A stretch of 64,000 nucleotides of DNA from an uncultured Actinomycetes bacterium (lineage in GTDB: Bacteria > Actinomycetota > Acidimicrobiia > Acidimicrobiales > Ilumatobacteraceae), in contig CAIQJP010000099.1 of assembly GCA_903872155.1 (NCBI GenBank), forward strand, positions 1 through 64,000, written 5' to 3'. The position numbers were made by a program, and so were the translations under genes. This document shows, piece after piece, positions 1 to 64,000 of this stretch. The notes below the pieces were generated by a model. The model did not search any database, was not told where the DNA came from, and was given only the letters and a program-made list of their open reading frames with translations. How positions within the stretch are numbered: position 1 is the first letter of the stretch; each line of letters begins with the position of its first letter.

Positions 1-1
1 C

Positions 2-973
2 GAAGTCTGGTACCCGGCCATCGAAGGAACCACCGGCGCCGAGTTCTATGACACCCGTGACTTTGTTCCTCCGGCGATCAAAGCATTACTGACCGCCGAT
101 GTGCCAGCTCGCTATGACTACACAGCTGGTCGCGATGCTGCTGTTGCTGATGGCATGTTCCCGGTTGTTTTATTTAGCCATGGCTACAGCGGCATCCGTC
201 TGCAAAGCACATTCCTGACGGCCCATCTTGCAAGCTGGGGAATGGTCGTTGCCGCTCCCGACCATTGGTCACGCGACCTCTTTCACGTACTGAGCGCTCC
301 GGTTGGAGACCGCGATTCGGCAACCGGCGAACTTCTGGGTGCCTTAGATTTGGTGACATCTGGCAACGATGATCCTGCGTCGTTGCTTCAAGGTCACGTT
401 GATGTTTCCCGTGTTATTGCGCTTGGTCACTCGGCTGGTGGCGGCACCATTGTGAGTGCCGCCAAAGACGATCGCGTTGACGGTTACATCTCGATGGCAT
501 CAGGTGTCATCGGTATGGGTGGAGCAAACGCGACCACCACTGCTCCGCCCACATTCGTCAACAAACCATCGTTCTTTATTGCTGGTTCAGTCGATGCCGT
601 CGTCCCCGTCGACACGGTCACTCGTCCATCATTCGACGCAGTACCCGGTCCGAGTCGTCTGTGGGTCATTGACGGAGTCGGACACAATGGCTTCGACGAT
701 TTCTGCACCTTCGGAAACGGGTCTGGCATTATCGGCGTGGCCCTCGCATCGGGCCTAGGGCCATTGTTAGATGCTCAGCCGCAATTGAAGACCTTGGGCC
801 AAGATGGATGCATTGCACCCGCGCAACCAGTAGACCTTGGCTTCCCCATCATCAAGCACGCTGTGACTGCCCAATTGCGCTATTGGTTTGGCGACGATGA
901 AACTCCAGTTGGACTTGATTCTTCCGTCGCCGATCAATACGACCTTGTAGTCACGATTGATTCGAAAGACTGA
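2..973 (+). CDS. Alpha/beta hydrolase, PAF-acetylhydrolase/dienelactone hydrolase-like (5' end missing)
   Basis: The reading frame is open to the left window edge, so the gene begins outside; about 323 residues are visible. An internal GTG at 101 could be mistaken for a start, but the codons before it (reading EVWYPAI.., then FYDTRDFVPP) continue the hydrolase fold. The core is clear: a VVLFSHGYSG strand-loop that would build the oxyanion hole, a GHSAGG nucleophile elbow, a DAVVPVD loop that could carry the acid, and a GVGHNGFDD loop with the catalytic His. This is the layout of platelet-activating-factor acetylhydrolase-like lipases and dienelactone hydrolases, which cleave ester bonds. The substrate is unknown. 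No signal peptide can be judged because the N-terminus is cut off. Confidence 0.8.
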   Translation, partial: EVWYPAIEGTTGAEFYDTRDFVPPAIKALLTADVPARYDYTAGRDAAVADGMFPVVLFSHGYSGIRLQSTFLTAHLASWGMVVAAPDHWSRDLFHVLSAPVGDRDSATGELLGALDLVTSGNDDPASLLQGHVDVSRVIALGHSAGGGTIVSAAKDDRVDGYISMASGVIGMGGANATTTAPPTFVNKPSFFIAGSVDAVVPVDTVTRPSFDAVPGPSRLWVIDGVGHNGFDDFCTFGNGSGIIGVALASGLGPLLDAQPQLKTLGQDGCIAPAQPVDLGFPIIKHAVTAQLRYWFGDDETPVGLDSSVADQYDLVVTIDSKD

Positions 974-1018
974 GCACTCAACAACTGTCGGTTGTTTCCA
1001 ATGTGAAACACTGTGCAC

Positions 1019-2689
1019 ATGAGTAAAACAACGGTCATCAAGAACGGTTTAGTTGTCGACGGAACTGGCACCCCTGGCTACCTCGCCGATGTCCTGATTG
1101 AAAATGACCGCGTCATCGCAATCGGTCCCGACTTGCACGGCGATGATGTCATTGATGCTTCTGAGAGGGTCGTCGCCCCAGGATTCATTGATATTCATAC
1201 TCACTACGACGCACAAGCATTTTGGGATCCTGCTCTCACACCATCGTGTTATCACGGAGTCACCACCGTGGTTGCTGGTAACTGTGGCTTTTCCATTGCA
1301 CCCACGAAACCGCAGGATCGTGCATTGATCGCGAACACTATGGAAAAAGTTGAAGACATGGATCCAGCGACCCTCAACGCTGGTATTCCATGGGATTTTG
1401 AATCTTTCCCTGAATACCTTGCGTCAATCGAACAACACGGCACTTTGTTGAACTTCGCGGCATACGTAGGCCACACGCCCCTACGCATCTTTGTGATGGG
1501 TGATCAATCAGTTGGTCGCACTGCCACCCCTGATGAAGTGACACAGATGGCCAAATTGGTCACCGAAGCGATGGAGGCCGGTGCTGCCGGATTCGCAACA
1601 AGTTTCGCGGTGACTCATCGGGGCGCAGACGGAAAACCAATTCCCAGTCGCTGGGCTGATGCTGAGGAAATCGAAGCATTGTGCAAAGCAGTTGGTGACT
1701 CTGGTCGAGGTGTGATTGGTGTCAATGGTGGCGACAACTTAAGTTTCGCTGACTGTTATGAACTGCAACCCAAAGTTGGAGCGCCAATCACGTATACGGC
1801 ACTGCTCACAACATCACAGGGAACGCATCTCAAGGCTGTTGAGGTTCATCAAGAAGGTCTCGCTCGGGGAATCGATGTCTGGCCACAAGTTTCGTGTCGA
1901 CCACTCTCTTTTTCAATGACCATGGTTGAACCTTTCACCTTGAATACCAGCCCTATATTCGCTGAGTTGATGCCGAAGTCAATTGACGAACGTCGTGAAG
2001 CGTTTGCTAATCACGAATGGCGCAATCGAGTCCGCGTTGGCTGGGAAAACAAGCAAGGTCTCATTCCTCGTTGGGACAGTTACGAAATCATGGATGCACC
2101 GTCATCGCCCGATTTAGTTGGACGTCGCCTCACCGACATCGCCGACGAAACCGGCACTGATCCTTTTGACCTCTTACTTGAACTCGCCTTACTTGAACCC
2201 GACCTTAAACTCCGTGTCAAAGCCATGTTGGCTAACGATGATGCCGAGGGTGTTGCGATGTTGTTGAACACCGACGGTTGCACGCTTGGTTTGTCCGATG
2301 CAGGAGCTCATGTGGGTCAACTGTGTGACGCCGTTTTGTCAACTGACCTCCTCGGATCTTGGGTGCGGGACAAGAAGGTTCTGACGTTAGAGAATGCAGT
2401 CCACAAACTCACGCAGGTGCAAGCCGATTTGTTTGGCTTCACCGATCGTGGAGTTTTACGAGTGGGAGCGGTGGCCGACATCGTGGTCTTTGATGCTGCG
2501 ACCGTATCGCCTGGACCCGTCCGACGCGTTGTTGATTTTCCTGCCAATGGCGAGCGACTTACTGCCGATCAACCAACTGGCATGCATCACTTGTTCGTGA
2601 ACGGTGTCGAAGTTCAGCGCGACGGCAAGTTGTTGCAACCAGCGCTTGATTCCTTGCCAGGACGCCTCGTCAAACCAAGCCCCCGTTGA
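1019..2689 (+). CDS. D-aminoacylase / N-acyl-D-amino-acid deacylase family amidohydrolase
   Basis: A 556-residue metal-dependent amidohydrolase. The N-terminal beta-sandwich strand (KNGLVVDGTG) is followed by the metal-binding FIDIHTHYDAQ (HxH) motif near residue 62, a GNCGFS segment typical of the D-aminoacylase branch, and a late LSDAGAHVGQ motif carrying the catalytic Asp. The C-terminus (GVLRVGAVADIVVFD) closes the beta-sandwich. Family members hydrolyse amide or cyclic amide bonds; the exact substrate is not predictable. An alternative GTG start lies two codons upstream at 1013; ATG at 1019 is chosen, without a convincing Shine-Dalgarno for either. The gene ends in a strong stem-loop shared with the convergent P450. 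Confidence 0.85.
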   Translation: MSKTTVIKNGLVVDGTGTPGYLADVLIENDRVIAIGPDLHGDDVIDASERVVAPGFIDIHTHYDAQAFWDPALTPSCYHGVTTVVAGNCGFSIAPTKPQDRALIANTMEKVEDMDPATLNAGIPWDFESFPEYLASIEQHGTLLNFAAYVGHTPLRIFVMGDQSVGRTATPDEVTQMAKLVTEAMEAGAAGFATSFAVTHRGADGKPIPSRWADAEEIEALCKAVGDSGRGVIGVNGGDNLSFADCYELQPKVGAPITYTALLTTSQGTHLKAVEVHQEGLARGIDVWPQVSCRPLSFSMTMVEPFTLNTSPIFAELMPKSIDERREAFANHEWRNRVRVGWENKQGLIPRWDSYEIMDAPSSPDLVGRRLTDIADETGTDPFDLLLELALLEPDLKLRVKAMLANDDAEGVAMLLNTDGCTLGLSDAGAHVGQLCDAVLSTDLLGSWVRDKKVLTLENAVHKLTQVQADLFGFTDRGVLRVGAVADIVVFDAATVSPGPVRRVVDFPANGERLTADQPTGMHHLFVNGVEVQRDGKLLQPALDSLPGRLVKPSPR

Positions 2690-2691
2690 TT

Positions 2692-2738
2692 TTCTGGTGA
2701 GGATTTTTACTCATTTTGAGTAAAAATCCTCACCAGAA
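2692..2738. terminator. Convergent-junction stem-loop, copy 1
   Basis: A perfect 22-bp inverted repeat (arms 2692-2713 and 2717-2738) with a 3-nt loop. It begins 2 nt after the amidohydrolase stop and ends about 10 nt before the stop of the convergent P450. The outer part (TTCTGGTG / CACCAGAA, then TCACAAG) is shared with three other elements in the window. Function as a bidirectional terminator is inferred from position. Confidence 0.75.
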
Positions 2739-2748
2739 TCACAAGGGT

Positions 2749-4008
2749 CTATGCGGTCATTGTGTACTTGATGGGCAGGGTCTTCAGACCGCCAACAAAG
2801 ATGGTCTTCATCCACTTTGGCTCGCCCGCAAGTTCGACACTTTCAAGTCGTGGAAGTAAAGCCTTCAAGAATGCTTTGATCTCCATACGAGCCAACATTG
2901 CACCGAGGCAATAGTGCACCCCGAAACCGAACGATAAATGCTTGTTAGGCGAACGGCCGATATCAAACTTGTCTGGATCAACAAAGGCTTCGGTGTCGCG
3001 GTTGCCCGATGGATACGACAACAGAACCGAATCTCCGGCCTTGATGACTTTGCCACCCAACGGGAAATCTTCAGTCGCTGTGCGCATGAAGTGCTTCACA
3101 GGAGTCACCCATCGAATGATTTCATCAGCCGCAGTATTAAGCAAACTCAAATCATTCTTCAAGCGAGCCAACTGATCTGGATTCTCGATCAGAGCATGCA
3201 TTCCACCGGCAATCGCCGACGCAGTGGTGTCGTGCCCAGCAGTTGCTGCAATGACGTAGTACGAAATTGTTTGAATCATCGTGAGTTCTTCGCCGTTCAT
3301 TCGCGCATTAGCGACAACCGAAGCCATGTCATCGGTTGGGTTTGCGCGTCGATCTTCCGTGAGTTTCGTGAAGTAGGCAAAGAAGTCTTGAACAACAGCG
3401 ACCAGATCAATTGGATCAGAGCCACGCTGCATATCTTCGTCTTGTGAGCCGAACAATTCTTGAGTCAACTTCAGCATGCGACCGTAATCGCTTTCGGGCA
3501 ATCCCAAGATCGACAGGATCACATTGAGTGGGAACATCATGGCGATGTCTTTAGCGAAATCGCATTGACCACCTAATGAATACATTTTGTCGACATAGCG
3601 ATTCGCATACATATCGAGCATGCCTTCTAACTTTGCCAAGTTCTTTGGCAAGAACCACTCTGATGTCACGCCACGAAGATCGCGATGCTCGGGGTCATCC
3701 ACGTGAATGAGGGTGCGCAACATGTCGCCATTTTCGGCACGTTGACGATCTGATTCGGCATCACTCAAAACCGGGCGTGGTTCATTAAGAAAAATCTTGT
3801 TACGGGCTTCGATGTCAAAGATGTCTGCCGATTTCGTAATCGCCCAAAATGAATTGAAGCCAAGTCCCTCACCATTAACCCAGTGGACAGGGTCTTGTTC
3901 ACGCAACATGGCGCAGGCTCGGTAAAAGAAGTCCTCGTCGGCATACGAGTCGGGGATCACAAAAGCGTATCCGGCTTCTTCGATATTGGCTGGCTGACGA
4001 TCTGACAT
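2749..4008 (-). CDS. Cytochrome P450
   Basis: A 419-residue soluble bacterial class-I P450. I-helix oxygen-activation motif AGHDTT, an ExxR-type motif (EIIRW), and heme-binding loop FGFGVHYCLG with the thiolate ligand at about Cys367. Such enzymes take electrons from a ferredoxin/reductase pair to hydroxylate small hydrophobic molecules; no ferredoxin is nearby. The ATG at 4008 is preceded by an AGGGGG ribosome-binding motif. It is divergent from the TauD/P450 pair at 4154, with a perfect inverted repeat between them that may regulate both. The subfamily and substrate cannot be assigned. Confidence 0.93.
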   Translation of the reverse strand: MSDRQPANIEEAGYAFVIPDSYADEDFFYRACAMLREQDPVHWVNGEGLGFNSFWAITKSADIFDIEARNKIFLNEPRPVLSDAESDRQRAENGDMLRTLIHVDDPEHRDLRGVTSEWFLPKNLAKLEGMLDMYANRYVDKMYSLGGQCDFAKDIAMMFPLNVILSILGLPESDYGRMLKLTQELFGSQDEDMQRGSDPIDLVAVVQDFFAYFTKLTEDRRANPTDDMASVVANARMNGEELTMIQTISYYVIAATAGHDTTASAIAGGMHALIENPDQLARLKNDLSLLNTAADEIIRWVTPVKHFMRTATEDFPLGGKVIKAGDSVLLSYPSGNRDTEAFVDPDKFDIGRSPNKHLSFGFGVHYCLGAMLARMEIKAFLKALLPRLESVELAGEPKWMKTIFVGGLKTLPIKYTMTA

Positions 4009-4108
4009 AACTGCCCCCTGAGTGAACTATCTGTCCCTATTGTGCCTCATCAGGCTCGCCAAAACGGCAGGGACCTAAGCCTGCAAACCCTGGGACTCTT
4101 TTCGGGTA

Positions 4109-4135
4109 GAGTTTCTGACGACCCGTCAGAAACTC
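4109..4135. promoter_or_regulatory. Perfect inverted repeat, candidate operator
   Basis: Arms GAGTTTCTGACG and CGTCAGAAACTC (12 bp each) around a 3-bp spacer, between the divergent P450 (start 4008) and dioxygenase (start 4154). Its size and symmetry fit a TetR-type repressor site, and its 3' arm ends 19 nt before the dioxygenase start. No regulator gene is visible in the window. Confidence 0.5.
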
Positions 4136-4153
4136 GGATCCTAGGGGGGATTT

Positions 4154-5122
4154 ATGCAACCGACTACTGCTCACTCCGACATCATCGCCGTCAAAGACCC
4201 GAGTGCGTACATCACCAAAGATCGCCAAACCCTTCGTGGCAAAAGAGTCGGCCCAATTCTGCACCTCGCTGACGAGCGGGCCCGCCTAGCCCAATTGACC
4301 TGGAATCACTTTGACATCAAGCGACTCGGAGCGACGATAGGCGCCGAGATCAGTGGAGTCGATCTGACCACCAATCTCCCCCAACCCGTCATCGATGACA
4401 TTCGACAAGCACTCCATGAATACAAGGTCATTTTCTTTCGCAATCAACCGGTGACGACACAACAACACGTTGACTTTGCGGCCCGCTTCGGCGAACTTGA
4501 AATTCACCCGTTCATTCCGTCAAACACCGGTCAACCTGAACTTGTTCGATTTGAAAAATCCTTTGATGTCAAGGGATACGAAAATACATGGCACCAAGAT
4601 GTCACCTGGAGAGAATGCCCAAGCCTTGGTGCAGTGCTTCATGCGATTCACGTTCCAGAATCTGGTGGAGACACTTTGTTCTGCGATATGTATGCGGCAT
4701 ATGAAGGACTCACCGATGAGCAACGTGAATTCGTTGACTCACACGATGCCGAACATGATTTTGTACAGTCATTTGGTAAACAAGTTGCCCCCGACCAAAT
4801 GGATGCGATGCGGGCCAAGTATCCCGTCGTCGTCCACCCCCTCGCACCAACCCACGCGGCGACCGGTCGCAAGTACCTGTATTGCAATCCTGTTTTCTTA
4901 AGCCGCATTATCGGAGTCGACGAGGCCGAGAGCGATCGCTGGCTTACCGAACTATGGCGTGAAAGCGACAACGTTGAATATCAATGCCGCTTCCACTGGG
5001 AACCCGATTCCATCGCGTTTTGGGACAATCGTGCCTGCCAGCATTACGCAAGCAGCGATTACTGGCCAGAGATCCGAATTATGGAGCGCGCCAGCATCGT
5101 GGGCGGTCGCCCTACTCGCTAG
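4154..5122 (+). CDS. TauD/TfdA-family Fe(II)/2-oxoglutarate dioxygenase
   Basis: A 322-residue enzyme. After an unusual N-terminal extension of about 50 residues, the TauD fold starts at IKRLGATIGAEISGVDL. The facial triad is visible: WHQDVTW gives His147 and Asp149, and the distal His lies in ACQHYASSDY near residue 297. A 2-oxoglutarate-binding Arg is likely in RIMERASI. Members hydroxylate taurine, aryloxyacetates, alkyl sulfates and many other acids; the substrate here is unknown. A strong AGGGGGG motif precedes the ATG. The next gene, a P450, starts 9 nt after the stop, so the two probably form an operon. Confidence 0.9.
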   Translation: MQPTTAHSDIIAVKDPSAYITKDRQTLRGKRVGPILHLADERARLAQLTWNHFDIKRLGATIGAEISGVDLTTNLPQPVIDDIRQALHEYKVIFFRNQPVTTQQHVDFAARFGELEIHPFIPSNTGQPELVRFEKSFDVKGYENTWHQDVTWRECPSLGAVLHAIHVPESGGDTLFCDMYAAYEGLTDEQREFVDSHDAEHDFVQSFGKQVAPDQMDAMRAKYPVVVHPLAPTHAATGRKYLYCNPVFLSRIIGVDEAESDRWLTELWRESDNVEYQCRFHWEPDSIAFWDNRACQHYASSDYWPEIRIMERASIVGGRPTR

Positions 5123-5131
5123 TTTCTAGCG

Positions 5132-6379
5132 ATGGGCAACAACGATCCAGACTTCTCTCTCGATCCAGAACTCGACTTCACCATCACGCTCGGTGGCGGT
5201 CGTGGACCTGCTGGTCATCCAACCCGCGATGACATCAGTTTGTTATCGCCCGATTTCTACGCAAACTTTGACGAACTCACACAGTGGATGCGCAGAGAAG
5301 CACCTTTGTATTGGGATGACAAAACCGGTATTTGGGGTGCGGCAAGCCACGAACTTGTTTCAATGATGAGCCGCGAATGGCACACTTTTTCTTCTGGCCA
5401 AGGTTCCCGCCCCGAAAGTTCGGTGCCGTCAATGATCAATTTTGATGCGCCCGAACACACCAAGCGTCGTCGGTTGGTTGGTAACGGATTCACTCCTCGT
5501 CGCGTCGCTAATCACGAACCGTTTTTACGCGACCGAGTCAATTCGCTCATTGATTCGGTCATTGACCAAGGTTCATGTGATGTCGTTGCCGATATTGCAA
5601 CACCGTTGCCCATGCTCATGATTGGCGAACTGATGGGCCTCCCCGATTCTGATTACGAAAAGCTCTTGCACTGGTCCGATCTATTTGCAACTGGCGGTGA
5701 AGAGATACGAGCTGAAGTCGAACACGCTGTTTTCGCCTGGAACGAATACATCATGGCCAAGGTGCATGAGCGACGTGGTGGAGATGGCGACGACTTAGTC
5801 AGCTTGATCACTAATGCCGAATGGGAAGGCGAAAAACTCTCTGATATCGACATCATGTTTGAGACCATGCTGGTACTTGTCGGTGGCGATGAGACAACTC
5901 GACATGTCATCTCTGCAGGAATCGCTGCCTTGCTACAGAATCAAGATCAACTAGAGATGTTAAAGAATGATCTCTCGCTATTACCCAATGCGATTGAAGA
6001 GATGTTGCGTTGGGCTACACCAGTTCGAAACATGAATCGCACTGCTACGCAAGATATTGAGGTCAACGGTTACACGATTCACAAGGGAGACCGCATTCTC
6101 TTGTTATACCCATCGGCCAATCGCGATGAGAAAGTATTCAACGATCCATTCAAATTTGACATCACCCGCACGCCGAACGACCATGTCGCATTCGGTGCGT
6201 ACGGACGGCATCATTGCCTTGGCGCTCCCCTGGCTCGGCTAGAACTACGCGTTCTTTTTGAAGAGATACTGCGTCGATTCGACACGATGCAACTGGCTAC
6301 CGACGGACCATTGCCATGGCGTCGAGGAAATTTTGTCTTGGGCCTCAACGAGGTACCGGTGACTTTTACTGCCAAATAA
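5132..6379 (+). CDS. Cytochrome P450, CYP124/125-like heme loop
   Basis: A 415-residue P450. The I-helix motif is GGDETT and the ExxR helix is EMLRW. The heme loop FGAYGRHHCLG (Cys362) has one residue more between Phe and Cys than the usual FGxGxHxCLG. The same longer spacing occurs in CYP124 and CYP125, which oxidise methyl-branched lipids and the cholesterol side chain. This supports, but does not prove, a terpenoid or sterol-like substrate. It is translated 9 nt downstream of the TauD-type dioxygenase, so two different oxygenases act in one transcriptional unit. Confidence 0.92.
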   Translation: MGNNDPDFSLDPELDFTITLGGGRGPAGHPTRDDISLLSPDFYANFDELTQWMRREAPLYWDDKTGIWGAASHELVSMMSREWHTFSSGQGSRPESSVPSMINFDAPEHTKRRRLVGNGFTPRRVANHEPFLRDRVNSLIDSVIDQGSCDVVADIATPLPMLMIGELMGLPDSDYEKLLHWSDLFATGGEEIRAEVEHAVFAWNEYIMAKVHERRGGDGDDLVSLITNAEWEGEKLSDIDIMFETMLVLVGGDETTRHVISAGIAALLQNQDQLEMLKNDLSLLPNAIEEMLRWATPVRNMNRTATQDIEVNGYTIHKGDRILLLYPSANRDEKVFNDPFKFDITRTPNDHVAFGAYGRHHCLGAPLARLELRVLFEEILRRFDTMQLATDGPLPWRRGNFVLGLNEVPVTFTAK

Positions 6380-6391
6380 TTGGCTTCGGCC

Positions 6392-7060
6392 TTAAGCGAT
6401 GAATGACTTACCCATACGGTCGACCTGAATCTTCGTCACGACGGTCATCACTTCGCCACCAGCTTCACGTGGTACCACAATCGGAATGTCGTCTGACCAA
6501 GTCATGGTGAGGTCATCCCACTTGCGTCCATCGCCGACAATGGTTCCTTCAACGGCGAGACGAGCCCGATGACTCGATGCATCGCCCTTTTGCGGCGAAG
6601 CAGTCAATTCAAATGTGCAATACATCGAACGATTAATGGCTTGATGATCACCACGGGGCAACGTGCCCATCACAATCGTGTACAACATGCCGGCTTCTTT
6701 GTGCACATGCTTTTCTTTGAAGTCGGGACGATTTTGCATTTCCATAAACGACACTCGACTGGCGTACTTCACGATGGCCATACGGTCCCACTCGCCATCA
6801 GTACCTTGAGCAACAATCTCGCCCATGAAGACAACTTGAGCGCCAATCTTGGTCAGAACATCTGACGGGTTGTACAGATTGTCGGCTTCGATCCCCGAGA
6901 TTCCAGGCTTGGCAGACTTCTCGGCGCCTTTGACTCCTTCATATCCCGCGACCTCGCGATACTTCATGAAGTTCACCATGTAGATCGGACCGTCGTTCTC
7001 AGGTGTGCGACCAGCAAGGTCGAGGGCGTAATCAAAGTCGATTTTTCCGTAGCGCATCAC
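6392..7060 (-). CDS. DUF1330-like protein of unknown function
   Basis: A 222-residue soluble protein without signal peptide or membrane segment. The segments PIYMVNFMKYRE, EWDRMAIVKYASRVSFMEM and FKEKHVHKEAGM resemble the ferredoxin-like alpha/beta barrel of DUF1330 and related small monooxygenase-like proteins; the rest is not recognised. It converges on the upstream P450 with a 12-nt gap and is divergent from the DinB-like gene. Two successive ATG codons open the frame, and either could be used. Function unknown. Confidence 0.6.
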   Translation of the reverse strand: MMRYGKIDFDYALDLAGRTPENDGPIYMVNFMKYREVAGYEGVKGAEKSAKPGISGIEADNLYNPSDVLTKIGAQVVFMGEIVAQGTDGEWDRMAIVKYASRVSFMEMQNRPDFKEKHVHKEAGMLYTIVMGTLPRGDHQAINRSMYCTFELTASPQKGDASSHRARLAVEGTIVGDGRKWDDLTMTWSDDIPIVVPREAGGEVMTVVTKIQVDRMGKSFIA

Positions 7061-7157
7061 GCCAACTTAGCAACTCCATCATCATCAAGTGGCATTGGGA
7101 ATGACACAACATAAAATTGGGTGCTACGGTGGCACAAGTTCGTATTTCGGAGGATCA

Positions 7158-7727
7158 ATGTCAAATCAACTTATTCTTGACTCACTACAGCGCCGGATGA
7201 AAGCCCTCTTCAGCTTGTACGACGATGCCATTGACTCAATGGACCTTGACCATGTCAACCACTTTGAACGCGAAGGCGTCGTTCCCATCGCATTTTGCCT
7301 CTTCCACTACGCCAATGTGCATGATGCGTCCTTCATGCTGCTCTCGGGTCAACCGCCACTTTGGAACGACGAGTGGCAAGCACGCGTTGGCCTAACAATC
7401 AACGATCATGGCAAGCATCGCACTGTGGACGAAATGGTCCACCAACGAATTGGCGACCTTGACGCATTCGCTGAGTACATGCGTGCGGTGTATGCCCGCA
7501 CCTCGGCCTGGCTCGATCAACTTGACCCTGCCGAACTCGAACGTGTCGTCATTCCCCGCCCCTTCCCTCCGCAAATCGCGACGACTTTCAGTGCTCGAGT
7601 AGCCGGCGAACAAGGTGTCACCGTGTTAGACGGAGTTGAATGTTGGCTCTATCAACACGGCTTACGTCATATGGGTGAAATTGAATTGGCTCGAGGCCTC
7701 GTCGGTCTCGGCGGAATGACCTCGTAA
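7158..7727 (+). CDS. DinB-like four-helix protein
   Basis: 189 residues from an ATG preceded by a good ribosome-binding site (CGGAGGATCA); the frame extends further upstream, but that part has no family resemblance. His residues spaced across helices (VNHFERE, FHYANVHDASF, YQHGLRHMGEIELARGL) fit the three-His metal site of the DinB/YfiT superfamily. That superfamily includes thiol-dependent transferases and hydrolases. Similarity to the mycothiol-dependent branch is possible but not provable here. Monocistronic by position. Confidence 0.65.
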   Translation: MSNQLILDSLQRRMKALFSLYDDAIDSMDLDHVNHFEREGVVPIAFCLFHYANVHDASFMLLSGQPPLWNDEWQARVGLTINDHGKHRTVDEMVHQRIGDLDAFAEYMRAVYARTSAWLDQLDPAELERVVIPRPFPPQIATTFSARVAGEQGVTVLDGVECWLYQHGLRHMGEIELARGLVGLGGMTS

Positions 7728-7735
7728 ACCGTTGA

Positions 7736-9136
7736 CTACACAAACAAAGTATTCGGGTTCATTAACCCCTGTGGGTCAATCGCACTCTTGATCGCTTTCA
7801 TCATGTCAATCTCGGTTTGAGACCGACTGAGCGATAACCACTTTTTCTTGGCGCTGCCGACGCCATGTTCAGCGCTAATGCTGCCCTTGAATTCTGCGAC
7901 AACCTGAAGGACGATTTCATCCACAGATACATCGTTGGCGGTTGGGCCTAAAACATTGATGTGCATATTTCCATCAGCGGCATGCCCAAAGATATAAACC
8001 GACCATTCAGCATTCGCGTCTGAGACACGCCGGCGAACTGCATTAATGAACAGAGGCAAATCAGATACTGCGACTGTCACATCAAATTTGTGTGGCACTC
8101 CAATTGTTGAAATTGCTGCCGTATGTTCCTCGCGCAAACGCCACAACCTCGTGCGACTTGATTCGTTGTCAGCGACGGCGCAGTGACCTCGAAATTGTGA
8201 TCTTGTCAGAAATTGTTCAATATCGCTACTGAGATCAATATCTGACGAAAACTCCAAGAGCAAATAAGCGGGTGCCACAAAGGGAATCGAAACGTCAAAC
8301 GCTGAAGCAACAAGGTTGGCACCGTCGAGAAAAAACATTTCAGCGGCGTCAAGACAATCAAACTGTTGGCGAATTCCACCCACAACTTCAACTACCTCTT
8401 GGGCCGAGTCACATCCCAGCAAAACTGTGGTTCGCAGATTGTGCGATGCAACCAATCGCAGACGAGCTGCGGTCACAATTCCGAGAGTTCCTTCACTGCC
8501 ACACAATAAAGATGCGATGTCGTAGCCAGTGTTGTCTTTTAACAAACCAGCCATGTGTTCAATCACATCACCATTTGGCAGCACTGCTTCAATGCCGACG
8601 ATCTGATGCCGTGTTGAACCAAATCGCAAAACATTGATGCCTCCAGCATTCGTGGCAATCGTTCCGCCGACCGTCGCCGAACCGCGAGCACCAAAATCAA
8701 CGGCGTATCGCAATCCGTGACTTTTAGCGGCTTCTTGCACCTGTTCAATCAGGACACCGGCACCCACAGAAATCTGCTGGCTCGCCGTATCGACTGCTCC
8801 GATCGAAGTCAGCCGGCGGCTCGAAACAATGATGTGACCCTCATGAGCCAATGTTCCACCCACTAAACCCGTGTTGCCACCTTGAGGAACCACTGCCACA
8901 TTGTGTTGCGAACACAAGAGCAATATTTTGCTGACTTCACTCGTGCTCGCTGGGCGCACGACCAAAGCAGGACTCCCAATGAAGCGACCTGTCCAATCTG
9001 TGCCGTAGCCCGCAAGATCGGTGGAAAGAACATGTGGAGTGCCAACTACTTGTTGAAGAGAATTGACGAAGTCTGCGCTCAGAACCTTCTCATGACCAAT
9101 CACGTCATCAAGGTACCGCGAATTACCTCTTTCCAA
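7736..9136 (-). CDS. FAD-linked oxidase, GlcD / D-2-hydroxyacid dehydrogenase type
   Basis: 466 residues. The N-terminal FAD-binding PCMH domain shows VVRPASTSEVSKILLLC, QGGNTGLVGG and GSATVGGTIATNAGG, which bind the dinucleotide. The C-terminal substrate domain ends with HAADGNMHINVLGP and SAEHGVGSAKKKWL, typical of glycolate, D-lactate and D-2-hydroxyglutarate dehydrogenases. These oxidise 2-hydroxyacids to 2-oxoacids, passing electrons to quinone or an electron-transfer flavoprotein. The start at 9136 is TTG; an internal GTG twelve codons in is an alternative. It is divergent from the kinase-like gene at 9180. Confidence 0.85.
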   Translation of the reverse strand: MERGNSRYLDDVIGHEKVLSADFVNSLQQVVGTPHVLSTDLAGYGTDWTGRFIGSPALVVRPASTSEVSKILLLCSQHNVAVVPQGGNTGLVGGTLAHEGHIIVSSRRLTSIGAVDTASQQISVGAGVLIEQVQEAAKSHGLRYAVDFGARGSATVGGTIATNAGGINVLRFGSTRHQIVGIEAVLPNGDVIEHMAGLLKDNTGYDIASLLCGSEGTLGIVTAARLRLVASHNLRTTVLLGCDSAQEVVEVVGGIRQQFDCLDAAEMFFLDGANLVASAFDVSIPFVAPAYLLLEFSSDIDLSSDIEQFLTRSQFRGHCAVADNESSRTRLWRLREEHTAAISTIGVPHKFDVTVAVSDLPLFINAVRRRVSDANAEWSVYIFGHAADGNMHINVLGPTANDVSVDEIVLQVVAEFKGSISAEHGVGSAKKKWLSLSRSQTEIDMMKAIKSAIDPQGLMNPNTLFV

Positions 9137-9179
9137 GCCAATCGCAACGACCTATGCTCACCCAAGGGGAGGTGACGCC

Positions 9180-10229
9180 ATGGGGGGCACACCGACAGTT
9201 TTAAGTGACATTTCCGCTGAATGGTTGAGCGAGGTTCTCAAAACTCGAGTCACCGGATTCACTCTTCAAGTCATCGGAGCTGGTGAAGGATTCATGGGCC
9301 AACTTGCCCGTGTGTCACTTGTTGGCGACAACGTCCCAGCAAGCGTCATCGTCAAATTCCCGACGTCCGACCCTGGTGGTCAAGTGATGGGCGAAATGAT
9401 GGGTGTCTGGAATCGTGAACATCGCTTTTACACCGAAGTCGCTTCTCAGATTCAAGGAATCAAACTGGCGCGTTGCCTGCACAGTTCGGTTGATCCTTAC
9501 GCCCTCGTGCTTGAAGACCTCAGTCCGGCACACTCGGGTGATCAAGTTGCTGGACCCACTGCCGATCAGGCTCGCACGGCAATTGATGTCGCTGCCACAT
9601 TACATAGTGCATGGTTCGATAAGCCCGAACTGCAAACTCTTGATTGGATGCCCAGCATCAGTGACCCGATGACTGCGACAGTTGGAACGCTCTTCCCAAT
9701 TGGTTGGCCGATGTTTCTTGAGCGATATCAAGATTCGTTGCCACCGCGTGTACTCAAATGGTGTGAAACATTTGCGCCGATGATCGAAACATGGATGCAG
9801 AAGTATTTCGATTGGCCATGCACGCTTACTCATGGAGACTTTCGCCTAGACAACATGTTCTTCCATGACGATGGCACGATGACTCTCATCGACTGGCAGT
9901 TGTCGATGCGCTCGCCGAGCACCACTGATCTCGTTTACTTCTTGGGCACAAACATGACGACTGAGATGCGCCGCTCAATGCAGGATGAACTCATCCACCG
10001 TTATTGCGACAAGATGCGAGCTGGTGGTGTGCCCGATCAATGGGCCGATTACGACACCATCATGCAGGGCTATGCCGAAGGTGTGTTGTTCTATTGCACA
10101 TCATTTGCTGCCAGCATTCTTTCGCTTGACACCGCCAATGAACGCGGCGCGGCATTGATGGACTCGCTGGTCCGCCGAGCTTTCTCGGCAGCCGATGATC
10201 TAGACGCCGGTATACGCCTCGGAATTTGA
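9180..10229 (+). CDS. Phosphotransferase (aminoglycoside/ecdysteroid-kinase-like), paralog 1
   Basis: 349 residues with a protein-kinase-like fold. The catalytic loop is HGDFRLDN near residue 220 and the metal-binding motif is LIDWQLS. The N-lobe has a glycine-rich GAGEGFMGQLARV segment and IVKFP with the probable ATP-anchoring Lys. Members phosphorylate small alcohols such as aminoglycosides, choline, macrolides or ecdysteroids. Two paralogs lie at 52146 and 62781, each beside lipid or aromatic oxidation genes, so a role in modifying hydroxylated catabolic intermediates is more plausible than antibiotic resistance. The ribosome-binding site AAGGGGAGGTGA is strong. Confidence 0.82.
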   Translation: MGGTPTVLSDISAEWLSEVLKTRVTGFTLQVIGAGEGFMGQLARVSLVGDNVPASVIVKFPTSDPGGQVMGEMMGVWNREHRFYTEVASQIQGIKLARCLHSSVDPYALVLEDLSPAHSGDQVAGPTADQARTAIDVAATLHSAWFDKPELQTLDWMPSISDPMTATVGTLFPIGWPMFLERYQDSLPPRVLKWCETFAPMIETWMQKYFDWPCTLTHGDFRLDNMFFHDDGTMTLIDWQLSMRSPSTTDLVYFLGTNMTTEMRRSMQDELIHRYCDKMRAGGVPDQWADYDTIMQGYAEGVLFYCTSFAASILSLDTANERGAALMDSLVRRAFSAADDLDAGIRLGI

Positions 10230-10243
10230 GGCTTGACGTTTCG

Positions 10244-10948
10244 CTAAACCTGGCGAATCCACGAAACATCCACGGGTTGACGGCCTTCTTTAATCCCTCG
10301 CCGTTCAAAGACTGTTTCAATACGCCAATCGGGACGCGAAAACTCTGGCTCATCAAATGACTCATTTGCTGCGACAACAGAAACAGACTTACGCCAATAA
10401 TCCTCGATGTCAGTCGCCAATCGTAAGACTCCTCCCACTTTGAGGACGCGAGCGCATTCACGAACAACATCGGGTCGCAACAAGCGGCGACGTTGCTCTC
10501 GGGGCTTCGGCCACGGGTCTGGGAAGAAGACCCAAATTTCAGTCAATGACGCGTCTGCGAATCGTTTCAGCAAAACCAAAACATCACCCTCAACGACACG
10601 AGTGTTCTCTAATGAATGACTTTCTATACCTTGCAAAATATTGGCGATACCGCGTGTATGAATATCAATCGCAATGAGATTGTGATCAAGATGCGTTGGC
10701 CCAAATGACACCGCCAGGTCTCCCCGACCACATCCAATTTCTAAACAGACCGAGTTGTTGTTACCGAATACTTCAAGCAGATCAAGTGTTGGGCCATGTT
10801 CTGCGATGCTCCAGTCATCCTTGAGACGTTCGTACACTTTCGACAGCTCTGGACCGAGTTTGCGTCGACGTGGACGAAATGTCCGAACGAGTCGGTTCTC
10901 TGAATCTCCACGTAACACGGCGCTGACGGTAACGCCGATTAACCTCAA
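10244..10948 (-). CDS. trmB: tRNA (guanine-N7)-methyltransferase TrmB
   Basis: A 234-residue SAM-dependent methyltransferase that forms m7G46 in the variable loop of tRNAs. CLEIGCGRGDLAVSF is the SAM-binding motif I, IAIDIHTRGIA motif II, and EIWVFFPDPWPKPREQRRR contains the diagnostic FPDPWPK signature followed by a basic segment for tRNA. LRLATDIEDYW completes the core. The start at 10948 is TTG; a GTG ten codons downstream is possible. It is convergent with the kinase-like gene and divergent from the small protein at 10986. Confidence 0.93.
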   Translation of the reverse strand: MRLIGVTVSAVLRGDSENRLVRTFRPRRRKLGPELSKVYERLKDDWSIAEHGPTLDLLEVFGNNNSVCLEIGCGRGDLAVSFGPTHLDHNLIAIDIHTRGIANILQGIESHSLENTRVVEGDVLVLLKRFADASLTEIWVFFPDPWPKPREQRRRLLRPDVVRECARVLKVGGVLRLATDIEDYWRKSVSVVAANESFDEPEFSRPDWRIETVFERRGIKEGRQPVDVSWIRQV

Positions 10949-10985
10949 CTTGACGTGATCAGTTTGAGCATTTTCGGAGCCTGTT

Positions 10986-11405
10986 GTGACAATTCAAATG
11001 CAAGTAGTTCTCGCCGATTACGCGGTGACCCACGACGGCAAGGTCATGATGGCAGGTGCCGGCTGGAGTCAAGTGGGATCTGGACCATTTGCGAGCGCTT
11101 TGGCTTTCATCGTCAAGGTTCCGTGGGATATGGCCAACCAGCAGATTGCCATTCACGCCGAACTTGTTGATGAAGATGGCCGACCAGTACTGGTCAATCA
11201 AGCCCCGTTAGCGCTCGATATCGGTTTTAGCGTCGGTCGACCTGACGGTTTGCGACCTGGCAGCGATATTGACCAGAACCTGGCAGTTCAGATTCCGCCG
11301 ATCGCGCTTGCCCCAGGGCGCAGTTACGAATGGCGCATTTCAGTTGACGGCGAACATCGCCAAGATTGGAATCGAGGCTTTTACGTGCGCGCCCCCAAGG
11401 TTTAG
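10986..11405 (+). CDS. Conserved small protein, DUF6941-like
   Basis: 139 residues starting at GTG. It begins MQVVLADYAVTHDGKVMMAGAGW, then VKVPWDMANQQIAIHAELVDEDGRPV and ends RISVDGEHRQDWNRGFYV. This pattern of an all-beta protein with an ADxA..xGK..xxGaGW opening resembles DUF6941 as I remember it; function unknown. No signal peptide or membrane segment. It is followed by a bidirectional terminator shared with tRNA-Gly. Confidence 0.65.
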   Translation: MTIQMQVVLADYAVTHDGKVMMAGAGWSQVGSGPFASALAFIVKVPWDMANQQIAIHAELVDEDGRPVLVNQAPLALDIGFSVGRPDGLRPGSDIDQNLAVQIPPIALAPGRSYEWRISVDGEHRQDWNRGFYVRAPKV

Positions 11406-11420
11406 TGGCCTGAGAAACGC

Positions 11421-11450
11421 AAAAGGCCCGACCGTAGGGTCGGACCTTTT
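11421..11450. terminator. Bidirectional intrinsic terminator
   Basis: 13-nt arms AAAAGGCCCGACC (11421-11433) and GGTCGGACCTTTT (11438-11450) around a 4-nt GTAG loop, with one mismatch. Each transcript reads a GC-rich stem followed by a T run, so it can end both the 10986 gene and the tRNA transcript. Confidence 0.85.
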
Positions 11451-11454
11451 GTAC

Positions 11455-11530
11455 TGGAGCGGATGACGAGATTCGAACTCGCGACCCTCACCTTGGCAAG
11501 GTGATGCTCTACCAACTGAGCCACATCCGC
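11455..11530 (-). tRNA. tRNA-Gly (anticodon GCC)
   Basis: Read on the minus strand it starts GCGGATGTGGCTCAGTTGG (acceptor and D arm). The anticodon loop CTTGCCAAG carries GCC, and the T arm contains GGTTCGAATC-like GAGTTCGAATCTC. The acceptor strand closes with CATCCGC, discriminator T, and an encoded CCA at 11455-11457. All four arms pair. A terminator follows 4 nt after the CCA. Confidence 0.97.
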
Positions 11531-11573
11531 AGGGTGCATGAAGTTTACCTGCCGTTTCGCCACCGACAACCCG

Positions 11574-12482
11574 TTAGGAAACAGGTTCGGGAGCTTGCAC
11601 AGAACCGCGACGATCCCACACGCTCCCCGCCAACCCGGCGATGACCATGAAGGCCCCAATGATCTGCACGAGGCCCAGATGCTGGTCATAGATCAGCCAG
11701 CCGCCCAAAACTGACACCACGGGACTACCGAGTGTCAACAATGAGGTCGTGGTCACTGGCAAATGCCGACTCGCCCACGAAATGAGACCATGACCGACCC
11801 AACCTGGTCCGACCACCATGGCCACGAGAAGGACCCAATCTCGTCCATTCACTTTCCACGTGTCATCGCCCAAGATCAGGCACACGGGTGTAATCAAAAC
11901 AGCACCCACCATAAAAACACCAGCCAAGAACGACCACCCATCGATCCCCTCGTTGCGACGCCGTTTCAAGATCATGAAGTACACCGTGAAACTCGTGACG
12001 TTGATCGCTGCCCAGAGATCACCATGAAGTGATGCTCCATCCGTACTTGATCCAGCCAAAATCACCATGGCTAAACCGGCAAAAGCAACAAGTGCGAAAG
12101 GCAATCGCTTGAGGTCGCTGCGTTCACCCACCAGACGATTGAGTCCAAGCAAAATCAACGCCGGTGTCAGAGCACCAATCAAAGTTGCATTGGCAATCGA
12201 CGTGGCACGCACAGCCATGAAACCCATCACCATTGACGCGCCAAAGAAGCATCCTGGAACGAAACAAGCCTTCAACGATTTCCACGTGACGCCATTACCC
12301 CACCAGCGACTCGCCAAATACATTGCTGGAGCGCCTAACCACATGCGGAACAACGCTGTTGTATATCCACCCACGCTCATGCTGCGAACCATGAGCGGCC
12401 CGATGCCCCAAGCGAAAACGGCTAATAGAACTGCGGGGACCGCAATCTCGGCACGATTGTCATCGCCACTTGGCGAATTCAC
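11574..12482 (-). CDS. EamA/DMT-family membrane transporter
   Basis: 302 residues with about ten hydrophobic segments in two EamA repeats, for example VPAVLLAVFAWGIGPLMV at the N-terminus and QIIGAFMVIAGLAGSVW at the C-terminus. Drug/metabolite transporters of this type usually export amino acids or other small metabolites; the substrate is not predictable. The GTG start overlaps the stop of the upstream 12479 gene by four bases (GTGA), indicating translational coupling. Confidence 0.85.
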   Translation of the reverse strand: MNSPSGDDNRAEIAVPAVLLAVFAWGIGPLMVRSMSVGGYTTALFRMWLGAPAMYLASRWWGNGVTWKSLKACFVPGCFFGASMVMGFMAVRATSIANATLIGALTPALILLGLNRLVGERSDLKRLPFALVAFAGLAMVILAGSSTDGASLHGDLWAAINVTSFTVYFMILKRRRNEGIDGWSFLAGVFMVGAVLITPVCLILGDDTWKVNGRDWVLLVAMVVGPGWVGHGLISWASRHLPVTTTSLLTLGSPVVSVLGGWLIYDQHLGLVQIIGAFMVIAGLAGSVWDRRGSVQAPEPVS

Positions 12483-12706
12483 GAGGATGGATTCGCCGGG
12501 CGAAGATCAACTGTGAAAGTCAAAATTCCATCAACAAGGCTGGGAGTCGAACCAGCGATTAACGCAAAATCTTGAAAGTCGTTGTTGGCCTGTTCAATGA
12601 AGCGTTGCCGCTCTTCACCTGCGACCGGGGGCAATGGCCGCTGCTTGACGGCAGCGGCACGCGCACCGAATCGGGCAATCATTTCTTCAAGGTTGAGTTC
12701 AGCCAT
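12479..12706 (-). CDS. Small hypothetical protein
   Basis: 75 residues from the ATG at 12706 (MAELNLEEMIARFGARAAAVK...); a longer frame to 12733 is open. It is soluble, with a predicted N-terminal amphipathic helix and a C-terminal beta segment (LVDGILTFTVDLRP). I do not recognise a family. It is translationally coupled to the EamA transporter, so it could be an accessory of the same unit. No clear Shine-Dalgarno precedes the ATG. Confidence 0.5.
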   Translation of the reverse strand: MAELNLEEMIARFGARAAAVKQRPLPPVAGEERQRFIEQANNDFQDFALIAGSTPSLVDGILTFTVDLRPANPSS

Positions 12707-12727
12707 AACGACAAATTTAGTCGTGTT

Positions 12728-12745
12728 GTTCACTCAAGAGTGAAC
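12728..12745. promoter_or_regulatory. 18-bp palindrome, candidate operator
   Basis: GTTCACTC-AA-GAGTGAAC, perfect 8-bp arms with a 2-bp centre. It lies between the acidic membrane protein (stop 12754) and the 12706 start, so it would sit in the leader or promoter of the small gene/EamA unit. There is no T run, so an operator is likelier than a terminator. Confidence 0.4.
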
Positions 12746-12753
12746 ATGGCAAC

Positions 12754-13308
12754 TTAAAAACCAAGCAAAGGGTCAATCGACGTCGGACCCTTATTCGGTT
12801 GCTCGTTCGGAACCTCTTGATCGACTTCAAATTCGTCTTCAAGATCTTGATCGAAAATTTCTTGTTGATGAATTTTCTCTTCTGGTAACGACCAATCGTC
12901 CACATCGGGCCACTCATCGTCGTCCCAATCAATGTCTTCATTCGCGACTTCTTGAACCAATTCCGTCACGACTTCTTGTGGTTCGTCTTCAAGGACGATC
13001 GGAGGTTGCATGATTGGAAGTGCTTCAACCTTTGGCGACGAAACAAGCGATGGCCGCAGTTGATCAAGTCGGTGACGTTGTTCAATTAATTCAAGTTCTG
13101 CGAACTTACGCGAACTCATTTCAACGAGTGGTCCAAGTGCCTCTGGATCGGGTTTGGTCTTTTTCCAAAACCAAACATTCAGCACTCCTAAAGCAATTCC
13201 GATGGCGATCAGCAAGAAAGTCACAATCACGACAATTCGCGTGTTGCCAGCATCGTTCACCGTGGTGGTATCAAGACCTAGTGATGAAACAAGACGGATA
13301 ACGAACAT
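12754..13308 (-). CDS. Single-pass membrane protein with acidic cytoplasmic tail
   Basis: 184 residues. One hydrophobic segment at about 25-47 (IVVIVTFLLIAIGIALGVLN) is followed by the basic stop-transfer WFWKKTKP, which suggests a short external N-terminus and a cytoplasmic C-terminal region. The tail contains a helical stretch (FAELELIEQRHRLDQL) and a very acidic segment (EDIDWDDDEWPDVDDW) of low complexity. I do not recognise a family and assign no function. It lies just downstream of the glycosylase gene on the same strand. Confidence 0.6.
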   Translation of the reverse strand: MFVIRLVSSLGLDTTTVNDAGNTRIVVIVTFLLIAIGIALGVLNVWFWKKTKPDPEALGPLVEMSSRKFAELELIEQRHRLDQLRPSLVSSPKVEALPIMQPPIVLEDEPQEVVTELVQEVANEDIDWDDDEWPDVDDWSLPEEKIHQQEIFDQDLEDEFEVDQEVPNEQPNKGPTSIDPLLGF

Positions 13309-13379
13309 CCCTCACAGTCTGTCTGAAAAAGCACCCGAACCCACGGCATCTCCAGCAAGATCTCGATTCTTGGCAAAGA

Positions 13380-14144
13380 TCACTTTTGGTGGCGCGGACA
13401 CCAATAAGTCGTTCGGCCAGCAATCGTGCCTCGAGACAACTCGTGACCGTCGTATGGGCAGCGAGAGCCAGGTACCCGCAATTCAGCAGCCAAATCGCCC
13501 ATGTGGCTACCCCCTCTTTTGAGCAGTTCGGGAAGAACCGCCTCAATTTCTTGAAAAACTTTGCGAATGCTTGGCGCCGACAAAGTCGAGATATCACGAC
13601 GAGGGTCAATCGCGCTTCGACTCAAAATCTCGTCGACCAACATATTGCCCAAGCCCGCAACAACATATTGATTCAACAAAACTCCCTTGATGGTGCCTCT
13701 CACAGGAAGTCTCGGTCGCACGCGTTTCAACAGGTCCGTGCCCAGGGCATCAGGTCCAAGAGCGTTCGCATTCTGAAACATTCCAACCCGGGAAAACCTT
13801 CGGGGGTCGGTGATCGCCAAAAATCCGTCCTCAAATTCGATGCTAAAACGAATCCACCGGTCGTTAGATGATGCGCCATATACAAGCTCATCAATCGGTG
13901 ATCGACCGTCAACAATGATTCGCCCAGCCATTCCGAAATGAAGATCAATCGACCCATCATCAAAGTGAATTGTCATCAACTTGCCCAAACGACTGACCTC
14001 GTGCACTCGCGAACCGACCAGTGACTGAATCTGTAATCCATCCTTCACAACGATTACATCATTGGTCTGGAAAGACCGCGCCCGACGGCCGACTACTAAC
14101 TCTGCTGCCCGACGGTACATCTCAACTTCAAGGATCTCGGGCAC
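13380..14144 (-). CDS. mutM: Formamidopyrimidine-DNA glycosylase (Fpg/Nei family) with variant zinc finger
   Basis: 254 residues. The enzyme excises oxidised bases and nicks the strand. The N-terminal Pro is the Schiff-base nucleophile, so the start must place Pro second: GTG at 14144 gives MPEILEVE, whereas the ATG two codons upstream would bury it. Other family marks are SRLGKLMTIHF with the catalytic Lys, LHFGMAGRI, and VVAGLGNMLVDEILSRSAIDPRR (helix-two-turn-helix). The C-terminal zinc finger is atypical: CPYDGH..WCPRHQ keeps the first and third Cys but has Asp at the second position (with a nearby His) and His at the fourth. Whether it is Fpg or Nei cannot be decided here. Confidence 0.85.
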   Translation of the reverse strand: MPEILEVEMYRRAAELVVGRRARSFQTNDVIVVKDGLQIQSLVGSRVHEVSRLGKLMTIHFDDGSIDLHFGMAGRIIVDGRSPIDELVYGASSNDRWIRFSIEFEDGFLAITDPRRFSRVGMFQNANALGPDALGTDLLKRVRPRLPVRGTIKGVLLNQYVVAGLGNMLVDEILSRSAIDPRRDISTLSAPSIRKVFQEIEAVLPELLKRGGSHMGDLAAELRVPGSRCPYDGHELSRGTIAGRTTYWCPRHQK

Positions 14145-14210
14145 ACCCATAGTTTGGCGGATCTCGGCTCATAGGGCGATATTGGTTCAACGAGATGCAA
14201 GACTTCACTT

Positions 14211-14591
14211 GTGGAAATGTTGCTAGGGGTCATCGTGGTTGCATTTTGCGGGCTTTTAGCCTGGGCGGCCTTTCGCATTGAACCCCATTGGTGCAGTAAA
14301 GATGGACGTCGAATGATTGCACGAGCGCAACGCCTTCCCCAACCTCATCAACCTGTGCCTCGATGGAATGAAGTCAGAGTCTTTGTGGATGAAACGACCG
14401 TCATCTTGCGTACGCGTGCACTTCGAGCTACTGAACTACGTGGCGAATATCGAGTCGTGAGCAAGAGTCCAGCGCCCCCAAAGAAGCAGGAGATCTATGT
14501 GCTTCGTGGAGACAACGAAGTATTTATTCGAATACCACGAAATAGCCGAGCCATCAAAACTTTTGAAGAACTACTCACGGGCCTTGATTAG
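14211..14591 (+). CDS. Small membrane-anchored hypothetical protein
   Basis: 126 residues from GTG (an ATG two codons later is equally possible). One N-terminal hydrophobic helix (MLLGVIVVAFCGLLAWAAF) is followed by a soluble, basic, probably beta-rich domain (RVFVDETTVILRTRALRATELRGEYRVV). No recognised family. Its TAG stop overlaps the TAA stop of metX on the other strand by two bases, so the two mRNAs are complementary at their 3' ends. Confidence 0.55.
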   Translation: MEMLLGVIVVAFCGLLAWAAFRIEPHWCSKDGRRMIARAQRLPQPHQPVPRWNEVRVFVDETTVILRTRALRATELRGEYRVVSKSPAPPKKQEIYVLRGDNEVFIRIPRNSRAIKTFEELLTGLD

Positions 14592-15754
14592 TCAATTGAT
14601 TCAATAAATCGTTGCACCGCTGGACCAACTTGATCGAGTTCGATCAAGAAGGCATCGTGACCATGTGGCGAATCAACTTCAACGTATTCGGCACGTATTC
14701 CATTTGCCGCAACCATGTCGCGAATTTGTTTTTGCTGATACTCCGGGTACAAGAAATCGCTCCAAATACCCATTGTGAGTACTGGCGAATTAATGCGGGC
14801 TACCGCTGACTCAAGAGTATTTCGACCCCGAGCAATGTCATGTAGATCCATGGCCTTACCAATTGTCATGTAGCTATTCGCATCAAAACGACTCACTAAT
14901 TTGTCGCCGTGATATTCGAGATAACGCTCAACCTCGAATTTTCCATCGAGTGACTTTGACGATGAACTACCACCCGTCATCTCACGACCGAAACGATCGG
15001 TGAAGACATTGTCACTTCTGAACGTCACTTGAGCAACCATGCGCGCGGTCGAGAGACCTTCATGAGGACCATCACCAGGTGCTGCCTCGTAATAATCACC
15101 GCCACGCCATTTCGGGTCATTGATAATCGCGCGTCGACCTATCGATCCCCAAGCGATTTGTTGAGCAGATGCTTGTGCACACGTGGCAATCGGGATGAGT
15201 GAACGCACCCGCTCGGGAAACGTCACGGCCCATTCAAGAACTTGCATGCCGCCCATTGAGCCGCCAATGACCGAATGCCAAACTGCGACTCCAAGATGAT
15301 CGGCTAATCGCGCCTGAACTCTCACCATGTCGCGAATTGTGATGACTGGAAAACGTGAACCGTATGGTTTGCCATCTTCAGGATGTAACGAAGCAGGCCC
15401 TGTTGAACCTTGGCAACCTCCGAGCACATTGGCACACACAACGAACCACTGGTTGGTGTCAATAGCCCGTCCTGGACCAACCGCACTCTCCCACCATCCT
15501 GGACCAACATGGCCGTCTTCAGCTCGGCCTGCGGCATGACTGTCACCAGTCCACGCATGACACAACAAAATCGCATTCGATGCGTCTGAGTTCAGTTGGC
15601 CCCAAGTCTCGTAGGCCGCCACGATTCCGGACATCACGCTGCCGTTATCGAGCGCGAGTCGACGATCGGCCGGATAGGTAAAGAACTCTCGGTGACCGAC
15701 GGGGTCGCCGACACGCCATGCGCCAGTCACCGGTAATGGTGTGCGTGATGCCAT
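14588..15754 (-). CDS. metX: Homoserine O-acetyltransferase MetX
   Basis: 388 residues. It acetylates L-homoserine with acetyl-CoA, the committed step to methionine by direct sulfhydrylation or transsulfuration. An alpha/beta-hydrolase fold with nucleophile GGSMGG (Ser166), the acid loop before VDSPHGHDAFL and catalytic His at about 366. ILLCHAWTGDSHAAG and GGCQGSTGPASL are typical of the family. A SAM-I/IV-type riboswitch lies in its leader, with a hairpin covering the ATG, so expression should fall when S-adenosylmethionine is plentiful. The Shine-Dalgarno is GAAAGGG. Confidence 0.96.
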   Translation of the reverse strand: MASRTPLPVTGAWRVGDPVGHREFFTYPADRRLALDNGSVMSGIVAAYETWGQLNSDASNAILLCHAWTGDSHAAGRAEDGHVGPGWWESAVGPGRAIDTNQWFVVCANVLGGCQGSTGPASLHPEDGKPYGSRFPVITIRDMVRVQARLADHLGVAVWHSVIGGSMGGMQVLEWAVTFPERVRSLIPIATCAQASAQQIAWGSIGRRAIINDPKWRGGDYYEAAPGDGPHEGLSTARMVAQVTFRSDNVFTDRFGREMTGGSSSSKSLDGKFEVERYLEYHGDKLVSRFDANSYMTIGKAMDLHDIARGRNTLESAVARINSPVLTMGIWSDFLYPEYQQKQIRDMVAANGIRAEYVEVDSPHGHDAFLIELDQVGPAVQRFIESID

Positions 15755-15803
15755 GATGAGCCCTTTCGTTCGCGTTGATATCGAGTACTAACGCTCATCA
15801 TGG
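15751..15803 (-). promoter_or_regulatory. Start-codon sequestering hairpin of the metX leader
   Basis: On the minus strand CCATGATGAGC (15803-15793) is perfectly complementary to GCTCATCATGG (15761-15751), which contains the metX ATG and abuts its GAAAGGG ribosome-binding site. Forming this 11-bp stem would block initiation. The upstream arm could instead pair with TTCATCA at the 5' side of the aptamer P1, giving a two-state switch; this is inferred. Confidence 0.65.
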
Positions 15804-15831
15804 AAGTTTCGTTGCCAGCTATTGCTGACCA

Positions 15832-15922
15832 CATCCCCTTTCAGACCCGAAGGTCTAATCGGGAGGCACCTTGGGGCTTCCGCCCAGGTTGCCGGGTCTG
15901 ATTGCTCAGACCTCTCCTGATG
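15832..15922 (-). ncRNA. SAM riboswitch (SAM-I/SAM-IV clan) upstream of metX
   Basis: The minus-strand sequence shows a closing P1 (CATC..GATG), a P2 hairpin GGTCTGA-GCAA-TCAGACC, the conserved CGGCAACC, a P3 hairpin GGGC-GGAA-GCCC, the conserved AAGGTGCC, and a UUCG-capped hairpin (TAGACC-TTCG-GGTCTG). CGGCAACC plus GGTGC is the SAM-I/IV core. The short P2 has no kink-turn, which favours the SAM-IV or SAM-I/IV-variant type common in actinobacteria. Position upstream of metX fits repression by SAM. Confidence 0.87.
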
Positions 15923-15965
15923 AACAACGACAGGCTACCCAATCCTCAACCGAGAGCCACGCTAT

Positions 15966-16841
15966 TTACGATTGGCGGTACTGCTTTTCATTGGCGATAT
16001 GTTCGGGAAGGCCGACCACATCGGTAAACACATCAAACGGAGCGATCTCTGTCAAATGATCTCGTAAGGTTCCAGATTCGCGGAGCTGTTGAGCAGCTCG
16101 GGTCATCGCGTGTGTTGATGCCAGCAAGAGCGACAGCGGCGAGACCACTAGGCGAAAGCCAAGTTCTGCGAGTTCTGCAGGGTTGAGCAACGGTGTCTTG
16201 CCCTTCTCAACCATGTTTGCAACGAGCGTGATGTCGGGCAATGCCTTGGCAATTGCTTCCATATCTGCTGCACTTTCAGGTGCTTCGACGAACAGCGCAT
16301 CTACACCGGTGTCTCGCGCCATCTTGGCGCGTTCAATTGCCTCATTCAATGAGACTGCGGCGCGAGCGTCGGTCCGAGCGGTGACGTGCAGGTACTCGCG
16401 ATGATCGCATGCGGCTCGCAGTTTTGCCAACCAGTCCTCACGCTCAACAACTTGTTTCCCATCCATGTGACCGCAACGTTTTGGCCACACCTGATCTTCC
16501 AAAAAAAGTCCCGCAGCTCCAGCTTGTTCCCATAGTTCGACTGTTCGTCGCACCGTCATCGGATCGCCGTAACCCGTGTCAGCGTCGACAACCAAATTCA
16601 GATTTGGAACCGACGCACACACGCGCTGCGCCACTTCGGCCATTTCAGTTTGCGTGAGATAGCCAACATCAGGTCGACCGAGCAATGTGCCCGAAACCGC
16701 AAAACCAGAAATAAAGGCTGTGGAGAATCCAGCATTTTGCACGATAAGCGCGGACAGCGGATCCCAAACTCCAGGCATCAACACTGAATCGCCAGCCGCT
16801 AATCGGTTTTTCAGATCCACTGATCGCTGCGCACCACTCAT
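15966..16841 (-). CDS. Isocitrate lyase/PEP mutase family enzyme (oxaloacetate decarboxylase-like)
   Basis: 291 residues of a TIM barrel: MPGVWDPLSALIVQNAGF, the phosphate/metal motif VDADTGYGD, GLFLEDQVWPKRCGHMDGK and TARTDARAA. Family members cleave or decarboxylate 2-hydroxy- or 2-oxo-dicarboxylates (2-methylisocitrate lyase, oxaloacetate decarboxylase, PEP mutase). The active-site Cys of true isocitrate lyases (KKCGH) appears as KRCGH here, so lyase activity is possible. Its ATG overlaps the stop of the acyl-CoA synthetase (ATGA), so it is coupled to CoA-ester metabolism, perhaps handling propionyl-derived products. Confidence 0.82.
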   Translation of the reverse strand: MSGAQRSVDLKNRLAAGDSVLMPGVWDPLSALIVQNAGFSTAFISGFAVSGTLLGRPDVGYLTQTEMAEVAQRVCASVPNLNLVVDADTGYGDPMTVRRTVELWEQAGAAGLFLEDQVWPKRCGHMDGKQVVEREDWLAKLRAACDHREYLHVTARTDARAAVSLNEAIERAKMARDTGVDALFVEAPESAADMEAIAKALPDITLVANMVEKGKTPLLNPAELAELGFRLVVSPLSLLLASTHAMTRAAQQLRESGTLRDHLTEIAPFDVFTDVVGLPEHIANEKQYRQS

Positions 16842-18466
16842 GTCGCTACTCCTAGTTCCTTCATGGCGTAAGCCTTGAGCCTCTTGTAGTCAACTTTTCC
16901 GTTAGGAGCACGACCAATGGTGTCAATGACAACAATATGGCGAGGCGCTTTATATGCAGCAAGTGATTTCTTCACGTGCTCATTCAGTTCAGACAGAGTC
17001 GGCACGTAATCGTGTTCGGCTTCAACCACTCCGCAAATCGTTTCGCCAAAGCGAGTGTCAGGAATGCCGACAGCTACTGCATCTCGCACACTGGCATGTC
17101 GCTTGAGAACTTCTTCAACTTCTTCTGGGAATACCTTTTCTCCACCGGTATTGATGCAGACAGAGCCCCGCCCAAGCAACACCAACGTTCCATCCGCCAA
17201 AATTTCAGCCCAGTCTCCTGGCACAGACCATCGCGAGCCTTCAAACGTGCGGAAAGTCAGGGCCGATTTTGCTTCGTCTTTGTAATAGCCCATTGGGATA
17301 TTGCCACCGACAGCAACAAGTCCGCGCTCGCCACTTCCTGGCTCAACACGTCGTCCGTCTTCAGTAAATACGGCACAGGTTGGACCCAATGAAAACTTGG
17401 CGGTTTCAGTTGCCGCACCGGCGGCACTCACTGAACCGCCCATGCCAACTGCTTCTGATGAACCGAATGAATCGAACAAGATGACTTGCGGGATGTATTG
17501 CAATAGTCCCTGTTTGTTTTCTTGACTCCACATCACACCCGACGATGAAATCATGATCAGGCTTGAGAGATCGTAACGATGCGGATTTTCGATGAGATTG
17601 TCCAACATTGGTCCAGCGAAAGCCTGACCAACAATGATCAACGTCTGGACCTTCCGGTGTTCTATTTCGCCTAAGAGTTCATTGACATCAAAAGCTCGAC
17701 TTGGCAGGGTGACAACACAACCGCCCATGTTCATGGCCAAAAGACTCGAGAACTGCCCGGTTCCATGCATTAATGGACACGCCGATAACAAGACGTTTCC
17801 GTATACGCCAGGTTGCATGCGATCAATGATTTCTTCAATTGAAGCGGCCGGTGGAACACCGAGAACCGCATTACCTCCCAGTCCCAATACATGAAAGAGG
17901 TCGTACTGACGCCACATCACTCCCTTGGGCATGCCAGTTGTTCCGCCGGTGTACAAAAACATCAGATCGTTTTCACTACGACCCCACGGGCCGCGTACTG
18001 ATTCTGCGATTCCCTTGCTCACCAATGATTCGTAATCGGTCGCCCAGGCGGGAACGGCATTGGTTCCATCGGCAACGCAATACCAACGCTTCACTTTGGG
18101 CAAGTTGCCCCGGATTGATTCAACGAGTGGAACGAAGGCAGCATGGAAAACCACCGCCTCAGCATCAGAGTTGTCAAAGAGATAGGTCACCTCTTCAGGG
18201 CCATAACGGTAGTTGGTGTTCGCTGGAACAAATCCACCCTTGAACGATGCGATATACGTTTCGAGGTACTCAGGACAGTTATAGAGGTATTCAGCGACCT
18301 TGCTTTGATGAGTCAGACCTGCAGCCAACATGTCGGCTGCTAGGGCGTTAGTTCGAGCATCAAACTGTCCCCAAGTAATGACCCGATCGCCTTGAATTTG
18401 GCACGGATGATCTGGAATACGCGCCGCGATTCCCTCATACAAATCGGCAAAGTTCCAGTTCGACAT
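16838..18466 (-). CDS. Acyl-CoA synthetase, FadD19/FadD17-like
   Basis: 542 residues of the AMP-forming ligase family, activating a carboxylic acid to its CoA thioester. The P-loop is FLYTGGTTGMPKGVMW, the adenylate motif FGSSEAVGMG, and the hinge GRGSVCINTGGEKVFPEEVE, with the catalytic Lys near the end (APNGKVDY). NIPMGYYKDEAKSALTFRT closely parallels mycobacterial FadD19 as I remember it, an enzyme that activates C24 steroid side-chain acids. That makes a bulky cyclic or branched acid a reasonable substrate. Ribosome-binding motif GAGGGGGAATC. It is in an operon with an acyl-CoA dehydrogenase upstream and the lyase downstream. Confidence 0.88.
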   Translation of the reverse strand: MSNWNFADLYEGIAARIPDHPCQIQGDRVITWGQFDARTNALAADMLAAGLTHQSKVAEYLYNCPEYLETYIASFKGGFVPANTNYRYGPEEVTYLFDNSDAEAVVFHAAFVPLVESIRGNLPKVKRWYCVADGTNAVPAWATDYESLVSKGIAESVRGPWGRSENDLMFLYTGGTTGMPKGVMWRQYDLFHVLGLGGNAVLGVPPAASIEEIIDRMQPGVYGNVLLSACPLMHGTGQFSSLLAMNMGGCVVTLPSRAFDVNELLGEIEHRKVQTLIIVGQAFAGPMLDNLIENPHRYDLSSLIMISSSGVMWSQENKQGLLQYIPQVILFDSFGSSEAVGMGGSVSAAGAATETAKFSLGPTCAVFTEDGRRVEPGSGERGLVAVGGNIPMGYYKDEAKSALTFRTFEGSRWSVPGDWAEILADGTLVLLGRGSVCINTGGEKVFPEEVEEVLKRHASVRDAVAVGIPDTRFGETICGVVEAEHDYVPTLSELNEHVKKSLAAYKAPRHIVVIDTIGRAPNGKVDYKRLKAYAMKELGVAT

Positions 18467-18528
18467 GATTCCCCCTCAAGATCAGAACGACGTACCTGCA
18501 ACCGTATATCAGTCACCGGTAAGTGCGC

Positions 18529-19626
18529 TCACTTAGGAAGGGACAGCACTCTTTCACCCAAAATATTGCGCATCACATTCGATGTACCGCCCATGATCGT
18601 GTAGCCAGGAGCATAAGCAAATCCTTGTGAGGTCTGATCCCACAATGTGGCCTCAGGTCCGAGTGTCTGCATCACAAATTGCGCGACGTCCCATTCGTGT
18701 TCGGTACAGAAGCACTTTGTGGCTGCCGAGAACCCAGCAGGCGCTTGCCGCAAAACTTCTCTGATCACCAGAATACGACCAATGTGATACTTCATTTCGA
18801 GACGAGCAATTTCTTGGCGAACTCGCGGATCTGACGTGTCGGCTCGTTCACGAGCGATGACATACAACGCATAATTTGAAACCAAACGATCAATGCCGCC
18901 GCGTTCGTGTTCAAGTTGGCGCATCGTTTGTTTAAAGGCATTTCCTTCAACGCCGACAAGGTTGATCACTGGCACACGTACATCAGTGAAAAAGACTTCA
19001 CAGAAGTGACGATTGGTCGTCATGTCCTTAATCGGCCGAACTTCAATTCCGGGAGTATTCATGGGCACAATGATTTCGCTGATACCAGCGTGCGGCGGAC
19101 CATCATTTGACGTGCGGCAAATGAGATAGCAATAGTCTGCTACTTCGCCAAAACTCGTCCAGATTTTCTGTCCGTTAATCACCCAGTCGTCGCCATCACG
19201 TACGGCTTGTGTTTTCAAAGATGCCAGATCTGAACCCGCGTTGGGCTCTGACATACCAATGCACCACGTTGATTCACCCGTCAAAATTTGTGGCAGGAAT
19301 TCTGCTTGTTGATCGGCCCGTCCATAGGTGATCAGTGTTGGGCCCATCTGCCGATCGGCAAACCACATGGAACCAATCGGCGCACCCGCCTTAATGAGTT
19401 CTTCACCAATAATCAGTCGGTCAATGGCTGGACGGCCACCACCTCCGAATTCGGTGGGCCATGTGAGACCGATCCAACCCTTGGCACCTAACTCGAGTGC
19501 GAATTCTTTTGACCAACCATTGATCCACGAATCGTTAGCTCTCCCGTACGTTGCCACTGCGTGAGCCGCCAATTCGCGGGCCTCATGACGCAAGGCTTCT
19601 TGTTCGGGTGTCCAGGTGAAATCCAT
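18529..19626 (-). CDS. Acyl-CoA dehydrogenase
   Basis: 365 residues from the ATG at 19626 (MDFTWTPEQEALRHEAREL), which has an AAAGGACG ribosome-binding site; the frame is open 40 codons further but that part is unlike the family. FAD/acyl contact motif WCIGMSEPNAGSDLASLKT, VINGQKIWTS, and the C-terminal YTIMGGTSNVMRNILGERVL are typical. It introduces the 2,3-double bond in acyl-CoAs. The gene is first in an operon with the FadD19-like ligase, so ligase and dehydrogenase probably act consecutively. The homotypic or heteromeric state is uncertain. Confidence 0.9.
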   Translation of the reverse strand: MDFTWTPEQEALRHEARELAAHAVATYGRANDSWINGWSKEFALELGAKGWIGLTWPTEFGGGGRPAIDRLIIGEELIKAGAPIGSMWFADRQMGPTLITYGRADQQAEFLPQILTGESTWCIGMSEPNAGSDLASLKTQAVRDGDDWVINGQKIWTSFGEVADYCYLICRTSNDGPPHAGISEIIVPMNTPGIEVRPIKDMTTNRHFCEVFFTDVRVPVINLVGVEGNAFKQTMRQLEHERGGIDRLVSNYALYVIARERADTSDPRVRQEIARLEMKYHIGRILVIREVLRQAPAGFSAATKCFCTEHEWDVAQFVMQTLGPEATLWDQTSQGFAYAPGYTIMGGTSNVMRNILGERVLSLPK

Positions 19627-19754
19627 CAGTCGTCCTTTGTCCTGACCTATTTTGCCTCGCCGAGGTCCCCTATGCCCGATTGAGAGTCCAAAGACTCGTA
19701 CCATCGGCCCGACTTCAGTCACAAACCAGTGCCTCGTGGGTGACAAGATGAACC

Positions 19755-20576
19755 ATGCTCAACATTCATCCGCGATCGATCAACTTTGATTGGGATGCCT
19801 GCACTATTCGTCCCACCGAAAATCGACGAATTACCGACAGCCACTGGGATCAATTCGTGACAGATGGCTACTTTGTCATCGACGACCTTCTGACCTCCGA
19901 ACAAGTCCATGAAATCAGTATTGAAACCGACCACGGCTACAACGAAGCCAATGACTTCATGAAATTGCTTCCCGAAGAACGCCTCTTTATAGCCGAGCGC
20001 GGCGCCATTTCATTTGCGCCACATTTGGCTCTCAAATCAGACGTCCTGCGAAATGCAGTCTTAAATTCTCCGATCTCAGACGTCGCCCACGACATCATCG
20101 GACCCGAAGCACGGCTCTACCACGACCAAGCTGTCTATAAAGAAAACGAGAAACCTCGCCGTTTTCCGTGGCATCAAGACAACGGCTACACCTTCGTGTC
20201 ACCCGAGAACTATCTCACTGTATGGATTGCATTAACCGATGCAACCGTTGAAGCAGGCTGCCCGTGGGTTGCGCCTGGACTACAACGCCATGGCACTTTG
20301 GTTCATAACTATGTTGAACCGCTTGGCTACGAAACATTCGAAGAGCCCCCAGTGGCGCCTCTAGCAGCTCCAATTAAAGCAGGGGGTGCAGTTGTTTTCA
20401 GCAGTCTCACTCCTCACCTCACTGGGCCGAATACTTCACCGAGTGTTCGAAAGGCTTACATCGTGCAATACATCGGAAATGAAGCAACGCGCTTTGACAA
20501 CCCCGAAGATTCAACTGGCACGCCAATGCAAGATGATCATCTCTACCCGATGATTAAACAGTCAGGACAAAAGTGA
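19755..20576 (+). CDS. Phytanoyl-CoA dioxygenase (PhyH) family, tandem copy 1
   Basis: 273 residues. Fe(II)/2-oxoglutarate oxygenase with PWHQDNGY giving His140 and Asp142, distal His221 in LTPHLTGPN, and a likely 2-oxoglutarate-binding Arg about 11 residues later. PhyH enzymes alpha-hydroxylate branched acyl-CoAs or modify other small molecules. It is divergent from the acyl-CoA dehydrogenase operon and overlaps the second PhyH gene by four bases (GTGA), so both are co-translated. The two copies are only distantly similar, suggesting two successive hydroxylations or a heteromeric pair. Confidence 0.88.
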   Translation: MLNIHPRSINFDWDACTIRPTENRRITDSHWDQFVTDGYFVIDDLLTSEQVHEISIETDHGYNEANDFMKLLPEERLFIAERGAISFAPHLALKSDVLRNAVLNSPISDVAHDIIGPEARLYHDQAVYKENEKPRRFPWHQDNGYTFVSPENYLTVWIALTDATVEAGCPWVAPGLQRHGTLVHNYVEPLGYETFEEPPVAPLAAPIKAGGAVVFSSLTPHLTGPNTSPSVRKAYIVQYIGNEATRFDNPEDSTGTPMQDDHLYPMIKQSGQK

Positions 20577-21397
20577 ACAACGCTCCGCTTCAGTCTCAAT
20601 ATGCATTGTCGACAGAGACGATCAATGGCTTCAATCAACGAGGTCATTGCGTCGTACGAAACCTTGCCAGCCGTGATGAAATCACGACGTACAAAAACGC
20701 CATTGATGAAGCCACCATGGAACGTCGCTGGGACAAGCGACCAATTGAAGAACGCGACACCTACGGCAAAGCATTTATTCAGTCCGCTGCGCTATGCAAT
20801 CACAGCGACAAGGTTAAAGAATTTGTCTTTGCTCAACGCTTTGCTCGCGTTGCGGCCGAATTACTCGGAGTTGATGGTGTGCGTTTGTATCACGATCAAG
20901 CGCTGTACAAAGAACCTGGTGGTGGCTTTACCCCGTGGCATCAAGATCAGGTGTACTGGCCACTTGATACCGATCGCACGATCACAATGTGGATGCCGAC
21001 AATTGACGTTCCATCTGAAATCGGTGGTGTGGTGTTCGCTAACGAATCATGGCGGGACGGAAACCTTGGCGAAGAAGTCATTGGTGACGCTTCACAGGCT
21101 TTCTTCGACACCTTGATTGAAGAGCGTGGATATTCGCTTGAATCGCACGGTCCGTTTGCTGCTGGCGATGCAACTTTCCACTTGGGATGGACTTTGCATA
21201 GTGCTCCTGCCAACAACACCAATGTGATGCGCTCGGTCATGACCATCATCTATTACGCCGACGGAACCACAGTTGGTGAGACCAACCACCCAGCTCGCGA
21301 TCTCGACTTGGCTCTGTGGCTTGGGAACGCGAAGCCCGGATCGCCTGCCAACTCTGCGGCCAATCCCCTTTTGTGGCATCGTTCTTGGAATGACTAA
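20573..21397 (+). CDS. Phytanoyl-CoA dioxygenase (PhyH) family, tandem copy 2
   Basis: 274 residues, GTG start in the overlap with copy 1. The metal triad is complete: TPWHQDQVYW gives His123 and Asp125, and TLHSAPAN gives His209. RLYHDQALYKEPGGG is typical of the family. Position between another PhyH and a radical SAM enzyme is unusual; the operon continues to an acyl-CoA synthetase. The substrate is unknown. Confidence 0.88.
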   Translation: MNNAPLQSQYALSTETINGFNQRGHCVVRNLASRDEITTYKNAIDEATMERRWDKRPIEERDTYGKAFIQSAALCNHSDKVKEFVFAQRFARVAAELLGVDGVRLYHDQALYKEPGGGFTPWHQDQVYWPLDTDRTITMWMPTIDVPSEIGGVVFANESWRDGNLGEEVIGDASQAFFDTLIEERGYSLESHGPFAAGDATFHLGWTLHSAPANNTNVMRSVMTIIYYADGTTVGETNHPARDLDLALWLGNAKPGSPANSAANPLLWHRSWND

Positions 21398-22646
21398 TTC
21401 GCAACCGACCACTTCACGGTTGACCCAAGCTTCATTCCATCTGCTCGCCAAACCAACTGGCGCCATTTGCAACCTTGATTGCACTTACTGCTTTTTCTTG
21501 TCGAAGGATGCGCTGTACCCCGGCGACCGAATGCGTATGTCGACAGAAACTCTTGACTCGTATCTTAAGCAATTGCTTGCAAGCCAACCAGACGGTCCGG
21601 TTTCGGTCGCTTGGCAAGGCGGCGAACCCACGCTCATGGGTCTCGACTTTTATCGGCAAGTGATCGAACTAATCAAGCAGTACGCCCGCCCGACGCAGAT
21701 CATTGAACACACCATGCAAACCAACGGAACGTTGCTTGATGATGAGTGGGCGAAGTTCCTTCAGCAAAACTCAGTTCTTGTCGGACTGTCAATTGATGGC
21801 ACTCAGTCAATGCACGACCAGTATCGAGTTTGGAAAGACGGTCGCGGAAGTTACGTCGATGTTGTCAAGGCATGGGAACTTCTGCAGCGCTATCAAGTTG
21901 ACACAAATATCTTGTGCTCACTGAGCGCCGCGAATGCCGATCATCCCATCGAGGTCTATCGGTTCTTTCGAGATCAACTAGGAGCCAAGCACATTCAATT
22001 CATCCCGATCGTCGAACGATCAACACCGGTTGACTTGGAAATCGCCGAAAAGGGCTGGAGCGAAAAACCAGGACGTCGACGAATCTTGTACACCCAACAG
22101 GGCAACCTTGTCACCAGTCGATCGATCACTGCAAAGCAGTACGGCGACTTCTTAAGCGCTGTATTTGATGAATGGCTCGCTCATGATGTCGGCGATATGT
22201 TCATCCAGATCTTTGATGTCACTCTTGGCGCCCATGTCGGCATGTACAGCTTGTGTGTACATGCACCAACGTGCGGAACGGCATTAGCCCTCGAGCACAA
22301 CGGTGACATATACTCGTGCGATCACTTTGTTGAACCTGATTACAAACTGGGCAATATTCATCAAACGCCAATGATCGAATTGGTGACGTCTCCTCAGCAA
22401 GTTCAATTTGGACGAAACAAGCAATCACACTTGCCAAACATGTGCCAAAAATGCGATGTTCGCTTTGCGTGCAATGGAGGCTGTCCAAAAGACCGATTCA
22501 CCAATACCCCCGATGGTGAACCTGGGCTGAATTATCTATGTGAAGGATTCCAAACCTTCTTCCGCCATGTTGATGCGCCGATGAAACGGATGGCTGAACT
22601 CATTAGCCAAGGCCGCTTTGCCGACGAAATCATGTCTGAGCACTGA
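21390..22646 (+). CDS. Radical SAM/SPASM protein, anaerobic sulfatase-maturase-like
   Basis: 418 residues from ATG 21390, which overlaps the preceding stop by eight bases; an upstream in-frame ATG at 21273 lies inside the PhyH gene and is rejected. CNLDCTYC (Cys27, 31, 34) binds the radical SAM [4Fe-4S] cluster. A C-terminal SPASM region (CGTALALEHNGDIYSCDHF, then CQKCDVRFACNGGC) can bind two more. The order matches anSME enzymes, which convert a Cys or Ser of sulfatases to formylglycine. No sulfatase is encoded in the window, so the target is unknown; another peptide modification is possible. Confidence 0.85.
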   Translation: MTNSQPTTSRLTQASFHLLAKPTGAICNLDCTYCFFLSKDALYPGDRMRMSTETLDSYLKQLLASQPDGPVSVAWQGGEPTLMGLDFYRQVIELIKQYARPTQIIEHTMQTNGTLLDDEWAKFLQQNSVLVGLSIDGTQSMHDQYRVWKDGRGSYVDVVKAWELLQRYQVDTNILCSLSAANADHPIEVYRFFRDQLGAKHIQFIPIVERSTPVDLEIAEKGWSEKPGRRRILYTQQGNLVTSRSITAKQYGDFLSAVFDEWLAHDVGDMFIQIFDVTLGAHVGMYSLCVHAPTCGTALALEHNGDIYSCDHFVEPDYKLGNIHQTPMIELVTSPQQVQFGRNKQSHLPNMCQKCDVRFACNGGCPKDRFTNTPDGEPGLNYLCEGFQTFFRHVDAPMKRMAELISQGRFADEIMSEH

Positions 22647-22687
22647 TCCGAACTATTCTTGCCCCAGCACTTGCCGTAGGGGGAAAA

Positions 22688-24373
22688 ATGTCAATTAGTC
22701 ATCAAGAGGCCATCGCGCAACTCACCGCTCCTGGAGCGGCTTTTGAGACTCACAAAATTTCCGTTGGTGGCGTAGAAGTGACGGCTTTTAAAAATGCTCC
22801 AAACAATTTGCGTGAAGTGTTCGACATGTCGCGCAGTCGCGGCGACACGATCTTTCTTGTCTACGAAAACGAACGCTGGTCGTTCGCCCAAACGATGAAC
22901 TACGTTGACGCAATTGCCGCCATGTTGGTTCATAAATACGGTGTGAAAAAAGGCGATCGTGTCGCTATCGCGATGCGCAATTACCCCGAATGGGTCATGT
23001 CATTTGCGGCCATCTTGTCTATTGGTGCTATCTCTGTTTCTTTCAATGCTTGGTGGACCGAAGATGAGAATGACTTTGCTCTCGAGGATTGCGGCGCCAA
23101 GGTCTTGCTATGCGATGACGAGCGCGCCGAACGTTCAACAGCGTCGTTGAAGCGTTTGGGCATTCATGGTGTCGTCTGTCGATCACAGAAGCCCTTACCT
23201 GAAGGATTCGATCGTTGGGAAGACTCAATCATGCTTGGCGAAGTAATGCCAGCAGTCGATATCGCACCCGATGACGATGCCACAATTTTGTATACCAGCG
23301 GCACGACCGGGCGACCCAAAGGCGCGGTCAGCACTCATCGTTCGATTATTCAAGCCCTCATGGCATTCTCATGCCGCACCACAATTACGAATGTTCGCTA
23401 CCCCAAAGATCCGAAAGATCCCAACGACCCACCAAGTTTGGTTCCCGCATTCATTTTGGTTGTTCCTCTTTTTCATGTCACCGGATGCATTCCAGTCATG
23501 ATGAGCTGCTTTGTGGGTGGTCTCAAACTAGTGATCATGTACAAATGGGAACCCGAACGGGCTCTACAACTTATTGAGCGCGAACAAATCACCAACTTTG
23601 TTGGTGTACCAACCCAATCATGGGACCTTTTAGAGTGCCCGAATTTTTCAAAGTATGACGTCTCAAGTCTCAACAGTGTCGGTGGCGGCGGAGCACCGGC
23701 CCCGCCCGAATTGGTGAAGCGCGTCGCGAACAACTTCAAAAAGGGTCAACCTGGCATCGGCTACGGCATGACTGAAACAAATGCTTACGGTCCGCAAAAC
23801 ACCGGACCTGATTACATCTCGCATCCCACGTCAACTGGCCGCGGAGTTCCCATTCTCGAAATCGAAACTCGCGATGCCGACGGGCGCCATTTAGGCCCAG
23901 ATGAAATCGGTGAAATTTGGTTCAAGGGTCCGCATCTCATTCGGGGCTATTGGAATCGACCAGAAGCGACGGCCGAAACCATCGTGAATGGATGGCTCCG
24001 TTCGGGCGACCTCGGCAAGATTGACGAAGACGGATTTGTATACGTACTTGACCGCGCCAAGGACATGGTGCTTCGCGCTGGCGAGAATATCTATAGCGCC
24101 GAAGTTGAGGCTTCAATTTATGAGCTTCCTCAAATACACGAGTGCGCCGTCTTCGGACTACCTCACGAGCGACTTGGCGAAGAAGTTGCCTGTGTCATCA
24201 TGCTGAAACCCGGTATGAGCCTGACTGCAGACGATGTACGAACTCATGTTGCGAAGAACCTGGCTGGATTCAAGGTGCCAAGTCGGATTGCATTTGTCGC
24301 CGAGCCTCTCCCCCGTAATGCGTCAGGAAAGATTCTCAAGCGCGAATTGCGAGACACCTTTCCGTCACAATGA
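22688..24373 (+). CDS. Acyl-CoA synthetase (AMP-forming)
   Basis: 561 residues. ATP-binding ILYTSGTTGRPKGAVSTH, adenylate motif GYGMTETNAYG, hinge region LDRAKDMVLRAGENIYSAEVE and C-terminal LPRNASGKILKREL with the catalytic Lys. It forms acyl-CoA from a fatty or aromatic acid. A TAGGGGGAAAA ribosome-binding motif precedes the ATG. It is the fourth gene of the PhyH/radical SAM unit and 24 nt upstream of the His-rich zinc protein. Confidence 0.9.
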   Translation: MSISHQEAIAQLTAPGAAFETHKISVGGVEVTAFKNAPNNLREVFDMSRSRGDTIFLVYENERWSFAQTMNYVDAIAAMLVHKYGVKKGDRVAIAMRNYPEWVMSFAAILSIGAISVSFNAWWTEDENDFALEDCGAKVLLCDDERAERSTASLKRLGIHGVVCRSQKPLPEGFDRWEDSIMLGEVMPAVDIAPDDDATILYTSGTTGRPKGAVSTHRSIIQALMAFSCRTTITNVRYPKDPKDPNDPPSLVPAFILVVPLFHVTGCIPVMMSCFVGGLKLVIMYKWEPERALQLIEREQITNFVGVPTQSWDLLECPNFSKYDVSSLNSVGGGGAPAPPELVKRVANNFKKGQPGIGYGMTETNAYGPQNTGPDYISHPTSTGRGVPILEIETRDADGRHLGPDEIGEIWFKGPHLIRGYWNRPEATAETIVNGWLRSGDLGKIDEDGFVYVLDRAKDMVLRAGENIYSAEVEASIYELPQIHECAVFGLPHERLGEEVACVIMLKPGMSLTADDVRTHVAKNLAGFKVPSRIAFVAEPLPRNASGKILKRELRDTFPSQ

Positions 24374-24397
24374 CACGGCTTGTGGCATAATTTTGTC

Positions 24398-24676
24398 GTG
24401 AAGCACGAGCACCCACATGTTCATGGCCCCGATTGTGGCCATGCGGCTATTCCACACGATGATCATTTGGATTACGTGCATGATGGGCATTTACATCACC
24501 AACATGACGATCACTGGGACGAATGCACCGTTGATGGCTGTGTCGAGCACGCCCAACACGAACATCAACACGGACCAAACTGCGGCCATGTGGCAGTCCC
24601 ACATGGGGATCACACCGACTATCTACACGATGGACACTTGCACGCCGCCCACGGCGACCACTGGGACGAACACTAA
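24398..24676 (+). CDS. His-rich tandem-repeat protein, probable zinc binder
   Basis: 92 residues starting at GTG (VKHEHPHVHGPDCGH); a TTG at 24380 gives a longer alternative. The protein is two copies of a unit of about 40 residues: HGPxCGHxAxPHxDHxDYxHDGHL followed by HxHDDHWDE or HAAHGDHWDE. Nearly a third of the residues are His, with regularly placed Cys and Asp. Similar short proteins in actinobacteria are often annotated next to zinc transport; here znuABC is convergent 73 nt away. A zinc store, buffer or chaperone is inferred. It ends in stem-loop copy 2. Confidence 0.75.
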   Translation: MKHEHPHVHGPDCGHAAIPHDDHLDYVHDGHLHHQHDDHWDECTVDGCVEHAQHEHQHGPNCGHVAVPHGDHTDYLHDGHLHAAHGDHWDEH

Positions 24677-24680
24677 TCCT

Positions 24681-24735
24681 GTGCTTCTGGTGTCGTTTTA
24701 GTTGGCTATACCGATAAAAGTGACACCAGAATCAC
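24681..24735. terminator. Convergent-junction stem-loop, copy 2
   Basis: Perfect 10-bp outer stem TTCTGGTGTC (24685-24694) / GACACCAGAA (24722-24731), an inner wobble-rich stem, and the loop region GGCTATACC that copy 3 also has. A T run at 24741-24745 follows on the plus strand. It lies between the stops of the His-rich gene and znuC. Confidence 0.75.
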
Positions 24736-24748
24736 AACTGTTTTTGAG

Positions 24749-25510
24749 TTAGTGGTCGTGGTGGTGTTCGGTGACGACAAGTTGATCGCCCACTTTGGTG
24801 AGTCCGATACCAAAGGTTTCTAGCAAGTTCTCTGGAGTCATCACCACATTGGGTGGACCATCGGCAATCACGCGACCAGCCAGCAGTAATACTCGGTCGC
24901 ACATTGATGCCTCTCCGACATCATGTGTCGCAGTCACAATCGCCGCTCCCCGACTACGTTCAAAGTTCAAAGCATCAATGTACGCAGCGCGTCCAGGTGC
25001 ATCGAGACCAGCAGTTGGTTCATCGAGGAGTAACAAATCAGATCGGCGGGCTAAAACTTGCGCCAAATACACTCGCTGCTGTTGCCCTCCGGACAAATCG
25101 CGCAACGGCCGATCAGCAAGTTCAAGAACCTTCAACAATTCCATTGATTCGCTCACGATGACATCATCGGCTCGACTTCGACGAGCGAATCGCGAACGCT
25201 GATCAAAGCGACCCATTCGTACGACATCAATTGCTCGTAATGGGAGAACAAAACCACTCTGATGAAACTGGCTGAGGTACGCCACTCGTTGTGATGACTC
25301 GCCGACTGGTCGACCAAGAATTTCTAATCCACCTTCAACGACTGGCAACAGTCCGGCCAATGTTTTGAGCAAAGTCGACTTGCCTGAACCATTTGATCCG
25401 ACCAAAGCCGTTGATCCCCCAGGCTTCAAAAAGGCTTCAACACCTGAAAGTACGGCACGTGAGCCGTAACCAACGCTCAGTCGGCGGGCGACAACTGCAG
25501 TTCCACTCAT
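24749..25510 (-). CDS. znuC: Zinc/manganese ABC transporter ATP-binding protein
   Basis: 253 residues from the ATG at 25510, which overlaps the permease stop (ATGA); a longer open frame upstream is not family-like. Walker A GSNGSGKST, signature LSGGQQQR, Walker B LLLLDEPTAGLD and switch His in ATHDVGEA. The C-terminus ends in a His-rich tail (EHHHDH) that could sense or bind metal. It energises import through the adjacent permease. Confidence 0.9.
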   Translation of the reverse strand: MSGTAVVARRLSVGYGSRAVLSGVEAFLKPGGSTALVGSNGSGKSTLLKTLAGLLPVVEGGLEILGRPVGESSQRVAYLSQFHQSGFVLPLRAIDVVRMGRFDQRSRFARRSRADDVIVSESMELLKVLELADRPLRDLSGGQQQRVYLAQVLARRSDLLLLDEPTAGLDAPGRAAYIDALNFERSRGAAIVTATHDVGEASMCDRVLLLAGRVIADGPPNVVMTPENLLETFGIGLTKVGDQLVVTEHHHDH

Positions 25511-26343
25511 GCCCGGACGCCTTGCACTGATTTCTTTAGCGAGACACCAGTCAGCACGACAAAGAAGATCGCAACTGCCGTCAAAACTACCGAGGCTCCG
25601 GCCGCCCATGAAAAATGGTACGAAGCCAACAGCCCGAGATACGTCGAAACGATGCCAATAACCGCAGCCCACATCATCATCGTTCCGATTCGCTTGGCAA
25701 GTAACGCTCCAACTCCAGCTGGCGCCAACAACATGCCAAAGACCAACAATGAACCCACTGTTTGAAATGACACCACGACTGTTCCAGCAATCAGAAGCAG
25801 CATTAAGCGGTGATACCACTGGGCCTTGTAACCCATCGCTCGAGTGAGGTCACCATCAAAACAGAGCAACAAAAATGGGCGCGCCGAAAACACCGATACA
25901 ACTAGAACAACCAGCAACGCCAGTGCCTGAGCCAGCAAATCTGAATTCGCAACTCCCAAGAATTGACCAAACAGAATTGACTCTAAATCTCCAGTCAATT
26001 TGTTTGAACTTGAAACGAGCACTACACCGAGCGCGAGAAGGCCAATAAATAGCAACCCGATTGCGGTGTCATTTGACAGTTTGGAACGCGCTGTAATAAA
26101 CCCGACTCCCCCAACCATGACCGCCGCTCCAACTGCAGCACCGAGCATCGCTGGCATTCCCAAAATCATCGCTCCAGCAACACCCGGCAAAACTCCATGA
26201 GCGAGCGCATCCCCAATAAATGCCATACCACGAAGAACGACGTAGGTACCGACGATCGCACAAGTCAATGAAACCAAGATTCCTGCCAACAACGCACGCT
26301 GCATAAAACCGTTATGCAGAAAGGGATCGATGAAATTTCCCAT
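25507..26343 (-). CDS. znuB: Metal ABC transporter permease (ZnuB/MntB family)
   Basis: 278 residues with about eight to nine membrane segments. GMAFIGDALAHGVLPGVAGA is the hallmark permease loop that contacts the ATPase and metal path, and LVFGMLLAPAGVGALLA lies in the second half. It starts 5 nt after the znuA stop and overlaps znuC. The metal cannot be proven from the permease alone; the Zur-type box upstream favours zinc. Confidence 0.9.
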   Translation of the reverse strand: MGNFIDPFLHNGFMQRALLAGILVSLTCAIVGTYVVLRGMAFIGDALAHGVLPGVAGAMILGMPAMLGAAVGAAVMVGGVGFITARSKLSNDTAIGLLFIGLLALGVVLVSSSNKLTGDLESILFGQFLGVANSDLLAQALALLVVLVVSVFSARPFLLLCFDGDLTRAMGYKAQWYHRLMLLLIAGTVVVSFQTVGSLLVFGMLLAPAGVGALLAKRIGTMMMWAAVIGIVSTYLGLLASYHFSWAAGASVVLTAVAIFFVVLTGVSLKKSVQGVRA

Positions 26344-26348
26344 CAGAA

Positions 26349-27293
26349 CTACGACTTGAGCGCTGACACGATTGTTGATGCGAGATTCGTCATGAAAGTT
26401 GCATACGACCCATCATCAGGTAGTACATGCGTCGAAATTTCCATGACTTTGGCTCCTGAATCTTTAGCCAACGAATCAGCAACGTCATCAGAAGTGCCGA
26501 GTTCGGTGAAAATCACATGCACTTGATTAGCTTTGATCTTCCCAACAAGCGCCGTCATATCAGCGGCCGATGCTTCAGATTTGCTCGACAGATTAGGAAT
26601 GATTGCGCCAATCAAGGTGAAGTTATAACGACGAGCGAAGTATCCCAAAGATTCGTGTCCAGTAATCAACAGACGGTTCTCAGGTTCAAGTGTGCTTATT
26701 GATTTTTCAATGTTGTGATCAAGAGTGAGCAAGTCTTCTGAAACCTTTGCGGTTTGGTCAGACACCTCAATATTGACGCTCGCTAATTTTTCGCCGAGTG
26801 CTTGAACAACTTCAGCCATCACTGACGGATCAGTCCAGATATGTGGATCTTTTGCGCCAACTGCTTGATCGGCATCTGTTGGGTCAGCACCTTCGCCTTC
26901 TCCAACTCGACGGGGAGTGATGTGATCGGTCGCCACAAAAATATCAACGTGATCATCTTGTGCTTGTTTCAACACATCAACGAGCCCTGCCTCAAGCCCG
27001 AGTCCATTTGTGACCACGAGGTCGGCGTTCTGCAACTTCTCGATGTCCTTTGCCGACGGTTGCCATTCATGGGGATCACTCCCATTGGGCATCAAGACCG
27101 TGACGTCAGCTGATGTTCCAACAACTTCTCGAACCAATGAACCCAAAATCGAGTACGTGACAACAACACTCGGGCGATCTGAGGACCCATCGGGAGTCGA
27201 ACCTTTCGCGCCACACGACGTCACCACCATCACGACGGCCGCACCAGCGGCGACACAACGCCCGAACCACTTGAGGTGCCTGACATGACTCAC
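26349..27293 (-). CDS. znuA: Zinc-binding lipoprotein, ABC transporter substrate-binding protein
   Basis: 314 residues. A lipoprotein signal (basic start, hydrophobic AAGAAVVMVV, lipobox VTSC) anchors it outside the membrane. Cluster A-I metal receptor with ligands in GSDPHEWQPS, DPHIWTDP and ITGHESLGYF; the loop between the first two His is acidic rather than His-rich. First gene of znuABC. The ATG is only 8 nt from a Zur-type box, so the mRNA is likely to be leaderless or nearly so and repressed by zinc-loaded Zur. Confidence 0.9.
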   Translation of the reverse strand: MSHVRHLKWFGRCVAAGAAVVMVVTSCGAKGSTPDGSSDRPSVVVTYSILGSLVREVVGTSADVTVLMPNGSDPHEWQPSAKDIEKLQNADLVVTNGLGLEAGLVDVLKQAQDDHVDIFVATDHITPRRVGEGEGADPTDADQAVGAKDPHIWTDPSVMAEVVQALGEKLASVNIEVSDQTAKVSEDLLTLDHNIEKSISTLEPENRLLITGHESLGYFARRYNFTLIGAIIPNLSSKSEASAADMTALVGKIKANQVHVIFTELGTSDDVADSLAKDSGAKVMEISTHVLPDDGSYATFMTNLASTIVSALKS

Positions 27294-27300
27294 AACATAA

Positions 27301-27315
27301 TGGTAATGATTCTCA
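27301..27315. promoter_or_regulatory. Zur-type operator
   Basis: TGGTAATGATTCTCA matches the actinobacterial Zur box pattern (TGxxAATGATTxTCA), with five of seven half-site positions symmetric about the central G. It lies upstream of znuA and overlaps its likely promoter region. Zinc-bound Zur would repress znuABC. Confidence 0.72.
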
Positions 27316-27380
27316 TTTATAAACGCAACACTTCAGACCTTTCTTGGGCAGCATTCCCCCGCACGCACTACGGTCTGATC

Positions 27381-28598
27381 ATGGTTTCCGCATTTTTGCA
27401 CCCCTTCGCCAAACCCACTCGAACCGATTTTCGAACCCTTGTGCGTGGCCAAGGTGCCGTGGTGTACGACAACCAGGGCAACCAGTACATCGATGGCATG
27501 GCGAGCCTCTGGTACTGCGCAGTGGGGCACGGTCGAAGCGATATGGCCGAATCAATCGCTCGTCAAGCCGGCACATTGGCGGCCTACTCAACCTTTGATC
27601 CATTCACCAATGAACCTGCCGAAGAACTCGCTGCAAAGTTGGTGTCTATTGGCCCCATGCCCGACTCACGGGTTTTCTACACGTCGTCTGGTTCTGAGGC
27701 TGTTGATACGGCAATGAAGTTGGCGCGGCTCGCCCATGTCCAAGCCGGACACCCCGAGCGCACCTTGATCATTTCTCGGCAACGCGGCTATCACGGCACT
27801 GCTTATGGTGGAACGAGTGCCCAAGGAATTCCGCCCAACCGCGAAGGTTATGGTCCGCTCGTTGGCGATGTTGAACAAGTGCCCGCTGATGACATCGAAG
27901 CGTTGGCGACCGTCATGGCACAACGCGGCAACACCATCGCGGCAATTCTCGTTGAGCCATTGCAAGGGGCCGGTGGTGTTTTCCCACCGACCGAGGGTTA
28001 CCTGCAGAGCGTTCGTCGCTTATGCGATCAACACGGAGCATTTCTCATTTTCGATGAAGTCATCAGTGGCTTTGGAAGATTAGGAACTTGGTTCGCTGCT
28101 CACAAATACAACGTTCGCCCCGACATGGTGACGTTCGCGAAGGCTGTCACCTCTGGCTATCAACCTCTTGGTGGCGTCTTTGTCGGACCAGCAGTTCGTC
28201 AACCCCTCGAAGCCGATCCCGCATTCTTCTTACGGACCGGCTTCACTTACTCCGGCCACCCAACTGCCTGTGCTGCCGCATTGACCAACATTGAAATTCT
28301 TGAGCGTGAAGATTTGCTCAATCGTTCGCTTCATATCGGCAAACGACTATCCACCGGATTGCAAGCCCTTGCTGACGACGGAATGGTCGCAGCAATTCGT
28401 GGCGATGGTTCGGTGTGGGCGGTCTCGCACCATCCCCACAACGACCCAGTCGTCATTCGTGATCGCATGATGAACCTTGGCGTCATTACTCGAGCAATTG
28501 GCGCTGATGCCAACACCTTCTGCCCGCCATTCGTCATCAGCGATGCCCAGATTGACCAAATCATTGATGTCCTTGCCACTGCACTCAAAGCGAACTGA
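27381..28598 (+). CDS. Class III PLP-dependent aminotransferase
   Basis: 405 residues from ATG 27381; the frame opens at 27276 but that part overlaps the Zur region and znuA start. YIDGMASLWYCAVGHG, YTSSGSEAVDTAMKLAR (PLP phosphate), RGYHGTAYGG, LIFDEVISGFGRLG (Asp to the pyridine N) and FAKAVTSGYQPLGG with the Schiff-base Lys identify an omega-amino acid:pyruvate or related aminotransferase. The amino donor is unknown. It is probably co-transcribed with the P450 that follows after 9 nt. Confidence 0.9.
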   Translation: MVSAFLHPFAKPTRTDFRTLVRGQGAVVYDNQGNQYIDGMASLWYCAVGHGRSDMAESIARQAGTLAAYSTFDPFTNEPAEELAAKLVSIGPMPDSRVFYTSSGSEAVDTAMKLARLAHVQAGHPERTLIISRQRGYHGTAYGGTSAQGIPPNREGYGPLVGDVEQVPADDIEALATVMAQRGNTIAAILVEPLQGAGGVFPPTEGYLQSVRRLCDQHGAFLIFDEVISGFGRLGTWFAAHKYNVRPDMVTFAKAVTSGYQPLGGVFVGPAVRQPLEADPAFFLRTGFTYSGHPTACAAALTNIEILEREDLLNRSLHIGKRLSTGLQALADDGMVAAIRGDGSVWAVSHHPHNDPVVIRDRMMNLGVITRAIGADANTFCPPFVISDAQIDQIIDVLATALKAN

Positions 28599-28607
28599 AC
28601 AAAACCA

Positions 28608-29825
28608 ATGAACAAACCAGCATTCAATCCTTTTGATCCAGCGTTTCGCGCGAATCCCTATCCATTTTACGATGCATTGCGCGAACAAGACCCAGTCCAC
28701 ATCACGCCGTACGGAAACGTCATTCTCACACGATTTGAAGATGTGTCATGGACATTGCGCAGCAACGATTTCAGCCGCGATATTGATGCAACAGCAAATG
28801 AACCCACTGAGCCGCTGGCGAAAGCGAAATGGGATCGACGTCAGGATCGCACCGGTGCCAAGACAATTTTGAACCTCGATCCTCCCGATCACACCCGCTT
28901 ACGACGACTCGTGAGCAAAGCATTTACACCAACTTCCATCGAACGTTTACGTCCCCGAATTCAACAGCTTGTTGATGACGTACTTGACCGTGCCGCAGCA
29001 AGTGGCGGAATGGAACTCGTCGACGACCTCGCCTTCCCGATCCCCTTCCAAGTGATTTCTGATTTACTTGATATGCCCACCGATCGTGCCGATGAAATGC
29101 GCGATTGGAGCCAATTGATCACCTTGGCACTCGAGCCAACATCAACAATGGAAGACCTCTCTCGAACCGACGCAGCATTCGCTGAATTGATTCCGTACCT
29201 GTTCACCGTGATTGAAGATCGTCGTGCTCATCCTGGAGACGACCTACTGTCGGCTCTTCTTGCAGTTGAAGATGAGGGTGATGTGCTCAGACTTGACGAA
29301 CTGATTTCATTCGTCGTACTTCTCTATATCGCGGGCCACGAAACGACCGTCAATCTGATCGGCAACTCGGTTAATGCTTTATTGAAACACCCCGACCAAA
29401 TTGCTCTTTGGGAAGCGGACGCCTCTATTGGCACTCGGGCCATTGACGAACTTTTACGCTTTGACGGCCCAGTTCAACAGACCGTACGTGTTCCCATCGT
29501 GCCGGTTACCTATCAAACGCTCAACGGCCCGTATGTCGTTGAGCCAGGAACTGTCGTGACCACCGTCCTCGGTGCGGGCAATCACGATCCAGCAATGTTC
29601 AACGATCCAAATACGCTGCACCTCGACCGAGCAAACTCAAATCGACACTTGGCCTTTGCTGGGGGTATCCACTATTGCCTCGGGGCAAGCCTGGCCAAAC
29701 TTGAAGCCGAAATTGCTGTTGGATCGATCGTTTCTCGATTCCCAAATATGCAAGCCGTCGGTGACATCACGTGGCGCGATCGACTCACCATTCGTGGTGT
29801 CGATCACTTGCAACTTGAGTTTTAA
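28608..29825 (+). CDS. Cytochrome P450
   Basis: 405 residues. I-helix AGHETT, ExxR helix ELLRF and heme loop FAGGIHYCLG with the ligand at about Cys357. Substrate recognition loops do not allow an assignment. It follows the aminotransferase by 9 nt, which may link transamination and oxidation of one compound. The stop lies 3 nt from the stop of the convergent SDR, with no terminator between. Confidence 0.92.
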   Translation: MNKPAFNPFDPAFRANPYPFYDALREQDPVHITPYGNVILTRFEDVSWTLRSNDFSRDIDATANEPTEPLAKAKWDRRQDRTGAKTILNLDPPDHTRLRRLVSKAFTPTSIERLRPRIQQLVDDVLDRAAASGGMELVDDLAFPIPFQVISDLLDMPTDRADEMRDWSQLITLALEPTSTMEDLSRTDAAFAELIPYLFTVIEDRRAHPGDDLLSALLAVEDEGDVLRLDELISFVVLLYIAGHETTVNLIGNSVNALLKHPDQIALWEADASIGTRAIDELLRFDGPVQQTVRVPIVPVTYQTLNGPYVVEPGTVVTTVLGAGNHDPAMFNDPNTLHLDRANSNRHLAFAGGIHYCLGASLAKLEAEIAVGSIVSRFPNMQAVGDITWRDRLTIRGVDHLQLEF

Positions 29826-29828
29826 AAC

Positions 29829-30641
29829 TTATTTGCGAGTCTTGTACTTGACGGCACGATTACCGTTTTCGTCACGAGTATCAAACTGTTCAGAAAGATC
29901 TTCGATCCACTGAATCGTTCCCGAACGATCCATCAGATCGGGAGCAATCACGAGTGCAGCGATAGCGCGACCAACACCGAGTGTCGTCTGCGCTGCCGTG
30001 AGATCGGTTCCTCGTTCACCCGAAACCGCCTGAATGAACTCAGTCGCAACCGAACCCGGATACACCGAACAACAAGCGATTCCCTTGGGCTTCAACTCAA
30101 GAGCCATGTCGGCACTCAGTCGATCAAGACCAGCCTTACCTGCGCCGTACGAAGAACTGAAGTGATACGAACTTCCACCTGGCGATGAGACGTTAATGAT
30201 CGACCCACCAGTACCAGCAGCAAACAACAACGGCGCGGCGTACCACGAAGCGATGTAATGAGCCCGAAGACCAATACCTACTTGATCGTCCCAAATGCTC
30301 ACGGGGTGATCCCAAAAGCCACCGCCCCATGCTGGCGGATCGGGAATCTTGTAGACGTTGTTCACCAAGATGTCGATCTTGCCGACTTCGGCTTTAATGC
30401 GCGCGAACAACGCGGCGATCTGCGCGTCATCTCCATGATCGACCTGAATAGCAATACCTTTGCCGCCAGCTTCGTTAACCATTTTGACAGTCGTGTCAAT
30501 CGTAAGAGGTCCATCACCCGTTGAGCGGCCGGTGATGTACACAGTTGCGCCCTTCTCGGCAAAGGCAATCGCGGTACCGCGACCGATACCTCGGCTTGAA
30601 CCAGTGACGACTGCAATCTTTCCTTCAAGTTCGCGACTCAT
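29829..30641 (-). CDS. Short-chain dehydrogenase/reductase, DHRS1-like
   Basis: 270 residues. NAD(P) site TGSSRGIGRG, followed by YITGRST whose basic residue favours NADP(H); NNVYKIPDPPAWGGGFWD is a long loop typical of the DHRS1 branch; catalytic Ser in NVSSPGGSS and YGAGK. It oxidises or reduces a hydroxyl/keto group of a lipid-like substrate. The ATG overlaps the stop of the upstream P450, so it is the last gene of the 34671-29829 operon. Confidence 0.88.
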   Translation of the reverse strand: MSRELEGKIAVVTGSSRGIGRGTAIAFAEKGATVYITGRSTGDGPLTIDTTVKMVNEAGGKGIAIQVDHGDDAQIAALFARIKAEVGKIDILVNNVYKIPDPPAWGGGFWDHPVSIWDDQVGIGLRAHYIASWYAAPLLFAAGTGGSIINVSSPGGSSYHFSSSYGAGKAGLDRLSADMALELKPKGIACCSVYPGSVATEFIQAVSGERGTDLTAAQTTLGVGRAIAALVIAPDLMDRSGTIQWIEDLSEQFDTRDENGNRAVKYKTRK

Positions 30642-31912
30642 GCGGTGACGCCTTTGGCCGCAGTGAACTCAATGTCAAGATCAGTCAAACCACGAAGCAT
30701 GAAACTTGGGAAATACTGATACTTGTTCGACTCAGACAACGTGATGGTGTCGATGCGCTTTGACAATTCTTCGGCCGCTACCTTGCCTTCGAGACGTGAC
30801 AAGTTGGCACCCAAGCAGAAGTGAATTCCCTTACCGAAAGCCAAGTTCTCACGGAGGTGATCACGCATCGGGCAGAACTCATCAGGCTTGTCGTACAAAA
30901 CTTCATCGCGGTTTGCTGATGCAAAAACGATGATGATGCGCTGACCTTTCGTGAGTTGTACTCCCCCAAGTTCAACATCTTTGGTGACGACTCGCCACAT
31001 ACCTTGAGTAGGAGTCGACAAACGCAATGTTTCTTCGAACACCTTTTCAGCTCGTGACGGATCAGCCTTGAGTGCCGCCCATTCTTCGGGGTTCTCGGCG
31101 AGCAAACGAATCATCTCAGTGAGTGACTTAGTAGTCGTTTCGTTTCCGGCAACTAACAACTGCTGAATGATGCTCAACATTTCGGGCATATCAAGCTGGC
31201 GCTTGTCGGTCACTTCGGGATCATCATCATCGATTGATGCATTGAGCAGATTCGTCAAAATATCGTCTTGTGGATTGGTGCGACGAAGTTCAATCTGCTC
31301 GGCGAAGTAATGCTGGAATTCATTAACGCCGTACTCAGCTTGAAGGCGCTGTTCGATGGTGATGTTGGTTCCAATACCGGCGATCGAGTCATCTGACCAA
31401 CGCTTGAAATCGGCCAAACGATCGTCGGGAACATTCAGCGCCTTGGCGATTACTCGAACAGGTAACGGCACGCCGAATTCCTTCACGAATTCGATGCGAC
31501 CTTTATCAATCCAAGAATTGATCAACTCAACAGTGATCTGACGAACGATAGGTTCCATTTCAGCAATGACCTTCGGGTGGAAGGCGCGAGCTACTAAACG
31601 ACGGTAACGAGTGTGATCTGGCTGATCGGCCGTCAACATGGTTGGCACTCGCGGGTATCCAGCTGCCATGACTTCAGCAAACTTTTCACGATCTGCCGAA
31701 CTCAATGGCATACCTGCACCACCGAACATTGATGAATATGTCTGTGGATCGCGCAAGACCTGCATCACCAAGTCATGCTTGGTCACGAGGTGTACGCCAA
31801 GACCCGGCACGGGATGTACCGGTGCTTCTTCTCGCATCTGTGCATAGTGCGGGAATGGACACTGCTGCGTTGAAGGATCAAATGGGTTAAAGGTGCTGAT
31901 GTCTACGGCCAT
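30638..31912 (-). CDS. Cytochrome P450
   Basis: 424 residues. The I-helix motif is AGNETT, with Asn in place of the usual Asp/His; ExxR helix ETLRL; heme loop FGKGIHFCLG, Cys366. It lies third in a minus operon after the PEP-swivel protein and the LLM oxidoreductase and is coupled by a 4-nt overlap to the SDR. A hydroxylation followed by dehydrogenation is a simple reading of this pair. Confidence 0.92.
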   Translation of the reverse strand: MAVDISTFNPFDPSTQQCPFPHYAQMREEAPVHPVPGLGVHLVTKHDLVMQVLRDPQTYSSMFGGAGMPLSSADREKFAEVMAAGYPRVPTMLTADQPDHTRYRRLVARAFHPKVIAEMEPIVRQITVELINSWIDKGRIEFVKEFGVPLPVRVIAKALNVPDDRLADFKRWSDDSIAGIGTNITIEQRLQAEYGVNEFQHYFAEQIELRRTNPQDDILTNLLNASIDDDDPEVTDKRQLDMPEMLSIIQQLLVAGNETTTKSLTEMIRLLAENPEEWAALKADPSRAEKVFEETLRLSTPTQGMWRVVTKDVELGGVQLTKGQRIIIVFASANRDEVLYDKPDEFCPMRDHLRENLAFGKGIHFCLGANLSRLEGKVAAEELSKRIDTITLSESNKYQYFPSFMLRGLTDLDIEFTAAKGVTA

Positions 31913-31960
31913 GATGTGCTCTTTCTGAGAAACGAATGGGATTGAAATGAGAAATTCGGA

Positions 31961-32932
31961 TTACTTGCCGGCGAGGCGTTCAACGACGGGAATCACTGCA
32001 TCGATCACCGAAGCGCCAAAGCTGACATAACTAATGCCAAAGCGTTCACGGCGTTCAACAATGCGATCACAGATTTCGTCGACTGATCCAATGAGGGCAT
32101 TGGGATGTTCGGCGAACACTTCGGGAGTCATTCCAAACATGGGCGCCATCTTGGCGCGGGTACCTGCACCATCTGGTGTGACGATTGTGAAGTAGGCCGC
32201 AATTTCGATTTCAATCTGGTCAAATCGAGCGCCCGCGCCATCTTTGATCCACTGAATCTTTTGATCTGTCAACTCTGCAGTCGATGAACCGATTCCATCG
32301 GCACCCAACTTTCCAGAAGAGTTATTGAAGTTCAACGACACGATGTCGGCTTCGCGTCCAGCAATCGTGAGGATTCGCTTGGCTCCTCCGCCAATCATGA
32401 TCGGAGGACCAGACTTGGTAAACGGCTTGGGAACCGCTTCAAAACCAACGGCATGAACATGCGGCGTATCGATGTTCAATTCGCCTTCAGCGAATGAAGC
32501 ACGCAATAGTGCGATGACTTCTTCGAAACGATCAATTCGAACTCCGGCACGATCAAAGGGAACTCCGATTGCTTCGTACTCGCCTTGTAGCCAACCAGCG
32601 CCTAAACCGAGTTCAAGTCGACCTTCAGAAAAGAAGTCAAGAGTTGCTACTTCTTTGGCCAACATCACTGGGTTGCGATAGTCAACACACAACACGCGAC
32701 AACCAACTTTGATGGTGCTGGTTGCTTCGGCTGCAACAGCCATCGCCGGAATTGCAGCAACGGTTTGCACGGGGTGACCTGTCGCGGTCAGGGCCGGTCC
32801 AGGTCCGATGATGTGGTCGGCTAAGTGAAATGACGAGAAACCCGATGACTCGGCTTTCCGGGCGAGTTCACGCCATTCTTTGCCAGAGTTCGGCGCATAG
32901 GCCTGTAGTCCGAAGCGAAATGGCTTACTCAT
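31961..32932 (-). CDS. LLM-class (luciferase-like) F420-dependent oxidoreductase
   Basis: 323 residues of a TIM barrel: FGLQAYAPNSGKEWRELARKAESSGFSSFHLADH, then RVLCVDYRNPVMLAKEVATLDFFSEGRLELGLGAGW and PIMIGGGAKRILTIAGREADIVSLN. This matches the actinobacterial TIGR03621-type family, thought to use coenzyme F420 rather than FMN. It transfers hydride to or from an unknown substrate. The start overlaps the stop of the PEP-swivel gene (ATGA), so the two are co-translated. Confidence 0.86.
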   Translation of the reverse strand: MSKPFRFGLQAYAPNSGKEWRELARKAESSGFSSFHLADHIIGPGPALTATGHPVQTVAAIPAMAVAAEATSTIKVGCRVLCVDYRNPVMLAKEVATLDFFSEGRLELGLGAGWLQGEYEAIGVPFDRAGVRIDRFEEVIALLRASFAEGELNIDTPHVHAVGFEAVPKPFTKSGPPIMIGGGAKRILTIAGREADIVSLNFNNSSGKLGADGIGSSTAELTDQKIQWIKDGAGARFDQIEIEIAAYFTIVTPDGAGTRAKMAPMFGMTPEVFAEHPNALIGSVDEICDRIVERRERFGISYVSFGASVIDAVIPVVERLAGK

Positions 32933-34671
32933 GCTGGAACCTCCAAGATTGTGACGGCACCAGTGTCGCCGTTGACTTCAATGAGAGCACCGTCAGGGAT
33001 ACGCACTGTTGCATCGGTTGCCGAAACAACACAGGGCAAACCAAGTTCGCGACTCACGATGATGGCGTGACTGATCGCTGCGCCAACGTTGACGACGACA
33101 GCACCACACGACATGAATAAAGGAGTCCACGCTGGATCGGTGTTGGGAGCAATGAGCACATCACCTGGCTCAAGATCACCAGGCTCGGTCGGATCAAGAA
33201 TCACACGAGCGCGACCGACGTATTGACCAGTACAGCCGGGAACACCCTGCACAACTTCGCCAACGGTGGCTTTAGCCGCGTTTGACTGACCCTTCTTCTT
33301 ATACTCACTCAATGGCGGAACGATCCCGTTCTTAATGAAGAACGGCGGCTCAAGCAATTGCAATTCTTGCCATTGCGCATGACGACTGGCGAGAGTTTCT
33401 GTCAGCGAAGCGCCTTCAAACAAGAACTGATCAAGTTCAGAATCAAGCAAAGCGAACACATGATGAGGATCTTTCAAGGTGCCTTCAGCGGCACGACGAC
33501 GACCAAGCTCACGAAACGCCATACGAACTTCGTGGAGCGCTCGAATGATGTTGGTCTTCGTACGTTCGCGGATTGCCATTTGCGAACTAGCGATCAATGC
33601 ACCTTCTAGTTGGCCCGCAAGTTCTTCACCGAGTGGCTTGACTTTGGCGCGAATGTCCTCGGTGAGAGCCTTACGCTCTTCAGCCTTACGAGCATTTCGA
33701 ATCTTGGGAGATTCGCTATCTGACTGCAAACGAATACGGTCAATCACTGCAAGTGCGTACTCGGGCTTAGTTTCCCAAGTGTCGGCACTAATTTCCCATT
33801 CATTAGGACCACGTGAACCAAATTCAACAATGAACTGAGCAAAGTCGGATACAAACTTCTTTGCATCCGCACTACTCGAAGCTTGCAAGCGTCCCAACAA
33901 GCCGGCCACGCCAGCATTGAACTCTTTGGTGACGTCACTCGATGCATTGACACTGCGCGAGAGATCCCACATGCGATAGCTAGGTTCTGCCGAGTCAACA
34001 TCGCCGATACCAGCAATCAACTTCATGGCAGTTTCGGGCTCACCAAGTGCTGCACACACTGCTCCCAAAATTCCGGGTGCAATGGCCGAGTCTGATGACG
34101 GCGGGGTGTGGCTATCAAACAACTTGCGCAACAACGGCTGGAACATCCGAGCACGCGTCAACAATCCGGCGTCAGACAGAGTTGAAAGATCGGGACGAGC
34201 CTGACGAAGGGCAATCGTCATTTCTTTTTCAGCGTCAACTTCGGGAATTGAAGTGTTGGACATGACCCAACCCAGGTGCGCCAACACACCTTCGGCCATC
34301 TCGGGACGCTCATCAAGCGGATGTGCCTCATACGGCGGAACTTCGGGGTGATCACCAAAGAAAGCAAGGTCGAGTTGTTCGACGGTCAGGAGTGGGCTTC
34401 GAACTGCTTGCATACGCACGTTGGCCAAGTTGATATAGAAGTAACCAGCAAAGAAACCGCACACTTCGGGCTCACCGTCGGTGAACTCGTCAAGGGTGTA
34501 GTTGCCACCACGCACGTAGCCGTCACGCCAACCGAGCAAAATGCCGTTCTCCCAGCAAAATTGCTGACTCAGTGGGCTCGCCGAAACACTGAGAACCTCA
34601 CCAGCATTGGCGCGGGTGTAGTGCGGCCAGCGCTTACTCGGCGCTCGGTCTGTTATCCAACGATCAGCCAT
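32929..34671 (-). CDS. PEP-utilising-enzyme His-swivel protein lacking an ATP-grasp domain
   Basis: 580 residues. The C-terminal 110 residues are a PEP-utiliser mobile domain: GVPGCTGQYVGRARVI, GDVLIAPNTDPAWTPLF and the phosphohistidine motif AISHAIIVSRELGLPC. The large N-terminal part (SASPLSQQFCWENG, GYFYINLANVRMQ) resembles the substrate-binding module of rifampicin phosphotransferase or PEP-synthase-like proteins. The ATP-grasp domain that should charge the His is absent and not encoded elsewhere in the window. It may work with a partner in trans or as a degenerate scaffold. First gene of the operon, with an operator-like repeat 41 nt upstream. Confidence 0.78.
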   Translation of the reverse strand: MADRWITDRAPSKRWPHYTRANAGEVLSVSASPLSQQFCWENGILLGWRDGYVRGGNYTLDEFTDGEPEVCGFFAGYFYINLANVRMQAVRSPLLTVEQLDLAFFGDHPEVPPYEAHPLDERPEMAEGVLAHLGWVMSNTSIPEVDAEKEMTIALRQARPDLSTLSDAGLLTRARMFQPLLRKLFDSHTPPSSDSAIAPGILGAVCAALGEPETAMKLIAGIGDVDSAEPSYRMWDLSRSVNASSDVTKEFNAGVAGLLGRLQASSSADAKKFVSDFAQFIVEFGSRGPNEWEISADTWETKPEYALAVIDRIRLQSDSESPKIRNARKAEERKALTEDIRAKVKPLGEELAGQLEGALIASSQMAIRERTKTNIIRALHEVRMAFRELGRRRAAEGTLKDPHHVFALLDSELDQFLFEGASLTETLASRHAQWQELQLLEPPFFIKNGIVPPLSEYKKKGQSNAAKATVGEVVQGVPGCTGQYVGRARVILDPTEPGDLEPGDVLIAPNTDPAWTPLFMSCGAVVVNVGAAISHAIIVSRELGLPCVVSATDATVRIPDGALIEVNGDTGAVTILEVPA

Positions 34672-34711
34672 GTCAATCCCCTCGGTGCGGCGTAATTACT
34701 GCCGTCCTAGA

Positions 34712-34731
34712 AACTAACCGATTGATTAGTT
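34712..34731. promoter_or_regulatory. Operator-like inverted repeat, site 1
   Basis: AACTAACCGATTGATTAGTT pairs at eight of ten positions and is identical at 17 of 20 bases to site 2 (36111-36130). It lies 41 nt upstream of the PEP-swivel gene start on the minus strand. Size and symmetry fit a TetR-family repressor. Confidence 0.62.
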
Positions 34732-34768
34732 CTGCCGCTACGCCAAGGTCATTACTGACCTCGAAAGA

Positions 34769-36064
34769 CTAATTCTTTGGCGTTGCGGTGATCTTGAGGC
34801 TGGTCAATCCACGCAACACGAATGAGTCGCCGTACGGGAAGTCGTTATCGGGGGTCAATCGAATGTCATCTAAGTGCTCGAGAACTAATTGCAGGGCGAT
34901 TCGTGCTTCGGCCCGAGCCAATCCGGCTCCTGGGCAGAAATGCTCGCCATTTCCGAAGGCCAAATGGTCTTTCACATTGGCCCGTTCGGGGTCAATGGCG
35001 TCAGGGGCCGCAAACTTGCATTCGTCGCGGTTGGCCGAGGCGAAAACCAGCCACATATGGTCGCCAGCAGGAATCGTGGTTCCAGCGATTTCAACATCAA
35101 CCTTGGCCTGACGGAAGAGTCCCCCAACTGGAGCCTCGCTGCGCAACATCTCTTCGACAAAGGCTTCGATCAGTTCGGGCTGTTGACGAAGACGGTTTTG
35201 CAGATCAGGGTTCTCGGCCAAACAACGGATCATGTTTGAAATCAAGTTGGTCGTTGTCTCATTGCCTGCAACCAAAAATTGTTGCAACATGCCGAGCTGC
35301 TCGTCATCAGTCAGTTCTTCGCCATCAATCTGAGCATTAGCGATGTCGCATAAGAGATCTCCAGTGGGGCTGGCCTTGCGAGCAGCGATCTGCGCCAAGA
35401 AATATTCAGTGAATTCTTTGGTTGAAATCAAAAAACCTCGCACTTGTTCAACCGATGGCGAATGGTTGCCAACGGGCATCACGATGTCGTCGGACCAACG
35501 CTTGAACGTGGCCAAATCTTCACCAGCCACGCCAAGAGCGATAGCGATGATCGTCATCGGTACGCCGACGGTAAATGTGCGCAAAATGTCGGTCTGCCCA
35601 TTGGCCTGTAAATCTTGCTTGACTCCTGCCAAGAGTTTGAGTGCGACCTCGGTGATTGTCGGTTCCATCGCCCGAATGCGGTCGGGGCGAAACGCTGGGT
35701 TCACCAATTTGCGCTGACGGCGATGATCTGGCGGATCAGCATTCAGCAGAACCGCCACCCGACCTCGAGTCATGGTGTTTGAACCCAAGAGAGCGGCCAT
35801 GTCGGGCTCTTGCATGAGTTGCATGATTCCGTTCATCAATGCTTCGCCAGCCGCCTGGGGGCCGGTCGGACTCAAACTCGAAAAGCGGTCGGTGTCACGA
35901 AGAATCGCGCGCACATCGTCGTAACGCGTGATGATCCAAGCGCCCAAGTCAGCATTGAATTGAACCCCTTCTTGGGCTCGCAACCCCGCGAAAATTGGGT
36001 ACGGGCACGCAATGGCCGCCTGCTTGCGGTGAATCAGGTCATCAATCACTAGTGATTCGCTCAT
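34769..36064 (-). CDS. Cytochrome P450
   Basis: 431 residues from ATG 36064, behind an AAAGAGA ribosome-binding site; an upstream ATG at 36109 would run into the operator repeat and is rejected. I-helix AGNETT, ExxR-type helix EMLRS, heme loop FGNGEHFCPG (Cys377), in which Pro replaces the common Leu after Cys. It shares the divergent promoter region with the molybdoenzyme operon and lies immediately upstream of the PEP-swivel operon. Confidence 0.92.
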   Translation of the reverse strand: MSESLVIDDLIHRKQAAIACPYPIFAGLRAQEGVQFNADLGAWIITRYDDVRAILRDTDRFSSLSPTGPQAAGEALMNGIMQLMQEPDMAALLGSNTMTRGRVAVLLNADPPDHRRQRKLVNPAFRPDRIRAMEPTITEVALKLLAGVKQDLQANGQTDILRTFTVGVPMTIIAIALGVAGEDLATFKRWSDDIVMPVGNHSPSVEQVRGFLISTKEFTEYFLAQIAARKASPTGDLLCDIANAQIDGEELTDDEQLGMLQQFLVAGNETTTNLISNMIRCLAENPDLQNRLRQQPELIEAFVEEMLRSEAPVGGLFRQAKVDVEIAGTTIPAGDHMWLVFASANRDECKFAAPDAIDPERANVKDHLAFGNGEHFCPGAGLARAEARIALQLVLEHLDDIRLTPDNDFPYGDSFVLRGLTSLKITATPKN

Positions 36065-36106
36065 TGAAGTTCTCTTTTCGTGAACTAAATCGACGTTGGG
36101 TCTGTT

Positions 36107-36134
36107 CACAAACTAATCGGTGGATTAGTTTGTG
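36107..36134. promoter_or_regulatory. Operator-like inverted repeat, site 2
   Basis: 12-bp perfect arms CACAAACTAATC (36107-36118) and GATTAGTTTGTG (36123-36134), spacer GGTG. It is midway between the divergent P450 (36064) and molybdoenzyme (36181) starts. The central 20 bp match site 1 at 17 positions, so one regulator probably controls three transcription units. Confidence 0.68.
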
Positions 36135-36180
36135 TACACACCCGTGGGGACGGGACCAATTGCTCTATGTAGGGGGAAAC

Positions 36181-38343
36181 ATGTCGACGACTGCCGATCA
36201 CGAAATTTCAACGCACCTATCCTTCTGCCGCTTCTGCCACGCCAGTTGCCCGATCGAAGTCGACGTTCAAGAGGGTCGCGCTGTTGCTATTCGTGGAGTT
36301 GCCGACGACCCGATCTTTGCTGGGTACACCTGCATTAAGGGCCGCCAGATTCCTGAACAAATGACTCACCCCTCACGCTTGCTCAGTTCGTTACGCCGCC
36401 GTCCCGATGGAACCTTTGAAGAGATCTCGTCAACTTCAGCCATGGACGAAATCGGCGCCAAGTTGCGACAAATCGTTGATACCTACGGACCACGTGCCGT
36501 CGCGTCCTACACCGGAACTGGCGGCTACCAAAACTCACTCGCCGTTCCTGTCGCCCGCGCGTTCCATCAAGGCTTCGACTCACCTTCGTTCTATACCTCG
36601 GTCACTATCGACCAACCAGCGAAATCAACAGCACCGTTTCGCGTCGGTATCTGGGAAGCGGGATATCACAACTTCAGCGATGCCGAAGTGCTGCTCGCCA
36701 TTGGCTACAACCCAATGGTGTCAAGCTTTGGACCAGTTGGTGGATTGCAAGGAACAAACCCGTACGTGGTTTTGCGTGAAGCAAAAAAGCGTGGAATGAA
36801 ATTGATCGTTATCGATCCACGTCGCACTGAGTTCGCTTCTCAAGCCGATATTCACTTGGCACCAAAGCCTGGTGAAGACCCCACGTTGATGGCCGGCATC
36901 TTGAAGGTTGTCATTGATGAAGGTTTATTTGATCACGAATTCTGTGATCAGTGGGTCGCCGATCTGCCGCAACTCGCCGATGCCGTTTCGGCATTTACCC
37001 TTGACTACGTTGCACAACGTTGCGATGTTCCAGCCGATGACATCGTGGCCGCGGCGCGCATGTTTGCTTCAGCCAAGAAGGGAACAAGTGGAACTGGTAC
37101 TGGTCCATCAATGGCTCCGCACTCTGGTCTCACCGAACATCTCTCGATTGCGCTGAACACCATTTGTGGTCGCGTGAATCGCGAGGGCGACAAGCTCGAA
37201 AGCGGTTACTTCTTGTATCCCGAAACACCCCGTCGCGCTCAAGTGCACGCCGCTCGACTCGCTGCGTCAGGAGCGCCCTCACGTATGCGCAATTTGCGAG
37301 GTATTCGTGGCGAGATGTTGACAACAACTTTGGCCGAAGAAATCTTGACACCGGGCGAAGGACAAGTGCGCGCACTCATCGTGAGCGGTGGCAACCCAGT
37401 TGTTGCGTGGCCCGATCAAGAACTCACACTCAAGGCGATGAAAGATCTTGAACTCCTCGTCGTGATTGATCACCGCATGTCGTCGACAGCCGAGTTCGCC
37501 CATTACGTCGTTGCCCCAACTCTCTCACTTGAACGGGCCGACATTCCGCACTTGATGGATCGCTGGTTCCGTGCTCCATACACCAACTACACCGATGCCA
37601 TCACCAAGCGTGAGGGCGATGTGTTGAACGAGTGGGAAGTGTTCTGGGAACTCGCGAAGCGCATGGGATCAACGCTCCCCTTCCCAGGTGGTCAGACTCC
37701 TATGGATGTTCGTCCAACCGATGATCAAATGATCGACCTCGCGTACGCCGGTTCACGGATGCCCATGGATGAAGTGCGAGCAAACCGCAGAAAAGTTCAT
37801 CCCGATAAAACCATGACGGTTTCGGCCGCCGATCCCGATTGCACCGCCAAATTCACGGTTGCTCCTGATGACATCGTGGCCGAGATGGCCGAGATCGTGG
37901 TCGAAGGAGACGGTGCAGCTGCTCTTGGTATCGATCCTTCTCTGTACCCATTCCGCCTCGTCAGTCGCCGCCTGAAGCATGTCTTGAACTCATATGGATC
38001 AGATCTGTCGGTTCTTGGAGCTAAGGGTTCGTCAAACTCGGCCTATATGAACCCCGACGATATGAAAGATCACGATCTTGTGGACGGTGATCTCATTGAG
38101 ATCTTCTCACCACGGGCCTCGGTGCAGGGTCTCGTCGAGTCTGCACCCGATGTTCGACGCGGGGTGATTTCGATGGCTCACTCATGGGGAGGATCGTCGC
38201 TCACCGATGAAAAGGTACGCGACATTGGTTCGCCAACAAGCCGGCTTGTCTCCGTTGACAAGGGTTACGATCGCATTAACGGCATGGTTGTCCAAAGCGC
38301 CATTCCTGTACGCATCGCAGTCGTCGAGCACATCAATCGTTGA
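36181..38343 (+). CDS. Molybdopterin oxidoreductase, stand-alone catalytic subunit
   Basis: 720 residues from ATG 36181 with the motif AGGGGGAAAC; the longer frame upstream crosses the operator. Cys16, Cys19, Cys23 and Cys51 (CRFCHASC...TCIKG) bind a [4Fe-4S] cluster. GYNPMVSSFGP, LIVIDPRRTEFASQADIHLAPKPGEDPTLMAG and SGGNPVVAWPDQE are typical bis-MGD contacts of the DMSO-reductase superfamily; a C-terminal MopB_CT-like barrel follows. No Tat signal, so it is cytoplasmic. No electron-transfer or membrane subunit is adjacent. The molybdenum ligand cannot be identified with confidence. First gene of an operon with the probable selenoprotein. Confidence 0.9.
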   Translation: MSTTADHEISTHLSFCRFCHASCPIEVDVQEGRAVAIRGVADDPIFAGYTCIKGRQIPEQMTHPSRLLSSLRRRPDGTFEEISSTSAMDEIGAKLRQIVDTYGPRAVASYTGTGGYQNSLAVPVARAFHQGFDSPSFYTSVTIDQPAKSTAPFRVGIWEAGYHNFSDAEVLLAIGYNPMVSSFGPVGGLQGTNPYVVLREAKKRGMKLIVIDPRRTEFASQADIHLAPKPGEDPTLMAGILKVVIDEGLFDHEFCDQWVADLPQLADAVSAFTLDYVAQRCDVPADDIVAAARMFASAKKGTSGTGTGPSMAPHSGLTEHLSIALNTICGRVNREGDKLESGYFLYPETPRRAQVHAARLAASGAPSRMRNLRGIRGEMLTTTLAEEILTPGEGQVRALIVSGGNPVVAWPDQELTLKAMKDLELLVVIDHRMSSTAEFAHYVVAPTLSLERADIPHLMDRWFRAPYTNYTDAITKREGDVLNEWEVFWELAKRMGSTLPFPGGQTPMDVRPTDDQMIDLAYAGSRMPMDEVRANRRKVHPDKTMTVSAADPDCTAKFTVAPDDIVAEMAEIVVEGDGAAALGIDPSLYPFRLVSRRLKHVLNSYGSDLSVLGAKGSSNSAYMNPDDMKDHDLVDGDLIEIFSPRASVQGLVESAPDVRRGVISMAHSWGGSSLTDEKVRDIGSPTSRLVSVDKGYDRINGMVVQSAIPVRIAVVEHINR

Positions 38344-38382
38344 ATACCAACACCGCTGAATTCAAGACAAGGGAGACACAAC

Positions 38383-38898
38383 ATGGCTCGTATCAATGTT
38401 CCTGATGGAGAAGGTTTAGAAGCTCACCGGATGTGGAAGTTGGCGCCCCATATGGGTGCTGGCATGAGCGCGATGAGTGAAGCCGTCTATGTGAAATCGA
38501 GTTTGAGCATCCGCGAACGTGAAGTAGCACGTATGCGAATCGCCCAACTCAATCAATGCGTCGTTTGACTGAATACTCGAGCTGCATCGGCGATGCAGCA
38601 AGGATTAAGTGACGAAACCTACAACTCGGTTCAGCATTACCACGACCACCCCGACTTCACCGATCGTGAGCGACTCGCAGCCGAATACGCAGAACGTTTT
38701 GCTATCGATCACACGTCGGTTGATGATGAGCTGTGGAGTCGCCTACAAAAAGTCTTTAGCGACACCGAACTACTTGAACTCACCGTGACCATTGGTTTTT
38801 GCGTCGGAATGGGTCGTGCCTATCAAGTTCTCGATGTGGCTCGCGACTTCGACGTATTGTGGAGTCGAGAACCCGAAACTAAAACAACCGACGAATAA
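38383..38898 (+). CDS. AhpD/carboxymuconolactone-decarboxylase-like protein, probable selenoprotein (CxxU)
   Basis: A 171-residue reading frame if the single in-frame TGA at 38566-38568 is read as an amino acid. The first part starts with a GGGAGA ribosome-binding site and includes SLSIREREVARMRIAQLNQC; after the TGA it continues LNTRAASAMQQGLSDETY to DVLWSREPETKTTDE with family-like sequence throughout. AhpD-type proteins use a CxxC redox pair; here it reads Cys59-Val-Val-TGA62, so the stop codon stands exactly at the second Cys. A SECIS-like hairpin follows. The downstream half has no ribosome-binding site of its own. Translation as selenocysteine at position 62 is strongly suggested; a nonsense-mutated gene is the alternative. 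Confidence 0.82.
38566..38599 (+). promoter_or_regulatory. Candidate selenocysteine codon and bacterial SECIS hairpin
   Basis: TGA at 38566-38568, then a perfect 8-bp stem GCTGCATC (38581-38588) / GATGCAGC (38592-38599) with apical loop GGC. Twenty nucleotides separate the TGA from the loop, whose first two bases are G. This agrees with the usual bacterial SECIS rules: short distance to the apical loop and a G at its first or second position. Confidence 0.75.
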
Positions 38899-38907
38899 GG
38901 ATTGATC

Positions 38908-39282
38908 ATGACTCCACTCGAAACAGTCAACGCTTTCATCCAAGCGCTCGAAAACCGTAACGTTGATGCAGCAGTTGCCCTCGTGAGTGATAACTGTGAA
39001 TACGACAATGTGCCAATGGGCAAAGTGTTCGGACCCGAAGCGATTTCAACAATGCTCAAGCCGATGATCGAAGGTTGTAGCGAAGTTGCCTGGCCCGTAC
39101 ATCGCGAGGCTGCAACTGGGAACTATGTCTTCAACGAACGCACCGACAAGTTTCATATGCCCTTTGGCTGGCTGGAAATGCCCGTGACCGGCGTGTGGGA
39201 AGTAGTCGATGGCAAGATCACCCTGTGGCGTGACTATTTCGATCTTCAGACCTACATGAAGCAACTACCAACTACTAAATAA
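38908..39282 (+). CDS. Limonene-1,2-epoxide-hydrolase-like / SnoaL-fold protein
   Basis: 124 residues from ATG 38908, with AAGGA just upstream; a TTG two codons earlier is possible. The fold is a cone-shaped SnoaL/NTF2 barrel. ERTD supplies Arg78 and Asp80, and LWRDYFD supplies Asp109, which correspond in order to the Arg-Asp-Asp triad of limonene epoxide hydrolase as I remember it. It would hydrate an epoxide to a diol in one step. Third gene of the molybdoenzyme operon; ends in stem-loop copy 3. Confidence 0.78.
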   Translation: MTPLETVNAFIQALENRNVDAAVALVSDNCEYDNVPMGKVFGPEAISTMLKPMIEGCSEVAWPVHREAATGNYVFNERTDKFHMPFGWLEMPVTGVWEVVDGKITLWRDYFDLQTYMKQLPTTK

Positions 39283-39284
39283 CC

Positions 39285-39343
39285 TTGTGATTCTGGTGTG
39301 GTTTTATTTGGCTATACCAACTTAAACGACACCAGAACCACAG
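39285..39343. terminator. Convergent-junction stem-loop, copy 3
   Basis: Outer stem TTCTGGTGT (39291-39299) / ACACCAGAA (39329-39337), an imperfect inner stem, and central GGCTATACC as in copy 2; flanks CTTGTG and CACAGG also pair. Starts 2 nt after the epoxide-hydrolase-like stop and ends 18 nt before the livF stop. Confidence 0.72.
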
Positions 39344-39361
39344 GTAGTAGAGCATTACTTG

Positions 39362-40069
39362 TTAGTGGGTTTCTCCGAGGTAACTCGCCTGGATGAGGCT
39401 GCGGTCCTTGGCCATCTCGGCAGCGTTACCTTCCATCGCCAACTGGCCGTGACTTAACACGTACGCCCGATCGGCTACCTGCAACGCCATGTGCACGTGC
39501 TGTTCGACGAGCAAGACACCTGCACCGGTTTCATCAGCAATTGTTCGCAGAATCGGTAACAGACGCTCAACAATGATGGGCGCGAGACCGAGACTCATTT
39601 CGTCCACCATCAGCAACTTCGGATTCACCGTGAGCGCACGAGCCATGGCGAGCATCTGCTGTTCTCCACCAGACAACAAGCCGGCACGACGATCGAGGAT
39701 CGCTTCAAGAGCTGGGAAGTAACCGAGGGCCTTCTTAATATCCGAGGCACCCTTTGCAGCACCCAACTTCAGATTCTCAGCAACGGTCAACTGATAGAAC
39801 AAGGCGCGTCCCTCAGGAACATGGGCAAGACCATCTCGAGCGATCATGTGTGGGCGACGACCCTTGATTGATTTCCCGAATACCTCAATGTCTCCCGAGA
39901 TAATCGGAACCAGCCCAGAGGTGGTGAGCAAGGTTGTGGTTTTACCTGCACCATTCGGTCCGAGAAGTGCAACCACTTCACCAGGATTAACAGTGAGATT
40001 CAATCCTCGTACAACTGATACTCCGTTGTACCCAGTATTGAGATCCTTGATTTCAAGTAGAGCCGACAT
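39362..40069 (-). CDS. livF: Branched-chain-amino-acid-type ABC transporter ATPase (LivF)
   Basis: 235 residues. Walker [10 protein letters not shown], signature LSGGEQQM, Walker [14 protein letters not shown], and the LivF-typical [14 protein letters not shown]. It pairs with the LivG ATPase whose gene stop it touches (40069). An AAGGGGGACAC motif precedes the ATG. Energises uptake of amino acids, amides, urea or short organic acids; the ligand is unknown. Confidence 0.93.
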
Positions 40070-40827
40070 CAGTGTCCCCCTTCAGTTGCACTGCTTCCGA
40101 GATATGCCTCGATGACCTTTGGATCATTCTTGATTTGCGCAGGAGTTCCTTCGGCGATCTTGACACCGAACTCAATCACGTAGATGTAATCGCACACTTC
40201 AAGCACCAAGCCCATGTCGTGGTCAACCAAGAAGATCGTGAGTCCAGCATCGATGATGCTGCGGAGTCGTTGACCGAGCTCTTGTGACTCAGCGGTGTCC
40301 AAACCAGCTGCGGGTTCGTCCATGCACACAAGTTCGGGACGAGCAGCCAGTGCACGAGCAGCCGAAACCAACTTGCGCTGACCCTGACTGATTTCATTTG
40401 GATACTTCTTGGCCAGGTCGCCAATACCGAGCACCTCAAAAGCGAAATCAACGCCACTGTGATCACGCTTACGTCCTGGACGAACGAGGTCGGCCAAAAA
40501 GCTCTTTGCCGTCTGGCGCTCGGCTGCCACCTGGATGTTTTCTTCGATTGTTAAATCGTCAAACAGTTCGAGTGACTGCCAGGTTCGACCAAGACCCAAA
40601 CGAGCTCGTTCGTGTACTGGCAACGAATCAATTTCGGTGCCTTTGAATTCAATACGGCCAGTCGTCGGCACGAATCCGGTGATGCCATCAATAAAGGTGG
40701 TCTTACCGGCGCCATTCGGGCCGATTAATCCAACAAGTTTTCCTTTTTCGACAGTGATATCGACGTTATTGACAGCCCGTAGACCACCAAATGTCACCGA
40801 CATTCCCGATGTTGTTAATAGGTTCAT
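40069..40827 (-). CDS. livG: Branched-chain-amino-acid-type ABC transporter ATPase (LivG)
   Basis: 252 residues. Walker [11 protein letters not shown], LivG-typical [19 protein letters not shown], signature [15 protein letters not shown] and Walker [13 protein letters not shown]. The C-terminal VIEAYLG is conserved in LivG. It overlaps the fused permease gene by four bases, and the ribosome-binding motif is GAGGGGGCTAC. Confidence 0.93.
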
Positions 40828-43040
40828 GTAGCCCCCTCAATTTCCCTATTCAATTCTTCTTGTTGTTTCGCTAACGCTTCTTTTCGTGCCTTGCGTTCAG
40901 CCTTTTGGATTGCCAATAGTCGAGGTGTGCCAGCGATACCTTCTGGATTTCGCACCGCTGTCACAATAAGTCCTATGCCACCAATCAACGTGGCATACGC
41001 AGGGTCAATATGCAAGATGTTTTCTAAGAAATTGAAGTTCAGACCATTCGGAGCGATGATGCCCGCCACAACAGCACCACTCACACTCGCGATACCACCA
41101 AGGTACGCAAAGGCCAAGAAGGTCAATGAGGCAAAGGCTCCAAAATACTGCGGAGTCACTGAGCCAAAGCGATAACCCGACAGCGCTCCGCCCATACCGG
41201 CGATGAAAGCCGATAGCCCGAAGGCCAACACTTTCGCACTCGCCACATTGATTCCCGTCGCAGCAGCAGCTCGTTCATTACTGCGAACGGCCAAGAACTG
41301 ACGACCTGTTGCCGAGCGCCGCACGTTGACCACCATCAAACACATGATCACCACGATGATCAAACACACCACGCCAAACCACACGTTGGGCGGAATGTCG
41401 TCCTTTGCCTTCAAACCAAACACCTTGAGGTTGGTGTTGTTCGGCCCGAAATCTTTTCCGCCAATCTTGGGCGGCGGAACTTTCAACGCACCAGATTCAC
41501 CAGCGAACGTCTTGTTCTTAAAGACCAACTGTTCGATAGCGACAGCCGCTGACAAAGTAATGACGGCCAAGTTGACTCCCCGAACACGTAGAGCCGGAAT
41601 CGCGATTAACGATCCAAAAACTGCTGCAACCAGTGCTCCAATGACTGGACCAACTGGGAATGGAAGATCGGAGAAATACTTTGACAAGAAGAACCCTGCT
41701 GTTCCAGCAATCGCCATTTGCGCCAACGAGATTTGTCCAACGAAACCGACCAGCACCACTAGCGACAAAGAAATCACAATCGCGACCAAAGTGTTGATTG
41801 TTGATTGACGCCAGTCGTAGTTAAAGCCGAATAACAGAACAAGAGTTGCCGCTGAACCCAAGATAGTCAGTGGCAAAACTTTTCGTGGCCGCACCGCAAA
41901 CGGCATCCGACCTAACGTCACCGCACCACGAACCGGTAACGACTTACCACGTACAAACATCGCGATCACGATGATGATGAAGGGTAAAGCTTGCACCAAT
42001 CCTGGAGCGGGCAAGACACCACGCGGGAACCAGGTTTGAGCGCCTTGATATTGAATCCACGCTTGAACCATTGCGATGCCAATTCCGGCGAAGACCGTAA
42101 TTCCAAACGAAGAGAAGCTCGCTAACAACGCCGCACCAAGAGCGGGCACAATCAACAACGGCATGGTGATGGTGTCAAGGTTGGTGATCGGTGAGGCCAA
42201 CACGCCGAGCATTCCAGCGATCACTGTAGAAATCACCCAGTTCGAACCAGCCAAGAAATCAGGCGAAAATCCGAGAACAATGGCGCCTTTTTCATTTTCG
42301 GCAGCAGCGCGTGTGGCCAATCCGAAACGGGTGTATTTAAAAACAGCCCACAGAGCAATAGCTACTGCCACAACGATTGCCACCAAGAACAACTGGTTAT
42401 TTGGAATCGCTCCTAAATCGCCAGGAAGTTTCACTTTGCCTTTGGGGAGTGGAAGCTGGATTCCGGTCTTCACGGTTTCGCCAAAACGTAGGCGTACAAA
42501 TTCTTGAAGGACGACAAAGAGTCCAACGCTCGTCACAACCTTGGCCAATACTGGCGCATTTCGGAGTGGACGGAAAATAACAAAGTGCAAAAATAACCCG
42601 AGAAGAATCGAAATGACCATCGCCGCGGCAAGTGCTGCTGGCAAAGTCAAACGATCGCCCGGCAGATCGATCACCGTCGGCCAATTGGGAAGATCAAGGT
42701 TTTTAGCCGAACCGTTAAATGCGTTGACAACGATTTCAATCAGCGCCAACGGGTTAGGTAACGGCGGAATGTACAACTTGCCTTCAAATCGCAGACCATA
42801 AAACCAATACGCGACAAAAATTGTCACGACACCATTAGCGAAGTTCACCACACCCGAACCACGGAAGGTCAACACTACGCCTAACGCAATAGCAGCAATC
42901 AGCGCACCAGTACCAACATTAGAAAACATCGGAGCTAACTGTTTTGCGTCAGTCACGTACATCAAGGCGAAGATCGCCACGACAACCAATGCTGCAACGA
43001 CACCTTTACGTTGCTTCGCGAATTTGACCAAAGTCTCCAC
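40824..43040 (-). CDS. Fused LivH-LivM branched-chain-amino-acid-type permease
   Basis: 738 residues, about twice the length of one permease. The first half (to about residue 360) is LivH-like: GVVLTFRGSGVVNFANG, FKYTRFGLATRAAAENEKGA. The second half (from about 390) is LivM-like: VALVGFVGQISLAQMAIAG, then RSATGRQFLAVRSNERAAAATG. Both carry the EAA-type loops that contact the ATPases. It starts with GTG behind AACAGGAG. The C-terminus ends in a charged helix (IQKAERKARKEALAKQQEELNR). Fusion removes the need to assemble two different membrane subunits. Confidence 0.9.
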   Translation of the reverse strand: METLVKFAKQRKGVVAALVVVAIFALMYVTDAKQLAPMFSNVGTGALIAAIALGVVLTFRGSGVVNFANGVVTIFVAYWFYGLRFEGKLYIPPLPNPLALIEIVVNAFNGSAKNLDLPNWPTVIDLPGDRLTLPAALAAAMVISILLGLFLHFVIFRPLRNAPVLAKVVTSVGLFVVLQEFVRLRFGETVKTGIQLPLPKGKVKLPGDLGAIPNNQLFLVAIVVAVAIALWAVFKYTRFGLATRAAAENEKGAIVLGFSPDFLAGSNWVISTVIAGMLGVLASPITNLDTITMPLLIVPALGAALLASFSSFGITVFAGIGIAMVQAWIQYQGAQTWFPRGVLPAPGLVQALPFIIIVIAMFVRGKSLPVRGAVTLGRMPFAVRPRKVLPLTILGSAATLVLLFGFNYDWRQSTINTLVAIVISLSLVVLVGFVGQISLAQMAIAGTAGFFLSKYFSDLPFPVGPVIGALVAAVFGSLIAIPALRVRGVNLAVITLSAAVAIEQLVFKNKTFAGESGALKVPPPKIGGKDFGPNNTNLKVFGLKAKDDIPPNVWFGVVCLIIVVIMCLMVVNVRRSATGRQFLAVRSNERAAAATGINVASAKVLAFGLSAFIAGMGGALSGYRFGSVTPQYFGAFASLTFLAFAYLGGIASVSGAVVAGIIAPNGLNFNFLENILHIDPAYATLIGGIGLIVTAVRNPEGIAGTPRLLAIQKAERKARKEALAKQQEELNREIEGAT

Positions 43041-43071
43041 AGTGAACTCCTGTTACTCATGTGACTAGCAA

Positions 43072-43109
43072 AGAGGGTGTGGCAGATCTCTCGACCTGCC
43101 ACACCCTCT
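43072..43109 (-). terminator. Strong hairpin A between substrate-binding and permease genes
   Basis: Perfect 14-bp stem AGAGGGTGTGGCAG / CTGCCACACCCTCT with a 10-nt loop, followed on the minus strand by a short T run. With hairpin B it probably lowers read-through into, or protects mRNA upstream of, the permease genes. Confidence 0.7.
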
Positions 43110-43110
43110 G

Positions 43111-43140
43111 TTGTTGAGCGACCAACAGGTCGCTCAACAA
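43111..43140 (-). terminator. Strong hairpin B after the substrate-binding gene
   Basis: Perfect 13-bp stem TTGTTGAGCGACC / GGTCGCTCAACAA with a 4-nt loop, beginning 4 nt after the binding-protein stop. There is no T run after it, so mRNA stabilisation of the abundant binding protein is a likely role. Confidence 0.65.
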
Positions 43141-43144
43141 TGAA

Positions 43145-44551
43145 TCAACCTAATTCGGCTTGAGCGTCAACTGGCTTGCCGTTGAAACCATCCATGATGG
43201 AAACATAGTCAGCACCCTGCTGCTGCTGGACACCGATTTGGAATCCGCACAACGACGGGAACGTCGGGTTACCGCCACACTTCTGCGGACCAACGACACC
43301 CCAGCCGGGACCAGTGAAGGCCTTAGCTGCAGTACGGAATCCTTCAGAATCAGCCGCTCCGGCATTGGCGAACTGAGCGATGGTCATCAAAGTTCCAAAT
43401 GTCGGGCCACCGAAACCGGTGTATTCAAGAGTTTCTGCATCCATACCTTCGGTTGCGGCATACGCGAATACAGCTTCGATATAAGCGTCAATATCTGGGT
43501 TGCCAGCAATTTCGTAGGAGTAGCCATAACCACCGAAATACCAGCCGTCAGGCAACTTGGCATCAATGCCGAGTTCCTTGAGGTGGGTCTGCATGGGCAC
43601 ACCGAAGCACAGACCAGTTGTGACAACTGTGGTCTCAATTTCAAGGGTCTTCAACGCGTCATAAACCGCGATACAACTACCAACAGTCACCAACGGGTAG
43701 AAAACATCAGCGTCTTGCGCGCCAGCAGCCTGAATGAGGCTGGCCATTTCGGTTGCGCCTGCGGTGTCGGCAGCAGCAACGCCAGTGACTTCAACGCCAA
43801 GACTTTCAAATACAGGCTTGGTCAACATGTTGAATGCAACCTGGCCAGATGGGTTGTCACCATAAACAACGGCAACCTTCTTGATGTCTTTACCTTCAAG
43901 TTCACCGAGGAACTTGGCGATGAACACTGTCAAACCGCCAACAACTCCAGGTGCACCAGGCGTGAATGCGTATGCATCAGTAGCAAGGAACTCTGGCGTG
44001 GTCAATGGGTTCGAAATGAAGACTGGTTTCTTGCCAGCAAGACCATCGAGCAACGGTTGGTTTCCATTCAACATGGCACCGGCCAAAACAACGGAGACCT
44101 TGTCGTTAGCGAGCATTTCCTGAGCACACTTCTGACCATCTTCTTCTTTGGTAATGACGCACTTGGCGAGTTCAATCGGACGTCCACCAATACCACCGAG
44201 GAAGTTGTTGATGTACCACACAGCGGCGTCAACACCAATTGATGCTTCGGGGAAGCCAGGCGTTCCACCTTCTTGGTTGACGTAACCCACGACGTAGGGG
44301 TCGGTGCCAGTGGCCGCACCAGAAGTGCCACCGGTGTATTCAACTGCGTGTGCCTGATTCTCAGCCGAGATCGGTGATTCTGCCGGGGCATCTGTTGCTA
44401 CAGGAGCATCAGTGCCTGACGGGGCATCGGTGGCCGGAGCTTCCGACGCTGCTGGAGCATTTGTAGTTGTCGATGAATCTTCGCTACAGGCGCCAACAAG
44501 CAATCCTGCAATAGCCAAGCCAGCGACAAAACTGATCTTTCTATTCCTCAT
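43145..44551 (-). CDS. ABC transporter substrate-binding lipoprotein (Leu/Ile/Val-binding type)
   Basis: 468 residues from ATG 44551, which has an AGGGGGATACTT motif; the longer open frame upstream lacks support. Signal MRNRKISFVAGLAIAGLLVGAC ends in the lipobox VGAC. A Thr/Ala/Pro-rich linker (about residues 25-60) keeps the receptor away from the membrane, then a periplasmic-binding fold type I begins (DPYVVGYVNQEGGTPGFPEASIGVDAAVWY). Five or more Cys are present in the mature part, possibly as disulfides. The ligand is not predictable; genes around it point to organic acids rather than only amino acids. Confidence 0.9.
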   Translation of the reverse strand: MRNRKISFVAGLAIAGLLVGACSEDSSTTTNAPAASEAPATDAPSGTDAPVATDAPAESPISAENQAHAVEYTGGTSGAATGTDPYVVGYVNQEGGTPGFPEASIGVDAAVWYINNFLGGIGGRPIELAKCVITKEEDGQKCAQEMLANDKVSVVLAGAMLNGNQPLLDGLAGKKPVFISNPLTTPEFLATDAYAFTPGAPGVVGGLTVFIAKFLGELEGKDIKKVAVVYGDNPSGQVAFNMLTKPVFESLGVEVTGVAAADTAGATEMASLIQAAGAQDADVFYPLVTVGSCIAVYDALKTLEIETTVVTTGLCFGVPMQTHLKELGIDAKLPDGWYFGGYGYSYEIAGNPDIDAYIEAVFAYAATEGMDAETLEYTGFGGPTFGTLMTIAQFANAGAADSEGFRTAAKAFTGPGWGVVGPQKCGGNPTFPSLCGFQIGVQQQQGADYVSIMDGFNGKPVDAQAELG

Positions 44552-44676
44552 AAGTATCCCCCTATGGATGACCTCGAGCTCCGGATGGAAACTCGCACTG
44601 TGAAGCCTGCCACACCCACCTATCCCGAGCAAATACCGAAGGGAACTATCGGTTCTATTTCTTTCAGGGGACTTTC

Positions 44677-45516
44677 TTATGAATTTTTGGATTCGCCTGA
44701 CTCGCGATAATCACCAAAGGCCGCATCTCGTTCACTCAGAGCAGCAGTGACACCCTTAGTGACAAAAGATTGCATGTATTCCATCGATGAAGGCTGATGA
44801 AATCCAAGTGCCTGAATTTCTGCAGTCGCGCGAATCCCTGCACGTATTCCCATCACGTCCATCGCTCGGTGAGCGGCCCGCTTGTTGAGTGCCAACAAGT
44901 CGGCGGGAATCTTGGCAATACGTTCGGCCATTGCCAACACTGCCCCATCGAGTTCATCTGCCGGGTGCGCCCGATTAGCGAACCCATTCGTCACCGCCTC
45001 AACTCCACTCATTGAGTCACCAGTCAGCAAAGCCTCCATACCTCGTCGGAGACCCATCATCCAGGTTTGCCACTGCATATCGGGAGGCGACATCAATCGA
45101 ACTGGCGGATAGCCAATCTTCGCGTCTTCAGCGACGTACACCAGGTCGCATGCAGTGGCCAGTTCGGTACCACCAGCCAGACAGTATCCGTGCACTTGAC
45201 CGATGATGGGCGTCGACATATCCCACATTTCGAACCAGTTGTTCACGACATGGCGCGACCACCAACCGTCGGCACGTGAAATCGCGCGTTCGACATCACT
45301 GTTGGGCGAGCCGAGGTCATAGCCCGCGCAAAAAGTCGAACCCGCACCTCGAATGATCATGACTGAAACATCACGCGCTTTATCACCCTCGCGCAGTGCA
45401 GTAAACAGAGCACCGCGCAATTCATCGTTTAAGGCGTTGCGCTTGTCAGGTCTGTTCAAAGTGAATCGACGAACCTTCGGCAATGGATTGTCAATTAGCA
45501 ACACTGGGTCAGACAT
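44677..45516 (-). CDS. Enoyl-CoA hydratase/isomerase family protein
   Basis: 279 residues. Crotonase fold with oxyanion-hole segments AGSTFCAGYDLGS and GYCLAGGTELATACDLVYV. The common catalytic Glu of hydratases is not clearly placed, so another crotonase reaction is possible. It lies between the ligase at 45540 and the ABC importer, so imported acids may be activated and then hydrated. Confidence 0.86.
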   Translation of the reverse strand: MSDPVLLIDNPLPKVRRFTLNRPDKRNALNDELRGALFTALREGDKARDVSVMIIRGAGSTFCAGYDLGSPNSDVERAISRADGWWSRHVVNNWFEMWDMSTPIIGQVHGYCLAGGTELATACDLVYVAEDAKIGYPPVRLMSPPDMQWQTWMMGLRRGMEALLTGDSMSGVEAVTNGFANRAHPADELDGAVLAMAERIAKIPADLLALNKRAAHRAMDVMGIRAGIRATAEIQALGFHQPSSMEYMQSFVTKGVTAALSERDAAFGDYRESGESKNS

Positions 45517-45539
45517 GTGACTCTCCTACTTTGATTTTC

Positions 45540-47075
45540 TTAATTCTCCCAGTAGGGAGCGCGCAGTTTGCGCTTGTTGATCTTGCCCATGGTGTTACGA
45601 CCTAGGTCGTCAACAAATTCAATGGTGCGGGGGCATTTGAAATGACTCAACCGCTCGCGACAGAAAGCCAACACTTCTTTGGCATCTGGCGGATTCTTGA
45701 GGTCACGCGGAATCGCGAGCGCCTTCAGTTCTTCACCCATTTCGGCGTGAGGAATTCCGATGCAAGCGACGTCTAAGAGATCGGGATGCTGCACCAGTAC
45801 TTGTTCAGCTTCGGCTGGATAGATATTGACTCCACCAGAGACAACCATGTCACTAAAGCGATCGGTGATGTACACAAAGCCGCCATCATTGACATAACCG
45901 ATTTCACCAAGAGTGAATACGCCAGGAGCAATGTTTGCAGCCTTGGTCTTTTCGGCATCATTCGGATAGATCACGCCGCGACCCGTCGAATCTTTAAAGA
46001 ACAAGCGGCCTTCAGTGTTTGCTGGCAACTCATTACCGTCATCGTCAAGAACGATGACCGAGAATGGCGGAACAGGACGACCGACAGAACCTGGGTTCTC
46101 GAGCCAATCAGCACTGGAGATTTGACACGTCGTACCGACTTCGGTCGCACCATACGCATCGGTGAAGATCAGACCCCACCAATCAATCATCGAACGCTTG
46201 ATATCAACCGGGCACGAAGCACCCGTGTGAGCAACCAACTTCATTGAAGACACGTCGTACTTGGACTTCACTGCTTCGGGTAAGGCCAACAAACGCACGA
46301 AGTGAGTTGGAACCATCACCGAAGATTCGGTCTTGTATGTAGCGATGGCTTCAAGAGTTTTCTCAGCGTCAAACTTGGCAAGAATCACCATTGGTACTCC
46401 GCGCACGAGCAAACGCATGCCATTCAACGGACCGGTGTGATACATCGGACCAACCACTAAGTGAGTTCCGTATTCGGCGAAGCGATTCGACTTCATACCT
46501 TCAAGGTGTTCACCCATCGTTGAACCGCCCGCAAACATCGTGGGCGGCAGTTCGGTGCCCTTCGGACGTCCAGTCGTGCCCGATGTGTACAACAGGTTGG
46601 CTCGGGGCTTCACATCAAGCGATGGATCACTCGGATCACCTTGCGCGAGCCAATCGTTCCAATTCGTGACCTCGGGGTGCGACACATCCCAACCGACAAT
46701 GATGAGCGTTGCGCCTTCAGACCGAGCAATCTTGGCGGCTTCAACACCACGTTCGAGTGTCTCTGGACCAACGAACAAAATACGTGACTCAGAGTCGACC
46801 AAGATGTACGCGGCTTCTTCGGCGGTCAGGTGGAAGTTCACGGGAACAGTTGAGGCGCTGCCCAAGAGGCAACCTAAGTGTGCATAAGCCGTTTCGGCCG
46901 CATTCTCGGCGAAGACTGCTACGCGACGCTTCGGACCAAGATCGGCCGAAAGCGCATTGTTAGCGGTGCGATTGAGAATGTCTCCAACTTGTGCCCAGGT
47001 AAAGGCTCGATTGGGATCACGAACCGCAATTTCTTCGGGACGTTCACGGGCGAGATCGGATGCAAAAACAGGCAT
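45540..47075 (-). CDS. Acyl-CoA synthetase (AMP-forming)
   Basis: 511 residues. NLLYTSGTTGRPKGTELP P-loop, adenylate motif TDAYGATEVGTTCQ, hinge ITDRFSDMVVSGGVNIYPAEAE and catalytic Lys in NTMGKINKRKLR. Similar in architecture to the 58951 ligase. It is the second gene of a minus cluster that starts with the SnoaL-like 47589 gene and continues with the crotonase. Substrate unknown. Confidence 0.9.
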   Translation of the reverse strand: MPVFASDLARERPEEIAVRDPNRAFTWAQVGDILNRTANNALSADLGPKRRVAVFAENAAETAYAHLGCLLGSASTVPVNFHLTAEEAAYILVDSESRILFVGPETLERGVEAAKIARSEGATLIIVGWDVSHPEVTNWNDWLAQGDPSDPSLDVKPRANLLYTSGTTGRPKGTELPPTMFAGGSTMGEHLEGMKSNRFAEYGTHLVVGPMYHTGPLNGMRLLVRGVPMVILAKFDAEKTLEAIATYKTESSVMVPTHFVRLLALPEAVKSKYDVSSMKLVAHTGASCPVDIKRSMIDWWGLIFTDAYGATEVGTTCQISSADWLENPGSVGRPVPPFSVIVLDDDGNELPANTEGRLFFKDSTGRGVIYPNDAEKTKAANIAPGVFTLGEIGYVNDGGFVYITDRFSDMVVSGGVNIYPAEAEQVLVQHPDLLDVACIGIPHAEMGEELKALAIPRDLKNPPDAKEVLAFCRERLSHFKCPRTIEFVDDLGRNTMGKINKRKLRAPYWEN

Positions 47076-47094
47076 GAGACGAAACTACGAGATT

Positions 47095-47589
47095 TCAGAC
47101 GTCGGCAACAATGCCACGAGCAATCAATTGCTCTTTATCGTTCGTAAAGTTCGCCGAAAGATCGGCTGGACCGCCGTAGTGAACCTGCAAGAAGCGACGC
47201 GTGAACAACCATTGGCCATTCACCTTGGCGTACGCATCATCGTAATGAGCGAGCAAAATCCCGGAATCGCCATTAGCCCGACGCATTCTTTCGCTGATAG
47301 CCCAACGCCCCGTCGCCTCATTGGGCGAAGCACCCGCCCATGCATCACCGTTATGAACAGTTTGCACGACCGATGAAATGCCGCCCATCGCGGCGTACCA
47401 CAGTTTGAGAATCGCCTCTTTACCCTCAACCAAACGACCTCCGCCCAAATCCCACACCGCGTCATCGGTCCAACAACTTCCCCACTGCACGCCATTGCGA
47501 TGAATCACCGCATCGGCGTACCGATTAATGAGACGCTGGATATTGACATAATCTTCGACGCTGACGGGAGTGAGTTCGCTCATAGCCAT
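47095..47589 (-). CDS. SnoaL/NTF2-like protein
   Basis: 164 residues; ATG 47589, or ATG two codons later. The NTF2-like cone barrel is recognisable from IQRLINRYADAVIHRNGVQWGSCWTDDAVWDL and GQWLFTRRFLQVHY. Members include polyketide cyclases, steroid isomerases and hydroxylating-dioxygenase beta subunits. No catalytic set can be defined. It is divergent from the P450 at 47689 and first in the 47589-44677 cluster. Confidence 0.75.
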   Translation of the reverse strand: MAMSELTPVSVEDYVNIQRLINRYADAVIHRNGVQWGSCWTDDAVWDLGGGRLVEGKEAILKLWYAAMGGISSVVQTVHNGDAWAGASPNEATGRWAISERMRRANGDSGILLAHYDDAYAKVNGQWLFTRRFLQVHYGGPADLSANFTNDKEQLIARGIVADV

Positions 47590-47688
47590 TATTTCTAGCC
47601 CAGCCAGCAGCCGTTGAACGATGCCAGACAGGACGATGCCGGCCTTCCGCTGATTTACAGCCGATCTATTTGCGACAAGATGAGGAAT

Positions 47689-48945
47689 ATGAGTTCTGAT
47701 CTTGATCTCACGAAAATGACTTTGCTCGACTCAGATATTTCTGACTGCCCTTACGACGCCTATGGGAAGCTCCGCTCCGAAGCACCGGTGTGGCGCGACA
47801 ACGCAACCGGAATGTATGTCATCACGCGCTATGAAGATGTGCGAATGGTGCTGAGCGACACTGAACGCTTCACTAGCGCCCGCCACCGCGGTCGCGTCGA
47901 CCCACGGTCAGCCAAGATCAAAGCAATGTACGAACAAGATGGCTGGGTGCCCGGCGCAACGTTGGCCGCCCGCGATGATCCAGAACACCGTGAAATGCGT
48001 GGCCTCTTCAATCATGCCTTTCGCCCGTCACGTATCAAAGAGATGGATCCCTTCATCGAAGAACTTGCTCATCAACTCATTGACGATTTTATTGAAACCG
48101 GCACTTGCGATTGGGTTCGATCATTTGCGATTCCGTTGCCCCTTATTGTCATTGGACGACAAATGGGTGCACGCGATGAGGACATGTGGCAAATCAAAGC
48201 TTGGACTGACGCCTGGGTACAGCGCCTCGGGATGATGCAATCCGATGAAGAAGCTTTCTGGTCAACCGAACAAGAGATTGAAGCCCAGCACTATTTCCAA
48301 CCAATCTTTGAACGACTACGTCAGCAACCAGATAATACCTTGCTGAGCGATTTAGTCAATACGGTCATTCCCGAATGGGGACGAACACTGACCGACAATG
48401 AATTGCACGCTGAAATGATGGCCGACACATTTGTGGGTGGATCAGAAACGACAACCAACGCGCTTTCTGAGGGCGTTCGACTATTGATTGCCAATCCTGA
48501 GCAATGGAGTCTGCTCAAATCTGATCCCGATAAATACGTACCTCTCCTTGCCGAAGAAGTGCTCCGCTTAGAAGGACCCGTACAAGGCCTCTTTCGTTCA
48601 ACAACGCAAGAAGTTGAACTACATGGTGTGACGATTCCAGCAGGAGCTGTCATCAATGTGCGTTATGCCGCCGCAAACCGCGACGACAATCAGTTTGAGT
48701 GTCCGGCCGACATGGACCTCAACCGCGACAATGTACGCAGCCACTTATCGTTCGGTTTCGGAACGCACTTTTGCCTAGGTGCACCACTCGCCCGCCGTGA
48801 ACTCATCATTGGGTTTCGCGCTCTCGTCGATCGCATCGATGAGATGTGGTTCATCGAAGGCGAGAACGATTTCCGCCATCACCCAAATTTCTGCTTGAGG
48901 TCACTGAAGCATTTGAATATCGGATTTACACAAGCGACTTCATAA
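47689..48945 (+). CDS. Cytochrome P450
   Basis: 418 residues from ATG 47689 with an AGGA ribosome-binding site; a frame open from 47614 has no family sequence before it. I-helix GGSETT (Gly for the usual Ala), ExxR helix EVLRL and heme loop FGFGTHFCLG, Cys362. It is monocistronic, divergent from the SnoaL-like gene and convergent with the Rieske oxygenase. Confidence 0.92.
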   Translation: MSSDLDLTKMTLLDSDISDCPYDAYGKLRSEAPVWRDNATGMYVITRYEDVRMVLSDTERFTSARHRGRVDPRSAKIKAMYEQDGWVPGATLAARDDPEHREMRGLFNHAFRPSRIKEMDPFIEELAHQLIDDFIETGTCDWVRSFAIPLPLIVIGRQMGARDEDMWQIKAWTDAWVQRLGMMQSDEEAFWSTEQEIEAQHYFQPIFERLRQQPDNTLLSDLVNTVIPEWGRTLTDNELHAEMMADTFVGGSETTTNALSEGVRLLIANPEQWSLLKSDPDKYVPLLAEEVLRLEGPVQGLFRSTTQEVELHGVTIPAGAVINVRYAAANRDDNQFECPADMDLNRDNVRSHLSFGFGTHFCLGAPLARRELIIGFRALVDRIDEMWFIEGENDFRHHPNFCLRSLKHLNIGFTQATS

Positions 48946-48967
48946 CTGCTTGCCTCGTCGAACTATT

Positions 48968-50338
48968 TCACGGTCGAGCGAGGTACACATCGATCGTTTG
49001 ATGTAGATGCCTAGCGCGGATCTCTTGATAATTGCCAGAGACTTGCGATGTTCTCATGCTGCCCTTGAAACCACGGGTCTGAGCGGCCATATTGTCCGTG
49101 TCTTGGTCGTAGACATAGCCCAGGACTTGGTCAATACCGGGCGCCGACATGTAGCTCTCATGAATGTCAATGTCGTAAGGCTGCGCGGGAGGTGGCGGGG
49201 CTTGGCCGTCAGCGGGGAACCGTAAGAACAACAAGTCGAATGTGCACTCGTCTGGATTGGTTGGGTGCGGAAGGAATCGATACACCATCGGCTTATGAGC
49301 ACCGGGGAAAAAGAAACCGTTAGGAAAAACGAAGTACTCGATCGAGTCGATCGTCTCACTCACTTTAAAGTCTGAAAAATCATGGCCATATTTTTCTTTC
49401 AACTGCTGCTGTACAAACGCTGAATACACGTCGCGTGCAGTGTGACCCTCGGGAACCTGGGGGATATTGACTCCCCCGGCAAACTTACGACCAATCATAA
49501 AATTAAGAATTTCTTGTTCTGATTGTTGTGCGGCAATGTGGGGACTCTGTGAGCCAGACGTATGCATAAACCGCGACACGTGCTCGCCAAAGACGTCATA
49601 CTGAGCGTTTGCATCACCAGTGGCACGAAGTGCTTCTGGGTGTGTCTTAAATACGTGATATGCCTCGAGAAAGGCCTCCATCGCGGCTTTCCAGTTTGCT
49701 GGTAATCGCTTGCGAACATGGATTTCGATGTATCGCTGTGAGAGATCCCATGTACCAGTGAAATGCCTTGTCATGACCCCGAGATACTCATGCAGTGACT
49801 GAGCGTGCGGATCAAAATTCACAAAAACAAAGCCACCCCAGGTGTCGACTTGGATCTCGGGTAACTCAAAGTCTTCGTCTTTGACATGTGGGAAATCCCA
49901 GCGACAGGGAATCGTCGCCAATTTGCCTGAGGTAGACCACGCCCATCCATGAAAAGGACAAGTAAATCGATTGGCGTGACCAGTTGTGTTTGATGGCTTG
50001 AGTTGAGTTCCTCGGTGCAGACAAAAGTTGTTAAACGCACGAATTTTCATGTCAGCAGAACGAACAATCAGAATCGACCGATCCCCTATGTCGTAGACAT
50101 GGAAGTCGCCTTCGTTTGGAATATGTTCTTCACGACACGCCCACTGCCATGTTCGCGACCAGACTCGCTCGAACTCAGACTTTAAGAACTCCTCAGATGT
50201 GTAGCGATCGAAGCCAATTGGCTCATCGCCACGAAACTCATACTCGCTCTCAAGCATTTGCGGCGGAACCCCACCAATATCACGCACAACAATGTCTCGA
50301 TAGCTCGGCCCCGGGCAACGCTCTTGATCCGCCGCCAT
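48968..50338 (-). CDS. Rieske non-heme iron oxygenase, alpha subunit
   Basis: 456 residues from ATG 50338 (MAADQERCPGPSY); the frame is open 68 codons more but the extra part is arginine-rich and not family-like. The Rieske [2Fe-2S] centre is CLHRG...CPFHGW, and the catalytic iron site is EAYHVFKTH (two His, with an Asp expected later). These enzymes dihydroxylate or demethylate aromatic and other rings, needing a reductase that is not in the window. No beta subunit is adjacent. Divergent from the 50422 gene. Confidence 0.9.
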   Translation of the reverse strand: MAADQERCPGPSYRDIVVRDIGGVPPQMLESEYEFRGDEPIGFDRYTSEEFLKSEFERVWSRTWQWACREEHIPNEGDFHVYDIGDRSILIVRSADMKIRAFNNFCLHRGTQLKPSNTTGHANRFTCPFHGWAWSTSGKLATIPCRWDFPHVKDEDFELPEIQVDTWGGFVFVNFDPHAQSLHEYLGVMTRHFTGTWDLSQRYIEIHVRKRLPANWKAAMEAFLEAYHVFKTHPEALRATGDANAQYDVFGEHVSRFMHTSGSQSPHIAAQQSEQEILNFMIGRKFAGGVNIPQVPEGHTARDVYSAFVQQQLKEKYGHDFSDFKVSETIDSIEYFVFPNGFFFPGAHKPMVYRFLPHPTNPDECTFDLLFLRFPADGQAPPPPAQPYDIDIHESYMSAPGIDQVLGYVYDQDTDNMAAQTRGFKGSMRTSQVSGNYQEIRARHLHQTIDVYLARP

Positions 50339-50421
50339 TACTACTTGATCCCCACTGCTTTCACAGTGCAAGGTTATCACGCTTCGCAGTATGGTTGAAT
50401 AATCAGTTGGCTGGAGGAAAC

Positions 50422-51267
50422 GTGGCACATCATGCATACGGGGTTGGATCAGGTGGCATCGCCGGCGTCGGCTCGCGCCAAACAATATTGGCGTACTACA
50501 GCATGCGCGGCGTCGATTTTGAACAACGAGTAGCAGCCGCATCGGCTGCTGGCTTTGATGGCATCGGATTTGGAGTGGGCGAATACTTACAACTGCGTGC
50601 GAATGGAACGAGTGACGACGACTTCAAGCAAGTGCTGTCTCAACACAACATTCGCATTCTTGAACTTGAAGCTCTTCGACTCGTCGACGACAAGTCAGCG
50701 CTTGACTTTGAACATGTGGCCAGAACATTCGGAGCAGAGCGCATACAAGTCATCGCCCCATTTGGTGCGAACAAAGACATTGACCTTGATGTTGCAGCGC
50801 AATGGCTCGGCGCCTTAGCAGAACGCACTGCTGACGCGGATGTGCATTATGCACTTGAGTTTTTGCCGCCAACAAAGGTTCCAGACATTGCAACTGCACA
50901 GAATTTTGTTCGCCGAAGTGGGCATCCAAATGTTGGTCTCTGCGTTGACACATGGCATGTATTCCGCGGTGCTGGCGTGTCGTCGCTCGCGGATCTTGAT
51001 TATTCGCTGGTCAAGAATATTCAAGTTGATGACGGAACAATGACGCCAAGTATGGACGACTACATTCAGGATTGCATCCACAATCGTGAGCTTCTCGGTG
51101 CAGGCGAATTTGATCTCCAACAGTTCTTTGAATTAACGCCGCCCAACGCTCCTATCAGTGTCGAGATCATCGACGACGATCTTGATCTGATTCCGGCTTT
51201 CGAGCGGGCTCAACTTCAGGCGTCATCTCTACAACGCTTAATGGCGCGCCGCGATCGGCAAGACTGA
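50422..51267 (+). CDS. Sugar phosphate isomerase/epimerase-like TIM barrel (AP endonuclease family 2 fold)
   Basis: 281 residues from GTG 50422, with the ideal ribosome-binding site GGAGGAAAC; the frame is open 102 codons upstream, across the Rieske start, and that part is rejected. Conserved barrel segments: FEQRVAAASAAGFDGIGFG, ALEFLPPTKV with a metal-binding Glu, CVDTWHVFR with Asp/His ligands, and a C-terminal SVEIIDDDL with another Glu. Such enzymes epimerise sugars or related ketoacids. It starts the 50422-54510 operon. Confidence 0.8.
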   Translation: MAHHAYGVGSGGIAGVGSRQTILAYYSMRGVDFEQRVAAASAAGFDGIGFGVGEYLQLRANGTSDDDFKQVLSQHNIRILELEALRLVDDKSALDFEHVARTFGAERIQVIAPFGANKDIDLDVAAQWLGALAERTADADVHYALEFLPPTKVPDIATAQNFVRRSGHPNVGLCVDTWHVFRGAGVSSLADLDYSLVKNIQVDDGTMTPSMDDYIQDCIHNRELLGAGEFDLQQFFELTPPNAPISVEIIDDDLDLIPAFERAQLQASSLQRLMARRDRQD

Positions 51268-51301
51268 AAGTCACGAGCTTTACTTAGAGTACGGAGCCAC
51301 C

Positions 51302-52099
51302 ATGATCCCCGACTATTCATCACGAACCTTGAACGATCTCACCTCGCTTCTTGGCAAACGAGCCGTTGTCACTGGCGGAGCTAGGGGAATCGGCGCGGCA
51401 ACTGTTGCGCGGCTTGCCGAAGCCGGAGCCGACGTACTTGTGACCGATATTGATGAAGCTGGAGCAGCAGCTACGGCAACAGCTGTTGCAGCGCAAACTG
51501 GACGAAAAGTACTCAGCACCCGTATCGACATCGGCGATACATCAACAATCATCGCGGCGGCAGATCTGTGCGTTGAAAAACTTGGTGGTCTCGATATCTG
51601 GGTGAATAACGCGGGCATCTACCCCACCACTGGACCAGCAATAGATGCCGCCGATGATTTCATCGATCGATTAATGCACATCAACGTGCGTGGCAATTTT
51701 GCTTGCGCCCGCGAGGCTGCACGGCGCATGAATGGTGGAGTCATCGTGAACCTTGCTTCAACCACGGGCTTTCGAGCCGCTCCAGGCATCAGTGCGTACG
51801 TCATGTCAAAACATGCGGTCGTGGGAATGACCAAAAGTCTGGCCCTTGAATTTGGACCCAAGAATATTCGTGTTGTGGGAGTCGCTCCTGGCCCCATTGA
51901 CACACCAGGGGTTCAAGACCAGTTGGCTCCTCTCAAGGCAGCCGGCTTAGATGTGGGCGCACGGATGAGCCAAACCCTCTTGGGTCGAGCCGGCCAAGCC
52001 GACGACATTGCACGAGTGATCTTGTTCTTGGCATCCGATATGGCCGCTTGGATCACCGGAGAAGTGGTTGCCGTTGATGCTGGATCACTTGCGGGCTAA
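51302..52099 (+). CDS. Short-chain dehydrogenase/reductase
   Basis: 265 residues, ATG 51302. NAD-binding VTGGARGIGAATV, an Asp after strand 2 (VTDIDEAG) that favours NAD(H), NNAGIYP, catalytic Ser in LASTTG and YVMSK. C-terminal VAVDAGSLAG is typical. In an operon between the TIM-barrel protein and the kinase-like protein. Confidence 0.9.
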   Translation: MIPDYSSRTLNDLTSLLGKRAVVTGGARGIGAATVARLAEAGADVLVTDIDEAGAAATATAVAAQTGRKVLSTRIDIGDTSTIIAAADLCVEKLGGLDIWVNNAGIYPTTGPAIDAADDFIDRLMHINVRGNFACAREAARRMNGGVIVNLASTTGFRAAPGISAYVMSKHAVVGMTKSLALEFGPKNIRVVGVAPGPIDTPGVQDQLAPLKAAGLDVGARMSQTLLGRAGQADDIARVILFLASDMAAWITGEVVAVDAGSLAG

Positions 52100-52145
52100 T
52101 CAAAAGACTTCCTTCGCCTGCTAGACAAACACAGGGGGTAATGAG

Positions 52146-53240
52146 ATGAGTCAACCAAAGATTCCGCTGACGGCCGACACGATTGATGCTGTATGGCTCA
52201 ATCAAGCATTTGACGGTTCGGTCGCGACGATCACCAACGTGAGGGCCGAACGTTTAGGTGAAGGCGTCGGCTTACTAGGCGAAGTCACACGTTTACATTT
52301 GAGTTACGCCGCAAATTCGTCTGGCCCACAACCAGCGAGCATGATCGCCAAATGTCAAGCGGCTGCTCCCGGAAATGTTTTCATGTCTCAGGCCATGGGT
52401 TTTTACGAACGTGAATCTTCGTTCTACAAACAATTCTCTCAATCAATTAATTTGCGAGTTCCGTATTGCTACTACACCGATGTCGATCCAGCAGGTGCTC
52501 CGTACATCGTTCTGTTAGAAGAAATCACCAACCCCCGAATGGTTGATCAAGTTGTCGGCGCCAATTTCGAAGACAGTGCCGCAATTCTTGATCAGGCCGT
52601 CAAATTACATAGTCATTTTTGGGATAACGAATTGTTGTGGTCACTCGAGTGGTTGCCACCGATGAACAATCCGCTGTATCGCGCAGCACGCGAAATGGCC
52701 GAACCAAAGCTTGAATCGTTTATCGCCACTTGGTCGCCCCATGTTGAAGCCGACACGATGCAGTGGATGCGCGAACTGACCCCGAAGTATCCAGACATGG
52801 TCGACTGGTGGGTCGAACAGGGCAATGCCACGTTCTCACATACCGACTTTCGTGCTGACAACTTTTTGTTTGGTGGTTCAGCAGGCGTTGGAGTCGTGAC
52901 TGTTCTCGATTTTCAATTAAGTGCCCGCCATGTCGGCATGTGGGATGTCGCTAACTTCCTTGGTCAATCGGTGACTATTGAAAATCGACGTGAATGGGAA
53001 AAGACATTGGTTCGTCGCTATTACGACGGACTGATTGCTGCAGGAGTCCCCGACTACTCATGGGACCGTTGCTGGCGCGACTATCGCTACTGCTTGTTGC
53101 ATCAGGCTTGGTCACAAGTTGCGGTCAGCGATATTGATCCTGGCAACGATCGAGGGCGAGCCTTGTTACATGCCATGATCACCCGCGTTTTTGCTGCTGC
53201 GCACGACTTGCAATCTGGCGACCTGCTCAGCGAATTCTGA
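52146..53240 (+). CDS. Phosphotransferase (aminoglycoside/ecdysteroid-kinase-like), paralog 2
   Basis: 364 residues. The catalytic loop is SHTDFRADN (Thr for Gly in the HGD motif) and the metal motif is VLDFQLS. MIAKC carries the likely ATP Lys. An AGGGGGTA motif precedes the ATG; another ATG five bases upstream is out of frame and runs into a stop. It is followed by a Rieske oxygenase. Same family as the 9180 and 62781 genes but clearly diverged. Confidence 0.82.
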   Translation: MSQPKIPLTADTIDAVWLNQAFDGSVATITNVRAERLGEGVGLLGEVTRLHLSYAANSSGPQPASMIAKCQAAAPGNVFMSQAMGFYERESSFYKQFSQSINLRVPYCYYTDVDPAGAPYIVLLEEITNPRMVDQVVGANFEDSAAILDQAVKLHSHFWDNELLWSLEWLPPMNNPLYRAAREMAEPKLESFIATWSPHVEADTMQWMRELTPKYPDMVDWWVEQGNATFSHTDFRADNFLFGGSAGVGVVTVLDFQLSARHVGMWDVANFLGQSVTIENRREWEKTLVRRYYDGLIAAGVPDYSWDRCWRDYRYCLLHQAWSQVAVSDIDPGNDRGRALLHAMITRVFAAAHDLQSGDLLSEF

Positions 53241-53256
53241 CGAGGCCCTTACCGCT

Positions 53257-54510
53257 ATGACTCCCGAACTTGTCGCTCGTCTCACTGCTGAAATGCAATA
53301 TGAGTTTGACCGCACCGCACCACCCGAGGGATTCCCCAAATTCCATGACATCCCGGTTGAGCGGTTTACCTCTGATGAGTTTTGGGATCTTGAACAGAAA
53401 TACTTATGGCCACGCTCGTGGGTCTTGGCTGGCCGGGCCGAAGATATTCCCAATGTCGGCGACTTCTTCACTTTTGATGACTTACGCGTGCCGATACTTC
53501 TGATTCGAGGCAAAGATTTACAAGTTCGCGCGTTCTACAACACCTGCCAACATCGCGGTGCACCAGTTGTACGTGAAACATCAGGATCCTCCAAGCTTTT
53601 GCGTTGTCAATATCACTCGTGGTCATACGACATTGATAACGGGAAATTGGTTTCGGTTCCTGATGAGCGAGATTTTGTTGATCTCGATAAGACCGAACGT
53701 TGTCTTCCTTCGATCTCGTGTGAAATCTGGGACAACTGGATTTTTATCAATCAAGATCCTGAGGCAATGGCGTTCTCCGATCACATCGGCAAGATCGCCG
53801 ATGAAATGTCGGAGTTTCAGGGTGCCACATTACGTACAGTCGCCAAACAAAGCGAGATCGTTCCATGTAACTGGAAGGTCACTGCCGAGGCGTTCCTTGA
53901 GGTATACCACTTCCGGCATATTCATAGTCGCAACGGCGAGAGTCTCCTAGATAACCGTGGAGCAACCATGGGACTTCTCCCCAACGGTTGCTCACGCATG
54001 GTGACACCGTTTTCAAAAACTTCTTACTCGGCACTCGGCATGAACAATTGGGACGATTACAAACATGTTGTGATCCCCGGCTTCACCGATTTAGAAACCG
54101 TGAACGACATGGTTCGTTGCACGAGTTCTGCGTACGGCATCTTTCCTAACCTCATCACGCCGATCGCTGCGTACGGATTTCCATTTATCACCTTCTGGCC
54201 CATTGATAAGCAGACCACACGAATTGATTGGACTCATTACGCCCCCATCGATTTTGATCCGAAGGAAGGTTTGCCGACCAACTGGCAGATGAGACTCGAC
54301 AACTTCAAACTCATTATGGAAGAAGATTTTTGGAATATGGCGCCAATGCAGAGGTCGCTTGAATCACCAGCCATGCGCGGCATGCCCATCAATTATCAAG
54401 AACGTCGTATTTGGAATTTCCACGAACAACTAGACCGAGTCATTGGCATTGATCGAATTCCTGCGTCAATGCGCGTTGAACAATTGCTCAGCAGCTACAT
54501 CGAGAGCTAA
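53257..54510 (+). CDS. Rieske non-heme iron oxygenase, alpha subunit
   Basis: 417 residues from ATG 53257; a longer frame overlaps the kinase-like gene and is unlikely. Rieske ligands CQHRG...CQYHSW; catalytic iron site in FLEVYHFRHIH (two His with four residues between). LRTVAKQSEIVPCNWKVTAE is typical of ring-hydroxylating oxygenases of the phenylpropionate type. It is last in the 50422 operon. Reductase and ferredoxin partners are not in the window. Confidence 0.9.
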   Translation: MTPELVARLTAEMQYEFDRTAPPEGFPKFHDIPVERFTSDEFWDLEQKYLWPRSWVLAGRAEDIPNVGDFFTFDDLRVPILLIRGKDLQVRAFYNTCQHRGAPVVRETSGSSKLLRCQYHSWSYDIDNGKLVSVPDERDFVDLDKTERCLPSISCEIWDNWIFINQDPEAMAFSDHIGKIADEMSEFQGATLRTVAKQSEIVPCNWKVTAEAFLEVYHFRHIHSRNGESLLDNRGATMGLLPNGCSRMVTPFSKTSYSALGMNNWDDYKHVVIPGFTDLETVNDMVRCTSSAYGIFPNLITPIAAYGFPFITFWPIDKQTTRIDWTHYAPIDFDPKEGLPTNWQMRLDNFKLIMEEDFWNMAPMQRSLESPAMRGMPINYQERRIWNFHEQLDRVIGIDRIPASMRVEQLLSSYIES

Positions 54511-54513
54511 AAC

Positions 54514-54981
54514 TCAGCCTCGCGAAACCGCGGGGTTGCCGTCAGTCCACATCACGACAAGGCGGCGAAAACTGATACGCCATCCTTCTGATGTGCGCTT
54601 CAACTGATCTTCATAACGACCAGCAATAATGAAGTTGGTTCCGCCATGGGCAGCTTGACGAACATGTTGCGCCTGCAAATAGCAACGACATGTTGCCGTA
54701 TCACCCTGAACATTGATCTGATGATTCGAGATGAGATGTTGAGTCTCGTCCATTCGCGAGAGCGCGGTTTCAACGCGCTTCTTTATTGCTGCACGGCCGA
54801 TGACATCTTCTAAAAGGTCGCCGGTGGCGTCTTCAGTGAACACCGTGTCGAGCACTGCCCAGTCTTTGGTATCGAGTGCCCAGCAATAGCGGTTTGTCAC
54901 ATCAATAATTGCCGCTCGATCAATCAGTAACTGATGCGCTTCACCGTTAGGCAATGTGTCAATCGTTTGAATTTCAAACAT
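54514..54981 (-). CDS. SnoaL/NTF2-like protein
   Basis: 155 residues. IDRAAIIDVTNRYCWALDTKDWAVLDTVFTEDAT and WRISFRRLVVMWTDGNP give the NTF2-like fold as in the 47095 and 60531 proteins. Without a substrate pocket assignment the activity is unknown. An AGGGGGACGAG motif precedes the ATG. It is 3 nt from the convergent Rieske stop. Confidence 0.72.
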   Translation of the reverse strand: MFEIQTIDTLPNGEAHQLLIDRAAIIDVTNRYCWALDTKDWAVLDTVFTEDATGDLLEDVIGRAAIKKRVETALSRMDETQHLISNHQINVQGDTATCRCYLQAQHVRQAAHGGTNFIIAGRYEDQLKRTSEGWRISFRRLVVMWTDGNPAVSRG

Positions 54982-55034
54982 CTCGTCCCCCTCTATCTCG
55001 TCTTAACCGTAGTCGGGTATGACACGCTAGGGAC

Positions 55035-55517
55035 ATGTCCATCCTCGATCGACCAGTACAAATTGCTTACAGCGCCCCAGGGACCAACACCCTCGAAGAG
55101 GCCGCCAACGAATTTCGCCAACGCACCAGCTGCGGTCCTTTCGTTTTTGCCCACCACATAGAGATCAACTCGTGCACGATCAATGGAGTGGCGAGCACAT
55201 TCGATCATTCGTCGGCTTACGGCTGGTGGGGCGAGATCATGGTTGAGCTCGTACGCGAACACACCGCACCTCTAGGACCAAGCCCATCGGGATTACATCA
55301 CATGGCATTCATGGTTGATTCGTTACAAGTCGGCGTTGATTGGTGCGCACAGCAAGGTTGGCCTCTCACCCTTCATGCCCAAACGAGCGGCGGACAAGAG
55401 TTTGTCTTTTGCGACGCACGACACGACCTCGGACATTTCATCGAAATGTACGAACCGTCCGAACGTTTACTCAACTTCTACGACTACGTCAAGAATCTTG
55501 CGTCAACCCCATCGTGA
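55035..55517 (+). CDS. VOC (glyoxalase/bleomycin-resistance) family protein
   Basis: 160 residues. VQIAYSAPGTNTLEEAANEF and GLHHMAFMVDSL, then GHFIEMYEPSERL contain the paired beta-alpha-beta-beta-beta modules of VOC proteins, with His/Glu residues that could bind a metal (HHIEIN, HHMAF, HFIEMYE). The reaction is unknown. Its TGA stop lies inside stem-loop copy 4. Confidence 0.78.
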   Translation: MSILDRPVQIAYSAPGTNTLEEAANEFRQRTSCGPFVFAHHIEINSCTINGVASTFDHSSAYGWWGEIMVELVREHTAPLGPSPSGLHHMAFMVDSLQVGVDWCAQQGWPLTLHAQTSGGQEFVFCDARHDLGHFIEMYEPSERLLNFYDYVKNLASTPS

Positions 55518-55568
55518 TTCTGGTGTGGATTTGTTGCGTATAGCGCAACAAATCCACACCAGAATCAC
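55514..55568. terminator. Convergent-junction stem-loop, copy 4
   Basis: A perfect 25-bp inverted repeat (arms 55514-55538 and 55544-55568) with a 5-nt TATAG loop. The stem contains the stop codon of the VOC gene (55515-55517). The outer part matches the other copies (GTGATTCTGGTG / CACCAGAATCAC). Confidence 0.8.
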
Positions 55569-55585
55569 AAGGTCTTCAGAAATTT

Positions 55586-56941
55586 TCACATGGTTGAGTC
55601 GTCGACCCAACTTCCGTGGAAGCCGAATGGAACACGCTGCGGCAGATGTACACGAGCGACTGGTGCCTTGGAAAGATCGCTGGCATCCAAAATGACCAAG
55701 TCGGTTGAATCGGTTGCGTCGTCATACACGAATCCCATGGCGTAGCCCTCATCTTCGTTGGCCGACGCAGAATCCTGCACGAAGACAAACTCACCAGGAT
55801 GGGCATTCGGCCCAAGATCATGAATGGTCTTTGACCCATTGCTCATGTCGTATCGCGCCACCACGCCAGGCTCGCCCATTTCTCCAGTCGCGCCGGGACG
55901 TGAACCCGCAACCCAGCCGTAACGGTGCTTCAAACCCACAACGCGATCATCCACTCGTGGGAATGCATGGGCCCAGTCGTCAATTTGAGTTTCGCGTACG
56001 GCGCCAGTCTTCATGTTAAATGCCCAGCGATACATGTAGCACGGCTCGAAACTGTCCATTGATCCGCGCCACATTGATTCATGGCGACCAACATCACAAA
56101 TCACTTCATCACCATCGACGTACGCATTCAGTGGGTGGAAGACATAGCACGGGTCGACGTTGAACCAGCGCACATCCTTATCGGTGCCCATGCGCGGCAT
56201 GATGCCGATACGGGCTCCGTAGTTGTCATCCCAACCAATGGGCGGAAGTCCTTCCGCCATCTTGTCGAGATTGAACACCACGGGTAGGTCCATGAAAATT
56301 GCATGATCTCGAGTGATCATGAAGTCATGCATCATCGTGCCGGCCGGGACAGTGATATCTGCCGTATGCACCAACTGACCATTGCCATCAAGGACGTGAT
56401 AGGTCAAAAATGGTGCGACTGCTGAATAACCAAAGAAATGCAATTCATTGGTTTCGGGGCACAACTTTGGGTGCGCGGTAAATGCCGTTTTCAGCTTTCC
56501 GCCGAAGTCGTCACTGCCAATGGTTTCAAGTTCTCGCGAAAGCTCCCAAGGCAAGTGACCTTCTTCTAAAGCCCAAATACGACCTGCGTGTCCGAGCACA
56601 TGGGTGTTTGCTGCACTTGCCGTCGGATCGAACATGGTCTCGGGGTCCATTGCATCAAGACCCTTTTCCCACTTCGGGGTACGCACATAGCGGTTGCGGT
56701 ACCACTTCGCCTGACCGCCTTCGAGACGTACTCCGTGAACCATGCCGTCACCGAAGAACCAGTGGCCGGCTTGACCATCTTTCGGGTTCGATCCATTGCG
56801 CACGTATAAGCCCGACAAACTCTTCGGAATTGAACCAGTCACTCGCAAATTGGTGTCGGTGATTTCGTTGAAGACTGGCGCGTAATTTCCTCGCAAAAAC
56901 CACGGCGTCTTTTCCGAATCTCGGTCGATCATGTCAGTCAT
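55586..56941 (-). CDS. Carotenoid oxygenase (RPE65/CCD family)
   Basis: 451 residues from ATG 56941 with a CGGGGGAACAAA motif. The four iron-binding His are visible in order: TAHPKLCPETNELHFF, MMHDFMITRDHAIFMD, YVFHPLNAYVDGD and FGFHGSWV. The family cleaves double bonds of carotenoids, apocarotenoids or stilbene-type phenylpropanoids. NGSNPKDGQAGHWFFGDGMVHG is a conserved early motif. As the last gene in an operon with a VOC protein, SDR, ligase and thiolase, the cleaved aldehyde could be oxidised and passed to CoA-dependent degradation. Confidence 0.93.
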   Translation of the reverse strand: MTDMIDRDSEKTPWFLRGNYAPVFNEITDTNLRVTGSIPKSLSGLYVRNGSNPKDGQAGHWFFGDGMVHGVRLEGGQAKWYRNRYVRTPKWEKGLDAMDPETMFDPTASAANTHVLGHAGRIWALEEGHLPWELSRELETIGSDDFGGKLKTAFTAHPKLCPETNELHFFGYSAVAPFLTYHVLDGNGQLVHTADITVPAGTMMHDFMITRDHAIFMDLPVVFNLDKMAEGLPPIGWDDNYGARIGIMPRMGTDKDVRWFNVDPCYVFHPLNAYVDGDEVICDVGRHESMWRGSMDSFEPCYMYRWAFNMKTGAVRETQIDDWAHAFPRVDDRVVGLKHRYGWVAGSRPGATGEMGEPGVVARYDMSNGSKTIHDLGPNAHPGEFVFVQDSASANEDEGYAMGFVYDDATDSTDLVILDASDLSKAPVARVHLPQRVPFGFHGSWVDDSTM

Positions 56942-56981
56942 TTTGTTCCCCCGAACAGTTGATTGGTTTCTTGTTGTATTT

Positions 56982-57386
56982 CTAGCGAACTTCGTTCCAC
57001 CATGGTGCCACTTGCGCAGCAAATCTTTTGGCGTATGAGCGAGTTAATTCATCAAGTGAATCACTCAGATCCTGATTCTCGGTCGGCGGGAGTTCAGATC
57101 CACCTTGCACTGGGTCGACCCACTCAAGTCTCAATCCCGCAAGAACGGACCCCAGCAACGGTGAAGCGATTTCGTGATGCTCACTCGTTTGATGCGCAAT
57201 GAAAGCCCGAAAATCGGTAAAGGCCAAAAGTGTGTAATACGTCTGGGGTTCTGAACCCCGCCAATACTCATAGCGCAACAATCCAGGTTCGCTACTGTGA
57301 CTCGCCCCATACAGATCTTTGGAGATCTGCTCGAACTGAGTCTCACAACCGGGCTTCACTTTAATGTGGGCGAGAATCGTGGCCAT
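56982..57386 (-). CDS. Antibiotic-biosynthesis-monooxygenase (ABM)-fold protein
   Basis: 134 residues. MATILAHIKVKPGCETQFEQISKDLYGASHSSEPGLLRYEYWRG is a clear ABM/dimeric alpha-beta barrel start, and YYTLLAFTDFRAFIAHQTSEHHE continues it. Some members are cofactor-free monooxygenases of polycyclic ketones or quinols. The C-terminal 40 residues (ENQDLSDSLDELTRSYAKRF) are an added helix. In the carotenoid-oxygenase operon. Confidence 0.78.
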   Translation of the reverse strand: MATILAHIKVKPGCETQFEQISKDLYGASHSSEPGLLRYEYWRGSEPQTYYTLLAFTDFRAFIAHQTSEHHEIASPLLGSVLAGLRLEWVDPVQGGSELPPTENQDLSDSLDELTRSYAKRFAAQVAPWWNEVR

Positions 57387-57420
57387 GGCGACACCGTAAC
57401 AAATCTGCTGATTCTAAAAA

Positions 57421-58371
57421 TCAGCCGACGAGCTTTTCGCTTAAGGACCACAACGCCGATGCTCGGGCTGGGTCGACCGCTCGAGCCGCAACTCCCCCGT
57501 CGTCAAGCTCGTCATCAGGAACAACTGCGCTCACATTGCAGTCCTCGCAATACTCTCCACCACGTCCATCTAGCAACGCCGATGTTGCCGCCCACACTGA
57601 TGTTGCAGCACCTTGTTCGGGCGACTTCCACGCCATTGCTGTTGGCCGTTCGGACAGACGAGTGATCAACGAGGTCAAAGTTTCTTCGGTCATGTATCGA
57701 CTGAGTTCAGTATGAATCACACCAGGGTGAACTGCAAAAGCGCGTACACCTTGATCGCGATAGCGACGATCAATTTCAACTGCGTGCAAAACATTGCACG
57801 TCTTCGCTGCACCATAGGCCAAGAACGGTTCATAATCACGGCGCTCAAAGTTCACATCATCAAAGTCAACATCACCCATTCGGTGGCCCGCCGAACTCAA
57901 GACAACGACGCGGGCCGGCGCCGACTCAACGAGACGCGGCAACAGATCGCGAGCCAACAAGAAATGCCCAAGATGATCGACTCCGAACTGTTGCTCGAAT
58001 CCATCAACAGTGTGACCAAGCGGCGTGGCCATAATTCCGGCATTCAAAATGAGACCATGAAGTGGAACATTGCGCGCCATGAACTCGGCAGCCGCAGCAC
58101 GTACTGATGTCAATGATCCCAAGTCAAGAATCAGACTTTCTAATTTTGCATCAGGATGAGCCGCACGAATTCCGACAGCAGCAGTTTCATTCTTTGCGAC
58201 GTCACGCGCAGCCATGACCACTATTGCGCCCTTGGACGCCAAGGCTCGAGAGGTTTCGAGACCCAGCCCTCCAGATGCACCTGTCACTAAAAAGCGGCGA
58301 CCCTGCAGATCAAGACCAGCCAGTACTTCGTCAGTTGTAGATGTCGCAGAAAAGCCACTATTTGTTGTCAT
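57421..58371 (-). CDS. Short-chain dehydrogenase/reductase, retinol-dehydrogenase-like
   Basis: 316 residues. VTGASGGLGLETSRALASKGAIVVMAARD with Arg after strand 2, which favours NADP(H); NAGIMATPLG; catalytic Ser in VLSSAGHR; YGAAKTCNVLHAVE. These long-chain SDRs act on retinal, protochlorophyllide or similar hydrophobic alcohols and aldehydes. Next to a carotenoid oxygenase, oxidation or reduction of a cleavage aldehyde is a natural guess. Confidence 0.88.
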   Translation of the reverse strand: MTTNSGFSATSTTDEVLAGLDLQGRRFLVTGASGGLGLETSRALASKGAIVVMAARDVAKNETAAVGIRAAHPDAKLESLILDLGSLTSVRAAAAEFMARNVPLHGLILNAGIMATPLGHTVDGFEQQFGVDHLGHFLLARDLLPRLVESAPARVVVLSSAGHRMGDVDFDDVNFERRDYEPFLAYGAAKTCNVLHAVEIDRRYRDQGVRAFAVHPGVIHTELSRYMTEETLTSLITRLSERPTAMAWKSPEQGAATSVWAATSALLDGRGGEYCEDCNVSAVVPDDELDDGGVAARAVDPARASALWSLSEKLVG

Positions 58372-58423
58372 GTCCGAAGCGTACGTTTGCGATGCTCACA
58401 CCAACGAGACGAGGACTCAACAA

Positions 58424-58897
58424 TCAGCCAAGGGGCCCACCGGCGAACCAACGGTCAAACATTGGTTTGATTGCACTCCACACCAGTTCAACGATCAAAC
58501 CACTCGGAGGCTGTACATACGTAAATGCCCCATAACCCTTATCAGGAGAAGCTTGTGCCATCGCCAACGTCCAACCCTTGGCAACAAGAGCTTCGGTTTC
58601 GCCCTTGACGTCATCGCTCCATACTCCGACGTGATGGATACCTGGATTCGTTCGTCCGTCCCAAATTGATCCGGGTGCACCTTCAAGCAGTTCAATGTGC
58701 TGCGGACCTTCGGCTGAGTATGTGAACTTCAAAGGAATGGTTTGCTCGCCGCCTGCTGGTGTCCACACGTGCTGCTCACGCTCTTGCGGTTCACACCACG
58801 TCACGCTCAATGATTCGCCTAATTCTTTCATCGCTAACTCAAGATTCGGAACTCGAATGCCTTGGTGATAGCAACGGGTGTAGTCAACTGTTCCCAT
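58424..58897 (-). CDS. VOC (glyoxalase) family protein
   Basis: 157 residues from ATG 58897, with AAAGAGGA upstream; a longer frame to 58978 overlaps the ligase gene and is rejected. RCYHQGIRVPNLELAMKELG, QHIELLEGAPGSIW, GIHHVGVWSDDVKGETEAL and GLIVELVW give the His/Glu metal positions. Could be an isomerase, epimerase or lyase. In the carotenoid-oxygenase operon. Confidence 0.82.
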   Translation of the reverse strand: MGTVDYTRCYHQGIRVPNLELAMKELGESLSVTWCEPQEREQHVWTPAGGEQTIPLKFTYSAEGPQHIELLEGAPGSIWDGRTNPGIHHVGVWSDDVKGETEALVAKGWTLAMAQASPDKGYGAFTYVQPPSGLIVELVWSAIKPMFDRWFAGGPLG

Positions 58898-58950
58898 AAC
58901 ATCCTCTTTCAATTGTCTCATTTGGTAGCGATCAATAGTTCTGGAATTCA

Positions 58951-60528
58951 CTAGATACGACGTTGGTGGCCTTCCCAATACGGAGCCCGTAATGGTTGCT
59001 TTTGAATCTTGCCCGTGCCGGTGCGGGGAATGTGTTGCACAAAGTCGACCGAACGTGGGGCTTTGTACCCTGCGAGTAATTCACGACAGTGCGCAATAAT
59101 CGCTTGCGCAATATCTGGACTCGCAGTCACTCCTTCTGCAACTTGAACGAGAGCTTTCACGCTTTCGCCAAATTCTTCGTCGGGAACGCCAATAACTGCA
59201 ACGTCTTCAACTGCGGGATGTGCCGCAATGACTCCTTCGATTTCGGCGGGATAGATATTCACTCCACCAGAAATGATCATGTCAATCTTGCGATCTGACA
59301 ACCACAGATAGCCATCGGAATCGATATAGCCGACATCGCCAGTTGTAAAGACTCCTGGTTCAAGATGTGAATCACGAGTCTTGGCTTCATCGTTATGGTA
59401 CGAGAAATCAGTGCCCATCTTGTTTTTGAAATACAGCGTTCCTTCCTGGCCCTGAGCAACTCGCTGACTCTCATCATTGACGACGATGACTTCAACAGAG
59501 TCGAGCGGCTTACCGACGCTTCCGCCTTTTGCTAACCATTCGGTCGACGAAACTGTTGAGATAATTGAACCTTCGGTACTTCCGTAATACTCGGTGATCT
59601 TCGGGCCCCACCATTCGATAAGACCTCGCTTCACTGCCGGCGGGCATGGTGCCGCCCCATGCCACACGGTCGTCAATGATGCACCAGAGAATTCACTCTT
59701 CACTTCAGCTGGTAAGTCCAACAAGCGCTTCATCTGGGTTGGAACAAGGTGCACATTTGTACATGAGTAACGATCGATCATCTGCAACATTGCTGCCGAG
59801 TCATATTTGTGTTGCATGACAGTTGTCGATCCACCGATCATCGGGAAGAACGAAAAGGCCCATTGAGCCGAGTGGTAAAACGGCCCACACAACATGGTTC
59901 GCCCGGGGATCGGCAAAAAGTTTGAAAAACCAGCAGCGATGAATTTCATGATGTCGGGAGTCATAGCCATGCCACCCGACAACGCACCCCGAACTCCCTT
60001 TGGACGCCCCGTAGTGCCTGACGTGTAGAACATTGGACCACCGAGCATTTGATCGGCAGGTTCGTCGGCGCTTGCTTGCGCGAGCACTGTTTCAAAATCT
60101 ATGAAGCGCGAATCACTGCGAACGGCGGCATCACTTGTCGTACCGATACCAACAACAAGTGTGAGGCTCTTTGCTCGGTCATCTTTCAGGGACGTTGACA
60201 CAGTTGCGTCGAATCGCTGATCAACAATGATCGCCTTTGCTTCGGCGTCGGCATAGACATAGGCAAGTTCATCAGCAACCCAATGCCAGTTAACTGGCAC
60301 ATATGTCCAGCCCCCGTGGGCGCAGGCCATTGCGATTTCGAACCATTCGCATTGATTGCCGGCAATGACCGCGATGGTGTCACCGGTTTTGAGTCCGTGC
60401 GAACGAAGCCCATTCACCAGTCGGTTCACACGTTCATCTAGTTCGACCCACGTCACGCTGTGTGTTTCATCAACGAGTGCGATTTCGCTCCCGCGATCGG
60501 CCAGATGTGCTTGCGTCAGTACAGCCAT
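58951..60528 (-). CDS. Acyl-CoA synthetase (AMP-forming)
   Basis: 525 residues from ATG 60528 with AGGAGAAATA upstream; a longer frame reaches into the SnoaL gene. MFYTSGTTGRPKGVRGA, ITEYYGSTEGSIIST, LSDRKIDMIISGGVNIYPAEIE and TGTGKIQKQPLR are the ligase motifs. It activates a carboxylic acid to CoA ester, followed in the same operon by VOC and SDR genes. Confidence 0.91.
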   Translation of the reverse strand: MAVLTQAHLADRGSEIALVDETHSVTWVELDERVNRLVNGLRSHGLKTGDTIAVIAGNQCEWFEIAMACAHGGWTYVPVNWHWVADELAYVYADAEAKAIIVDQRFDATVSTSLKDDRAKSLTLVVGIGTTSDAAVRSDSRFIDFETVLAQASADEPADQMLGGPMFYTSGTTGRPKGVRGALSGGMAMTPDIMKFIAAGFSNFLPIPGRTMLCGPFYHSAQWAFSFFPMIGGSTTVMQHKYDSAAMLQMIDRYSCTNVHLVPTQMKRLLDLPAEVKSEFSGASLTTVWHGAAPCPPAVKRGLIEWWGPKITEYYGSTEGSIISTVSSTEWLAKGGSVGKPLDSVEVIVVNDESQRVAQGQEGTLYFKNKMGTDFSYHNDEAKTRDSHLEPGVFTTGDVGYIDSDGYLWLSDRKIDMIISGGVNIYPAEIEGVIAAHPAVEDVAVIGVPDEEFGESVKALVQVAEGVTASPDIAQAIIAHCRELLAGYKAPRSVDFVQHIPRTGTGKIQKQPLRAPYWEGHQRRI

Positions 60529-60530
60529 AT

Positions 60531-60995
60531 CTATTTCTCCTGTCGCCCGATTGGATACCACGGAATATCAAATGCTTCTTGTCCAGCCACCTTCAACACG
60601 CGTTCTGCTATCAGCCAACGACCACCTTCACGGACAAACCGATCGTGATATTGCGCCCATAGATGAGCATCTGGTTGCTCTCCATGAAAACGGTGCCAGG
60701 CATATAAATATGTGACGGTGTGGGCTGACTCTGCAGAATCAAACACCACTTCGATATTTGACACATGATGACTGGTCGCGGCAAATCGATGAAGTCCGAG
60801 ACCAAGTCGTTCGCGGACATTTTCTTTTCCGCGCGTGACTGCGCCCATGCCTGGACCGTAATCAACGGAACAATCATCAGTGAAACACTCAGCCACTTCG
60901 GCAGCGTTGACTAAGTCAACATTGCGACAATACGAATGGATGACATCAACAATCGCTTGACGTTCAACAAGTTGTTGTACTGGGTCAAGCGACAT
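60531..60995 (-). CDS. SnoaL/NTF2-like protein
   Basis: 154 residues. QLVERQAIVDVIHSYCRNVDLVNAAEVAECFTDDCSVDYG and VREGGRWLIAERVLKV define the fold. Third SnoaL-like protein in the window beside a ligase gene (see 47095). Possible roles include dehydratase or isomerase in ring degradation; not determinable. The ligase starts two bases after its stop. Confidence 0.75.
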   Translation of the reverse strand: MSLDPVQQLVERQAIVDVIHSYCRNVDLVNAAEVAECFTDDCSVDYGPGMGAVTRGKENVRERLGLGLHRFAATSHHVSNIEVVFDSAESAHTVTYLYAWHRFHGEQPDAHLWAQYHDRFVREGGRWLIAERVLKVAGQEAFDIPWYPIGRQEK

Positions 60996-61022
60996 GTGAT
61001 GTCAAAATCAGTGTGTTAAAAA

Positions 61023-62171
61023 TCAGCGTGACAAAATGGTGACGCCCGAAATGCCGGGAGCGCCATACACGTGCGTGTACGCAACCTTCGGATCATTGGG
61101 CACCTGACGAGCACCAGCCTGACCACGAAGCTGCAGAACGTTTTCGTACACCTGACGCAAACCAGATGCACCGATCGGCTCACCGTTCGCCAAGCAACCA
61201 CCATCGGTATTCACCGGGAACTTGCCACCGATTTCGGTTTCGCCAGCCTGAATCATGAATTCTTGTTCGCCGTGTTCACAGAATCCGTTTTCGGCCATGT
61301 GCATCACTTCGGCACCGGCTTCGGTGTCCTGCAACTGTGCAAGATCGATGTCTTCTGGTCCGATACCTGCCATCTCAAAAGCAGCCTTCGACGAATCAAC
61401 TGTCGGCCCAGCGTTGTGCTCAAGAGCAATTGACGGAGCCAACACTTCAAAACTTCCGAAGCGACGACTACGAACGACTGCAGCGTTCAAGAAAATTGGC
61501 TTGTCGGTGTACAAGTGAGCTTTGTCGGCACGAGCCAAGATGAGTGCAACGCCACCTTCACCAGGTGAGCAGAACATGTATTGGGTCAATGGGTACGACA
61601 ACATCAACGAGTCAAGGGCTTCTTGTTCGGAGATGGGCTTACGACGCCATGCCATCGGGTTCATCGAGCCGTTACGGAAAGCCTTTTCGGACACCTTTCC
61701 CAAGGTGCTGTGCGAGATGCCGTATTCGTGCATGTAACGGTTGATCTTCATACCGAAGAACTGTGTGGTTAACGCCAAGCCAGACGCTCCGTACCAGTTA
61801 CCAAGACCAGCACCGCGAGTGTCGACTCGGAATGCGCCGCGCTCGTGCTTGTCGAAGCCAATGGCGATACCAAGATCGAAAACACCTGAACGAATCGTGT
61901 TGTATGCCGAGAACAAGGCCGAACCACCCGTGGCACAACCATTGGCCACATTGATGAACTGCAAACCAGTCAAACCAAGTTGCGACACCATGGTGTCAGC
62001 AGCACCTGCAGCAGCCGAACCGCCAAAAGCGAATTGGACATCTTCCCATTTCACTCCGGCATCAGCGCAGGCACGACGAACGGCGATGACGCCTTGTTCC
62101 ATACCCGACACACCTTCGGTGCGACCGAATTCATGCATTCCAATTCCGACGATGGCGACTTCAGTACTCAT
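61023..62171 (-). CDS. Thiolase-family lipid-transfer-type protein (Ltp-like), partner of the DUF35 protein
   Basis: 382 residues. VANGCATGGSAL has the nucleophilic Cys at about residue 96. The second conserved thiolase motif, normally GHPxGATG, reads GEPIGASG, so its His is replaced by Glu. That fits thiolase-like proteins that are not classical ketothiolases, such as the Ltp2 aldolases, which release side chains by retro-aldol cleavage with a DUF35 partner. The DUF35 gene is directly upstream. Steroid-type side-chain cleavage is a hypothesis, not shown by sequence. Confidence 0.84.
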   Translation of the reverse strand: MSTEVAIVGIGMHEFGRTEGVSGMEQGVIAVRRACADAGVKWEDVQFAFGGSAAAGAADTMVSQLGLTGLQFINVANGCATGGSALFSAYNTIRSGVFDLGIAIGFDKHERGAFRVDTRGAGLGNWYGASGLALTTQFFGMKINRYMHEYGISHSTLGKVSEKAFRNGSMNPMAWRRKPISEQEALDSLMLSYPLTQYMFCSPGEGGVALILARADKAHLYTDKPIFLNAAVVRSRRFGSFEVLAPSIALEHNAGPTVDSSKAAFEMAGIGPEDIDLAQLQDTEAGAEVMHMAENGFCEHGEQEFMIQAGETEIGGKFPVNTDGGCLANGEPIGASGLRQVYENVLQLRGQAGARQVPNDPKVAYTHVYGAPGISGVTILSR

Positions 62172-62204
62172 TGTTTTCTCCCTGACTCAGTATCTGATAA
62201 AAAC

Positions 62205-62630
62205 TCACGCCACCGGCGCGAAAGCGAATGTGACAACTTCATTTCCGGAGGCATCGGTCGACAGCGGAACGATGACCATCTCCATCTCCATACCAATCTT
62301 GAGTTTTTCCGGATCGGCTTCAGTCAGACGAGCTTCAACTTTGATCTGACCAGGCAATTCGACATAGCCAACACCAAAGGCCTTGAAAGTCTTTGGGTCA
62401 ACATCGCCGGCGTATGGCGGTGCTTTGGGTGGGAAACCCTGAACTGTCCAAGTCCACAACGTGCCACGACGACCCAGCAAAACCTGCTCGGTCTTTTCAC
62501 CGGTGCATTTCGGACAGCCTGCCTGCACGGGGAACATGTGGTTTCCACAAGCCACGCAGCGACTACCGATCAGTTGCGGTGTTTCTGATGGCCAGGTGAA
62601 GACACCTTCAGTGACTGGAACTTGAGCCAT
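62205..62630 (-). CDS. DUF35/OB-fold zinc-ribbon acyl-CoA-associated protein
   Basis: 141 residues. A rubredoxin-like zinc ribbon (CVAC...CPKC at about residues 26-44) is followed by an OB fold (GTLWTWTVQGFPPKAP, VGYVELPGQIKVEARL). DUF35 proteins dock on thiolase-like enzymes as substrate or CoA-binding partners, as in the Ltp2-ChsH2 complex. First gene of the operon reaching to 55586. Motif AAAGGGGAAATC upstream of the ATG. Confidence 0.88.
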   Translation of the reverse strand: MAQVPVTEGVFTWPSETPQLIGSRCVACGNHMFPVQAGCPKCTGEKTEQVLLGRRGTLWTWTVQGFPPKAPPYAGDVDPKTFKAFGVGYVELPGQIKVEARLTEADPEKLKIGMEMEMVIVPLSTDASGNEVVTFAFAPVA

Positions 62631-62780
62631 GATTTCCCCTTTACGAACGAAAACGAACGACTGCTTTCGCAGTCACGTCAAACCTTAGTTCTGACCTTAG
62701 TCAAGAAACTTACCCGACGATTAATTAACTCACGAGCCACTACCCTTGTGCCCTGTACAGCGTTTACCTAGGGGGAATCC

Positions 62781-63857
62781 ATGACTTCATTGCCGACAAC
62801 CACCGCGTCCGTCACCGCCGAATGGCTCACCAATGCCCTTCGCTCAGGAGGCACGATTGACGCCAATACATCCGTCGCGACGGTCGAAGCCAAAAACATG
62901 GGTGCCGGGATCGGATTCATGGGCGAAGTCGGTCGACTCGAAGTCACCTATGCGGGCGGACCTGGCCCCAAAGACATCATCTGCAAGATCCCAACGCAAG
63001 ACCCCACGATTCGCGGCATGCTCGGACCAGCCCGAGTCTTTGAACGTGAAGCTCGTTTTTATTCAGAAGTCGCTCCGCAGTTAAGCGTCGTACCGCAAGC
63101 ATACGCAGTGATGGCTGAATACGAAACTGATGACTATGTGTTGCTGATGCAAGATTTGGGACATTTGCGTGAAGGCGATCAGTCAGTTGGCGTGAATGCC
63201 AAGGATGCAATGAATGCGCTGAAAACTGTTGCTCGTTTACATGCCGAGTTTTGGGAATCACCCCGCCTCGATTCATACGAGTGGGTGCCGGCAATCAATA
63301 GCGACGGCATGAAGATTGGTGCCGGAATCTACGACCAGTCGCTTCCCGGTTTTCTTCAGGTTTTCGCACATGCCATTGATGCCGACATGGTTCCATTGAT
63401 GGAAAAATTCGGTAGCAATGTTCATCAACTGCTTGATCGCTTTGCCGCAATGCCGAACACGATTGTGCACTTCGACTATCGCCTCGACAACTTGTTCTTC
63501 GGTGCAGGCGACGATGTATGGGTTATCGACTTCCAAACCAGTAGTCGTGGCGGCGGCGCTTACGACGTCGGTTATTTCATGAGCCAAAGCGTTCCTGTTG
63601 ATGTTCGTCGTGAACACGAGGCAGCATTGCTCAAGGGTTACCACGACGAGCTCGTCGCCAATGGAGTAACGGGCTATTCGTTCGACCAGTTCATGGAGGA
63701 CTACCGCGTCGGAGTTCTGTATGGCTGGATTATTCCGGTGTACGCCGTCGGAACACTTGACTCGTCAAGTGAGCGCGCCATGGCGTTGTGGACTGAAGTC
63801 ATCAAGCGTGCGCAAGCAGCGATGCGTGATCATCACGTTGCTGACTTGATGAATTAA
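62781..63857 (+). CDS. Phosphotransferase (aminoglycoside/ecdysteroid-kinase-like), paralog 3
   Basis: 358 residues. The loop reads VHFDYRLDNLFF (Phe in place of Gly in HGD), and the metal motif is VIDFQTS. GAGIGFMGEVGRLEV is the glycine-rich start of the N-lobe, and DIICKIPTQDP has the ATP Lys. ATG after a CTAGGGGGAATCC motif. Divergent from the DUF35/thiolase operon, so both may share control. Variation in the catalytic loop compared with the 9180 paralog suggests functional divergence. Confidence 0.82.
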   Translation: MTSLPTTTASVTAEWLTNALRSGGTIDANTSVATVEAKNMGAGIGFMGEVGRLEVTYAGGPGPKDIICKIPTQDPTIRGMLGPARVFEREARFYSEVAPQLSVVPQAYAVMAEYETDDYVLLMQDLGHLREGDQSVGVNAKDAMNALKTVARLHAEFWESPRLDSYEWVPAINSDGMKIGAGIYDQSLPGFLQVFAHAIDADMVPLMEKFGSNVHQLLDRFAAMPNTIVHFDYRLDNLFFGAGDDVWVIDFQTSSRGGGAYDVGYFMSQSVPVDVRREHEAALLKGYHDELVANGVTGYSFDQFMEDYRVGVLYGWIIPVYAVGTLDSSSERAMALWTEVIKRAQAAMRDHHVADLMN

Positions 63858-63875
63858 TCACCAAGCCAGCAACAA

Positions 63876-63921
63876 TTCTTACGCTTCGGGCATTGGCCTG
63901 TTCTTAAGCTTCTGGCATTGG
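63876..63921. repeat. 21-bp direct tandem repeat at a gene end
   Basis: TTCTTACGCTTCGGGCATTGG (63876-63896) and the same with two substitutions at 63901-63921, period 25 bp. The right copy covers the stop codon and last codons of the minus-strand gene, so the left copy is a duplicate of that 3' end. Confidence 0.7.
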
Positions 63922-64000
63922 ATAGTGGATACCTGGGATTCCAGGTGCCAAAGCTTCGTACCAATCGGGTCGAGGCTGAATGCCGGGGTAACCCTTACCC
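63904..64000 (-). CDS. C-terminus of an unidentified protein (cut by the window edge)
   Basis: Thirty-one residues are visible, ending PRPDWYEALAPG then IPGIHYPMPEA and a TAA stop at 63904-63906. The frame is open to the window edge. The family is not recognised from this fragment. It converges on the 62781 kinase-like gene with a 46-nt gap holding the tandem repeat. Confidence 0.55.
   Translation of the reverse strand, partial: GKGYPGIQPRPDWYEALAPGIPGIHYPMPEA

Follow-up and report, generated by a model that had tools for sequence, protein, structure and literature searches.

A predicted CxxU selenoprotein of the CMD/AhpD-like superfamily encoded beside a molybdopterin oxidoreductase gene in Ilumatobacteraceae

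How should a bacterial gene be read when a single TGA interrupts its frame exactly at the second cysteine of a CxxC redox motif: as a broken gene, or as one encoding a selenoprotein? The locus that raises this question lies in a 64,000-nucleotide stretch of DNA (the whole of which we refer to as the window) from an uncultured member of the Ilumatobacteraceae, where an initial annotation, made from the sequence alone, had proposed a probable selenoprotein in an operon with a molybdoenzyme gene. Here, we describe the evidence from decoding machinery, a conserved TGA, a conserved and covarying hairpin and Cys-containing orthologs, all of which supports that proposal. The TGA at codon 62 is almost certainly a selenocysteine (Sec) codon, as predicted by these comparisons, and the frame, which belongs with the carboxymuconolactone decarboxylase (CMD)/AhpD-like proteins, a selenoprotein gene; that Sec would be inserted at UGA62 by means of the hairpin, to give a C59-x-x-U62 redox enzyme of this superfamily, is in our judgement very probable.

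The interrupted frame and its hairpin

Codon 62 (38566-38568, + strand) is the single in-frame TGA of the 171-codon frame, and the translation across it matches the Pfam CMD domain PF02627 with an E value of 2.9e-9 (37.2 bits against a gathering cut-off of 23), bearing out the earlier description of an AhpD/CMD frame split only at the second Cys of CxxC (Table 1). Among named MAGs and genomes, which include Ilumatobacter nonamiensis, 20 of 20 loci are full-length orthologs (70-99% identity) with TGA at this codon, while the 20 closest loci among 151 genomes searched within the family (65-99% identity; a set that includes the window's own locus and overlaps the first) have TGA in 17 cases and Cys in three. 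No TGA-form ortholog of either set has a further stop ahead of its normal end. The Cys codons are TGT in L050 and L052 and TGC in L057, which are 72-81% identical, and Cys is the residue that had been expected here in homologs. Median pN/pS is 0.20 ahead of the TGA and 0.22 after it; the downstream half, as first noted, is not decayed.

If a Cys gene had suffered a nonsense mutation, or its sequence contained an error, and the downstream half were dead or separately translated, a lone TGA in one frame would also result, and a standalone ORF from the ATG at 38593 exists on paper. This reading, to which we attach practically no credence, is refuted by the conserved TGA, which is no sequencing error because it recurs in orthologs as low as 65% identity, from numerous assemblies made independently of one another, save three with Cys codons. 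The reading is further opposed by the equal purifying selection on the two halves and by the placement of that ATG, the first possible restart, which falls within the hairpin's 3' arm and is preceded by no evident ribosome-binding site.

Table 1. Features of the locus, in window coordinates.
Feature	Position	Strand	Remarks
Molybdopterin oxidoreductase gene (DMSO-reductase superfamily)	36181..38343	+	Pfam PF00384, PF04879, PF01568
CMD/AhpD-like selenoprotein gene (predicted)	38383..38898	+	171 aa if TGA = Sec
Active-site motif C59-V-V-U62 (CxxU)	38557..38568	+	TGA at second Cys of CxxC
SECIS-like hairpin	38581..38599	+	8-bp stem, loop GGC 38589-38591
Limonene-epoxide-hydrolase/SnoaL-like gene	38908..39282	+	Pfam PF07858

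The hairpin proved to be as initially described, in stem, loop and spacing: the arms GCTGCATC (38581-38588) and GATGCAGC (38592-38599) pair perfectly, the stem beginning 12 nt and the loop 20 nt past the TGA. Short windows around it fold better than shuffled sequences (z -2.1 to -2.8) and a 101-nt window folds no better than shuffles, so that fold energy alone is weak evidence. Likewise, the hairpin by itself is suggestive only, because the window has, counting both strands, 2,973 TGA trinucleotides, and 7 of them are followed in like placement by a perfectly paired 8-bp hairpin. Several of the other such sites belong to repeated palindromes between genes, and one case that was checked, at 50520, lies outside any open frame. 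An Rfam scan of the region returned no SECIS and no other credible match.

Comparison with relatives carries more. Folding recovers the same 8-bp hairpin in 21 of 21 distinct TGA regions of orthologs, giving a conserved hairpin that closely follows the TGA and has a G in its loop, as in SECIS-type elements. Once L062, a distant homolog, is added to the alignment, the paired fraction of cells is 98.9% and three pairs are altered on both sides, a number matched by none of 500 shuffles, with two of the three contributed by L062 alone. In one exchange, UA to CG (columns 18 and 32), a silent GCT>GCC change goes together with one between CAG (Gln) and CGG (Arg), and one sequence holds the UG intermediate. 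Codons 68-70 (GCA TCG GCG), which lie under the stem, show zero synonymous variation despite a 4-, 6- and 4-fold choice, against a relative synonymous entropy of 0.64-0.71 in the rest of the gene, where most other codons vary freely. Judged on these alignments, a chance origin of the hairpin is ruled out by its conservation across relatives. The Cys-form orthologs L050, L052 and L057 are without it and thus form a natural control.

Selenocysteine decoding and the fate of the site in relatives

A role in Sec decoding calls for the corresponding machinery, and the initial annotation had made its proposal depend on selA, selB and selC, a check that left it standing. In the source draft genome (2.81 Mb, 97.4% complete), contig C42 carries selA (407 bits) with selB (292 bits) next to it, both exceeding their cut-offs; selD (336 bits), with Cys at its active site, lies on contig C129; and contig C87 encodes a tRNA-Sec (67 bits) whose anticodon is TCA. 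The genome also has an unrelated UGSC-family gene (L083; contig C38 of G000) whose U position is an in-frame TGA, followed 11 nt downstream by a hairpin of 8 bp with a 3-nt loop, which makes this gene's product a second predicted selenoprotein; the formate-dehydrogenase-like genes of the same genome have no in-frame TGA. Together, the machinery and the UGSC-family gene support Sec decoding in this genome without recourse to the CMD gene. Co-occurrence across the family is no sharp test, since selA (115 of 151 genomes) and tRNA-Sec (104 of 151) are too common. Among TGA-form draft genomes, selA was not found in G103, nor tRNA-Sec in G092, G135 and G024, which incomplete assembly explains, as each has the other gene.

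That the TGA is read as another residue, through a recoded Trp or Cys tRNA or leaky readthrough, with the hairpin regulatory in some other way, we consider very improbable. The DNA alone does not show the inserted residue; however, TGA also ends the molybdoenzyme gene (38341-38343) and is thus not a general sense codon, Cys is the residue that replaces it in orthologs, and the genome combines a complete Sec system with the UGSC-family gene, another TGA gene from an established Sec family and with a like hairpin.

Returning to Sec at codon 62, the Cys-form genomes too have selA and tRNA-Sec, and so the Sec trait fails to separate Sec from Cys forms. In a tree built with the site masked, L050/L052 and L057 stand apart, the latter beside Sec sequences, and a two-state Sec/Cys label requires four changes over the whole sequence set, several branches being weakly supported. 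The simplest reading of this tree would be that, among the orthologs, Cys took the place of Sec on two or more occasions while selA and tRNA-Sec were retained. The locus thereby offers a natural experiment, in which one site has either Sec with a hairpin or Cys without one in genomes that still have Sec machinery, and because of this one can directly test why a single site retains Sec or loses it. More distant paralogs have TGA at the position in L062 (40% identity), L072 (47%), L073 and L074 (the last a shorter match), and Cys in those checked, L063-L068; several Sec-containing CMD subfamilies seem, from their sequences, to coexist in this bacterial family. L062 and L072 seem to have a different hairpin of their own, at about the same distance from the TGA. 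A search of viral contigs found no relative of the CMD gene.

Fold, neighbourhood and possible function

A structure model built with distant homologs reached a pLDDT of 88.5, replacing a poor first model from close relatives only (62.7). Foldseek matched it with probability 1.00 to 7xw1, 2ijc and others, giving an AhpD-type fold; the AhpD-type structures matched also include 2prr, and a further match is the debrominase Bmp8. E47, C59, Sec/Cys62 and R66 are invariant in a wide alignment. R66 stands where PA0269 has the His after CxxC that would be expected of a functional AhpD alkylhydroperoxidase, and the classical AhpD active site is therefore not simply copied.

From these comparisons we infer Sec insertion at UGA62, redox chemistry and a molybdoenzyme partnership. 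Briefly, ribosomes would reach UGA62, where SelB would bind the hairpin 12 nt downstream and deliver Sec-tRNA(Sec), itself made by SelA using selenophosphate from SelD. The product would be a 171-residue protein with a helical fold of the AhpD type, in which the C59-x-x-U62 pair most likely performs thiol/selenol redox chemistry.

The molybdoenzyme gene ends about 40 nt upstream of the CMD start codon on the same strand. Nearly every orthologous locus likewise has it upstream and in the same orientation, those of Ilumatobacter and the Cys forms among them, the exceptions being L038/L055 and L060. This conserved gene order supports the predicted operon. The epoxide-hydrolase-like gene is the downstream neighbour in closer relatives only. 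Since the CMD and molybdoenzyme genes adjoin in almost all close relatives, their products probably have a partner or pathway in common, and on gene order a functional tie is plausible. The molybdoenzyme has a 4Fe4S motif, passes the cut-off of no NCBIfam model and presumably has neither Cys nor Sec at the usual Mo-ligand position (TIDQPAKST).

The initial annotation also named a peroxidase, a role that may apply and is only one possibility. To a selenoprotein with a non-peroxide task we would give an even chance; it might perform reductive dehalogenation, or reduce a disulfide or product of the neighbouring molybdoenzyme, P450 or epoxide-hydrolase-like enzymes, a reading that concerns the substrate only and is compatible with Sec insertion as set out above. 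Such a task fits the match to Bmp8, the conserved molybdenum oxidoreductase neighbour, the Arg in place of His and the lack of any NCBIfam peroxidase model above its cut-off; against it, AhpD-type proteins give the closest fold matches, and several of these are named antioxidant proteins. More tentatively, and on balance doubtfully, Ilumatobacteraceae-type Actinobacteria might have a lineage-wide two-gene unit, in which the CxxU protein would be a dedicated redox partner or product-processing enzyme of the molybdopterin oxidoreductase and Sec would have given way to Cys at least twice. The conserved neighbour in any case offers a starting point for working out what CMD-type CxxU selenoproteins do.

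Two kinds of inverted repeat also occur in the intergenic DNA. A 21-nt repeat (36098-36143, 90% complementary), operator-like in appearance, lies between the divergent P450 and molybdoenzyme genes. A palindrome recurs in the window at 2683-2747, 24681-24735, 39287-39341 and 55514-55568, with outer arms GTGATTCTGGTG/CACCAGAATCAC common to the copies and differing centres; its 12-mer has 8 matches (at most one mismatch) against 0.38 expected. One copy sits just past the epoxide-hydrolase-like gene, at a convergent junction, and the element is possibly a repeated terminator or REP-like.

Comparison with known families

Under standard annotation such a gene is cut short or divided in two at its TGA, and a conserved active-site selenoenzyme of aquatic Acidimicrobiia is for this reason easily missed; our literature search found no paper joining selenoproteins with Acidimicrobiia. 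A close structural counterpart, Pseudomonas aeruginosa PA0269 (2ijc, 2o4d, 7xw1), has the same fold with CxxC at the same place, from which the predicted protein differs in Sec for the second Cys and Arg for the His four residues later, the two being about 25% identical. The Mycobacterium AhpD structures 1knc and 1gu9 are further removed (10-13% identity), and Bmp8 (6ohi, 6ohj) has the superfamily fold in common at 14% identity. The best NCBIfam match is NF053654 (E 1.4e-19), a YciW-related (seleno)protein family that is AhpD-related and has Sec or Cys members, to which the CMD protein does not belong, scoring 70.5 bits against a curated cut-off of 310.

The initial annotation had stated, correctly, that AhpD-like CxxU selenoproteins are known from marine surveys. 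CMD-domain CxxU selenoproteins were described in 2005 from four Sargasso Sea sequences (PMC1088965), and 'AhpD-like 2' in 2008 from 70 GOS sequences with PF02627, commoner in nonmarine samples (PMC2398784); a 2026 review includes a CMD/AhpD-like selenoprotein family (PMC13188914). By description, these survey proteins resemble ours in PF02627, in a CxxU motif with Sec second and in having Cys homologs. In the freshwater sample GS20, UGSC-containing proteins rank first and Trx-like 1 precedes 'AhpD-like 2', which is third (PMC2398784), paralleled here by a genome with both CMD and UGSC TGA genes. As earlier ocean surveys had reported CMD CxxU selenoproteins, the gene is a new, unmodelled branch and not a new kind; what appears from sequence to be new is the in-place replacement of Sec by Cys, the conserved adjacent molybdoenzyme gene and the Arg for His after CxxC.
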